Below, one piece after another: positions 1 through 64,000 of a DNA stretch of 64,000 nucleotides (positions within the stretch are counted from its first letter, which is position 1; every line of letters starts with the position of its first letter). Under the pieces are notes generated by a model, which had not been told where the DNA came from, ran no database searches, and saw only the letters and a list, made by a program, of their open reading frames with translations. This DNA comes from Terebella lapidaria (lineage: Eukaryota > Annelida > Polychaeta > Terebellida > Terebellidae), in assembly GCA_949152475.1 (NCBI GenBank), contig CASCJZ010000001.1:201001-265000 (forward strand), in the 5' to 3' direction. The position numbers and the translations under genes are program-made.

Positions 1-140
1 CCGGGTCACTGACGGTTGCCCTTCGTCGGGCTCTTTCCACCCGTCGGCTTAGTTCGGGTCATCAACGGACACGTAAAACACCCAAGAACTCGGAATAGGT
101 CAAGTAGACGGAAACCAATGCGATAAAACCAACTCTTCTT
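1..140 (+). repeat. Partial L8 element, end of the preceding HOR unit
   Basis: This segment matches 8060-8199 of unit U1 base for base as far as I checked, including the L8-type signs tcactgacgg, tttccacccg and cgtaaaacaccc. The array therefore continues to the left of the window. Confidence 0.95.
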
Positions 141-2453
141 ATGACACGTGTTGCACCAGTACCATCATGCTATGAAAAGCCTCAGCTTATGACACATTTT
201 GCATGCTTTCGTGTGGTCAAACAGCTCGCATCCACTGGGACACTGACGAGTGACAGAGACAAGTACCCTCTCGAGGCAGATTCCTACTCGTCACCCGGAA
301 CATGTTTACCACACGCACACCATGAAACCATTCGCCGGCTCATCGGCTGAAAGCAGTTTCTCAACTATATAATAGGAAGGGCCGAGTGTGTGTGACAGCG
401 TAGTCTCACTCAAGTCTCACTACTCACTAAGACAGCTTGCATCCTCTAGGACGTCGAGGGGTGACAGATACACGTACCCTCTCGAGGAAGAGTCCCACTC
501 TTGGCCAACTGAACGAAGCTCACCTGGAACAGGTTCCAGGTCACCGACGGTTGCATTTCTTCGGACTCTCTCCACCTGTCGGCTTAGCTCGGGTCATCAA
601 CGGTCACGTAAAAGACCCACGAACTCAGTCTACGTCAAGTAGACGAAAACGATAGCAATAAAACCAACTCTCTTCATGACAGGTTTTGCACCACTACCAT
701 CATGCTATGAAAAGCCTTAGCTCTGTCACCCGTCAGCTTTCGTGTGGTCAAACAGCTAGCATCCACTGGGACACTGTCAGGTGACAGATACAAGTACCCT
801 CTCGAGGCAGCATCCTACTCTTCACTTGGACTATGTTCACCACAAGCACAACATGAGACCTTTCGCCGGCTTACCGGCCGATAACATTTTCCTAAATATG
901 TATAAGGAGTGCCGGGCGTTTGTGACAGCGCAGTCGCAGGCATTCGGCACTTACTCGTTTAGTCAAACAGCTCGCGTCCAGTAGGACGTCGACGGGTGAC
1001 AGATACAAGTACCCTCTCGAGCAAGAGTCCTACTCTTGGCCCACTGAACGAAGCTCACTCGGAACATGTTCCGGGTCACCGACGGTTGCCCTTCGTCGGG
1101 CTCTTTCCCCCTGTCGGCTTAGTTCGGGTCATCAACGGACACGTAAAAGACTCAAGAACTCGGTCTAGGTCAAGTAGACGGAAACCAGAGCGATAAAACC
1201 AACTCTCTTTATGACACGTCTTGCACTACTACCATCATGTTATGAAAAGCCTAGGCTTATGACACATTTCGCACGCTTTGGTGTGGTCAAACAGCTCACT
1301 TCCACTGGAAAACCGACGGGTGACCGATTCAAGTACTCTTTCGAAGCAGCGTACTACTTTTCACCCGGAACATGTTCACCACAAGCAGACCATGAGACCT
1401 TTCACCGCCTAACCGGCCGATAACATTTTTCTAACTATCTATGGAAGATGCGGGTTGTTTGTGACAGCACAGTCACAGGCACTCGGCATTTTCTCTTTTA
1501 GTCAAACAGCTCGCGTCTACTAGGACGTCGATGGGTGACAGATACACGTACCCTCTCGAGGAAGAGTCCTATTTCTGGCCCACTGGACGAAGCTCACCTG
1601 GAAGATGTTCGGGGTCACAGACGGTTGCTTTTCGTCGGGCTCTTTCCACCTGTCGGCCTAGCTCGGGTCATCAACGGTCACGTAAAACACCCAAGAACTC
1701 GGAATAGGTCAAGTAGACGGAAACCAATGCGATAAAACCAACTCTTCTTATGACACGTGTTGCACCAGTACCATCATGCTATGAAAAGCCTCAGCTTATG
1801 ACACATTTTGCATGCTTTCGTGTGGTCAAACAGCTCGCATCCACTGGGACACTGACGGGTGACAGAGACAAGTACCCTCTCGAGGCAGATTCCTACTCGT
1901 CACCCGGAACATGTTCACCACAAGCACACCATGAGACCATTCGCCGGCTCATCGGCTGAAAGCAGTTTCTCAACTATATAATAGGAAGGGCCGAGTGTGT
2001 GTGACAGCGTAGTCTCACTCAAGTCTCACTAAGACAGCTCGCGTCCTCTAGGACGTCGAGGGGTGACAGATACACGTACCCTCTCGAGGAAGAGTCCCAC
2101 TCTTGGCCAACTGAACGAAGCTCACCTGGAACAGGTTCCGGGTCAAGGACGGTTGCATTTCTTCAGACTCTCTCCACCTGTCGGTTTAGCTCGGGTCATC
2201 AACGGTCACGTAAAAGACCCACGAACTCAGTCTACGTCAAGTAGACGAAAACGATAGCAATAAAACCAACTCTCTTCATGACAGGTTTTGCACCACTACC
2301 ATCATGCTATGAAAAGCCTTAGCTCTGTCACCCGTCAGCTTTCGTGTGGTCAAACAGCTAGCATCCACTGGGACACTGTCAGGTGACAGATACAAGTACC
2401 CTCTCGAGGCAGATTCCTACTCGTCACTTGTAACATGTTCACCACAAGCACAG

Positions 2454-2618
2454 CATGAGACCATTCGCCGGCTCATCGGCTGAAAGCAGTTTTTCAACAA
2501 TATATAGGAGATACTGGGTGTTTCGGACCTCACAATGTGGGAGTTCCGAAGCATTCAGGATTTCCTTTAAGCAGTCAGGAAAATGAAGTCGGCCGATGAG
2601 TGGGCAAATATTCTCATG
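2454..2618. repeat. Fold-back palindrome in U0 (centre 2536)
   Basis: An imperfect inverted repeat of at least 165 bp with no net gap between arms. The left arm catgag (2454-2459) mirrors ctcatg (2613-2618), and atcggc mirrors gccgat. Around the centre, tttcggacctcac mirrors gtgggagttccgaag; in the innermost 27 bases (2523-2549) 10 of 13 positions pair. The right arm is a diverged reverse-complement S element, including a decayed version of its tttcctaact stretch. Confidence 0.85.
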
Positions 2619-3353
2619 GCGGGCTTTTGATGTTTTACTTTGGTGGTTGCTCTGTGATGCGACTTGCCACTTTTCCCAGATGAATGCCCCGAGCTAAGCC
2701 AACAGGAGGCGAGAGCCCGACGAAGGGCAACCGTCGGTGACCTGGAACTTGTTCCTAGTGAGCTTCTTTCAGTGAGCAGTCACAGGCACTCGGCATTTTC
2801 TCGTTTAGTCAAACAGCTCTCATCCACTAGGACGTCGGCATGAGACAGACACAAGTACCCTCTCGAGGCAGATTCCTACTCGTCAACCGGAACATGTTCA
2901 CCACAAGCACACCATGAGACCACTCGCCGGCTCACCCACTGACTCCATTTTTCTAACTATATATAGGAAGGGCCTTTTCAGCCTTTTCCTTTTTAGTAAA
3001 ACAGCTCGCGTCCTCTAGGACGTCGAGAGGTGACAGATACAAGTACCCTCTCGAGGAAGAGTCCCACTCTTGGCCAACGGAACGAAGCTCAGCTGGATCA
3101 GGTTCCGGGTCACCGACGGTTGCATTTCTTCAGACTCTCTCCACCTGTCGGCTTAGCTCGGGTCATCAACGGTCACGTAAAAGACCCACGAACTCAGTCT
3201 ACGTCAAGTAGACGAAAACGAGAGCAATAAAACCAACTCTCTTCATGACAGGTTTTGCACCACTACCGTCATGCTATGAAAAGCCTTAGCTTACGACACA
3301 TTTTGCACGCTTTCGTGTGGTCAAACAGCTCGCGTCCACTTTAACACTGACGG

Positions 3354-3568
3354 GTGACAGATACAAGTACCCTCTTGAGGCAGCATCCTACTCTTCACTC
3401 GAAACATGTTCACCACAAGCACACCATGAGACCTTTCGCCAACTCACCGGCTGATAACATTTTCTTAAATATGTATAAGGAGTGCCGGGGGTTTGTGACA
3501 GCGCAGTCGCAGGCACTCGGCACTTACTCGTTTAGTCAAACAGCTCGCGTCCAGTAGGACGTCGACTG
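3354..3568 (+). repeat. Hybrid S7/S9 element at the U0 deletion junction
   Basis: The left part is S7 (cttgaggcag, actcgaaacatg, caactcaccggc, cttaaatatg) and the right part is S9 (five-G run, ttactcgtttag, gacgtcgactg). The switch lies within the shared stretch aatatgtataaggagtgccg, about 3468-3488. Length stays 215 bp, so the exchange was in register. Confidence 0.93.
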
Positions 3569-3892
3569 GTGACAGATACAAGTACCCTCTCGAGCAAGAG
3601 TCCTACTCTTGGCCCACTGAACGAAGCTCACTCGGAACATGTTCCGGGTCACTGACGGTTGCCCTTCGTCGGGCTCTTTCCACCCGTCGGCTTAGTTCGG
3701 GTCATCAACGGACACGTAAAACACCCAAGAACTCGGAATAGGTCAAGTAGACGGAAACCAATGCGATAAAACCAACTCTTCTTATGACACGTGTTGCACC
3801 AGTACCATCATGCTATGAAAAGCCTCAGCTTATGACACATTTTGCATGCTTTCGTGTGGTCAAACAGCTCGCATCCACTGGGACACTGACGA

Positions 3893-4103
3893 GTGACAGA
3901 GACAAGTACCCTCTCGAGGCAGATTCCTACTCGTCACCCGGAACATGTTTACCACATGCACACCATGAAACCATTCGCCGGCTCATCGGCTGAAAGCAGT
4001 TTCTCAACTATATAATAGGAAGGGCCGAGTGTGTGTGACAGCGTAGTCTCACTCAAGTCTCACTACTCACTAAGACAGCTTGCATCCTCTAGGACGTCGA
4101 GGG
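3893..4103 (+). repeat. S1 element of the reference unit, 211 bp
   Basis: Starts at gtgacagagacaag and continues with ctcgaggcag, which marks S elements. It carries the TATA-like stretch actatataataggaaggg near 4008. Its tail has an unusual tctcactcaagtctcact segment in place of the standard cacaggcactcggc stretch. It is the sister of S4, 1,609 bp downstream. Confidence 0.93.
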
Positions 4104-4423
4104 GTGACAGATACACGTACCCTCTCGAGGAAGAGTCCCACTCTTGGCCAACTGAACGAAGCTCACCTGGAACAGGTTCCAGGTCACCGACGGTTGCATT
4201 TCTTCGGACTCTCTCCACCTGTCGGCTTAGCTCGGGTCATCAACGGTCACGTAAAAGACCCACGAACTCAGTCTACGTCAAGTAGACGAAAACGATAGCA
4301 ATAAAACCAACTCTCTTCATGACAGGTTTTGCACCACTACCATCATGCTATGAAAAGCCTTAGCTCTGTCACCCGTCAGCTTTCGTGTGGTCAAACAGCT
4401 AGCATCCACTGGGACACTGTCAG
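4104..4423 (+). repeat. L1 element, 320 bp
   Basis: Starts gtgacagatacacgtaccct and continues ctcgaggaagag, the mark of L. It has the subtype signs tttcttcggactctctcc and gtctacgtcaagtagac (a 6 bp stem with 5 base loop at 4271-4287). Near its end agctctgtcacccgtcagc replaces the usual agcttatgacacatttt, which accounts for the 4 bp shorter length. It shares that replacement with L4. Confidence 0.93.
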
Positions 4424-4638
4424 GTGACAGATACAAGTACCCTCTCGAGGCAGCATCCTACTCTTCACTTGGACTATGTTCACCACAAGCACAACATGAG
4501 ACCTTTCGCCGGCTTACCGGCCGATAACATTTTCCTAAATATGTATAAGGAGTGCCGGGCGTTTGTGACAGCGCAGTCGCAGGCATTCGGCACTTACTCG
4601 TTTAGTCAAACAGCTCGCGTCCAGTAGGACGTCGACGG
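4424..4638 (+). repeat. S2 element, 215 bp
   Basis: Standard-length S with ctcgaggcagcatcctac, the motif aaatatgtataaggagtgcc near 4537, and the tail gtccagtaggacgtcgacgg. The S2, S7 and S9 elements form one subtype. Confidence 0.93.
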
Positions 4639-4962
4639 GTGACAGATACAAGTACCCTCTCGAGCAAGAGTCCTACTCTTGGCCCACTGAACGAAGCTCA
4701 CTCGGAACATGTTCCGGGTCACCGACGGTTGCCCTTCGTCGGGCTCTTTCCCCCCGTCGGCTTAGTTCGGGTCATCAACGGACACGTAAAAGACTCAAGA
4801 ACTCGGTCTAGGTCAAGTAGACGGAAACCAGAGCGATAAAACCAACTCTCTTTATGACACGTCTTGCACTACTACCATCATGTTATGAAAAGCCTAGGCT
4901 TATGACACATTTCGCACGCTTTGGTGTGGTCAAACAGCTCACTTCCACTGGAAAACCGACGG
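4639..4962 (+). repeat. L2 element, 324 bp
   Basis: Standard L beginning gtgacagatacaagtaccct with ctcgagcaagag. It contains a perfect 14 bp palindrome, cggaacatgttccg, at 4703-4716 and the subtype signs gcccttcgtcgggctctttc and agttcgggtcatcaacgg. L2, L6 and L8 are one subtype. Confidence 0.93.
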
Positions 4963-5177
4963 GTGACCGATTCAAGTACTCTGTCGAAGCAGCGTACTAC
5001 TTTTCACCCGGAACATGTTCACCACAAGCAGACCATGAGACCTTTCACCGCCTAACCGGCCGATAACATTTTTCTAACTATCTATGGAAGATGCGGGTTG
5101 TTTGTGACAGCACAGTCACAGGCACTCGGCATTTTCTCTTTTAGTCAAACAGCTCGCGTCTACTAGGACGTCGATGG
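4963..5177 (+). repeat. S3 element, 215 bp, divergent anchor
   Basis: Anchor is changed to gtgaccgattcaagtactct with gtcgaag (ttcgaag in most units), so it lacks the ctcgag hexamer found in most elements. The TATA-like site is degraded to actatctatggaag near 5078. Confidence 0.92.
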
Positions 5178-5501
5178 GTGACAGATACACGTACCCTCTC
5201 GAGGAAGAGTCCTATTTCTGGCCCACTGGACGAAGCTCACCTGGAAGATGTTCGGGGTCACAGACGGTTGCTTTTCGTCGGGCTCTTTCCACCTGTCGGC
5301 CTAGCTCGGGTCATCAACGGTCACGTAAAACACCCAAGAACTCGGAATAGGTCAAGTAGACGGAAACCAATGCGATAAAACCAACTCTTCTTATGACACG
5401 TGTTGCACCAGTACCATCATGCTATGAAAAGCCTCAGCTTATGACACATTTTGCATGCTTTCGTGTGGTCAAACAGCTCGCATCCACTGGGACACTGATG
5501 G
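5178..5501 (+). repeat. L3 element, 324 bp
   Basis: An intermediate L subtype: ttgcttttcgtcgggctc like L2, but gtcggcctagctcgggtc and caacggtcacg like L1. The 14 bp palindrome is disrupted to ggaagatgttcggg. Its 3' part (atgacacgtgttgcacc) is shared with L8. Confidence 0.92.
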
Positions 5502-5705
5502 GTGACAGAGACAAGTACCCTCTCGAGGCAGATTCCTACTCGTCACCCGGAACATGTTCACCACAAGCACACCATGAGACCATTCGCCGGCTCATCGGCT
5601 GAAATCAGTTTCTCAACTATATAATAGGAAGGGCCGAGTGTGTGTGACAGCGTAGTCTCACTCAAGTCTCACTACGACAGCTCGCATCCTCTAGGACGTC
5701 GAGGG
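5502..5705 (+). repeat. S4 element, 204 bp
   Basis: Sister of S1 with the same tctcactcaagtctcact tail but a further shortened join (ctcactacgacagctcg here, ctcactaagacagctcg in 'a' units). The TATA-like stretch is actatataataggaaggg near 5617. Confidence 0.92.
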
Positions 5706-6025
5706 GTGACAGATACACGTACCCTCTCGAGGAAGAGTCCCACTCTTGGCCAACTGAACGAAGCTCACCTGGAACAGGTTCCGGGTCAAGGACGGTTGCA
5801 TTTCTTCAGACTCTCTCCACCTGTCGGCTTAGCTCGGGTCATCAACGGTCACGTAAAAGACCCACGAACTCAGTCTACGTCAAGTAGACGAAAACGATAG
5901 CAATAAAACCAACTCTCTTCATGACAGGTTTTGCACCACTACCATCATGCTATGAAAAGCCTTAGCTCTGTCACCCGTCAGCTTTCGTGTGGTCAAACAG
6001 CTCGCATCCACTGGGACACTGTCAG
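5706..6025 (+). repeat. L4 element, 320 bp
   Basis: Sister of L1 with the same agctctgtcacccgtcagc replacement. It differs by gggtcaaggacgg and tttcttcagactc. The join to S5 reads cagctcgcatcc in 'b' units and cagctagcatcc in 'a' units. Confidence 0.92.
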
Positions 6026-6096
6026 GTGACAGATACAAGTACCCTCTCGAGGCAGATTCCTACTCGTCACCCGTAACATGTTCACCACAAGCACAG

Positions 6097-6261
6097 CATG
6101 AGACCATTCGCCGGCTCATCGGCTGAAAGCAGTTTTTCAACAATATATAGGAGATACTGGGTGTTTCGGACCTCACAATGTGGGAGTTCCGAAGCATTCA
6201 GGATTTCCTTTAAGCAGTCAGGAAAATGAAGTCGGCCGATGAGTGGGCAAATATTCTCACG
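6097..6261. repeat. Fold-back palindrome in U1 (centre 6179)
   Basis: Same structure as at 2454-2618. The 'b' haplotype has ttctcacgg where 'a' units have ttctcatgg in the outer right arm. Confidence 0.85.
6138..6155 (+). promoter_or_regulatory. TATA-like motif in S5, at the edge of the fold-back
   Basis: Reads caacaatatataggagat and is followed by actgggtgtttcgg, then the palindrome centre 25-40 bp downstream. If this were a start site, the RNA would begin with a long hairpin. This is speculative. Confidence 0.25.
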
Positions 6262-6330
6262 GCGGGCTTTTGATGTTTTACTTTGGTGGTTGCTCTGTGA
6301 TGCGACTTGCCACTTTTCCCAGATGAATGC

Positions 6331-6419
6331 CCCGAGCTAAGCCAACAGGAGGCGAGAGCCCGACGAAGGGCAACCGTCGATGACCTGGAACTTGTTCCTA
6401 GTGAGCTTCTTTCAGTGAG
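6331..6419 (-). repeat. Inverted fragment of an L element
   Basis: Read on the minus strand this is an L2-type piece: actgaaagaagctcac, ggaacaagttcc, accgtcg-type core, cccttcgtcgggctct, then ttggcttagctcgggg. It is the only L sequence in the unit on the minus strand. It lies at unit offset 2547 in every unit that keeps the fold-back (first copy 2688-2776), shifted by 1,602 or 1,603 bp in U12 and U14. With the inverted S piece to its left it forms one inverted, internally deleted L-S dimer. Confidence 0.88.
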
Positions 6420-6484
6420 CAGTCACAGGCACTCGGCATTTTCTCGTTTAGTCAAACAGCTCTCATCCACTAGGACGTCGGCAT

Positions 6485-6672
6485 GAGACAGACACAAGTA
6501 CCCTCTCGAGGCAGATTCCTACGCGTCAACCGGAACATGTTCACCACAAGCACACCATGAGACCACTCGCCGGCTCACCCACTGACTCCATTTTTCTAAC
6601 TATATATAGGAAGGGCCTTTTCAGCCTTTTCCTTTTTAGTAAAACAGCTCGCGTCCTCTAGGACGTCGAGAG
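6485..6672 (+). repeat. S6 element, 188 bp
   Basis: Begins gagacagacacaagtaccct, an altered anchor. It has the cleanest TATA-like motif of the array at 6596-6613. It is shortened by about 27 bp after it, where a pyrimidine-rich ccttttcagccttttcc stretch replaces the usual gtttgtgacagcgcagtc. Confidence 0.9.
6596..6613 (+). promoter_or_regulatory. TATA-like, purine-followed motif in S6 (possible Pol I-type initiator)
   Basis: The sequence ctaactatatataggaag sits about 110 bp into the S element. Related versions occur at the same place in S1, S2, S3, S4, S5, S7 and S9. Short TATA-plus-purine motifs of this kind surround the rRNA transcription start in plants and several invertebrates (known from the literature). 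Function here is inferred only; it could also be plain AT-rich satellite sequence. The clean motif recurs in every unit, e.g. 2953-2970. Confidence 0.3.
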
Positions 6673-6996
6673 GTGACAGATACAAGTACCCTCTCGAGGA
6701 AGAGTCCCACTCTTGGCCAACGGAACGAAGCTCAGCTGGATCAGGTTCCGGGTCACCGACGGTTGCATTTCTTCAGACTCTCTCCACCTGTCGGCTTAGC
6801 TCGGGTCATCAACGGTCACGTAAAAGACCCACGAACTCAGTCTACGTCAAGTAGACGAAAACGAGAGCAATAAAACCAACTCTCTTCATGACAGGTTTTG
6901 CACCACTACCGTCATGCTATGAAAAGCCTTAGCTTACGACACATTTTGCACGCTTTCGTGTGGTCAAACAGCTCGCGTCCACTTTAACACTGACGG
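6673..6996 (+). repeat. L5 element, 324 bp
   Basis: L of the L1/L4/L7 subtype (tttcttcagactctctcc, gtctacgtcaagtagac). Signs of its own are ccaacggaacgaagctcag and gctggatcagg. Confidence 0.93.
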
Positions 6997-7211
6997 GTGA
7001 CAGATACAAGTATCTTCTTGAGGCAGCATCCTACTCTTCACTCGAAACATGTTCACCACAAGCACACCATGAGACCTTTCGCCAACTCACCGGCTGATAA
7101 CATTTTCTTAAATATGTATAAGGAGTGCTGGGCGTTTGTGACAGCGCAGTCGCAGGCACTCGGCACTTACTGGTTTAGTCAAACAGCTCGCGTCCAGTAG
7201 GACGTCGACGG
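6997..7211 (+). repeat. S7 element, 215 bp
   Basis: Standard-length S of the S2/S9 subtype, with cttgaggcag (no ctcgag), gccaactcaccggctg, and cttaaatatgtataagg near 7108. The tail reads acttactggtttag. Confidence 0.93.
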
Positions 7212-7403
7212 GTGACAGATACAAGTACCCTCTCGAGCAAGAGTCCTACTCCTGGCCCACTGAACGAAGCTCACTCGGAACATGTTACGGGTCACCGATG
7301 GTTGCCCTTCGTCGGGCTCTTTCCACCCGTCGGCTTAGTTCGGGTGATCAACGGACACGTAAAAGACTCAAGAACTCGGTCTAGGTCAAGTGGACAGGAA
7401 CCA
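7212..7403 (+). repeat. L6 element, truncated to 192 bp
   Basis: Normal L2-type start and middle, then cut at ggtcaagtggacaggaacc: about 132 bp of the L 3' part are missing. It is fused directly to the S8 remnant. Confidence 0.92.
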
Positions 7404-7444
7404 GTGACAAAAACAAGTACCCTCTCGAGGCAGGACGTCGAGGG
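7404..7444 (+). repeat. S8 remnant, 41 bp
   Basis: Only the anchor (gtgacaaaaacaagtaccct, ctcgaggcag) and the last bases (gacgtcgagg) of an S element remain. Together with L6 it makes a 233 bp dimer remnant instead of 539 bp, present in every unit that retains this region, so the deletion predates HOR amplification. Confidence 0.9.
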
Positions 7445-7769
7445 GTGACAGATACATGTACCCTCTCGAGGAAGAGTCCCACCCTTGGCCCACTGAACGA
7501 AGCTCACCTGGATCAGGTTCCGGGTCACCGACGGTTGCATTTCTTCAGACTCTCTCCACCTGTCGGCTTAGCTCGGGTCATCAACGGTCAAGTAAAAGAC
7601 CCACGAACACAGTCTACGTCAAGTAGACGAAAACGAGAGCAATAAAACCAACTCTCGTCAAGACAGGTTTTTGCACCACTACCGTCATGCTATGAAAAGC
7701 CTTAGCTTATGACACATTTTGCACGCTTTCGTGTGGTCAAACAGCTCGCGTCCACTATAACACTGACGG
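7445..7769 (+). repeat. L7 element, 325 bp
   Basis: L of the L5 subtype with gtgacagatacatgtaccct, cccacccttggccc, cacgaacacagtc and an extra T in acaggtttttgcacc that gives the extra base. Confidence 0.93.
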
Positions 7770-7984
7770 GTGACAGATACAAGTACCCTCTCGAGGCAGC
7801 ATCCTATTCTTCACTCACAAGATGTTCACCACAAGCACACCATGAGACCTTTCGCCGGCTGACCGGCCAATAACATTTTCCTAAATATGTATAAGGAGTG
7901 CCGGGGGTTTGTGACAGCGCAGTCGCAGGCACTCGGCACTTACTCGTTTAGTCAAACAGCTCGCGTCCAGTAGGACGTCGACTG
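7770..7984 (+). repeat. S9 element, 215 bp
   Basis: S of the S2/S7 subtype with tcctattcttcactcac, ccggctgaccggccaataac, aaatatgtataaggagtgcc near 7884, a five-G run before tttgtg, and the tail gacgtcgactg. Confidence 0.93.
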
Positions 7985-8308
7985 GTGACAGATACAAGTA
8001 CCCTCTCGAGCAAGAGTCCTACTCTTGGCCCACTGAACGAAGCTCACTCGGAACATGTTCCGGGTCACTGACGGTTGCCCTTCGTCGGGCTCTTTCCACC
8101 CGTCGGCTTAGTTCGGGTCATCAACGGACACGTAAAACACCCAAGAACTCGGAATAGGTCAAGTAGACGGAAACCAATGCGATAAAACCAACTCTTCTTA
8201 TGACACGTGTTGCACCAGTACCATCATGCTATGAAAAGCCTCAGCTTATGACACATTTTGCATGCTTTCGTGTGGTCAAACAGCTCGCATCCACTGGGAC
8301 ACTGACGA
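7985..8308 (+). repeat. L8 element, 324 bp, joins U1 to U2
   Basis: L of the L2 subtype with tcactgacgg, tttccacccg and cgtaaaacacccaagaactc. The unit boundary chosen here (8200) lies inside it; its 3' part matches that of L3. Confidence 0.93.
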
Positions 8309-11300
8309 GTGACAGAGACAAGTACCCTCTCGAGGCAGATTCCTACTCGTCACCCGGAACATGTTTACCACATGCACACCATGAAACCATTCGCCGGCTC
8401 ATCGGCTGAAAGCAGTTTCTCAACTATATAATAGGAAGGGCCGAGTGTGTGTGACAGCGTAGTCTCACTCAAGTCTCACTACTCACTAAGACAGCTTGCA
8501 TCCTCTAGGACGTCGAGGGGTGACAGATACACGTACCCTCTCGAGGAAGAGTCCCACTCTTGGCCAACTGAACGAAGCTCACCTGGAACAGGTTCCAGGT
8601 CACCGACGGTTGCATTTCTTCGGACTCTCTCCACCTGTCGGCTTAGCTCGGGTCATCAACGGTCACGTAAAAGACCCACAAACTCAGTCTACGTCAAGTA
8701 GACGAAAACGATAGCAATAAAACCAACTCTCTTCATGACAGGTTTTGCACCACTACCATCATGCTATGAAAAGCCTTAGCTCTGTCACCCGTCAGCTTTC
8801 GTGTGGTCAAACAGCTAGCATCCACTGGGACACTGTCAGGTGACAGATACAAGTACCCTCTCGAGGCAGCATCCTACTCTTCACTTGGACTATGTTCACC
8901 ACAAGCACAACATGAGACCTTTCGCCGGCTTACCGGCCGATAACATTTTCCTAAATATGTATAAGGAGTGCCGGGCGTTTGTGACAGCGCAGTCGCAGGC
9001 ATTCGGCACTTACTCGTTTAGTCAAACAGCTCGCGTCCAGTAGGACGTCGACGGGTGACAGATACAAGTACCCTCTCGAGCAAGAGTCCTACTCCTGGCC
9101 CACTGAACGAAGCTCACTCGGAACATGTTCCGGGTCACCGACGGTTGCCCTTCGTCGGGCTCTTTCCCCCCGTCGGCTTAGTTCGGGTCATCAACGGACA
9201 CGTAAAAGACTCAAGAACTCGGTCTAGGTCAAGTAGACGGAAACCAGAGCGATAAAACCAACTCTCTTTATGACACGTCTTGCACTACTACCATCATGTT
9301 ATGAAAAGCCTAGGCTTATGACACATTTCGCACGCTTTGGTGTGGTCAAACAGCTCACTTCCACTGGAAAACCGACGGGTGACCGATTCAAGTACTCTTT
9401 CGAAGCAGCGTACTACTTTTCACCCGGAACATGTTCACCACAAGCAGACCATGAGACCTTTCACCGCCTAACCGGCCGATAACATTTTTCTAACTATCTA
9501 TGGAAGATGCGGGTTGTTTGTGACAGCACAGTCACAGGCACTCGGCATTTTCTCTTTTAGTCAAACAGCTCGCGTCTACTAGGACGTCGATGGGTGACAG
9601 ATACACGTACCCTCTCGAGGAAGAGTCCTATTTCTGGCCCACTGGACGAAGCTCACCTGGAAGATGTTCGGGGTCACAGACGGTTGCTTTTCGTCGGGCT
9701 CTTTCCACCTGTCGGCCTAGCTCGGGTCATCAACGGTCACGTAAAACACCCAAGAACTCGGAATAGGTCAAGTAGACGGAAACCAATGCGATAAAACCAA
9801 CTCTTCTTATGACACGTGTTGCACCAGTACCATCATGCTATGAAAAGCCTCAGCTTATGACACATTTTGCATGCTTTCGTGTTGTCAAACAGCTCGCATC
9901 CACTGGGACACTGACGGGTGACAGAGACAAGTACCCTCTCGAGGCAGATTCCTACTCGTCACCCGGAACATGTTCACCACAAGCACACCATGAGACCATT
10001 CGCCGGCTCATCGGCTGAAAGCAGTTTCTCAACTATATAATAGGAAGGGCCGAGTGTGTGTGACAGCGTAGTCTCACTCAAGTCTCACTAAGACAGCTCG
10101 CGTCCTCTAGGACGTCGAGGGGTGACAGATACACGTACCCTCTCGAGGAAGAGTCCCACTCTTGGCCAACTGAACGAAGCTCACCTGGAACAGGTTCCGG
10201 GTCAAGGACGGTTGCATTTCTTCAGACTCTCTCCACCTGTCGGTTTAGCTCGGGTCATCAACGGTCACGTAAAAGACCCACGAACTCAGTCTACGTCAAG
10301 TAGACGAAAACGATAGCAATAAAACCAACTCTCTTCATGACAGGTTTTGCACCACTACCATCATGCTATGAAAAGCCTTAGCTCTGTCACCCGTCAGCTT
10401 TCGTGTGGTCAAACAGCTAGCATCCACTGGGACACTGTCAGGTGACAGATACAAGTACCCTCTCGAGGCAGATTCCTACTCGTCACTTGTAACATGTTCA
10501 CCACAAGCACAGCATGAGACCATTCGCCGGCTCATCGGCTGAAAGCAGTTTTTCAACAATATATAGGAGATACTGGGTGTTTCGGACCTCACAATGTGGG
10601 AGTTCCGAAGCATTCAGGATTTCCTTTAAGCAGTCAGGAAAATGAAGTCGGCCGATGAGTGGGCAAATATTCTCATGGCGGGCTTTTGATGTTTTACTTT
10701 GGTGGTTGCTCTGTGATGCGACTTGCCACTTTTCCCAGATGAATGCCCCGAGCTAAGCCAACAGGAGGCGAGAGCCCGACGAAGGGCAACCGTCGGTGAC
10801 CTGGAACTTGTTCCTAGTGAGCTTCTTTCAGTGAGCAGTCACAGGCACTCGGCATTTTCTCGTTTAGTCAAACAGCTCTCATCCACTAGGACGTCGGCAT
10901 GAGACAGACACAAGTACCCTCTCGAGGCAGATTCCTACTCGTCAACCGGAACATGTTCACCACAAGCACACCATGAGACCACTCGCCGGCTCACCCACTG
11001 ACTCCATTTTTCTAACTATATATAGGAAGGGCCTTTTCAGCCTTTTCCTTTTTAGTAAAACAGCTCGCGTCCTCTAGGACGTCGAGAGGTGACAGATACA
11101 AGTACCCTCTCGAGGAAGAGTCCCACTCTTGGCCAACGGAACGAAGCTCAGCTGGATCAGGTTCCGGGTCACCGACGGTTGCATTTCTTCAGACTCTCTC
11201 CACCTGTCGGCTTAGCTCGGGTCATCAACGGTCACGTAAAAGACCCACGAACTCAGTCTACGTCAAGTAGACGAAAACGAGAGCAATAAAACCAACTCTC

Positions 11301-12615
11301 TTCATGACAGGTTTTGCACCACTACCGTCATGCTATGAAAAGCCTTAGCTTACGACACATTTTGCACGCTTTCGTGTGGTCAAACAGCTCGCGTCCACTT
11401 TAACACTGACGGGTGACAGATACAAGTACCCTCTTGAGGCAGCATCCTACTCTTCACTCGAAACATGTTCACCACAAGCACACCATGAGACCTTTCGCCA
11501 ACTCACCGGCTGATAACATTTTCTTAAATATGTATAAGGAGTGCCGGGCGTTTGTGACAGCGCAGTCGCAGGCACTCGGCACTTACTGGTTTAGTCAAAC
11601 AGCTCGCGTCCAGTAGGACGTCGACGGGTGACAGATACAAGTACCCTCTCGAGCAAGAGTCCTACTCCTGGCCCACTGAACGAAGCTCACTCGGAACATG
11701 TTACGGGTCACCGATGGTTGCCCTTCGTCGGGCTCTTTCCACCCGTCGGCTTAGTTCGGGTGATCAACGGACACGTAAAAGACTCAAGAACTCGGTCTAG
11801 GTCAAGTAGACAGGAACCAGTGACAAAGACAAGTACCCTCTCGAGGCAGGACGTCGAGGGGTGACAGATACATGTACCCTCTCGAGGAAGAGTCCCACCC
11901 TTGGCCCACTGAACGAAGCTCACCTGGATCAGGTTCCGGGTCACCGACGGTTGCATTTCTTCAGACTCTCTCCACCTGTCGGCTTAGCTCGGGTCATCAA
12001 CGGTCACGTAAAAGACCCACGAACACAGTCTACGTCAAGTAGACGAAAACGAGAGCAATAAAACCAACTCTCGTCAAGACAGGTTTTTGCACCACTACCG
12101 TCATGCTATGAAAAGCCTTAGCTTATGACACATTTTGCACGCTTTCGTGTGGTCAAACAGCTCGCGTCCACTATAACACTGACGGGTGACAGATACAAGT
12201 ACCCTCTCGAGGCAGCATCCTATTCTTCACTCACAAGATGTTCACCACAAGCACACCATGAGACCTTTCGCCGGCTGACCGGCCAATAACATTTTCCTAA
12301 ATATGTATAAGGAGTGCCGGGGGTTTGTGACAGCGCAGTCGCAGGCACTCGGCACTTACTCGTTTAGTCAAACAGCTCGCGTCCAGTAGGACGTCGACTG
12401 GTGACAGATACAAGTACCCTCTCGAGCAAGAGTCCTACTCTTGGCCCACTGAACGAAGCTCACTCGGAACATGTTCCGGGTCACTGACGGTTGCCCTTCG
12501 TCGGGCTCTTTCCACCCGTCGGCTTAGTTCGGGTCATCAACGGACACGTAAAACACCCAAGAACTCGGAATAGGTCAAGTAGACGGAAACCAATGCGATA
12601 AAACCAACTCTTCTT
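8200..12615 (+). repeat. HOR unit U2, 4,416 bp ('a' haplotype)
   Basis: Full element order as in U1, offset by 4,416. It carries a trio of variants seen again only in U5: cccacaaactcag in L1, ctactcctggccc in L2, and gtgttgtcaaac before S4. These tie U2 to U5 as homologous members of a 13,248 bp super-repeat. Confidence 0.96.
10513..10677. repeat. Fold-back palindrome in U2 (centre 10595)
   Basis: Same structure as at 2454-2618; central acaatgtgg confirmed. Confidence 0.85.
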
Positions 12616-15600
12616 ATGACACGTGTTGCACCAGTACCATCATGCTATGAAAAGCCTCAGCTTATGACACATTTTGCATGCTTTCGTGTGGTCAAACAGC
12701 TCGCATCCACTGGGACACTGACGAGTGACAGAGACAAGTACCCTCTCGAGGCAGATTCCTACTCGTCACCCGGAACATGTTTACCACACGCACACCATGA
12801 AACCATTCGCCGGCTCATCGGCTGAAAGCAGTTTCTCAACTAAATAATAGGAAGGGCCGAGTGTGTGTGACAGCGTAGTCTCACTCAAGTCTCACTACTC
12901 ACTAAGACAGCTTGCATCCTCTAGGACGTCGAGGGGTGACAGATACACGTACCCTCTCGAGGAAGAGTCCCACTCTTGGCCAACTGAACGAAGCTCACCT
13001 GGAACAGGTTCCAGGTCACCGACGGTTGCATTTCTTCGGACTCTCTCCACCTGTCGGCTTAGCTCGGGTCATCAACGGTCACGTAAAAGACCCACGAACT
13101 CAGTCTACGTCAAGTAGACGAAAACGATAGCAATAAAACCAACTCTCTTCATGACAGGTTTTGCACCACTACCATCATGCTATGAAAAGCCTTAGCTCTG
13201 TCACCCGTCAGCTTTCGTGTGGTCAAACAGCTAGCATCCACTGGGACACTGTCAGGTGACAGATACAAGTACCCTCTCGAGGCAGCATCCTACTCTTCAC
13301 TTGGACTATGTTCACCACAAGCACAACATGAGACCTTTCGCCGGCTTACCGGCCGATAACATTTTCCTAAATATGTATAAGGAGTGCCGGGCGTTTGTGA
13401 CAGCGCAGTCGCAGGCATTCGGCACTTACTCGTTTAGTCAAACAGCTCGCGTCCAGTAGGACGTCGACGGGTGACAGATACAAGTACCCTCTCGAGCAAG
13501 AGTCCTACTCTTGGCCCACTGAACGAAGCTCACTCGGAACATGTTCCGGGTCACCGACGGTTGCCCTTCGTCGGGCTCTTTCCCCCCGTCGGCTTAGTTC
13601 GGGTCATCAACGGACACGTAAAAGACTCAAGAACTCGGTCTAGGTCAAGTAGACGGAAACCAGAGCGATAAAACCAACTCTCTTTATGACACGTCTTGCA
13701 CTACTACCATCATGTTATGAAAAGCCTAGGCTTATGACACATTTCGCACGCTTTGGTGTGGTCAAACAGCTCACTTCCACTGGAAAACCGACGGGTGACC
13801 GATTCAAGTACTCTTTCGAAGCAGCGTACTACTTTTCACCCGGAACATGTTCACCACAAGCAGACCATGAGACCTTTCACCGCCTAACCGGCCGATAACA
13901 TTTTTCTAACTATCTATGGAAGATGCGGGTTGTTTGTGACAGCACAGTCACAGGCACTCGGCATTTTCTCTTTTAGTCAAACAGCTCGCGTCTACTAGGA
14001 CGTCGATGGGTGACAGATACACGTACCCTCTCGAGGAAGAGTCCTATTTCTGGCCCACTGGACGAAGCTCACCTGGAAGATGTTCGGGGTCACAGACGGT
14101 TGCTTTTCGTCGGGCTCTTTCCACCTGTCGGCCTAGCTCGGGTCATCAACGGTCACGTAAAACACCCAAGAACTCGGAATAGGTCAAGTAGACGGAAACC
14201 AATGCGATAAAACCAACTCTTCTTATGACACGTGTTGCACCAGTACCATCATGCTATGAAAAGCCTCAGCTTATGACACATTTTGCATGCTTTCGTGTGG
14301 TCAAACAGCTCGCATCCACTGGGACACTGACGGGTGACAGAGACAAGTACCCTCTCGAGGCAGATTCCTACTCGTCACCCGGAACATGTTCACCACAAGC
14401 ACACCATGAGACCATTCGCCGGCTCATCGGCTGAAAGCAGTTTCTCAACTATATAATAGGAAGGGCCGAGTGTGTGTGACAGCGTAGTCTCACTCAAGTC
14501 TCACTAAGACAGCTCGCGTCCTCTAGGACGTCGAGGGGTGACAGATACACGTACCCTCTCGAGGAAGAGTCCCACTCTTGGCCAACTGAACGAAGCTCAC
14601 CTGGAACAGGTTCCGGGTCAAGGACGGTTGCATTTCTTCAGACTCTCTCCACCTGTCGGTTTAGCTCGGGTCATCAACGGTCACGTAAAAGACCCACGAA
14701 CTCAGTCTACGTCAAGTAGACGAAAACGATAGCAATAAAACCAACTCTCTTCATGACAGGTTTTGCACCACTACCATCATGCTATGAAAAGCCTTAGCTC
14801 TGTCACCCGTCAGCTTTCGTGTGGTCAAACAGCTAGCATCCACTGGGACACTGTCAGGTGACAGATACAAGTACCCTCTCGAGGCAGATTCCTACTCGTC
14901 ACTTGTAACATGTTCACCACAAGCACAGCATGAGACCATTCGCCGGCTCATCGGCTGAAAGCAGTTTTTCAACAATATATAGGAGATACTGGGTGTTTCG
15001 GACCTCACAATGTGGGAGTTCCGAAGCATTCAGGATTTCCTTTAAGCAGTCAGGAAAATGAAGTCGGCCGATGAGTGGGCAAATATTCTCATGGCGGGCT
15101 TTTGATGTTTTACTTTGGTGGTTGCTCTGTGATGCGACTTGCCACTTTTCCCAGATGAATGCCCCGAGCTAAGCCAACAGGAGGCGAGAGCCCGACGAAG
15201 GGCAACCGTCGGTGACCTGGAACTTGTTCCTAGTGAGCTTCTTTCAGTGAGCAGTCACAGGCACTCGGCATTTTCTCGTTTAGTCAAACAGCTCTCATCC
15301 ACTAGGACGTCGGCATGAGACAGACACAAGTACCCTCTCGAGGCAGATTCCTACTCGTCAACCGGAACATGTTCACCACAAGCACACCATGAGACCACTC
15401 GCCGGCTCACCCACTGACTCCATTTTTCTAACTATATATAGGAAGGGCCTTTTCAGCCTTTTCCTTTTTAGTAAAACAGCTCGCGTCCTCTAGGACGTCG
15501 AGAGGTGACAGATACAAGTACCCTCTCGAGGAAGAGTCCCACTCTTGGCCAACGGAACGAAGCTCAGCTGGATCAGGTTCCGGGTCACCGACGGTTGCAT

Positions 15601-17031
15601 TTCTTCAGACTCTCTCCACCTGTCGGCTTAGCTCGGGTCATCAACGGTCACGTAAAAGACCCACGAACTCAGTCTACGTCAAGTAGACGAAAACGAGAGC
15701 AATAAAACCAACTCTCTTCATGACAGGTTTTGCACCACTACCGTCATGCTATGAAAAGCCTTAGCTTACGACACATTTTGCACGCTTTCGTGTGGTCAAA
15801 CAGCTCGCGTCCACTTTAACACTGACGGGTGACAGATACAAGTACCCTCTTGAGGCAGCATCCTACTCTTCACTCGAAACATGTTCACCACAAGCACACC
15901 ATGAGACCTTTTGCCAACTCACCGGCTGATAACATTTTCTTAAATATGTATAAGGAGTGCCGGGCGTTTGTGACAGCGCAGTCGCAGGCACTCGGCACTT
16001 ACTGGTTTAGTCAAACAGCTCGCGTCCAGTAGGACGTCGACGGGTGACAGATACAAGTACCCTCTCGAGCAAGAGTCCTACTCCTGGCCCACTGAACGAA
16101 GCTCACTCGGAACATGTTACGGGTCACCGATGGTTGCCCTTCGTCGGGCTCTTTCCACCCGTCGGCTTAGTTCGGGTGATCAACGGACACGTAAAAGACT
16201 CAAGAACTCGGTCTAGGTCAAGTAGACAGGAACCAGTGACAAAGACAAGTACCCTCTCGAGGCAGGACGTCGAGGGGTGACAGATACATGTACCCTCTCG
16301 AGGAAGAGTCCCACCCTTGGCCCACTGAACGAAGCTCACCTGGATCAGGTTCCGGGTCACCGACGGTTGCATTTCTTCAGACTCTCTCCACCTGTCGGCT
16401 TAGCTCGGGTCATCAACGGTCACGTAAAAGACCCACGAACACAGTCTACGTCAAGTAGACGAAAACGAGAGCAATAAAACCAACTCTCGTCAAGACAGGT
16501 TTTTGCACCACTACCGTCATGCTATGAAAAGCCTTAGCTTATGACACATTTTGCACGCTTTCGTGTGGTCAAACAGCTCGCGTCCACTATAACACTGACG
16601 GGTGACAGATACAAGTACCCTCTCGAGGCAGCATCCTATTCTTCACTCACAAGATGTTCACCACAAGCACACCATGAGACCTTTCGCCGGCTGACCGGCC
16701 AATAACATTTTCCTAAATATGTATAAGGAGTGCCGGGGGTTTGTGACAGCGCAGTCGCAGGCACTCGGCACTTACTCGTTTAGTCAAACAGCTCGCGTCC
16801 AGTAGGACGTCGACTGGTGACAGATACAAGTACCCTCTCGAGCAAGAGTCCTACTCTTGGCCCACTGAACGAAGCTCACTCGGAACATGTTCCGGGTCAC
16901 TGACGGTTGCCCTTCGTCGGGCTCTTTCCACCCGTCGGCTTAGTTCGGGTCATCAACGGACACGTAAAACACCCAAGAACTCGGAATAGGTCAAGTAGAC
17001 GGAAACCAATGCGATAAAACCAACTCTTCTT
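12616..17031 (+). repeat. HOR unit U3, 4,416 bp ('a' haplotype)
   Basis: Full unit. S1 carries the cacacgcacac variant, shared with U6-U9 and with U0. Private changes include ctaaataatag in the TATA-like stretch of S1 near 12840 and gaccttttgcc in S7 near 15906. Confidence 0.96.
14929..15093. repeat. Fold-back palindrome in U3 (centre 15011)
   Basis: Same structure as at 2454-2618; central acaatgtgg confirmed. Confidence 0.85.
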
Positions 17032-20000
17032 ATGACACGTGTTGCACCAGTACCATCATGCTATGAAAAGCCTCAGCTTATGACACATTTTGCATGCTTT
17101 CGTGTGGTCAAACAGCTCGCATCCACTGGGACACTGACGAGTGACAGAGACAAGTACCCTCTCGAGGCAGATTCCTACTCGTCACCCGGAACATGTTTAC
17201 CACATGCACACCATGAAACCATTCGCCGGCTCATCGGCTGAAAGCAGTTTCTCAACTATATAATAGGAAGGGCCGAGTGTGTGTGACAGCGTAGTCTCAC
17301 TCAAGTCTCACTACTCACTAAGACAGCTTGCATCCTCTAGGACGTCGAGGGGTGACAGATACACGTACCCTCTCGAGGAAGAGTCCCACTCTTGGCCAAC
17401 TGAACGAAGCTCACCTGGAACAGGTTCCAGGTCACCGACGGTTGCATTTCTTCGGACTCTCTCCACCTGTCGGCTTAGCTCGGGTCATCAACGGTCACGT
17501 AAAAGACCCACGAACTCAGTCTACGTCAAGTAGACGAAAACGATAGCAATAAAACCAACTCTCTTCATGACAGGTTTTGCACCACTACCATCATGCTATG
17601 AAAAGCCTTAGCTCTGTCACCCGTCAGCTTTCGTGTGGTCAAACAGCTAGCATCCACTGGGACACTGTCAGGTGACAGATACAAGTACCCTCTCGAGGCA
17701 GCATCCTACTCTTCACTTGGACTATGTTCACCACAAGCACAACATGAGACCTTTCGCCGGCTTACCGGCCGATAACATTTTCCTAAATATGTATAAGGAG
17801 TGCCGGGCGTTTGTGACAGCGCAGTCGCAGGCATTCGGCACTTACTCGTTTAGTCAAACAGCTCGCGTCCAGTAGGACGTCGACGGGTGACAGATACAAG
17901 TACCCTCTCGAGCAAGAGTCCTACTCTTGGCCCACTGAACGAAGCTCACTCGGAACATGTTCCGGGTCACCGACGGTTGCCCTTCGTCGGGCTCTTTCCC
18001 CCCGTCGGCTTAGTTCGGGTCATCAACGGACACGTAAAAGACTCAAGAACTCGGTCTAGGTCAAGTAGACGGAAACCAGAGCGATAAAACCAACTCTCTT
18101 TATGACACGTCTTGCACTACTACCATCATGTTATGAAAAGCCTAGGCTTATGACACATTTCGCACGCTTTGGTGTGGTCAAACAGCTCACTTCCACTGGA
18201 AAACCGACGGGTGACCGATTCAAGTACTCTGTCGAAGCAGCGTACTACTTTTCACCCGGAACATGTTCACCACAAGCAGACCATGAGACCTTTCACCGCC
18301 TAACCGGCCGATAACATTTTTCTAACTATCTATGGAAGATGCGGGTTGTTTGTGACAGCACAGTCACAGGCACTCGGCATTTTCTCTTTTAGTCAAACAG
18401 CTCGCGTCTACTAGGACGTCGATGGGTGACAGATACACGTACCCTCTCGAGGAAGAGTCCTATTTCTGGCCCACTGGACGAAGCTCACCTGGAAGATGTT
18501 CGGGGTCACAGACGGTTGCTTTTCGTCGGGCTCTTTCCACCTGTCGGCCTAGCTCGGGTCATCAACGGTCACGTAAAACACCCAAGAACTCGGAATAGGT
18601 CAAGTAGACGGAAACCAATGCGATAAAACCAACTCTTCTTATGACACGTGTTGCACCAGTACCATCATGCTATGAAAAGCCTCAGCTTATGACACATTTT
18701 GCATGCTTTCGTGTGGTCAAACAGCTCGCATCCACTGGGACACTGATGGGTGACAGAGACAAGTACCCTCTCGAGGCAGATTCCTACTCGTCACCCGGAA
18801 CATGTTCACCACAAGCACACCATGAGACCATTCGCCGGCTCATCGGCTGAAATCAGTTTCTCAACTATATAATAGGAAGGGCCGAGTGTGTGTGACAGCG
18901 TAGTCTCACTCAAGTCTCACTACGACAGCTCGCATCCTCTAGGACGTCGAGGGGTGACAGATACACGTACCCTCTCGAGGAAGAGTCCCACTCTTGGCCA
19001 ACTGAACGAAGCTCACCTGGAACAGGTTCCGGGTCAAGGACGGTTGCATTTCTTCAGACTCTCTCCACCTGTCGGCTTAGCTCGGGTCATCAACGGTCAC
19101 GTAAAAGACCCACGAACTCAGTCTACGTCAAGTAGACGAAAACGATAGCAATAAAACCAACTCTCTTCATGACAGGTTTTGCACCACTACCATCATGCTA
19201 TGAAAAGCCTTAGCTCTGTCACCCGTCAGCTTTCGTGTGGTCAAACAGCTCGCATCCACTGGGACACTGTCAGGTGACAGATACAAGTACCCTCTCGAGG
19301 CAGATTCCTACTCGTCACCCGTAACATGTTCACCACAAGCACAGCATGAGACCATTCGCCGGCTCATCGGCTGAAAGCAGTTTTTCAACAATATATAGGA
19401 GATACTGGGTGTTTCGGACCTCACAATGTGGGAGTTCCGAAGCATTCAGGATTTCCTTTAAGCAGTCAGGAAAATGAAGTCGGCCGATGAGTGGGCAAAT
19501 ATTCTCACGGCGGGCTTTTGATGTTTTACTTTGGTGGTTGCTCTGTGATGCGACTTGCCACTTTTCCCAGATGAATGCCCCGAGCTAAGCCAACAGGAGG
19601 CGAGAGCCCGACGAAGGGCAACCGTCGATGACCTGGAACTTGTTCCTAGTGAGCTTCTTTCAGTGAGCAGTCACAGGCACTCGGCATTTTCTCGTTTAGT
19701 CAAACAGCTCTCATCCACTAGGACGTCGGCATGAGACAGACACAAGTACCCTCTCGAGGCAGATTCCTACGCGTCAACCGGAACATGTTCACCACAAGCA
19801 CACCATGAGACCACTCGCCGGCTCACCCACTGACTCCATTTTTCTAACTATATATAGGAAGGGCCTTTTCAGCCTTTTCCTTTTTAGTAAAACAGCTCGC
19901 GTCCTCTAGGACGTCGAGAGGTGACAGATACAAGTACCCTCTCGAGGAAGAGTCCCACTCTTGGCCAACGGAACGAAGCTCAGCTGGATCAGGTTCCGGG

Positions 20001-21447
20001 TCACCGACGGTTGCATTTCTTCAGACTCTCTCCACCTGTCGGCTTAGCTCGGGTCATCAACGGTCACGTAAAAGACCCACGAACTCAGTCTACGTCAAGT
20101 AGACGAAAACGAGAGCAATAAAACCAACTCTCTTCATGACAGGTTTTGCACCACTACCGTCATGCTATGAAAAGCCTTAGCTTACGACACATTTTGCACG
20201 CTTTCGTGTGGTCAAACAGCTCGCGTCCACTTTAACACTGACGGGTGACAGATACAAGTACCCTCTTGAGGCAGCATCCTACTCTTCACTCGAAACATGT
20301 TCACCACAAGCACACCATGAGACCTTTCGCCAACTCACCGGCTGATAACATTTTCTTAAATATGTATAAGGAGTGCTGGGCGTTTGTGACAGCGCAGTCG
20401 CAGGCACTCGGCACTTACTGGTTTAGTCAAACAGCTCGCGTCCAGTAGGACGTCGACGGGTGACAGATACAAGTACCCTCTCGAGCAAGAGTCCTACTCC
20501 TGGCCCACTGAACGAAGCTCACTCGGAACATGTTACGGGTCACCGATGGTTGCCCTTCGTCGGGCTCTTTCCACCCGTCGGCTTAGTTCGGGTGATCAAC
20601 GGACACGTAAAAGACTCAAGAACTCGGTCTAGGTCAAGTGGACAGGAACCAGTGACAAAAACAAGTACCCTCTCGAGGCAGGACGTCGAGGGGTGACAGA
20701 TACATGTACCCTCTCGAGGAAGAGTCCCACCCTTGGCCCACTGAACGAAGCTCACCTGGATCAGGTTCCGGGTCACCGACGGTTGCATTTCTTCAGACTC
20801 TCTCCACCTGTCGGCTTAGCTCGGGTCATCAACGGTCAAGTAAAAGACCCACGAACACAGTCTACGTCAAGTAGACGAAAACGAGAGCAATAAAACCAAC
20901 TCTCGTCAAGACAGGTTTTTGCACCACTACCGTCATGCTATGAAAAGCCTTAGCTTATGACACATTTTGCACGCTTTCGTGTGGTCAAACAGCTCGCGTC
21001 CACTATAACACTGACGGGTGACAGATACAAGTACCCTCTCGAGGCAGCATCCTATTCTTCACTCACAAGATGTTCACCACAAGCACACCATGAGACCTTT
21101 CGCCGGCTGACCGGCCAATAACATTTTCCTAAATATGTATAAGGAGTGCCGGGGGTTTGTGACAGCGCAGTCGCAGGCACTCGGCACTTACTCGTTTAGT
21201 CAAACAGCTCGCGTCCAGTAGGACGTCGACTGGTGACAGATACAAGTACCCTCTCGAGCAAGAGTCCTACTCTTGGCCCACTGAACGAAGCTCACTCGGA
21301 ACATGTTCCGGGTCACTGACGGTTGCCCTTCGTCGGGCTCTTTCCACCCGTCGGCTTAGTTCGGGTCATCAACGGACACGTAAAACACCCAAGAACTCGG
21401 AATAGGTCAAGTAGACGGAAACCAATGCGATAAAACCAACTCTTCTT
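17032..21447 (+). repeat. HOR unit U4, 4,416 bp ('b' haplotype)
   Basis: Full unit, nearly identical to U1, including the b block, the aagtggacagg L6 variant and ggtcaagtaaaag in L7. It starts the second visible copy of the 13,248 bp trimeric super-repeat. Confidence 0.96.
19345..19509. repeat. Fold-back palindrome in U4 (centre 19427)
   Basis: Same structure, 'b' haplotype version. Confidence 0.85.
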
Positions 21448-24400
21448 ATGACACGTGTTGCACCAGTACCATCATGCTATGAAAAGCCTCAGCTTATGAC
21501 ACATTTTGCATGCTTTCGTGTGGTCAAACAGCTCGCATCCACTGGGACACTGACGAGTGACAGAGACAAGTACCCTCTCGAGGCAGATTCCTACTCGTCA
21601 CCCGGAACATGTTTACCACATGCACACCATGAAACCATTCGCCGGCTCATCGGCTGAAAGCAGTTTCTCAACTATATAATAGGAAGGGCCGAGTGTGTGT
21701 GACAGCGTAGTCTCACTCAAGTCTCACTACTCACTAAGACAGCTTGCATCCTCTAGGACGTCGAGGGGTGACAGATACACGTACCCTCTCGAGGAAGAGT
21801 CCCACTCTTGGCCAACTGAACGAAGCTCACCTGGAACAGGTTCCAGGTCACCGACGGTTGCATTTCTTCGGACTCTCTCCACCTGTCGGCTTAGCTCGGG
21901 TCATCAACGGTCACGTAAAAGACCCACAAACTCAGTCTACGTCAAGTAGACGAAAACGATAGCAATAAAACCAACTCTCTTCATGACAGGTTTTGCACCA
22001 CTACCATCATGCTATGAAAAGCCTTAGCTCTGTCACCCGTCAGCTTTCGTGTGGTCAAACAGCTAGCATCCACTGGGACACTGTCAGGTGACAGATACAA
22101 GTACCCTCTCGAGGCAGCATCCTACTCTTCACTTGGACTATGTTCACCACAAGCACAACATGAGACCTTTCGCCGGCTTACCGGCCGATAACATTTTCCT
22201 AAATATGTATAAGGAGTGCCGGGCGTTTGTGACAGCGCAGTCGCAGGCATTCGGCACTTACTCGTTTAGTCAAACAGCTCGCGTCCAGTAGGACGTCGAC
22301 GGGTGACAGATACAAGTACCCTCTCGAGCAAGAGTCCTACTCCTGGCCCACTGAACGAAGCTCACTCGGAACATGTTCCGGGTCACCGACGGTTGCCCTT
22401 CGTCGGGCTCTTTCCCCCCGTCGGCTTAGTTCGGGTCATCAACGGACACGTAAAAGACTCAAGAACTCGGTCTAGGTCAAGTAGACGGAAACCAGAGCGA
22501 TAAAACCAACTCTCTTTATGACACGTCTTGCACTACTACCATCATGTTATGAAAAGCCTAGGCTTATGACACATTTCGCACGCTTTGGTGTGGTCAAACA
22601 GCTCACTTCCACTGGAAAACCGACGGGTGACCGATTCAAGTACTCTTTCGAAGCAGCGTACTACTTTTCACCCGGAACATGTTCACCACAAGCAGACCAT
22701 GAGACCTTTCACCGCCTAACCGGCCGATAACATTTTTCTAACTATCTATGGAAGATGCGGGTTGTTTGTGACAGCACAGTCACAGGCACTCGGCATTTTC
22801 TCTTTTAGTCAAACAGCTCGCGTCTACTAGGACGTCGATGGGTGACAGATACACGTACCCTCTCGAGGAAGAGTCCTATTTCTGGCCCACTGGACGAAGC
22901 TCACCTGGAAGATGTTCGGGGTCACAGACGGTTGCTTTTCGTCGGGCTCTTTCCACCTGTCGGCCTAGCTCGGGTCATCAACGGTCACGTAAAACACCCA
23001 AGAACTCGGAATAGGTCAAGTAGACGGAAACCAATGCGATAAAACCAACTCTTCTTATGACACGTGTTGCACCAGTACCATCATGCTATGAAAAGCCTCA
23101 GCTTATGACACATTTTGCATGCTTTCGTGTTGTCAAACAGCTCGCATCCACTGGGACACTGACGGGTGACAGAGACAAGTACCCTCTCGAGGCAGATTCC
23201 TACTCGTCACCCGGAACATGTTCACCACAAGCACACCATGAGACCATTCGCCGGCTCATCGGCTGAAAGCAGTTTCTCAACTATATAATAGGAAGGGCCG
23301 AGTGTGTGTGACAGCGTAGTCTCACTCAAGTCTCACTAAGACAGCTCGCGTCCTCTAGGACGTCGAGGGGTGACAGATACACGTACCCTCTCGAGGAAGA
23401 GTCCCACTCTTGGCCAACTGAACGAAGCTCACCTGGAACAGGTTCCGGGTCAAGGACGGTTGCATTTCTTCAGACTCTCTCCACCTGTCGGTTTAGCTCG
23501 GGTCATCAACGGTCACGTAAAAGACCCACGAACTCAGTCTACGTCAAGTAGACGAAAACGATAGCAATAAAACCAACTCTCTTCATGACAGGTTTTGCAC
23601 CACTACCATCATGCTATGAAAAGCCTTAGCTCTGTCACCCGTCAGCTTTCGTGTGGTCAAACAGCTAGCATCCACTGGGACACTGTCAGGTGACAGATAC
23701 AAGTACCCTCTCGAGGCAGATTCCTACTCGTCACTTGTAACATGTTCACCACAAGCACAGCATGAGACCATTCGCCGGCTCATCGGCTGAAAGCAGTTTT
23801 TCAACAATATATAGGAGATACTGGGTGTTTCGGACCTCACAATGTGGGAGTTCCGAAGCATTCAGGATTTCCTTTAAGCAGTCAGGAAAATGAAGTCGGC
23901 CGATGAGTGGGCAAATATTCTCATGGCGGGCTTTTGATGTTTTACTTTGGTGGTTGCTCTGTGATGCGACTTGCCACTTTTCCCAGATGAATGCCCCGAG
24001 CTAAGCCAACAGGAGGCGAGAGCCCGACGAAGGGCAACCGTCGGTGACCTGGAACTTGTTCCTAGTGAGCTTCTTTCAGTGAGCAGTCACAGGCACTCGG
24101 CATTTTCTCGTTTAGTCAAACAGCTCTCATCCACTAGGACGTCGGCATGAGACAGACACAAGTACCCTCTCGAGGCAGATTCCTACTCGTCAACCGGAAC
24201 ATGTTCACCACAAGCACACCATGAGACCACTCGCCGGCTCACCCACTGACTCCATTTTTCTAACTATATATAGGAAGGGCCTTTTCAGCCTTTTCCTTTT
24301 TAGTAAAACAGCTCGCGTCCTCTAGGACGTCGAGAGGTGACAGATACAAGTACCCTCTCGAGGAAGAGTCCCACTCTTGGCCAACGGAACGAAGCTCAGC

Positions 24401-25863
24401 TGGATCAGGTTCCGGGTCACCGACGGTTGCATTTCTTCAGACTCTCTCCACCTGTCGGCTTAGCTCGGGTCATCAACGGTCACGTAAAAGACCCACGAAC
24501 TCAGTCTACGTCAAGTAGACGAAAACGAGAGCAATAAAACCAACTCTCTTCATGACAGGTTTTGCACCACTACCGTCATGCTATGAAAAGCCTTAGCTTA
24601 CGACACATTTTGCACGCTTTCGTGTGGTCAAACAGCTCGCGTCCACTTTAACACTGACGGGTGACAGATACAAGTACCCTCTTGAGGCAGCATCCTACTC
24701 TTCACTCGAAACATGTTCACCACAAGCACACCATGAGACCTTTCGCCAACTCACCGGCTGATAACATTTTCTTAAATATGTATAAGGAGTGCCGGGCGTT
24801 TGTGACAGCGCAGTCGCAGGCACTCGGCACTTACTGGTTTAGTCAAACAGCTCGCGTCCAGTAGGACGTCGACGGGTGACAGATACAAGTACCCTCTCGA
24901 GCAAGAGTCCTACTCCTGGCCCACTGAACGAAGCTCACTCGGAACATGTTACGGGTCACCGATGGTTGCCCTTCGTCGGGCTCTTTCCACCCGTCGGCTT
25001 AGTTCGGGTGATCAACGGACACGTAAAAGACTCAAGAACTCGGTCTAGGTCAAGTAGACAGGAACCAGTGACAAAGACAAGTACCCTCTCGAGGCAGGAC
25101 GTCGAGGGGTGACAGATACATGTACCCTCTCGAGGAAGAGTCCCACCCTTGGCCCACTGAACGAAGCTCACCTGGATCAGGTTCCGGGTCACCGACGGTT
25201 GCATTTCTTCAGACTCTCTCCACCTGTCGGCTTAGCTCGGGTCATCAACGGTCACGTAAAAGACCCACGAACACAGTCTACGTCAAGTAGACGAAAACGA
25301 GAGCAATAAAACCAACTCTCGTCAAGACAGGTTTTTGCACCACTACCGTCATGCTATGAAAAGCCTTAGCTTATGACACATTTTGCACGCTTTCGTGTGG
25401 TCAAACAGCTCGCGTCCACTATAACACTGACGGGTGACAGATACAAGTACCCTCTCGAGGCAGCATCCTATTCTTCACTCACAAGATGTTCACCACAAGC
25501 ACACCATGAGACCTTTCGCCGGCTGACCGGCCAATAACATTTTCCTAAATATGTATAAGGAGTGCCGGGGGTTTGTGACAGCGCAGTCGCAGGCACTCGG
25601 CACTTACTCGTTTAGTCAAACAGCTCGCGTCCAGTAGGACGTCGACTGGTGACAGATACAAGTACCCTCTCGAGCAAGAGTCCTACTCTTGGCCCACTGA
25701 ACGAAGCTCACTCGGAACATGTTCCGGGTCACTGACGGTTGCCCTTCGTCGGGCTCTTTCCACCCGTCGGCTTAGTTCGGGTCATCAACGGACACGTAAA
25801 ACACCCAAGAACTCGGAATAGGTCAAGTAGACGGAAACCAATGCGATAAAACCAACTCTTCTT
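21448..25863 (+). repeat. HOR unit U5, 4,416 bp ('a' haplotype)
   Basis: Full unit and the counterpart of U2. It shares cccacaaactcag, ctactcctggccc in L2, and gtgttgtcaaac at about 23128. Confidence 0.96.
23761..23925. repeat. Fold-back palindrome in U5 (centre 23843)
   Basis: Same structure, 'a' haplotype version. Confidence 0.85.
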
Positions 25864-28800
25864 ATGACACGTGTTGCACCAGTACCATCATGCTATGAAA
25901 AGCCTCAGCTTATGACACATTTTGCATGCTTTCGTGTGGTCAAACAGCTCGCATCCACTGGGACACTGACGAGTGACAGAGACAAGTACCCTCTCGAGGC
26001 AGATTCCTACTCGTCACCCGGAACATGTTTACCACACGCACACCATGAAACCATTCGCCGGCTCATCGGCTGAAAGCAGTTTCTCAACTATATAATAGGA
26101 AGGGCCGAGTGTGTGTGACAGCGTAGTCTCACTCAAGTCTCACTACTCACTAAGACAGCTTGCATCCTCTAGGACGTCGAGGGGTGACAGATACACGTAC
26201 CCTCTCGAGGAAGAGTCCCACTCTTGGCCAACTGAACGAAGCTCACCTGGAACAGGTTCCAGGTCACCGACGGTTGCATTTCTTCGGACTCTCTCCACCT
26301 GTCGGCTTAGCTCGGGTCATCAACGGTCACGTAAAAGACCCACGAACTCAGTCTACGTCAAGTAGACGAAAACGATAGCAATAAAACCAACTCTCTTCAT
26401 GACAGGTTTTGCACCACTACCATCATGCTATGAAAAGCCTTAGCTCTGTCACCCGTCAGCTTTCGTGTGGTCAAACAGCTAGCATCCACTGGGACACTGT
26501 CAGGTGACAGATACAAGTACCCTCTCGAGGCAGCATCCTACTCTTCACTTGGACTATGTTCACCACAAGCACAACATGAGACCTTTCGCCGGCTTACCGG
26601 CCGATAACATTTTCCTAAATATGTATAAGGAGTGCCGGGCGTTTGTGACAGCGCAGTCGCAGGCATTCGGCACTTACTCGTTTAGTCAAACAGCTCGCGT
26701 CCAGTAGGACGTCGACGGGTGACAGATACAAGTACCCTCTCGAGCAAGAGTCCTACTCTTGGCCCACTGAACGAAGCTCACTCGGAACATGTTCCGGGTC
26801 ACTGACGGTTGCCCTTCGTCGGGCTCTTTCCACCCGTCGGCTTAGTTCGGGTCATCAACGGACACGTAAAAGACTCAAGAACTCGGTCTAGGTCAAGTAG
26901 ACGGAAACCAGAGCGATAAAACCAACTCTCTTTATGACACGTCTTGCACTACTACCATCATGTTATGAAAAGCCTAGGCTTATGACACATTTCGCACGCT
27001 TTGGTGTGGTCAAACAGCTCACTTCCACTGGAAAACCGACGGGTGACCGATTCAAGTACTCTTTCGAAGCAGCGTACTACTTTTCACCCGGAACATGTTC
27101 ACCACAAGCAGACCATGAGACCTTTCACCGCCTAACCGGCCGATAACATTTTTCTAACTATCTATGGAAGATGCGGGTTGTTTGTGACAGCACAGTCACA
27201 GGCACTCGGCATTTTCTCTTTTAGTCAAACAGCTCGCGTCTACTAGGACGTCGATGGGTGACAGATACACGTACCCTCTCGAGGAAGAGTCCTATTTCTG
27301 GCCCACTGGACGAAGCTCACCTGGAAGATGTTCGGGGTCACAGACGGTTGCTTTTCGTCGGGCTCTTTCCACCTGTCGGCCTAGCTCGGGTCATCAACGG
27401 TCACGTAAAACACCCAAGAACTCGGAATAGGTCAAGTAGACGGAAACCAATGCGATAAAACCAACTCTTCTTATGACACGTGTTGCACCAGTACCATCAT
27501 GCTATGAAAAGCCTCAGCTTATGACACATTTTGCATGCTTTCGTGTTGTCAAACAGCTCGCATCCACTGGGACACTGACGGGTGACAGAGACAAGTACCC
27601 TCTCGAGGCAGATTCCTACTCGTCACCCGGAACATGTTCACCACAAGCACACCATGAGACCATTCGCCGGCTCATCGGCTGAAAGCAGTTTCTCAACTAT
27701 ATAATAGGAAGGGCCGAGTGTGTGTGACAGCGTAGTCTCACTCAAGTCTCACTAAGACAGCTCGCGTCCTCTAGGACGTCGAGGGGTGACAGATACACGT
27801 ACCCTCTCGAGGAAGAGTCCCACTCTTGGCCAACTGAACGAAGCTCACCTGGAACAGGTTCCGGGTCAAGGACGGTTGCATTTCTTCAGACTCTCTCCAC
27901 CTGTCGGTTTAGCTCGGGTCATCAACGGTCACGTAAAAGACCCACGAACTCAGTCTACGTCAAGTAGACGAAAACGATAGCAATAAAACCAACTCTCTTC
28001 ATGACAGGTTTTGCACCACTACCATCATGCTATGAAAAGCCTTAGCTCTGTCACCCGTCAGCTTTCGTGTGGTCAAACAGCTAGCATCCACTGGGACACT
28101 GTCAGGTGACAGATACAAGTACCCTCTCGAGGCAGATTCCTACTCGTCACTTGTAACATGTTCACCACAAGCACAGCATGAGACCATTCGCCGGCTCATC
28201 GGCTGAAAGCAGTTTTTCAACAATATATAGGAGATACTGGGTGTTTCGGACCTCACAATGTGGGAGTTCCGAAGCATTCAGGATTTCCTTTAAGCAGTCA
28301 GGAAAATGAAGTCGGCCGATGAGTGGGCAAATATTCTCATGGCGGGCTTTTGATGTTTTACTTTGGTGGTTGCTCTGTGATGCGACTTGCCACTTTTCCC
28401 AGATGAATGCCCCGAGCTAAGCCAACAGGAGGCGAGAGCCCGACGAAGGGCAACCGTCGGTGACCTGGAACTTGTTCCTAGTGAGCTTCTTTCAGTGAGC
28501 AGTCACAGGCACTCGGCATTTTCTCGTTTAGTCAAACAGCTCTCATCCACTAGGACGTCGGCATGAGACAGACACAAGTACCCTCTCGAGGCAGATTCCT
28601 ACTCGTCAACCGGAACATGTTCACCACAAGCACACCATGAGACCACTCGCCGGCTCACCCACTGACTCCATTTTTCTAACTATATATAGGAAGGGCCTTT
28701 TCAGCCTTTTCCTTTTTAGTAAAACAGCTCGCGTCCTCTAGGACGTCGAGAGGTGACAGATACAAGTACCCTCTCGAGGAAGAGTCCCACTCTTGGCCAA

Positions 28801-30279
28801 CGGAACGAAGCTCAGCTGGATCAGGTTCCGGGTCACCGACGGTTGCATTTCTTCAGACTCTCTCCACCTGTCGGCTTAGCTCGGGTCATCAACGGTCACG
28901 TAAAAGACCCACGAACTCAGTCTACGTCAAGTAGACGAAAACGAGAGCAATAAAACCAACTCTCTTCATGACAGGTTTTGCACCACTACCGTCATGCTAT
29001 GAAAAGCCTTAGCTTACGACACATTTTGCACGCTTTCGTGTGGTCAAACAGCTCGCGTCCACTTTAACACTGACGGGTGACAGATACAAGTACCCTCTTG
29101 AGGCAGCATCCTACTCTTCACTCGAAACATGTTCACCACAAGCACACCATGAGACCTTTCGCCAACTCACCGGCTGATAACATTTTCTTAAATATGTATA
29201 AGGAGTGCCGGGCGTTTGTGACAGCGCAGTCGCAGGCACTCGGCACTTACTGGTTTAGTCAAACAGCTCGCGTCCAGTAGGACGTCGACGGGTGACAGAT
29301 ACAAGTACCCTCTCGAGCAAGAGTCCTACTCCTGGCCCACTGAACGAAGCTCACTCGGAACATGTTACGGGTCACCGATGGTTGCCCTTCGTCGGGCTCT
29401 TTCCACCCGTCGGCTTAGTTCGGGTGATCAACGGACACGTAAAAGACTCAAGAACTCGGTCTAGGTCAAGTAGACAGGAACCAGTGACAAAGACAAGTAC
29501 CCTCTCGAGGCAGGACGTCGAGGGGTGACAGATACATGTACCCTCTCGAGGAAGAGTCCCACCCTTGGCCCACTGAACGAAGCTCACCTGGATCAGGTTC
29601 CGGGTCACCGACGGTTGCATTTCTTCAGACTCTCTCCACCTGTCGGCTTAGCTCGGGTCATCAACGGTCACGTAAAAGACCCACGAACACAGTCTACGTC
29701 AAGTAGACGAAAACGAGAGCAATAAAACCAACTCTCGTCAAGACAGGTTTTTGCACCACTACCGTCATGCTATGAAAAGCCTTAGCTTATGACACATTTT
29801 GCACGCTTTCGTGTGGTCAAACAGCTCGCGTCCACTATAACACTGACGGGTGACAGATACAAGTACCCTCTCGAGGCAGCATCCTATTCTTCACTCACAA
29901 GATGTTCACCACAAGCACACCATGAGACCTTTCGCCGGCTGACCGGCCAATAACATTTTCCTAAATATGTATAAGGAGTGCCGGGGGTTTGTGACAGCGC
30001 AGTCGCAGGCACTCGGCACTTACTCGTTTAGTCAAACAGCTCGCGTCCAGTAGGACGTCGACTGGTGACAGATACAAGTACCCTCTCGAGCAAGAGTCCT
30101 ACTCTTGGCCCACTGAACGAAGCTCACTCGGAACATGTTCCGGGTCACTGACGGTTGCCCTTCGTCGGGCTCTTTCCACCCGTCGGCTTAGTTCGGGTCA
30201 TCAACGGACACGTAAAACACCCAAGAACTCGGAATAGGTCAAGTAGACGGAAACCAATGCGATAAAACCAACTCTTCTT
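25864..30279 (+). repeat. HOR unit U6, 4,416 bp ('a' haplotype, with a conversion-like patch)
   Basis: Full unit that looks mosaic. S1 has the cacacgcacac variant like U3, but the segment before S4 has gtgttgtcaaac like U2 and U5. Its L2 element carries an L8-like patch around 26799-26835 (tcactgacgg and tttccacccg instead of tcaccgacgg and tttccccccg). Confidence 0.95.
28177..28341. repeat. Fold-back palindrome in U6 (centre 28259)
   Basis: Same structure, 'a' haplotype version. Confidence 0.85.
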
Positions 30280-33200
30280 ATGACACGTGTTGCACCAGTA
30301 CCATCATGCTATGAAAAGCCTCAGCTTATGACACATTTTGCATGCTTTCGTGTGGTCAAACAGCTCGCATCCACTGGGACACTGACGAGTGACAGAGACA
30401 AGTACCCTCTCGAGGCAGATTCCTACTCGTCACCCGGAACATGTTTACCACACGCACACCATGAAACCATTCGCCGGCTCATCGGCTGAAAGCAGTTTCT
30501 CAACTATATAATAGGAAGGGCCGAGTGTGTGTGACAGCGTAGTCTCACTCAAGTCTCACTACTCACTAAGACAGCTTGCATCCTCTAGGACGTCGAGGGG
30601 TGACAGATACACGTACCCTCTCGAGGAAGAGTCCCACTCTTGGCCAACTGAACGAAGCTCACCTGGAACAGGTTCCAGGTCACCGACGGTTGCATTTCTT
30701 CGGACTCTCTCCACCTGTCGGCTTAGCTCGGGTCATCAACGGTCACGTAAAAGACCCACGAACTCAGTCTACGTCAAGTAGACGAAAACGATAGCAATAA
30801 AACCAACTCTCTTCATGACAGGTTTTGCACCACTACCATCATGCTATGAAAAGCCTTAGCTCTGTCACCCGTCAGCTTTCGTGTGGTCAAACAGCTAGCA
30901 TCCACTGGGACACTGTCAGGTGACAGATACAAGTACCCTCTCGAGGCAGCATCCTACTCTTCACTTGGACTATGTTCACCACAAGCACAACATGAGACCT
31001 TTCGCCGGCTTACCGGCCGATAACATTTTCCTAAATATGTATAAGGAGTGCCGGGCGTTTGTGACAGCGCAGTCGCAGGCATTCGGCACTTACTCGTTTA
31101 GTCAAACAGCTCGCGTCCAGTAGGACGTCGACGGGTGACAGATACAAGTACCCTCTCGAGCAAGAGTCCTACTCTTGGCCCACTGAACGAAGCTCACTCG
31201 GAACATGTTCCGGGTCACCGACGGTTGCCCTTCGTCGGGCTCTTTCCCCCCGTCGGCTTAGTTCGGGTCATCAACGGACACGTAAAAGACTCAAGAACTC
31301 GGTCTAGGTCAAGTAGACGGAAACCAGAGCGATAAAACCAACTCTCTTTATGACACGTCTTGCACTACTACCATCATGTTATGAAAAGCCTAGGCTTATG
31401 ACACATTTCGCACGCTTTGGTGTGGTCAAACAGCTCACTTCCACTGGAAAACCGACGGGTGACCGATTCAAGTACTCTTTCGAAGCAGCGTACTACTTTT
31501 CACCCGGAACATGTTCACCACAAGCAGACCATGAGACCTTTCACCGCCTAACCGGCCGATAACATTTTTCTAACTATCTATGGAAGATGCGGGTTGTTTG
31601 TGACAGCACAGTCACAGGCACTCGGCATTTTCTCTTTTAGTCAAACAGCTCGCGTCTACTAGGACGTCGATGGGTGACAGATACACGTACCCTCTCGAGG
31701 AAGAGTCCTATTTCTGGCCCACTGGACGAAGCTCACCTGGAAGATGTTCGGGGTCACAGACGGTTGCTTTTCGTCGGGCTCTTTCCACCTGTCGGCCTAG
31801 CTCGGGTCATCAACGGTCACGTAAAACACCCAAGAACTCGGAATAGGTCAAGTAGACGGAAACCAATGCGATAAAACCAACTCTTCTTATGACACGTGTT
31901 GCACCAGTACCATCATGCTATGAAAAGCCTCAGCTTATGACACATTTTGCATGCTTTCGTGTGGTCAAACAGCTCGCATCCACTGGGACACTGACGGGTG
32001 ACAGAGACAAGTACCCTCTCGAGGCAGATTCCTACTCGTCACCCGGAACATGTTCACCACAAGCACACCATGAGACCATTCGCCGGCTCATCGGCTGAAA
32101 GCAGTTTCTCAACTATATAATAGGAAGGGCCGAGTGTGTGTGACAGCGTAGTCTCACTCAAGTCTCACTAAGACAGCTCGCGTCCTCTAGGACGTCGAGG
32201 GGTGACAGATACACGTACCCTCTCGAGGAAGAGTCCCACTCTTGGCCAACTGAACGAAGCTCACCTGGAACAGGTTCCGGGTCAAGGACGGTTGTATTTC
32301 TTCAGACTCTCTCCACCTGTCGGTTTAGCTCGGGTCATCAACGGTCACGTAAAAGACCCACGAACTCAGTCTACGTCAAGTAGACGAAAACGATAGCAAT
32401 AAAACCAACTCTCTTCATGACAGGTTTTGCACCACTACCATCATGCTATGAAAAGCCTTAGCTCTGTCACCCGTCAGCTTTCGTGTGGTCAAACAGCTAG
32501 CATCCACTGGGACACTGTCAGGTGACAGATACAAGTACCCTCTCGAGGCAGATTCCTACTCGTCACTTGTAACATGTTCACCACAAGCACAGCATGAGAC
32601 CATTCGCCGGCTCATCGGCTGAAAGCAGTTTTTCAACAATATATAGGAGATACTGGGTGTTTCGGACCTCACAATGTGGGAGTTCCGAAGCATTCAGGAT
32701 TTCCTTTAAGCAGTCAGGAAAATGAAGTCGGCCGATGAGTGGGCAAATATTCTCATGGCGGGCTTTTGATGTTTTACTTTGGTGGTTGCTCTGTGATGCG
32801 ACTTGCCACTTTTCCCAGATGAATGCCCCGAGCTAAGCCAACAGGAGGCGAGAGCCCGACGAAGGGCAACCGTCGGTGACCTGGAACTTGTTCCTAGTGA
32901 GCTTCTTTCAGTGAGCAGTCACAGGCACTCGGCATTTTCTCGTTTAGTCAAACAGCTCTCATCCACTAGGACGTCGGCATGAGACAGACACAAGTACCCT
33001 CTCGAGGCAGATTCCTACTCGTCAACCGGAACATGTTCACCACAAGCACACCATGAGACCACTCGCCGGCTCACCCACTGACTCCATTTTTCTAACTATA
33101 TATAGGAAGGGCCTTTTCAGCCTTTTCCTTTTTAGTAAAACAGCTCGCGTCCTCTAGGACGTCGAGAGGTGACAGATACAAGTACCCTCTCGAGGAAGAG

Positions 33201-34695
33201 TCCCACTCTTGGCCAACGGAACGAAGCTCAGCTGGATCAGGTTCCGGGTCACCGACGGTTGCATTTCTTCAGACTCTCTCCACCTGTCGGCTTAGCTCGG
33301 GTCATCAACGGTCACGTAAAAGACCCACGAACTCAGTCTACGTCAAGTAGACGAAAACGAGAGCAATAAAACCAACTCTCTTCATGACAGGTTTTGCACC
33401 ACTACCGTCATGCTATGAAAAGCCTTAGCTTACGACACATTTTGCACGCTTTCGTGTGGTCAAACAGCTCGCGTCCACTTTAACACTGACGGGTGACAGA
33501 TACAAGTACCCTCTTGAGGCAGCATCCTACTCTTCACTCGAAACATGTTCACCACAAGCACACCATGAGACCTTTCGCCAACTCACCGGCTGATAACATT
33601 TTCTTAAATATGTATAAGGAGTGCCGGGCGTTTGTGACAGCGCAGTCGCAGGCACTCGGCACTTACTGGTTTAGTCAAACAGCTCGCGTCCAGTAGGACG
33701 TCGACGGGTGACAGATACAAGTACCCTCTCGAGCAAGAGTCCTACTCCTGGCCCACTGAACGAAGCTCACTCGGAACATGTTACGGGTCACCGATGGTTG
33801 CCCTTCGTCGGGCTCTTTCCACCCGTCGGCTTAGTTCGGGTGATCAACGGACACGTAAAAGACTCAAGAACTCGGTCTAGGTCAAGTAGACAGGAACCAG
33901 TGACAAAGACAAGTACCCTCTCGAGGCAGGACGTCGAGGGGTGACAGATACATGTACCCTCTCGAGGAAGAGTCCCACCCTTGGCCCACTGAACGAAGCT
34001 CACCTGGATCAGGTTCCGGGTCACCGACGGTTGCATTTCTTCAGACTCTCTCCACCTGTCGGCTTAGCTCGGGTCATCAACGGTCACGTAAAAGACCCAC
34101 GAACACAGTCTACGTCAAGTAGACGAAAACGAGAGCAATAAAACCAACTCTCGTCAAGACAGGTTTTTGCACCACTACCGTCATGCTATGAAAAGCCTTA
34201 GCTTATGACACATTTTGCACGCTTTCGTGTGGTCAAACAGCTCGCGTCCACTATAACACTGACGGGTGACAGATACAAGTACCCTCTCGAGGCAGCATCC
34301 TATTCTTCACTCACAAGATGTTCACCACAAGCACACCATGAGACCTTTCGCCGGCTGACCGGCCAATAACATTTTCCTAAATATGTATAAGGAGTGCCGG
34401 GGGTTTGTGACAGCGCAGTCGCAGGCACTCGGCACTTACTCGTTTAGTCAAACAGCTCGCGTCCAGTAGGACGTCGACTGGTGACAGATACAAGTACCCT
34501 CTCGAGCAAGAGTCCTACTCTTGGCCCACTGAACGAAGCTCACTCGGAACATGTTCCGGGTCACTGACGGTTGCCCTTCGTCGGGCTCTTTCCACCCGTC
34601 GGCTTAGTTCGGGTCATCAACGGACACGTAAAACACCCAAGAACTCGGAATAGGTCAAGTAGACGGAAACCAATGCGATAAAACCAACTCTTCTT
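30280..34695 (+). repeat. HOR unit U7, 4,416 bp ('a' haplotype)
   Basis: Full unit resembling U3 (gtgtggtcaaac before S4, cacacgcacac in S1). A private substitution gives ggttgtatttc in L4 near 32292. It breaks the strict three-unit rhythm, being a third consecutive 'a' unit. Confidence 0.95.
32593..32757. repeat. Fold-back palindrome in U7 (centre 32675)
   Basis: Same structure, 'a' haplotype version. Confidence 0.85.
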
Positions 34696-37008
34696 ATGAC
34701 ACGTGTTGCACCAGTACCATCATGCTATGAAAAGCCTCAGCTTATGACACATTTTGCATGCTTTCGTGTGGTCAAACAGCTCGCATCCACTGGGACACTG
34801 ACGAGTGACAGAGACAAGTACCCTCTCGAGGCAGATTCCTACTCGTCACCCGGAACATGTTTACCACACGCACACCATGAAACCATTCGCCGGCTCATCG
34901 GCTGAAAGCAGTTTCTCAACTATATAATAGGAAGGGCCGAGTGTGTGTGACAGCGTAGTCTCACTCAAGTCTCACTACTCACTAAGACAGCTTGCATCCT
35001 CTAGGACGTCGAGGGGTGACAGATACACGTACCCTCTCGAGGAAGAGTCCCACTCTTGGCCAACTGAACGAAGCTCACCTGGAACAGGTTCCAGGTCACC
35101 GACGGTTGCATTTCTTCGGACTCTCTCCACCTGTCGGCTTAGCTCGGGTCATCAACGGTCACGTAAAAGACCCACGAACTCAGTCTACGTCAAGTAGACG
35201 AAAACGATAGCAATAAAACCAACTCTCTTCATGACAGGTTTTGCACCACTACCATCATGCTATGAAAAGCCTTAGCTCTGTCACCCGTCAGCTTTCGTGT
35301 GGTCAAACAGCTAGCATCCACTGGGACACTGTCAGGTGACAGATACAAGTACCCTCTCGAGGCAGCATCCTACTCTTCACTTGGACTATGTTCACCACAA
35401 GCACAACATGAGACCTTTCGCCGGCTTACCGGCCGATAACATTTTCCTAAATATGTATAAGGAGTGCCGGGCGTTTGTGACAGCGCAGTCGCAGGCATTC
35501 GGCACTTACTCGTTTAGTCAAACAGCTCGCGTCCAGTAGGACGTCGACGGGTGACAGATACAAGTACCCTCTCGAGCAAGAGTCCTACTCTTGGCCCACT
35601 GAACGAAGCTCACTCGGAACATGTTCCGGGTCACCGACGGTTGCCCTTCGTCGGGCTCTTTCCCCCCGTCGGCTTAGTTCGGGTCATCAACGGACACGTA
35701 AAAGACTCAAGAACTCGGTCTAGGTCAAGTAGACGGAAACCAGAGCGATAAAACCAACTCTCTTTATGACACGTCTTGCACTACTACCATCATGTTATGA
35801 AAAGCCTAGGCTTATGACACATTTCGCACGCTTTGGTGTGGTCAAACAGCTCACTTCCACTGGAAAACCGACGGGTGACCGATTCAAGTACTCTGTCGAA
35901 GCAGCGTACTACTTTTCACCCGGAACATGTTCACCACAAGCAGACCATGAGACCTTTCACCGCCTAACCGGCCGATAACATTTTTCTAACTATCTATGGA
36001 AGATGCGGGTTGTTTGTGACAGCACAGTCACAGGCACTCGGCATTTTCTCTTTTAGTCAAACAGCTCGCGTCTACTAGGACGTCGATGGGTGACAGATAC
36101 ACGTACCCTCTCGAGGAAGAGTCCTATTTCTGGCCCACTGGACGAAGCTCACCTGGAAGATGTTCGGGGTCACAGACGGTTGCTTTTCGTCGGGCTCTTT
36201 CCACCTGTCGGCCTAGCTCGGGTCATCAACGGTCACGTAAAACACCCAAGAACTCGGAATAGGTCAAGTAGACGGAAACCAATGCGATAAAACCAACTCT
36301 TCTTATGACACGTGTTGCACCAGTACCATCATGCTATGAAAAGCCTCAGCTTATGACACATTTTGCATGCTTTCGTGTGGTCAAACAGCTCGCATCCACT
36401 GGGACACTGATGGGTGACAGAGACAAGTACCCTCTCGAGGCAGATTCCTACTCGTCACCCGGAACATGTTCACCACAAGCACACCATGAGACCATTCGCC
36501 GGCTCATCGGCTGAAATCAGTTTCTCAACTATATAATAGGAAGGGCCGAGTGTGTGTGACAGCGTAGTCTCACTCAAGTCTCACTACGACAGCTCGCATC
36601 CTCTAGGACGTCGAGGGGTGACAGATACACGTACCCTCTCGAGGAAGAGTCCCACTCTTGGCCAACTGAACGAAGCTCACCTGGAACAGGTTCCGGGTCA
36701 AGGACGGTTGCATTTCTTCAGACTCTCTCCACCTGTCGGCTTAGCTCGGGTCATCAACGGTCACGTAAAAGACCCACGAACTCAGTCTACGTCAAGTAGA
36801 CGAAAACGATAGCAATAAAACCAACTCTCTTCATGACAGGTTTTGCACCACTACCATCATGCTATGAAAAGCCTTAGCTCTGTCACCTGTCAGCTTTCGT
36901 GTGGTCAAACAGCTCGCATCCACTGGGACACTGTCAGGTGACAGATACAAGTACCCTCTCGAGGCAGATTCCTACTCGTCACCCGTAACATGTTCACCAC
37001 AAGCACAG

Positions 37009-37173
37009 CATGAGACCATTCGCCGGCTCATCGGCTGAAAGCAGTTTTTCAACAATATATAGGAGATACTGGGTGTTTCGGACCTCACAATGTGGGAGTT
37101 CCGAAGCATTCAGGATTTCCTTTAAGCAGTCAGGAAAATGAAGTCGGCCGATGAGTGGGCAAATATTCTCACG
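37009..37173. repeat. Fold-back palindrome in U8 (centre 37091)
   Basis: Same structure, 'b' haplotype version; retained although the unit has a deletion further right. Confidence 0.85.
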
Positions 37174-37584
37174 GCGGGCTTTTGATGTTTTACTTTGGTG
37201 GTTGCTCTGTGATGCGACTTGCCACTTTTCCCAGATGAATGCCCCGAGCTAAGCCAACAGGAGGCGAGAGCCCGACGAAGGGCAACCGTCGATGACCTGG
37301 AACTTGTTCCTAGTGAGCTTCTTTCAGTGAGCAGTCACAGGCACTCGGCATTTTCTCGTTTAGTCAAACAGCTCTCATCCACTAGGACGTCGGCATGAGA
37401 CAGACACAAGTACCCTCTCGAGGCAGATTCCTACGCGTCAACCGGAACATGTTCACCACAAGCACACTATGAGACCACTCGCCGGCTCACCCACTGACTC
37501 CATTTTTCTAACTATATATAGGAAGGGCCTTTTCAGCCTTTTCCTTTTTAGTAAAACAGCTCGCGTCCTCTAGGACGTCGAGAG

Positions 37585-37799
37585 GTGACAGATACAAGTA
37601 CCCTCTCGAGGCAGCATCCTATTCTTCACTCACAAGATGTTCACCACAAGCACACCATGAGACCTTTCGCCGGCTGACCGGCCAATAACATTTTCCTAAA
37701 TATGTATAAGGAGTGCCGGGGGTTTGTGACAGCGCAGTCGCAGGCACTCGGCACTTACTCGTTTAGTCAAACAGCTCGCGTCCAGTAGGACGTCGACTG
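37585..37799 (+). repeat. Hybrid L5/S9 element at the U8 deletion junction
   Basis: The upstream flank cgtcgagag is L5-specific. The downstream sequence gcagcatcctattcttc is S9-specific. The switch lies within the 26 bp anchor common to L and S (37585-37610). This is an exchange between the two different element types. Confidence 0.93.
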
Positions 37800-38014
37800 G
37801 TGACAGATACAAGTACCCTCTCGAGCAAGAGTCCTACTCTTGGCCCACTGAACGAAGCTCACTCGGAACATGTTCCGGGTCACTGACGGTTGCCCTTCGT
37901 CGGGCTCTTTCCACCCGTCGGCTTAGTTCGGGTCATCAACGGACACGTAAAACACCCAAGAACTCGGAATAGGTCAAGTAGACGGAAACCAATGCGATAA
38001 AACCAACTCTTCTT

Positions 38015-41000
38015 ATGACACGTGTTGCACCAGTACCATCATGCTATGAAAAGCCTCAGCTTATGACACATTTTGCATGCTTTCGTGTGTTCAAACAGCT
38101 CGCATCCACTGGGACACTGACGAGTGACAGAGACAAGTACCCTCTCGAGGCAGATTCCTACTCGTCACCCGGAACATGTTTACCACACGCACACCATGAA
38201 ACCATTCGCCGGCTCATCGGCTGAAAGCAGTTTCTCAACTATATAATAGGAAGGGCCGAGTGTGTGTGACAGCGTAGTCTCACTCAAGTCTCACTACTCA
38301 CTAAGACAGCTTGCATCCTCTAGGACGTCGAGGGGTGACAGATACACGTACCCTCTCGAGGAAGAGTCCCACTCTTGGCCAACTGAACGAAGCTCACCTG
38401 GAACAGGTTCCAGGTCACCGACGGTTGCATTTCTTCGGACTCTCTCCACCTGTCGGCTTAGCTCGGGTCATCAACGGTCACGTAAAAGACCCACGAACTC
38501 AGTCTACGTCAAGTAGACGAAAACGATAGCAATAAAACCAACTCTCTTCATGACAGGTTTTGCACCACTACCATCATGCTATGAAAAGCCTTAGCTCTGT
38601 CACCCGTCAGCTTTCGTGTGGTCAAACAGCTAGCATCCACTGGGACACTGTCAGGTGACAGATACAAGTACCCTCTCGAGGCAGCATCCTACTCTTCACT
38701 TGGACTATGTTCACCACAAGCACAACATGAGACCTTTCGCCGGCTTACCGGCCGATAACATTTTCCTAAATATGTATAAGGAGTGCCGGGCGTTTGTGAC
38801 AGCGCAGTCGCAGGCATTCGGCACTTACTCGTTTAGTCAAACAGCTCGCGTCCAGTAGGACGTCGACGGGTGACAGATACAAGTACCCTCTCGAGCAAGA
38901 GTCCTACTCTTGGCCCACTGAACGAAGCTCACTCGGAACATGTTCCGGGTCACCGACGGTTGCCCTTCGTCGGGCTCTTTCCCCCCGTCGGCTTAGTTCG
39001 GGTCATCAACGGACACGTAAAAGACTCAAGAACTCGGTCTAGGTCAAGTAGACGGAAACCAGAGCGATAAAACCAACTCTCTTTATGACACGTCTTGCAC
39101 TACTACCATCATGTTATGAAAAGCCTAGGCTTATGACACATTTCGCACGCTTTGGTGTGGTCAAACAGCTCACTTCCACTGGAAAACCGACGGGTGACCG
39201 ATTCAAGTACTCTTTCGAAGCAGCGTACTACTTTTCACCCGGAACATGTTCACCACAAGCAGACCATGAGACCTTTCACCGCCTAACCGGCCGATAACAT
39301 TTTTCTAACTATCTATGGAAGATGCGGGTTGTTTGTGACAGCACAGTCACAGGCACTCGGCATTTTCTCTTTTAGTCAAACAGCTCGCGTCTACTAGGAC
39401 GTCGACGGGTGACAGATACACGTACCCTCTCGAGGAAGAGTCCTATTTCTGGCCAACTGGACGAAGCTCACCTGGAAGATGTTCGGGGTCACAGACGGTT
39501 GCTTTTCGTCGGGCTCTTTCCACCTGTCGGCCTAGCTCGGGTCATCAACGGTCACGTAAAACACCCAAGAACTCGGAATAGGTCAAGTAGACGGAAACCA
39601 ATGCGATAAAACCAACTCTTCTTATGACACGTGTTGCACCAGTACCATCATGCTATGAAAAGCCTCAGCTTATGACACATTTTGCATGCTTTCGTGTGGT
39701 CAAACAGCTCGCATCCACTGGGACACTGATGGGTGACAGAGACAAGTACCCTCTCGAGGCAGATTCCTACTCGTCACCCGGAACATGTTCACCACAAGCA
39801 CACCATGAGACCATTCGCCGGCTCATCGGCTGAAATCAGTTTCTCAACTATATAATAGGAAGGGCCGAGTGTGTGTGACAGCGTAGTCTCACTCAAGTCT
39901 CACTACGACAGCTCGCATCCTCTAGGACGTCGAGGGGTGACAGATACACGTACCCTCTCGAGGAAGAGTCCCACTCTTGGCCAACTGAACGAAGCTCACC
40001 TGGAACAGGTTCCGGGTCAAGGACGGTTGCATTTCTTCAGACTCTCTCCACCTGTCGGCTTAGCTCGGGTCATCAACGGTCACGTAAAAGACCCACGAAC
40101 TCAGTCTACGTCAAGTAGACGAAAACGATAGCAATAAAACCAACTCTCTTCATGACAGGTTTTGCACCACTACCATCATGCTATGAAAAGCCTTAGCTCT
40201 GTCACCCGTCAGCTTTCGTGTGGTCAAACAGCTCGCATCCACTGGGACACTGTCAGGTGACAGATACAAGTACCCTCTCGAGGCAGATTCCTACTCGTCA
40301 CCCGTAACATGTTCACCACAAGCACAGCATGAGACCATTCGCCGGCTCATCGGCTGAAAGCAGTTTTTCAACAATATATAGGAGATACTGGGTGTTTCGG
40401 ACCTCACAATGTGGGAGTTCCGAAGCATTCAGGATTTCCTTTAAGCAGTCAGGAAAATGAAGTCGGCCGATGAGTGGGCAAATATTCTCACGGCGGGCTT
40501 TTGATGTTTTACTTTGGTGGTTGCTCTGTGATGCGACTTGCCACTTTTCCCAGATGAATGCCCCGAGCTAAGCCAACAGGAGGCGAGAGCCCGACGAAGG
40601 GCAACCGTCGATGACCTGGAACTTGTTCCTAGTGAGCTTCTTTCAGTGAGCAGTCACAGGCACTCGGCATTTTCTCGTTTAGTCAAACAGCTCTCATCCA
40701 CTAGGACGTCGGCATGAGACAGACACAAGTACCCTCTCGAGGCAGATTCCTACGCGTCAACCGGAACATGTTCACCACAAGCACACCATGAGACCACTCG
40801 CCGGCTCACCCACTGACTCCATTTTTCTAACTATATATAGGAAGGGCCTTTTCAGCCTTTTCCTTTTTAGTAAAACAGCTCGCGTCCTCTAGGACGTCGA
40901 GAGGTGACAGATACAAGTACCCTCTCGAGGAAGAGTCCCACTCTTGGCCAACGGAACGAAGCTCAGCTGGATCAGGTTCCGGGTCACCGACGGTTGCATT

Positions 41001-42429
41001 TCTTCAGACTCTCTCCACCTGTCGGCTTAGCTCGGGTCATCAACGGTCACGTAAAAGACCCACGAACTCAGTCTACGTCAAGTAGACGAAAACGAGAGCA
41101 ATAAAACCAACTCTCTTCATGACAGGTTTTGCACCACTACCGTCATGCTATGAAAAGCCTTAGCTTACGACACATTTTGCACGCTTTCGTGTGGTCAAAC
41201 AGCTCGCGTCCACTTTAACACTGACGGGTGACAGATACAAGTACCCTCTTGAGGCAGCATCCTACTCTTCACTCGAAACATGTTCACCACAAGCACACCA
41301 TGAGACCTTTCGCCAACTCACCGGCTGATAACATTTTCTTAAATATGTATAAGGAGTGCTGGGCGTTTGTGACAGCGCAGTCGCAGGCACTCGGCACTTA
41401 CTGGTTTAGTCAAACAGCTCGCGTCCAGTAGGACGTCGACGGGTGACAGATACAAGTACCCTCTCGAGCAAGAGTCCTACTCCTGGCCCACTGAACGAAG
41501 CTCACTCGGAACATGTTACGGGTCACCGATGGTTGCCCTTCGTCGGGCTCTTTCCACCCGTCGGCTTAGTTCGGGTGATCAACGGACACGTAAAAGACTC
41601 AAGAACTCGGTCTAGGTCAAGTAGACAGGAACCAGTGACAAAGACAAGTACCCTCTCGAGGCAGGACGTCGAGGGGTGACAGATACATGTACCCTCTCGA
41701 GGAAGAGTCCCACCCTTGGCCCACTGAACGAAGCTCACCTGGATCAGGTTCCGGGTCACCGACGGTTGCATTTCTTCAGACTCTCTCCACCTGTCGGCTT
41801 AGCTCGGGTCATCAACGGTCAAGTAAAAGACCCACGAACACAGTCTACGTCAAGTAGACGAAAACGAGAGCAATAAAACCAACTCTCGTCAAGACAGGTT
41901 TTTGCACCACTACCGTCATGCTATGAAAAGCCTTAGCTTATGACACATTTTGCACGCTTTCGTGTGGTCAAACAGCTCGCGTCCACTATAACACTGACGG
42001 GTGACAGATACAAGTACCCTCTCGAGGCAGCATCCTATTCTTCACTCACAAGATGTTCACCACAAGCACACCATGAGACCTTTCGCCGGCTGACCGGCCA
42101 ATAACATTTTCCTAAATATGTATAAGGAGTGCCGGGGGTTTGTGACAGCGCAGTCGCAGGCACTCGGCACTTACTCGTTTAGTCAAACAGCTCGCGTCCA
42201 GTAGGACGTCGACTGGTGACAGATACAAGTACCCTCTCGAGCAAGAGTCCTACTCTTGGCCCACTGAACGAAGCTCACTCGGAACATGTTCCGGGTCACT
42301 GACGGTTGCCCTTCGTCGGGCTCTTTCCACCCGTCGGCTTAGTTCGGGTCATCAACGGACACGTAAACACCCAAGAACTCGGAATAGGTCAAGTAGACGG
42401 AAACCAATGCGATAAAACCAACTCTTCTT
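38015..42429 (+). repeat. HOR unit U9, 4,415 bp
   Basis: Full element order. It has gtgtgttcaaac before S1 and ctggccaactgg in L3, both shared only with U11 and U13. L8 has one A fewer (cgtaaacaccc at about 42362), shared with U11. The S3 region is like 'a' units and the S4-S6 block is like 'b' units, so this is a recombinant haplotype. Confidence 0.95.
40328..40492. repeat. Fold-back palindrome in U9 (centre 40410)
   Basis: Same structure, 'b' haplotype version. Confidence 0.85.
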
Positions 42430-44253
42430 ATGACACGTGTTGCACCAGTACCATCATGCTATGAAAAGCCTCAGCTTATGACACATTTTGCATGCTTTCG
42501 TGTGGTCAAACAGCTCGCATCCACTGGGACACTGACGAGTGACAGAGACAAGTACCCTCTCGAGGCAGATTCCTACTCGTCACCCGGAACATGTTTACCA
42601 CATGCACACCATGAAACCATTCGCCGGCTCACCCACTGACTCCATTTTTCTAACTATATATAGGAAGGGCCTTTTCAGCCTTTTCCTTTTTAGTAAAACA
42701 GCTCGCGTCCTCTAGGACGTCGAGAGGTGACAGATACAAGTACCCTCTCGAGGAAGAGTCCCACTCTTGGCCAACGGAACGAAGCTCAGCTGGATCAGGT
42801 TCCGGGTCACCGACGGTTGCATTTCTTCAGACTCTCTCCACCTGTCGGCTTAGCTCGGGTCATCAACGGTCACGTAAAAGACCCACGAACTCAGTCTACG
42901 TCAAGTAGACGAAAACGAGAGCAATAAAACCAACTCTCTTCATGACAGGTTTTGCACCACTACCGTCATGCTATGAAAAGCCTTAGCTTACGACACATTT
43001 TGCACGCTTTCGTGTGGTCAAACAGCTCGCGTCCACTATAACACTGACGGGTGACAGATACAAGTACCCTCTTGAGGCAGCATCCTACTCTTCACTCGAA
43101 ACATGTTCACCACAAGCACACCATGAGACTTTTCGCCAACTCACCGGCTGATAACATTTTCTTAAATATGTATAAGGAGTGCCGGGCGTTTGTGACAGCG
43201 CAGTCGCAGGCACTCGGCACTTACTGGTTTAGTCAAACAGCTCGCGTCCAGTAGGACGTCGACGGGTGACAGATACAAGTACCCTCTCGAGCAAGAGTCC
43301 TACTCCTGGCCCACTGAACGAAGCTCACTCGGAACATGTTACGGGTCACCGATGGTTGCCCTTCGTCGGGCTCTTTCCACCCGTCGGCTTAGTTCGGGTG
43401 ATCAACGGACACGTAAAAGACTCAAGAACTCGGTCTAGGTCAAGTGGACAGGAACCAGTGACAAAGACAAGTACCCTCTCGAGGCAGGACGTCGAGGGGT
43501 GACAGATACATGTACCCTCTCGAGGAAGAGTCCCACCCTTGGCCCACTGAACGAAGCTCACCTGGATCAGGTTCCGGATCACCGACGGTTGCATTTCTTC
43601 AGACTCTCTCCACCTGTCGGCTTAGCTCGGGTCATCAACGGTCACGTAAAAGACCCACGAACACAGTCTACGTCAAGTAGACGAAAACGAGAGCAATAAA
43701 ACCAACTCTCGTCAAGACAGGTTTTTGCACCACTACCGTCATGCTATGAAAAGCCTTAGCTTATGACACATTTTGCACGCTTTCGTGTGGTCAAACAGCT
43801 CGCGTCCACTATAACACTGACGGGTGACAGATACAAGTACCCTCTCGAGGCAGCATCCTATTCTTCACTCACAAGATGTTCACCACAAGCACACCATGAG
43901 ACCTTTCGCCGGCTGACCGGCCAATAACATTTTCCTAAATATGTATAAGGAGTGCCGGGGGTTTGTGACAGCGCAGTCGCAGGCACTCGGCACTTACTCG
44001 TTTAGTCAAACAGCTCGCGTCCAGTAGGACGTCGACTGGTGACAGATACAAGTACCCTCTCGAGCAAGAGTCCTACTCTTGGCCCACTGAACGAAGCTCA
44101 CTCGGAACATGTTCCGGGTCACTGACGGTTGCCCTTCGTCGGGCTCTTTCCACCCGTCGGCTTAGTTCGGGTCATCAACGGACACGTAAAACACCCAAGA
44201 ACTCGGAATAGGTCAAGTAGACGGAAACCAATGCGATAAAACCAACTCTTCTT
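42430..44253 (+). repeat. HOR unit U10, 1,824 bp (large internal deletion)
   Basis: The unit passes from S1 straight into S6 and then continues L5, S7, L6, S8 remnant, L7, S9, L8. Compared with a standard unit, 2,592 bp are gone, exactly the S1-to-S6 distance (3893 to 6485 in U1). Its right part shares gagacttttcgcc in S7 and ccggatcaccg in L7 with U12. It is therefore probably derived from a 6,018 bp U12-like unit, which would make the loss 4,194 bp (2,592 + 1,602). The fold-back insert is absent. Confidence 0.93.
42539..42726 (+). repeat. Hybrid S1/S6 element at the U10 deletion junction
   Basis: The left part is S1 (gtttaccacatgcacacc, gaaaccattcg). From acccactgactcc onward it is S6. The switch lies in cgccggctca at 42622-42631, common to both. 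Length is 188 bp as in S6. Confidence 0.93.
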
Positions 44254-47200
44254 ATGACACGTGTTGCACCAGTACCATCATGCTATGAAAAGCCTCAGCT
44301 TATGACACATTTTGCATGCTTTCGTGTGTTCAAACAGCTCGCATCCACTGGGACACTGACGAGTGACAGAGACAAGTACCCTCTCGAGGCAGATTCCTAC
44401 TCGTCACCCGGAACATGTTTACCACACGCACACCATGAAACCATTCGCCGGCTCATCGGCTGAAAGCAGTTTCTCAACTATATAATAGGAAGGGCCGAGT
44501 GTGTGTGACAGCGTAGTCTCACTCAAGTCTCACTACTCACTAAGACAGCTTGCATCCTCTAGGACGTCGAGGGGTGACAGATACACGTACCCTCTCGAGG
44601 AAGAGTCCCACTCTTGGCCAACTGAACGAAGCTCACCTGGAACAGGTTCCAGGTCACCGACGGTTGCATTTCTTCGGACTCTCTCCACCTGTCGGCTTAG
44701 CTCGGGTCATCAACGGTCACGTAAAAGACCCACGAACTCAGTCTACGTCAAGTAGACGAAAACGATAGCAATAAAACCAACTCTCTTCATGACAGGTTTT
44801 GCACCACTACCATCATGCTATGAAAAGCCTTAGCTCTGTCACCCGTCAGCTTTCGTGTGGTCAAACAGCTAGCATCCACTGGGACACTGTCAGGTGACAG
44901 ATACAAGTACCCTCTCGAGGCAGCATCCTACTCTTCACTTGGACTATGTTCACCACAAGCACAACATGAGACCTTTCGCCGGCTTACCGGCCGATAACAT
45001 TTTCCTAAATATGTATAAGGAGTGCCGGGCGTTTGTGACAGCGCAGTCGCAGGCATTCGGCACTTACTCGTTTAGTCAAACAGCTCGCGTCCAGTAGGAC
45101 GTCGACGGGTGACAGATACAAGTACCCTCTCGAGCAAGAGTCCTACTCTTGGCCCACTGAACGAAGCTCACTCGGAACATGTTCCGGGTCACCGACGGTT
45201 GCCCTTCGTCGGGCTCTTTCCCCCCGTCGGCTTAGTTCGGGTCATCAACGGACACGTAAAAGACTCAAGAACTCGGTCTAGGTCAAGTAGACGGAAACCA
45301 GAGCGATAAAACCAACTCTCTTTATGACACGTCTTGCACTACTACCATCATGTTATGAAAAGCCTAGGCTTATGACACATTTCGCACGCTTTGGTGTGGT
45401 CAAACAGCTCACTTCCACTGGAAAACCGACGGGTGACCGATTCAAGTACTCTTTCGAAGCAGCGTACTACTTTTCACCCGGAACATGTTCACCACAAGCA
45501 GACCATGAGACCTTTCACCGCCTAACCGGCCGATAACATTTTTCTAACTATCTATGGAAGATGCGGGTTGTTTGTGACAGCACAGTCACAGGCACTCGGC
45601 ATTTTCTCTTTTAGTCAAACAGCTCGCGTCTACTAGGACGTCGACGGGTGACAGATACACGTACCCTCTCGAGGAAGAGTCCTATTTCTGGCCAACTGGA
45701 CGAAGCTCACCTGGAAGATGTTCGGGGTCACAGACGGTTGCTTTTCGTCGGGCTCTTTCCACCTGTCGGCCTAGCTCGGGTCATCAACGGTCACGTAAAA
45801 CACCCAAGAACTCGGAATAGGTCAAGTAGACGGAAACCAATGCGATAAAACCAACTCTTCTTATGACACGTGTTGCACCAGTACCATCATGCTATGAAAA
45901 GCCTCAGCTTATGACACATTTTGCATGCTTTCGTGTGGTCAAACAGCTCGCATCCACTGGGACACTGATGGGTGACAGAGACAAGTACCCTCTCGAGGCA
46001 GATTCCTACTCGTCACCCGGAACATGTTCACCACAAGCACACCATGAGACCATTCGCCGGCTCATCGGCTGAAATCAGTTTCTCAACTATATAATAGGAA
46101 GGGCCGAGTGTGTGTGACAGCGTAGTCTCACTCAAGTCTCACTACGACAGCTCGCATCCTCTAGGACGTCGAGGGGTGACAGATACACGTACCCTCTCGA
46201 GGAAGAGTCCCACTCTTGGCCAACTGAACGAAGCTCACCTGGAACAGGTTCCGGGTCAAGGACGGTTGCATTTCTTCAGACTCTCTCCACCTGTCGGCTT
46301 AGCTCGGGTCATCAACGGTCACGTAAAAGACCCACGAACTCAGTCTACGTCAAGTAGACGAAAACGATAGCAATAAAACCAACTCTCTTCATGACAGGTT
46401 TTGCACCACTACCATCATGCTATGAAAAGCCTTAGCTCTGTCACCCGTCAGCTTTCGTGTGGTCAAACAGCTCGCATCCACTGGGACACTGTCAGGTGAC
46501 AGATACAAGTACCCTCTCGAGGCAGATTCCTACTCGTCACCCGTAACATGTTCACCACAAGCACAGCATGAGACCATTCGCCGGCTCATCGGCTGAAAGC
46601 AGTTTTTCAACAATATATAGGAGATACTGGGTGTTTCGGACCTCACAATGTGGGAGTTCCGAAGCATTCAGGATTTCCTTTAAGCAGTCAGGAAAATGAA
46701 GTCGGCCGATGAGTGGGCAAATATTCTCACGGCGGGCTTTTGATGTTTTACTTTGGTGGTTGCTCTGTGATGCGACTTGCCACTTTTCCCAGATGAATGC
46801 CCCGAGCTAAGCCAACAGGAGGCGAGAGCCCGACGAAGGGCAACCGTCGATGACCTGGAACTTGTTCCTAGTGAGCTTCTTTCAGTGAGCAGTCACAGGC
46901 ACTCGGCATTTTCTCGTTTAGTCAAACAGCTCTCATCCACTAGGACGTCGGCATGAGACAGACACAAGTACCCTCTCGAGGCAGATTCCTACGCGTCAAC
47001 CGGAACATGTTCACCACAAGCACACCATGAGACCACTCGCCGGCTCACCCACTGACTCCATTTTTCTAACTATATATAGGAAGGGCCTTTTCAGCCTTTT
47101 CCTTTTTAGTAAAACAGCTCGCGTCCTCTAGGACGTCGAGAGGTGACAGATACAAGTACCCTCTCGAGGAAGAGTCCCACTCTTGGCCAACGGAACGAAG

Positions 47201-48668
47201 CTCAGCTGGATCAGGTTCCGGGTCACCGACGGTTGCATTTCTTCAGACTCTCTCCACCTGTCGGCTTAGCTCGGGTCATCAACGGTCACGTAAAAGACCC
47301 ACGAACTCAGTCTACGTCAAGTAGACGAAAACGAGAGCAATAAAACCAACTCTCTTCATGACAGGTTTTGCACCACTACCGTCATGCTATGAAAAGCCTT
47401 AGCTTACGACACATTTTGCACGCTTTCGTGTGGTCAAACAGCTCGCGTCCACTTTAACACTGACGGGTGACAGATACAAGTACCCTCTTGAGGCAGCATC
47501 CTACTCTTCACTCGAAACATGTTCACCACAAGCACACCATGAGACCTTTCGCCAACTCACCGGCTGATAACATTTTCTTAAATATGTATAAGGAGTGCTG
47601 GGCGTTTGTGACAGCGCAGTCGCAGGCACTCGGCACTTACTGGTTTAGTCAAACAGCTCGCGTCCAGTAGGACGTCGACGGGTGACAGATACAAGTACCC
47701 TCTCGAGCAAGAGTCCTACTCCTGGCCCACTGAACGAAGCTCACTCGGAACATGTTACGGGTCACCGATGGTTGCCCTTCGTCGGGCTCTTTCCACCCGT
47801 CGGCTTAGTTCGGGTGATCAACGGACACGTAAAAGACTCAAGAACTCGGTCTAGGTCAAGTAGACAGGAACCAGTGACAAAGACAAGTACCCTCTCGAGG
47901 CAGGACGTCGAGGGGTGACAGATACATGTACCCTCTCGAGGAAGAGTCCCACCCTTGGCCCACTGAACGAAGCTCACCTGGATCAGGTTCCGGGTCACCG
48001 ACGGTTGCATTTCTTCAGACTCTCTCCACCTGTCGGCTTAGCTCGGGTCATCAACGGTCAAGTAAAAGACCCACGAACACAGTCTACGTCAAGTAGACGA
48101 AAACGAGAGCAATAAAACCAACTCTCGTCAAGACAGGTTTTTGCACCACTACCGTCATGCTATGAAAAGCCTTAGCTTATGACACATTTTGCACGCTTTC
48201 GTGTGGTCAAACAGCTCGCGTCCACTATAACACTGACGGGTGACAGATACAAGTACCCTCTCGAGGCAGCATCCTATTCTTCACTCACAAGATGTTCACC
48301 ACAAGCACACCATGAGACCTTTCGCCGGCTGACCGGCCAATAACATTTTCCTAAATATGTATAAGGAGTGCCGGGGGTTTGTGACAGCGCAGTCGCAGGC
48401 ACTCGGCACTTACTCGTTTAGTCAAACAGCTCGCGTCCAGTAGGACGTCGACTGGTGACAGATACAAGTACCCTCTCGAGCAAGAGTCCTACTCTTGGCC
48501 CACTGAACGAAGCTCACTCGGAACATGTTCCGGGTCACTGACGGTTGCCCTTCGTCGGGCTCTTTCCACCCGTCGGCTTAGTTCGGGTCATCAACGGACA
48601 CGTAAACACCCAAGAACTCGGAATAGGTCAAGTAGACGGAAACCAATGCGATAAAACCAACTCTTCTT
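44254..48668 (+). repeat. HOR unit U11, 4,415 bp
   Basis: Full unit almost the same as U9, sharing gtgtgttcaaac, ctggccaactgg, the gctgggcg S7 variant and the one-base loss in L8 (cgtaaacaccc near 48601). It is the first half of a 10,433 bp super-repeat with U12. Confidence 0.95.
46567..46731. repeat. Fold-back palindrome in U11 (centre 46649)
   Basis: Same structure, 'b' haplotype version. The intervening unit U10 has none. Confidence 0.85.
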
Positions 48669-49308
48669 ATGACACGTGTTGCACCAGTACCATCATGCTA
48701 TGAAAAGCCTCAGCTTATGACACATTTTGCATGCTTTCGTGTGGTCAAACAGCTCGCATCCACTGGGACACTGACGAGTGACAGAGACAAGTACCCTCTC
48801 GAGGCAGATTCCTACTCGTCACCCGGAACATGTTTACCACATGCACACCATGAAACCATTCGCCGGCTCATCGGCTGAAAGCAGTTTCTCAACTATATAA
48901 TAGGAAGGGCCGAGTGTGTGTGACAGCGTAGTCTCACTCAAGTCTCACTACTCACTAAGACAGCTTGCATCCTCTAGGACGTCGAGGGGTGACAGATACA
49001 CGTACCCTCTCGAGGAAGAGTCCCACTCTTGGCCAACTGAACGAAGCTCACCTGGAACAGGTTCCAGGTCACCGACGGTTGCATTTCTTCGGACTCTCTC
49101 CACCTGTCGGCTTAGCTCGGGTCATCAACGGTCACGTAAAAGACCCACAAACTCAGTCTACGTCAAGTAGACGAAAACGATAGCAATAAAACCAACTCTC
49201 TTCATGACAGGTTTTGCACCACTACCATCATGCTATGAAAAGCCTTAGCTCTGTCACCCGTCAGCTTTCGTGTGGTCAAACAGCTAGCATCCACTGGGAC
49301 ACTGTCAG

Positions 49309-50910
49309 GTGACAGATACAAGTACCCTCTCGAGGCAGCATCCTACTCTTCACTTGGACTATGTTCACCACAAGCACAACATGAGACCTTTCGCCGGCTT
49401 ACCGGCCGATAACATTTTCCTAAATATGTATAAGGAGTGCCGGGCGTTTGTGACAGCGCAGTCGCAGGCATTCGGCACTTACTCGTTTAGTCAAACAGCT
49501 CGCGTCCAGTAGGACGTCGACGGGTGACAGATACAAGTACCCTCTCGAGCAAGAGTCCTACTCTTGGCCCACTGAACGAAGCTCACTCGGAACATGTTCC
49601 GGGTCACCGACGGTTGCCCTTCGTCGGGCTCTTTCCCCCCGTCGGCTTAGTTCGGGTCATCAACGGACACGTAAAAGACTCAAGAACTCGGTCTAGGTCA
49701 AGTAGACGGAAACCAGAGCGATAAAACCAACTCTCTTTATGACACGTCTTGCACTACTACCATCATGTTATGAAAAGCCTAGGCTTATGACACATTTCGC
49801 ACGCTTTGGTGTGGTCAAACAGCTCACTTCCACTGGAAAACCGACGGGTGACCGATTCAAGTACTCTTTCGAAGCAGCGTACTACTTTTCACCCGGAACA
49901 TGTTCACCACAAGCAGACCATGAGACCTTTCACCGCCTAACCGGCCGATAACATTTTTCTAACTATCTATGGAAGATGCGGGTTGTTTGTGACAGCACAG
50001 TCACAGGCACTCGGCATTTTCTCTTTTAGTCAAACAGCTCGCGTCTACTAGGACGTCGATGGGTGACAGATACACGTACCCTCTCGAGGAAGAGTCCTAT
50101 TTCTGGCCCACTGGACGAAGCTCACCTGGAAGATGTTCGGGGTCACAGACGGTTGCTTTTCGTCGGGCTCTTTCCACCTGTCGGCCTAGCTCGGGTCATC
50201 AACGGTCACGTAAAACACCCAAGAACTCGGAATAGGTCAAGTAGACGGAAACCAATGCGATAAAACCAACTCTTCTTATGACACGTGTTGCACCAGTACC
50301 ATCATGCTATGAAAAGCCTCAGCTTATGACACATTTTGCATGCTTTCGTGTGGTCAAACAGCTCGCATCCACTGGGACACTGATGGGTGACAGAGACAAG
50401 TACCCTCTCGAGGCAGATTCCTACTCGTCACCCGGAACATGTTCACCACAAGCACACCATGAGACCATTCGCCGGCTCATCGGCTGAAATCAGTTTCTCA
50501 ACTATATAATAGGAAGGGCCGAGTGTGTGTGACAGCGTAGTCTCACTCAAGTCTCACTACGACAGCTCGCATCCTCTAGGACGTCGAGGGGTGACAGATA
50601 CACGTACCCTCTCGAGGAAGAGTCCCACTCTTGGCCAACTGAACGAAGCTCACCTGGAACAGGTTCCGGGTCAAGGACGGTTGCATTTCTTCAGACTCTC
50701 TCCACCTGTCGGCTTAGCTCGGGTCATCAACGGTCACGTAAAAGACCCACGAACTCAGTCTACGTCAAGTAGACGAAAACGATAGCAATAAAACCAACTC
50801 TCTTCATGACAGGTTTTGCACCACTACCATCATGCTATGAAAAGCCTTAGCTCTGTCACCCGTCAGCTTTCGTGTGGTCAAACAGCTAGCATCCACTGGG
50901 ACACTGTCAG
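49309..50910 (+). repeat. First copy of the 1,602 bp duplication in U12
   Basis: Contains S2, L2, S3, L3, S4 and L4. The end of the L4 here carries the L1-type join cagctagcatcc at about 50882, whereas the second copy has cagctcgcatcc. The exchange was therefore between L1 and L4, somewhere between about 50693 and 50887. Confidence 0.93.
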
Positions 50911-52512
50911 GTGACAGATACAAGTACCCTCTCGAGGCAGCATCCTACTCTTCACTTGGACTATGTTCACCACAAGCACAACATGAGACCTTTCGCCGGC
51001 TTACCGGCCGATAACATTTTCCTAAATATGTATAAGGAGTGCCGGGCGTTTGTGACAGCGCAGTCGCAGGCATTCGGCACTTACTCGTTTAGTCAAACAG
51101 CTCGCGTCCAGTAGGACGTCGACGGGTGACAGATACAAGTACCCTCTCGAGCAAGAGTCCTACTCTTGGCCCACTGAACGAAGCTCACTCGGAACATGTT
51201 CCGGGTCACCGACGGTTGCCCTTCGTCGGGCTCTTTCCCCCCGTCGGCTTAGTTCGGGTCATCAACGGACACGTAAAAGACTCAAGAACTCGGTCTAGGT
51301 CAAGTAGACGGAAACCAGAGCGATAAAACCAACTCTCTTTATGACACGTCTTGCACTACTACCATCATGTTATGAAAAGCCTAGGCTTATGACACATTTC
51401 GCACGCTTTGGTGTGGTCAAACAGCTCACTTCCACTGGAAAACCGACGGGTGACCGATTCAAGTACTCTTTCGAAGCAGCGTACTACTTTTCACCCGGAA
51501 CATGTTCACCACAAGCAGACCATGAGACCTTTCACCGCCTAACCGGCCGATAACATTTTTCTAACTATCTATGGAAGATGCGGGTTGTTTGTGACAGCAC
51601 AGTCACAGGCACTCGGCATTTTCTCTTTTAGTCAAACAGCTCGCGTCTACTAGGACGTCGATGGGTGACAGATACACGTACCCTCTCGAGGAAGAGTCCT
51701 ATTTCTGGCCCACTGGACGAAGCTCACCTGGAAGATGTTCGGGGTCACAGACGGTTGCTTTTCGTCGGGCTCTTTCCACCTGTCGGCCTAGCTCGGGTCA
51801 TCAACGGTCACGTAAAACACCCAAGAACTCGGAATAGGTCAAGTAGACGGAAACCAATGCGATAAAACCAACTCTTCTTATGACACGTGTTGCACCAGTA
51901 CCATCATGCTATGAAAAGCCTCAGCTTATGACACATTTTGCATGCTTTCGTGTGGTCAAACAGCTCGCATCCACTGGGACACTGATGGGTGACAGAGACA
52001 AGTACCCTCTCGAGGCAGATTCCTACTCGTCACCCGGAACATGTTCACCACAAGCACACCATGAGACCATTCGCCGGCTCATCGGCTGAAATCAGTTTCT
52101 CAACTATATAATAGGAAGGGCCGAGTGTGTGTGACAGCGTAGTCTCACTCAAGTCTCACTACGACAGCTCGCATCCTCTAGGACGTCGAGGGGTGACAGA
52201 TACACGTACCCTCTCGAGGAAGAGTCCCACTCTTGGCCAACTGAACGAAGCTCACCTGGAACAGGTTCCGGGTCAAGGACGGTTGCATTTCTTCAGACTC
52301 TCTCCACCTGTCGGCTTAGCTCGGGTCATCAACGGTCACGTAAAAGACCCACGAACTCAGTCTACGTCAAGTAGACGAAAACGATAGCAATAAAACCAAC
52401 TCTCTTCATGACAGGTTTTGCACCACTACCATCATGCTATGAAAAGCCTTAGCTCTGTCACCCGTCAGCTTTCGTGTGGTCAAACAGCTCGCATCCACTG
52501 GGACACTGTCAG
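50911..52512 (+). repeat. Second copy of the 1,602 bp duplication in U12
   Basis: Direct repeat of 49309-50910, followed by S5 at 52513. Both copies carry the 'b' haplotype at S4. Confidence 0.93.
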
Positions 52513-52583
52513 GTGACAGATACAAGTACCCTCTCGAGGCAGATTCCTACTCGTCACCCGTAACATGTTCACCACAAGCACAG

Positions 52584-52748
52584 CATGAGACCATTCGCCG
52601 GCTCATCGGCTGAAAGCAGTTTTTCAACAATATATAGGAGATACTGGGTGTTTCGGACCTCACAATGTGGGAGTTCCGAAGCATTCAGGATTTCCTTTAA
52701 GCAGTCAGGAAAATGAAGTCGGCCGATGAGTGGGCAAATATTCTCACG
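52584..52748. repeat. Fold-back palindrome in U12 (centre 52666)
   Basis: Same structure. The 1,602 bp duplication ends just before it, so it is present once, not twice. Confidence 0.85.
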
Positions 52749-54686
52749 GCGGGCTTTTGATGTTTTACTTTGGTGGTTGCTCTGTGATGCGACTTGCCAC
52801 TTTTCCCAGATGAATGCCCCGAGCTAAGCCAACAGGAGGCGAGAGCCCGACGAAGGGCAACCGTCGATGACCTGGAACTTGTTCCTAGTGAGCTTCTTTC
52901 AGTGAGCAGTCACAGGCACTCGGCATTTTCTCGTTTAGTCAAACAGCTCTCATCCACTAGGACGTCGGCATGAGACAGACACAAGTACCCTCTCGAGGCA
53001 GATTCCTACTCGTCAACCGGAACATGTTCACCACAAGCACACCATGAGACCACTCGCCGGCTCACCCACTGACTCCATTTTTCTAACTATATATAGGAAG
53101 GGCCTTTTCAGCCTTTTCCTTTTTAGTAAAACAGCTCGCGTCCTCTAGGACGTCGAGAGGTGACAGATACAAGTACCCTCTCGAGGAAGAGTCCCACTCT
53201 TGGCCAACGGAACGAAGCTCAGCTGGATCAGGTTCCGGGTCACCGACGGTTGCATTTCTTCAGACTCTCTCCACCTGTCGGCTTAGCTCGGGTCATCAAC
53301 GGTCACGTAAAAGACCCACGAACTCAGTCTACGTCAAGTAGACGAAAACGAGAGCAATAAAACCAACTCTCTTCATGACAGGTTTTGCACCACTACCGTC
53401 ATGCTATGAAAAGCCTTAGCTTACGACACATTTTGCACGCTTTCGTGTGGTCAAACAGCTCGCGTCCACTATAACACTGACGGGTGACAGATACAAGTAC
53501 CCTCTTGAGGCAGCATCCTACTCTTCACTCGAAACATGTTCACCACAAGCACACCATGAGACTTTTCGCCAACTCACCGGCTGATAACATTTTCTTAAAT
53601 ATGTATAAGGAGTGCCGGGCGTTTGTGACAGCGCAGTCGCAGGCACTCGGCACTTACTGGTTTAGTCAAACAGCTCGCGTCCAGTAGGACGTCGACGGGT
53701 GACAGATACAAGTACCCTCTCGAGCAAGAGTCCTACTCCTGGCCCACTGAACGAAGCTCACTCGGAACATGTTACGGGTCACCGATGGTTGCCCTTCGTC
53801 GGGCTCTTTCCACCCGTCGGCTTAGTTCGGGTGATCAACGGACACGTAAAAGACTCAAGAACTCGGTCTAGGTCAAGTAGACAGGAACCAGTGACAAAGA
53901 CAAGTACCCTCTCGAGGCAGGACGTCGAGGGGTGACAGATACATGTACCCTCTCGAGGAAGAGTCCCACCCTTGGCCCACTGAACGAAGCTCACCTGGAT
54001 CAGGTTCCGGATCACCGACGGTTGCATTTCTTCAGACTCTCTCCACCTGTCGGCTTAGCTCGGGTCATCAACGGTCACGTAAAAGACCCACGAACACAGT
54101 CTACGTCAAGTAGACGAAAACGAGAGCAATAAAACCAACTCTCGTCAAGACAGGTTTTTGCACCACTACCGTCATGCTATGAAAAGCCTTAGCTTATGAC
54201 ACATTTTGCACGCTTTCGTGTGGTCAAACAGCTCGCGTCCACTATAACACTGACGGGTGACAGATACAAGTACCCTCTCGAGGCAGCATCCTATTCTTCA
54301 CTCACAAGATGTTCACCACAAGCACACCATGAGACCTTTCGCCGGCTGACCGGCCAATAACATTTTCCTAAATATGTATAAGGAGTGCCGGGGGTTTGTG
54401 ACAGCGCAGTCGCAGGCACTCGGCACTTACTCGTTTAGTCAAACAGCTCGCATCCAGTAGGACGTCGACTGGTGACAGATACAAGTACCCTCTCGAGCAA
54501 GAGTCCTACTCTTGGCCCACTGAACGAAGCTCACTCGGAACATGTTCCGGGTCACTGACGGTTGCCCTTCGTCGGGCTCTTTCCACCCGTCGGCTTAGTT
54601 CGGGTCATCAACGGACACGTAAAACACCCAAGAACTCGGAATAGGTCAAGTAGACGGAAACCAATGCGATAAAACCAACTCTTCTT

Positions 54687-57600
54687 ATGACACGTGTTGC
54701 ACCAGTACCATCATGCTATGAAAAGCCTCAGCTTATGACACATTTTGCATGCTTTCGTGTGTTCAAACAGCTCGCATCCACTGGGACACTGACGAGTGAC
54801 AGAGACAAGTACCCTCTCGAGGCAGATTCCTACTCGTCACCCGGAACATGTTTACCACACGCACACCATGAAACCATTCGCCGGCTCATCGGCTGAAAGC
54901 AGTTTCTCAACTATATAATAGGAAGGGCCGAGTGTGTGTGACAGCGTAGTCTCACTCAAGTCTCACTACTCACTAAGACAGCTTGCATCCTCTAGGACGT
55001 CGAGGGGTGACAGATACACGTACCCTCTCGAGGAAGAGTCCCACTCTTGGCCAACTGAACGAAGCTCACCTGGAACAGGTTCCAGGTCACCGACGGTTGC
55101 ATTTCTTCGGACTCTCTCCACCTGTCGGCTTAGCTCGGGTCATCAACGGTCACGTAAAAGACCCACGAACTCAGTCTACGTCAAGTAGACGAAAACGATA
55201 GCAATAAAACCAACTCTCTTCATGACAGGTTTTGCACCACTACCATCATGCTATGAAAAGCCTTAGCTCTGTCACCCGTCAGCTTTCGTGTGGTCAAACA
55301 GCTAGCATCCACTGGGACACTGTCAGGTGACAGATACAAGTACCCTCTCGAGGCAGCATCCTACTCTTCACTTGGACTATGTTCACCACAAGCACAACAT
55401 GAGACCTTTCGCCGGCTTACCGGCCGATAACATTTTCCTAAATATGTATAAGGAGTGCCGGGCGTTTGTGACAGCGCAGTCGCAGGCATTCGGCACTTAC
55501 TCGTTTAGTCAAACAGCTCGCGTCCAGTAGGACGTCGACGGGTGACAGATACAAGTACCCTCTCGAGCAAGAGTCCTACTCTTGGCCCACTGAACGAAGC
55601 TCACTCGGAACATGTTCCGGGTCACCGACGGTTGCCCTTCGTCGGGCTCTTTCCCCCCGTCGGCTTAGTTCGGGTCATCAACGGACACGTAAAAGACTCA
55701 AGAACTCGGTCTAGGTCAAGTAGACGGAAACCAGAGCGATAAAACCAACTCTCTTTATGACACGTCTTGCACTACTACCATCATGTTATGAAAAGCCTAG
55801 GCTTATGACACATTTCGCACGCTTTGGTGTGGTCAAACAGCTCACTTCCACTGGAAAACCGACGGGTGACCGATTCAAGTACTCTTTCGAAGCAGCGTAC
55901 TACTTTTCACCCGGAACATGTTCACCACAAGCAGACCATGAGACCTTTCACCGCCTAACCGGCCGATAACATTTTTCTAACTATCTATGGAAGATGCGGG
56001 TTGTTTGTGACAGCACAGTCACAGGCACTCGGCATTTTCTCTTTTAGTCAAACAGCTCGCGTCTACTAGGACGTCGACGGGTGACAGATACACGTACCCT
56101 CTCGAGGAAGAGTCCTATTTCTGGCCAACTGGACGAAGCTCACCTGGAAGATGTTCGGGGTCACAGACGGTTGCTTTTCGTCGGGCTCTTTCCACCTGTC
56201 GGCCTAGCTCGGGTCATCAACGGTCACGTAAAACACCCAAGAACTCGGAATAGGTCAAGTAGACGGAAACCAATGCGATAAAACCAACTCTTCTTATGAC
56301 ACGTGTTGCACCAGTACCATCATGCTATGAAAAGCCTCAGCTTATGACACATTTTGCATGCTTTCGTGTGGTCAAACAGCTCGCATCCACTGGGACACTG
56401 ATGGGTGACAGAGACAAGTACCCTCTCGAGGCAGATTCCTACTCGTCACCCGGAACATGTTCACCACAAGCACACCATGAGACCATTCGCCGGCTCATCG
56501 GCTGAAATCAGTTTCTCAACTATATAATAGGAAGGGCCGAGTGTGTGTGACAGCGTAGTCTCACTCAAGTCTCACTACGACAGCTCGCATCCTCTAGGAC
56601 GTCGAGGGGTGACAGATACACGTACCCTCTCGAGGAAGAGTCCCACTCTTGGCCAACTGAACGAAGCTCACCTGGAACAGGTTCCGGGTCAAGGACGGTT
56701 GCCTTTCTTCAGACTCTCTCCACCTGTCGGCTTAGCTCGGGTCATCAACGGTCACGTAAAAGACCCACGAACTCAGTCTACGTCAAGTAGACGAAAACGA
56801 TAGCAATAAAACCAACTCTCTTCATGACAGGTTTTGCACCACTACCATCATGCTATGAAAAGCCTTAGCTCTGTCACCCGTCAGCTTTCGTGTGGTCAAA
56901 CAGCTCGCATCCACTGGGACACTGTCAGGTGACAGATACAAGTACCCTCTCGAGGCAGATTCCTACTCGTCACCCGTAACATGTTCACCACAAGCACAGC
57001 ATGAGACCATTCGCCGGCTCATCGGCTGAAAGCAGTTTTTCAACAATATATAGGAGATACTGGGTGTTTCGGACCTCACAATGTGGGAGTTCCGAAGCAT
57101 TCAGGATTTCCTTTAAGCAGTCAGGAAAATGAAGTCGGCCGATGAGTGGGCAAATATTCTCACGGCGGGCTTTTGATGTTTTACTTTGGTGGTTGCTCTG
57201 TGATGCGACTTGCCACTTTTCCCAGATGAATGCCCCGAGCTAAGCCAACAGGAGGCGAGAGCCCGACGAAGGGCAACCGTCGATGACCTGGAACTTGTTC
57301 CTAGTGAGCTTCTTTCAGTGAGCAGTCACAGGCACTCGGCATTTTCTCGTTTAGTCAAACAGCTCTCATCCACTAGGACGTCGGCATGAGACAGACACAA
57401 GTACCCTCTCGAGGCAGATTCCTACGCGTCAACCGGAACATGTTCACCACAAGCACACCATGAGACCACTCGCCGGCTCACCCACTGACTCCATTTTTCT
57501 AACTATATATAGGAAGGGCCTTTTCAGCCTTTTCCTTTTTAGTAAAACAGCTCGCGTCCTCTAGGACGTCGAGAGGTGACAGATACAAGTACCCTCTCGA

Positions 57601-59102
57601 GGAAGAGTCCCACTCTTGGCCAACGGAACGAAGCTCAGCTGGATCAGGTTCCGGGTCACCGACGGTTGCATTTCTTCAGACTCTCTCCACCTGTCGGCTT
57701 AGCTCGGGTCATCAACGGTCACGTAAAAGACCCACGAACTCAGTCTACGTCAAGTAGACGAAAACGAGAGCAATAAAACCAACTCTCTTCATGACAGGTT
57801 TTGCACCACTACCGTCATGCTATGAAAAGCCTTAGCTTACGACACATTTTGCACGCTTTCGTGTGGTCAAACAGCTCGCGTCCACTTTAACACTGACGGG
57901 TGACAGATACAAGTACCCTCTTGAGGCAGCATCCTACTCTTCACTCGAAACATGTTCACCACAAGCACACCATGAGACCTTTCGCCAACTCACCGGCTGA
58001 TAACATTTTCTTAAATATGTATAAGGAGTGCCGGGCGTTTGTGACAGCGCAGTCGCAGGCACTCGGCACTTACTGGTTTAGTCAAACAGCTCGCGTCCAG
58101 TAGGACGTCGACGGGTGACAGATACAAGTACCCTCTCGAGCAAGAGTCCTACTCCTGGCCCACTGAACGAAGCTCACTCGGAACATGTTACGGGTCACCG
58201 ATGGTTGCCCTTCGTCGGGCTCTTTCCACCCGTCGGCTTAGTTCGGGTGATCAACGGACACGTAAAAGACTCAAGAACTCGGTCTAGGTCAAGTAGACAG
58301 GAACCAGTGACAAAGACAAGTACCCTCTCGAGGCAGGACGTCGAGGGGTGACAGATACATGTACCCTCTCGAGGAAGAGTCCCACCCTTGGCCCACTGAA
58401 CGAAGCTCACCTGGATCAGGTTCCGGGTCACCGACGGTTGCATTTCTTCAGACTCTCTCCACCTGTCGGCTTAGCTCGGGTCATCAACGGTCAAGTAAAA
58501 GACCCACGAACACAGTCTACGTCAAGTAGACGAAAACGAGAGCAATAAAACCAACTCTCGTCAAGACAGGTTTTTGCACCACTACCGTCATGCTATGAAA
58601 AGCCTTAGCTTATGACACATTTTGCACGCTTTCGTGTGGTCAAACAGCTCGCGTCCACTATAACACTGACGGGTGACAGATACAAGTACCCTCTCGAGGC
58701 AGCATCCTATTCTTCACTCACAAGATGTTCACCACAAGCACACCATGAGACCTTTCGCCGGCTGACCGGCCAATAACATTTTCCTAAATATGTATAAGGA
58801 GTGCCGGGGGTTTGTGACAGCGCAGTCGCAGGCACTCGGCACTTACTCGTTTAGTCAAACAGCTCGCGTCCAGTAGGACGTCGACTGGTGACAGATACAA
58901 GTACCCTCTCGAGCAAGAGTCCTACTCTTGGCCCACTGAACGAAGCTCACTCGGAACATGTTCCGGGTCACTGACGGTTGCCCTTCGTCGGGCTCTTTCC
59001 ACCCGTCGGCTTAGTTCGGGTCATCAACGGACACGTAAAACACCCAAGAACTCGGAATAGGTCAAGTAGACGGAAACCAATGCGATAAAACCAACTCTTC
59101 TT
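54687..59102 (+). repeat. HOR unit U13, 4,416 bp
   Basis: Full unit of the U9/U11 kind (gtgtgttcaaac, ctggccaactgg) but with the L8 A-run at normal length. A private change gives ggttgcctttc in L4 near 56701. It starts the second, window-truncated copy of the 10.4 kb super-repeat. Confidence 0.95.
57000..57164. repeat. Fold-back palindrome in U13 (centre 57082)
   Basis: Same structure, 'b' haplotype version. Confidence 0.85.
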
Positions 59103-59742
59103 ATGACACGTGTTGCACCAGTACCATCATGCTATGAAAAGCCTCAGCTTATGACACATTTTGCATGCTTTCGTGTGGTCAAACAGCTCGCATCCACTGG
59201 GACACTGACGAGTGACAGAGACAAGTACCCTCTCGAGGCAGATTCCTACTCGTCACCCGGAACATGTTTACCACATGCACACCATGAAACCATTCGCCGG
59301 CTCATCGGCTGAAAGCAGTTTCTCAACTATATAATAGGAAGGGCCGAGTGTGTGTGACAGCGTAGTCTCACTCAAGTCTCACTACTCACTAAGACAGCTT
59401 GCATCCTCTAGGACGTCGAGGGGTGACAGATACACGTACCCTCTCGAGGAAGAGTCCCACTCTTGGCCAACTGAACGAAGCTCACCTGGAACAGGTTCCA
59501 GGTCACCGACGGTTGCATTTCTTCGGACTCTCTCCACCTGTCGGCTTAGCTCGGGTCATCAACGGTCACGTAAAAGACCCACGAACTCAGTCTACGTCAA
59601 GTAGACGAAAACGATAGCAATAAAACCAACTCTCTTCATGACAGGTTTTGCACCACTACCATCATGCTATGAAAAGCCTTAGCTCTGTCACCCGTCAGCT
59701 TTCGTGTGGTCAAACAGCTAGCATCCACTGGGACACTGTCAG

Positions 59743-61345
59743 GTGACAGATACAAGTACCCTCTCGAGGCAGCATCCTACTCTTCACTTGGACTATGTTC
59801 ACCACAAGCACAACATGAGACCTTTCGCCGGCTTACCGGCCGATAACATTTTCCTAAATATGTATAAGGAGTGCCGGGCGTTTGTGACAGCGCAGTCGCA
59901 GGCATTCGGCACTTACTCGTTTAGTCAAACAGCTCGCGTCCAGTAGGACGTCGACGGGTGACAGATACAAGTACCCTCTCGAGCAAGAGTCCTACTCTTG
60001 GCCCACTGAACGAAGCTCACTCGGAACATGTTCCGGGTCACCGACGGTTGCCCTTCGTCGGGCTCTTTCCCCCCCGTCGGCTTAGTTCGGGTCATCAACG
60101 GACACGTAAAAGACTCAAGAACTCGGTCTAGGTCAAGTAGACGGAAACCAGAGCGATAAAACCAACTCTCTTTATGACACGTCTTGCACTACTACCATCA
60201 TGTTATGAAAAGCCTAGGCTTATGACACATTTCGCACGCTTTGGTGTGGTCAAACAGCTCACTTCCACTGGAAAACCGACGGGTGACCGATTCAAGTACT
60301 CTTTCGAAGCAGCGTACTACTTTTCACCCGGAACATGTTCACCACAAGCAGACCATGAGACCTTTCACCGCCTAACCGGCCGATAACATTTTTCTAACTA
60401 TCTATGGAAGATGCGGGTTGTTTGTGACAGCACAGTCACAGGCACTCGGCATTTTCTCTTTTAGTCAAACAGCTCGCGTCTACTAGGACGTCGATGGGTG
60501 ACAGATACACGTACCCTCTCGAGGAAGAGTCCTATTTCTGGCCCACTGGACGAAGCTCACCTGGAAGATGTTCGGGGTCACAGACGGTTGCTTTTCGTCG
60601 GGCTCTTTCCACCTGTCGGCCTAGCTCGGGTCATCAACGGTCACGTAAAACACCCAAGAACTCGGAATAGGTCAAGTAGACGGAAACCAATGCGATAAAA
60701 CCAACTCTTCTTATGACACGTGTTGCAAAAGTACCATCATGCTATGAAAAGCCTCAGCTTATGACACATTTTGCATGCTTTCGTGTGGTCAAACAGCTCG
60801 CATCCACTGGGACACTGATGGGTGACAGAGACAAGTACCCTCTCGAGGCAGATTCCTACTCGTCACCCGGAACATGTTCACCACAAGCACACCATGAGAC
60901 CATTCGCCGGCTCATCGGCTGAAATCAGTTTCTCAACTATATAATAGGAAGGGCCGAGTGTGTGTGACAGCGTAGTCTCACTCAAGTCTCACTACGACAG
61001 CTCGCATCCTCTAGGACGTCGAGGGGTGACAGATACACGTACCCTCTCGAGGAAGAGTCCCACTCTTGGCCAACTGAACGAAGCTCACCTGGAACAGGTT
61101 CCGGGTCAAGGACGGTTGCATTTCTTCAGACTCTCTCCACCTGTCGGCTTAGCTCGGGTCATCAACGGTCACGTAAAAGACCCACGAACTCAGTCTACGT
61201 CAAGTAGACGAAAACGATAGCAATAAAACCAACTCTCTTCATGACAGGTTTTGCACCACTACCATCATGCTATGAAAAGCCTTAGCTCTGTCACCCGTCA
61301 GCTTTCGTGTGGTCAAACAGCTAGCATCCACTGGGACACTGTCAG
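59743..61345 (+). repeat. First copy of the duplication in U14, 1,603 bp
   Basis: Same register and same L1/L4 join (cagctagcatcc at about 61318) as in U12, showing common descent. One extra C in the L2 C-run makes it one base longer. Confidence 0.92.
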
Positions 61346-62947
61346 GTGACAGATACAAGTACCCTCTCGAGGCAGCATCCTACTCTTCACTTGGACTATG
61401 TTCACCACAAGCACAACATGAGACCTTTCGCCGGCTTACCGGCCGATAACATTTTCCTAAATATGTATAAGGAGTGCCGGGCGTTTGTGACAGCGCAGTC
61501 GCAGGCATTCGGCACTTACTCGTTTAGTCAAACAGCTCGCGTCCAGTAGGACGTCGACGGGTGACAGATACAAGTACCCTCTCGAGCAAGAGTCCTACTC
61601 TTGGCCCACTGAACGAAGCTCACTCGGAACATGTTCCGGGTCACCGACGGTTGCCCTTCGTCGGGCTCTTTCCCCCCGTCGGCTTAGTTCGGGTCATCAA
61701 CGGACACGTAAAAGACTCAAGAACTCGGTCTAGGTCAAGTAGACGGAAACCAGAGCGATAAAACCAACTCTCTTTATGACACGTCTTGCACTACTACCAT
61801 CATGTTATGAAAAGCCTAGGCTTATGACACATTTCGCACGCTTTGGTGTGGTCAAACAGCTCACTTCCACTGGAAAACCGACGGGTGACCGATTCAAGTA
61901 CTCTTTCGAAGCAGCGTACTACTTTTCACCCGGAACATGTTCACCACAAGCAGACCATGAGACCTTTCACCGCCTAACCGGCCGATAACATTTTTCTAAC
62001 TATCTATGGAAGATGCGGGTTGTTTGTGACAGCACAGTCACAGGCACTCGGCATTTTCTCTTTTAGTCAAACAGCTCGCGTCTACTAGGACGTCGATGGG
62101 TGACAGATACACGTACCCTCTCGAGGAAGAGTCCTATTTCTGGCCCACTGGACGAAGCTCACCTGGAAGATGTTCGGGGTCACAGACGGTTGCTTTTCGT
62201 CGGGCTCTTTCCACCTGTCGGCCTAGCTCGGGTCATCAACGGTCACGTAAAACACCCAAGAACTCGGAATAGGTCAAGTAGACGGAAACCAATGCGATAA
62301 AACCAACTCTTCTTATGACACGTGTTGCACCAGTACCATCATGCTATGAAAAGCCTCAGCTTATGACACATTTTGCATGCTTTCGTGTGGTCAAACAGCT
62401 CGCATCCACTGGGACACTGATGGGTGACAGAGACAAGTACCCTCTCGAGGCAGATTCCTACTCGTCACCCGGAACATGTTCACCACAAGCACACCATGAG
62501 ACCATTCGCCGGCTCATCGGCTGAAATCAGTTTCTCAACTATATAATAGGAAGGGCCGAGTGTGTGTGACAGCGTAGTCTCACTCAAGTCTCACTACGAC
62601 AGCTCGCATCCTCTAGGACGTCGAGGGGTGACAGATACACGTACCCTCTCGAGGAAGAGTCCCACTCTTGGCCAACTGAACGAAGCTCACCTGGAACAGG
62701 TTCCGGGTCAAGGACGGTTGCATTTCTTCAGACTCTCTCCACCTGTCGGCTTAGCTCGGGTCATCAACGGTCACGTAAAAGACCCACGAACTCAGTCTAC
62801 GTCAAGTAGACGAAAACGATAGCAATAAAACCAACTCTCTTCATGACAGGTTTTGCACCACTACCATCATGCTATGAAAAGCCTTAGCTCTGTCACCCGT
62901 CAGCTTTCGTGTGGTCAAACAGCTCGCATCCACTGGGACACTGTCAG
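61346..62947 (+). repeat. Second copy of the duplication in U14, 1,602 bp
   Basis: Direct repeat of 59743-61345 without the extra C; followed by S5 at about 62948. Confidence 0.92.
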
Positions 62948-63018
62948 GTGACAGATACAAGTACCCTCTCGAGGCAGATTCCTACTCGTCACCCGTAACA
63001 TGTTCACCACAAGCACAG

Positions 63019-63183
63019 CATGAGACCATTCGCCGGCTCATCGGCTGAAAGCAGTTTTTCAACAATATATAGGAGATACTGGGTGTTTCGGACCTCACAA
63101 TGTGGGAGTTCCGAAGCATTCAGGATTTCCTTTAAGCAGTCAGGAAAATGAAGTCGGCCGATGAGTGGGCAAATATTCTCACG
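63019..63183. repeat. Fold-back palindrome in U14 (centre 63101)
   Basis: Same structure, 'b' haplotype version. Confidence 0.85.
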
Positions 63184-64000
63184 GCGGGCTTTTGATGTTT
63201 TACTTTGGTGGTTGCTCTGTGATGCGACTTGCCACTTTTCCCAGATGAATGCCCCGAGCTAAGCCAACAGGAGGCGAGAGCCCGACGAAGGGCAACCGTC
63301 GATGACCTGGAACTTGTTCCTAGTGAGCTTCTTTCAGTGAGCAGTCACAGGCACTCGGCATTTTCTCGTTTAGTCAAACAGCTCTCATCCACTAGGACGT
63401 CGGCATGAGACAGACACAAGTACCCTCTCGAGGCAGATTCCTACTCGTCAACCGGAACATGTTCACCACAAGCACACCATGAGACCACTCGCCGGCTCAC
63501 CCACTGACTCCATTTTTCTAACTATATATAGGAAGGGCCTTTTCAGCCTTTTCCTTTTTAGTAAAACAGCTCGCGTCCTCTAGGACGTCGAGAGGTGACA
63601 GATACAAGTACCCTCTCGAGGAAGAGTCCCACTCTTGGCCAACGGAACGAAGCTCAGCTGGATCAGGTTCCGGGTCACCGACGGTTGCATTTCTTCAGAC
63701 TCTCTCCACCTGTCGGCTTAGCTCGGGTCATCAACGGTCACGTAAAAGACCCACGAACTCAGTCTACGTCAAGTAGACGAAAACGAGAGCAATAAAACCA
63801 ACTCTCTTCATGACAGGTTTTGCACCACTACCGTCATGCTATGAAAAGCCTTAGCTTACGACACATTTTGCACGCTTTCGTGTGGTCAAACAGCTCGCGT
63901 CCACTATAACACTGACGGGTGACAGATACAAGTACCCTCTTGAGGCAGCATCCTACTCTTCACTCGAAACATGTTCACCACAAGCACACCATGAGACCTT

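Follow-up and report, generated by a model that had tools for sequence, protein, structure and literature searches.

The fold-back in unit SF of this satellite array is composed of two structures with a common centre at position 6179: an inner hairpin, which is native to the S units of the satellite, and an outer stem formed by an inverted copy. We regard SF as probably the mutational scar of fold-back copying at the native S hairpin, passively amplified with the array.

Unit SF within the satellite array

The window, that is, the whole analysed stretch of 64,000 bases, covers bases 201001-265000 of contig C10 (1.3 Mb) in an assembly of 761.6 Mb. It is a satellite array with a GC content of ~50%, in which S units (~215 bp) and L units (~324 bp) are arranged in a 4416-bp HOR of 15 segments in the order S0 L1 S1 LL S2 L3 S3 L4 S4 L5 S5 L6 S6 L7 SF. 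The 28 full HORs of ~4416 bp are 99.07-100% identical to the reference copy, which is counted among them; the sequence is a tandem multi-unit repeat with high identity between HORs, as in a satellite HOR array. In the part of C10 that was decomposed into units (15-272 kb, with 1 kb missing), S0 comes directly after SF in 53 of 58 cases.

The first-pass annotation described a fold-back built from an inverted, degenerate L-S dimer and present once per HOR, which holds for each standard HOR. A blastn search with 6026-6484 returned 14 full-length, ungapped copies of the SF region in the window (99.1-100% identity), the number previously given, and each SF copy deviates from the given one at either 0 or 4 of its 459 bases. 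The "regular 4.4 kb" spacing applies to 8 of the 13 intervals (4416 bp), while the remaining five measure 3643, 3319, 6239, 6017 and 6019 bp. Nor is SF the one irregular part of the HOR, which also contains a fused L-L unit of 558 bp and two S units side by side. The fused unit, a truncated L followed by a full L, lies at 7182-7739 and is repeated in every standard HOR. Elsewhere in the array ~6.3 kb of inserted sequence interrupts an L1 unit (L018:2353-5868, C10 about 32-36 kb). The insertion contains an open frame that encodes endonuclease and reverse transcriptase domains of the non-LTR type, plus a UPF0029 fragment; a second split L1 unit with identical spacing was found in the decomposed part of C10.

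Genome-wide, a 27-base core of SF was located at 72 places in a search permitting up to 3 mismatches, and was exact in 72/72. All lie in one array that spans 25-352 kb of C10, all in + orientation, and 14 of them are in the window. The inverted stretch 6180-6330 gave 73 candidates, of which the 40 scored are all within the C10 array.

It had also been proposed that the fold-back could act as a replication or recombination hotspot, a proposal that neither site counts nor array breakpoints support. There are 51 non-canonical junctions among 807 unit junctions in the decomposed part of C10, two of them being the L1 units split by the ~6.3-kb insertion. Only one starts inside an SF insert (C10:47,306), compared with ~3 expected by length for an insert that occupies 5.5% of the HOR; since rearranged HORs were copied in turn, the events depend on one another. 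Over the same range no satellite unit is inverted outside the SF inserts. Variable sites among the 28 full HORs amount to 58/4416, with 1 in 200 in the arms (6083-6283), at 6260, and 3 in 87 in the neighbouring S head of SF, so that the arms show no excess of variable sites. The higher mean pairwise difference of the outer right arm (0.0079 vs 0.0029 on average) is due to the single site 6260.

A native hairpin inside an inverted copy

The two arms of the fold-back match each other far better than expected by chance. As first described, 6097-6178 and 6180-6261 mirror each other without net gaps, matching at 54 of 82 ungapped positions, and the inverted match found by blastn is wider, extending to 6083-6275 (193 columns), with 65.3% identity within the copy itself (E 2e-8) and 65.8% when its neighbour is the target (E 5e-10). 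Local alignment of arm to arm gave 63/95 identical positions (66%) and a score of 31, whereas the maximum in 500 dinucleotide-block shuffles was 15. The DNA fold of 6097-6261 has an energy of -33.1 kcal/mol (z -6.2; 0/200 shuffles as good), and the RNA fold of 6026-6484, a check that had been proposed earlier, is also better than all shuffles (z -3.35; 0/100). The repeat unit therefore contains an inverted segment able to pair with a direct one, through arms that are weak (66%). The long arms were not reported by a general repeat search of the region. Positions 1-15000 of the window had no Rfam match with E up to 5, and loci L035-L040 had none at gathering score.

Table 1. Segments of unit SF and an example of the native S-tail hairpin (positions in the window).
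Feature	Position	Strand	Basis
Unit SF: 215-bp S unit plus ~244 bp extra, mostly inverted	5996..6454	+	459 vs 215 bp; unit decomposition
Outer left arm: ordinary S body	6083..6147	+	S part of SF 0.93 identical to S6 over 203 columns
Inner stem: S-tail hairpin, variant form, centre 6179	6148..6218	+	Symmetric DNA fold
Outer right arm: inverted S body	6219..6283	-	6225-6283 pairs with left S
Reversed sliver of Axin coding exon	6295..6329	-	28/35 (80%) to exon, E 4e-4
Inverted L piece (L positions 77-167)	6327..6417	-	80-87% to L units
S tail, resuming within hairpin sequence	6420..6454	+	97% to S5 181-215, measured on the identical SF copy in L040
Native S-tail hairpin of unit S1, lacking the inverted insert	7123..7168	+	About -30 kcal/mol, RNA energies

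The segments of SF are listed in Table 1. The inverted L piece, originally noted at 6331-6419, is shifted slightly and agrees with the L units. The description of the whole as an inverted dimer is correct for ~6219-6283 and 6295-6417, which are clearly inverted, but not for the inner stem. Many other S tails fold alike, so the inner stem is not a product of the inversion. Its right end is uncertain (6205-6226), and its centre is defined by the fold, a separate computation of the inner centre having returned nothing. A hairpin of the inner-stem type folds in SF, in the SF relatives on contigs C14 and C260, and in L040, a locus at the right edge of the C10 array. The C14 copy agrees with the direct S tail of L040 at 39/44 positions (89%), compared with 37/51 (73%) for inverted S, and the C10 copy agrees with that direct tail at 30/39.

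The outer stem has other properties. Position by position, 6225-6283 pairs with the left S best at centre 6179.0 among 155 offsets (37/59), and the reversed stretch 6205-6275 is 66-69% identical to S units. The 56 oppositions of the outer stem comprise 37 Watson-Crick, 4 G.T, 6 A.C and 9 other pairs, showing no strand bias, as expected of a decaying inverted copy. None of the 65 sites of the outer left arm (6083-6147) varies among the 28 full HORs.

The native hairpin, with a stem of ~21 bp and a 6-nt loop, terminates many S units. We found a + strand hairpin of this kind in S1, S2, S4 and S5, in four C260 tails, and in two tails each of C14 and L040; tails on C83 and C15 have similar fold energies. 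The folds of S3 (-12.9) and S6 (-11.0) are weak, one C260 tail is broken off, and S0 is without the segment. When folded as DNA, the S tails in the window gave z values of -0.2 (S1 surroundings), -0.6 and -2.1, the first two being no better than shuffles, while the L035 and L040 tails fold better than shuffles (z -5.4 and -5.2). On C83 and C15 (L037, L038), divergent L-like repeats with a period of ~200 bp each adjoin an S-like hairpin tail. A single satellite copy on C3 (L039:1260) and the left edge of the C10 array (about 22,680) have almost the same starting point, which falls within the S-tail hairpin.

Pairs were counted in 10 chosen distinct tails out of 26 strings. In these ten tails the share of paired cells is 91.4% for the + strand and 71.4% for the - strand; with slid partners it does not exceed 46%. 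Changes on both sides occur in 4 of 21 pairs, a number reached by 8/500 shuffles; the number of cells with both-side changes is not unusual (62/500), and the covariation score is 0.213 vs 0.152 (1/500). Since the tails are related, the 30 inferred stem substitutions were replayed at random stem sites on the tree of the tails. Pairing averaged 0.779 in the replays, and the observed 0.914 was reached in 0.0008 of them; 15 of 25 substitutions at paired sites kept the pair. A wider tree test used all 17 full-length tails read on the satellite's own strand (16 distinct) and left out nine strings, namely three opposite-strand readings and six truncated tails or SF right junctions. The seven tails added in this way include pair-breaking variants; the S3, S6, S0, SF and S-Axin types are in neither set. 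Pairing in the 16 distinct tails was 0.899 vs 0.750 (P 0.001), and the - strand was also above random (P 0.0003).

Pairing in the native S tail is thus kept better than random substitution predicts (P about 0.001), for either strand, with RNA and DNA indistinguishable. Distinct G.T and A.C states stand at 12 to 2 (P 0.006), or 12 to 3 with more tails, but this bias is no proof of RNA: on the tree, with substitution types fixed, the plus-minus difference has P 0.42, and 0.40 with more tails. Because of this result and the above-random pairing of the - strand, we claim no strand.

By eye, S tails in the window, for example that at 7123-7168, are closely preceded by a TATA-like box and followed by a T-rich stretch. 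The idea of an rDNA spacer, which came from the TATA-like box in S, was discarded, the sole 5.8S match being on another contig, C12. Nor was a mirtron or Pol III reading of the S tail adopted. A tentative possibility is that the native S-tail hairpin, and not the fold-back, is the selected structure, as RNA or single-stranded DNA, in a small transcribed or rolling-circle module with a TATA-like box and a T-rich tail; the satellite might then have been spread and rearranged through this module, and the fold-back could have arisen by copying that turned at the hairpin of an Axin-bearing unit.

The Axin fragment and the origin of the inverted copy

A search with a junction pattern gave matches, in addition to those in the array, C14 and C260, at C1 and at the right edge of the C10 array. 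The C1 match is within an open frame of 338 codons that contains an RGS domain (2.2e-26) and an Axin tankyrase-binding domain (3.7e-8), and for which the best solved structure is Axin (7.7e-36). The right-edge locus, L040, aligns with the Axin exon at 90/106 bases (85%, E 2e-29) in the direct orientation of the satellite, and its Axin piece is joined to an S-like tail, the Axin-S join lying in direct orientation at C10:355,096. In the genome search with L040, in which 40 of 80 candidates were scored, it matched 60-62 bp of SF copies with 85% identity (E between about 2e-11 and 2e-10 genome-wide) and 55 bp of the C1 exon with 87%. The sliver in SF (35 bp, E 4e-4) is weak by itself, and its identity as Axin rests on the bridge through L040. 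Beyond the right edge of the array there is also an inverted 67-bp L fragment, 94% identical (L040:5363-5429).

With E up to 1e-5, the start of the Axin exon was found at 9 places in the genome, namely in the gene itself, four times at C10:628-646 kb, once each on C385 and C334, as a partial match on C1, and in L040. This search did not return the SF copies because their Axin match is too short. Axin exon starts with 89-92% identity occur in repeats (L041:2204-3220; L042:834-1097 and 5232-5494; L043:585-847; C10:628-646 kb, C385, C334). The 628-kb copies sit among short repeats that also occur in the left flank of C10, and the tail of L is related to these repeats. It is therefore probable that repeated or mobile sequence surrounding the satellite acquired the Axin piece. 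That the transfer went from gene to repeat is suggested by the intact coding frame. Among the matches listed for papers on satellite DNA or tandem repeats there was no mention of axin, and four 18-base stretches of the satellite were not found in the papers searched.

The inserts on C14 and C260 have the same hairpin variant and the reversed Axin-L piece and are 75-82% alike to that in C10, without 66 bp of the inverted S in the outer right arm. As C14 and C260 are 95% alike over 2.8 kb, they may count as one event. The 66 bp adjoins the Axin piece in C10 as it does in direct-orientation L040, and we therefore read the C14/C260 state as a deletion. If so, the insertion would predate the HOR in its present form, and the long hairpin would have been lost in some places.

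In fold-back copying, an ancestral unit with the order L - Axin fragment - S would have been copied up to the S-tail hairpin, where the new strand folded back and was extended backwards, first across the S body, then across the Axin fragment and some of L. This product would have been joined into an S tail, one such unit would have entered the 4416-bp HOR, and unequal exchange would have raised it to 72 copies; the left half of SF would later have been replaced by ordinary S. We infer the priming step, the order of events and the lack of function. Fold-back copying is preferred because the inverted body shares the hairpin centre, 6179.0, which fold-back priming predicts and random insertion does not: a short inverted repeat lies at the centre with the inverted copy in register, as in fold-back inverted duplications. 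SF has an ordinary S as its left half, which lacks the Axin fragment of the template, so the later exchange must be assumed, and the template is known only as its relative L040. Between 31 and 50 bases from the centre pairing is poor (9/20), and the priming end is not directly seen; a GTCA/TGAC match, a candidate microhomology for priming, can be read there by eye in sequence that is diverged.

Alternatively, an L-Axin-S piece could have been end-joined backwards into an S tail by plain inversion or insertion, with the common centre a coincidence. We consider this unlikely, though by no means negligible. The right SF junction falls within the S-tail hairpin, as do the left end of the C10 array and the start of the C3 copy, and the hairpin may simply break often; however, the shared centre would then be one of ~155 offsets.

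That the long hairpin is functional, as a cruciform, as a centromere-like chromatin mark or as dsRNA feeding small-RNA silencing, appears improbable. Its fold is stable both as DNA and as RNA, it occurs in each standard HOR, and its core is exact wherever found. However, such identity between copies is expected from HOR turnover, given how few sites of the whole HOR vary, the arms are only 66% identical, the C14/C260 relatives are without 66 bp of the outer arm, and the outer stem has no strand bias. Finally, long near-identical arrays are hard to assemble, but an assembly artefact is hardly credible for an insert that recurs 72 times beside different neighbours and has related forms on C14 and C260.

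Comparison with known systems

In this genome a single contig contains the hairpin together with a relative of the likely template and the inverted product of probable fold-back copying, and a slice of the developmental gene Axin has been carried into a satellite HOR. A decaying inverted copy can here be told apart from a hairpin in which pairing is maintained, and the test could be applied to other satellites that are called cruciform-forming from inverted repeats alone.

The limpet satellite PcH-sat, described as a 179-bp, AT-rich satellite linked to Nin-SINE (in the excerpt of PMC11121367), is set apart by that description from the present satellite with ~50% GC and 215/324-bp units. Oyster Helentron/HINE elements have satellite-like central repeats, and Helitrons are prone to capture genes (PMC7492417, in part). 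They resemble the present array in having satellite-like repeats beside mobile sequence and a palindrome. Compared by palindrome placement, they differ: the HINE palindrome is in the right (3') flank, as far as described, whereas here the hairpin occurs in many S units across the array.

In yeast, inverted duplications induced by double-strand breaks are reported to centre on 11-bp imperfect inverted repeats with a 6-bp spacer (PMC10622511, in part). SF is similar in that a short imperfect inverted repeat with a small spacer centres the inverted copy. The yeast duplications, as presented there, are chromosome-scale and experimental, whereas SF is ~200 bp, old and deduced from sequence.

Satellites with inverted segments in the repeat include the 1061-bp monomer of Tribolium brevicornis, TmSat2 of T. 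madens and the 385-bp satellite of Trichogramma brassicae, according to the portion of PMC13081366 consulted. The same text gives 80 bp for the Trichogramma inverted repeats, and 80, about 300 and about 470 bp for the inverted segments in these monomers; at the inversion sites of TmSat1, one opposed subunit is degenerate. Like the satellites so described, the present one is a tandem repeat with inverted segments and a potential hairpin, and the 80-bp Trichogramma repeats are near in size. In the accounts of Tribolium and Trichogramma, however, the inverted segments belong to the basic monomer, while here arms of ~96 bp (66%) are found in one of 15 HOR segments, with a gene fragment beside them. 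SF is thus a variant of the known inverted-segment satellites, in which a small, old inverted copy with a sliver of a gene occupies one unit of the HOR.
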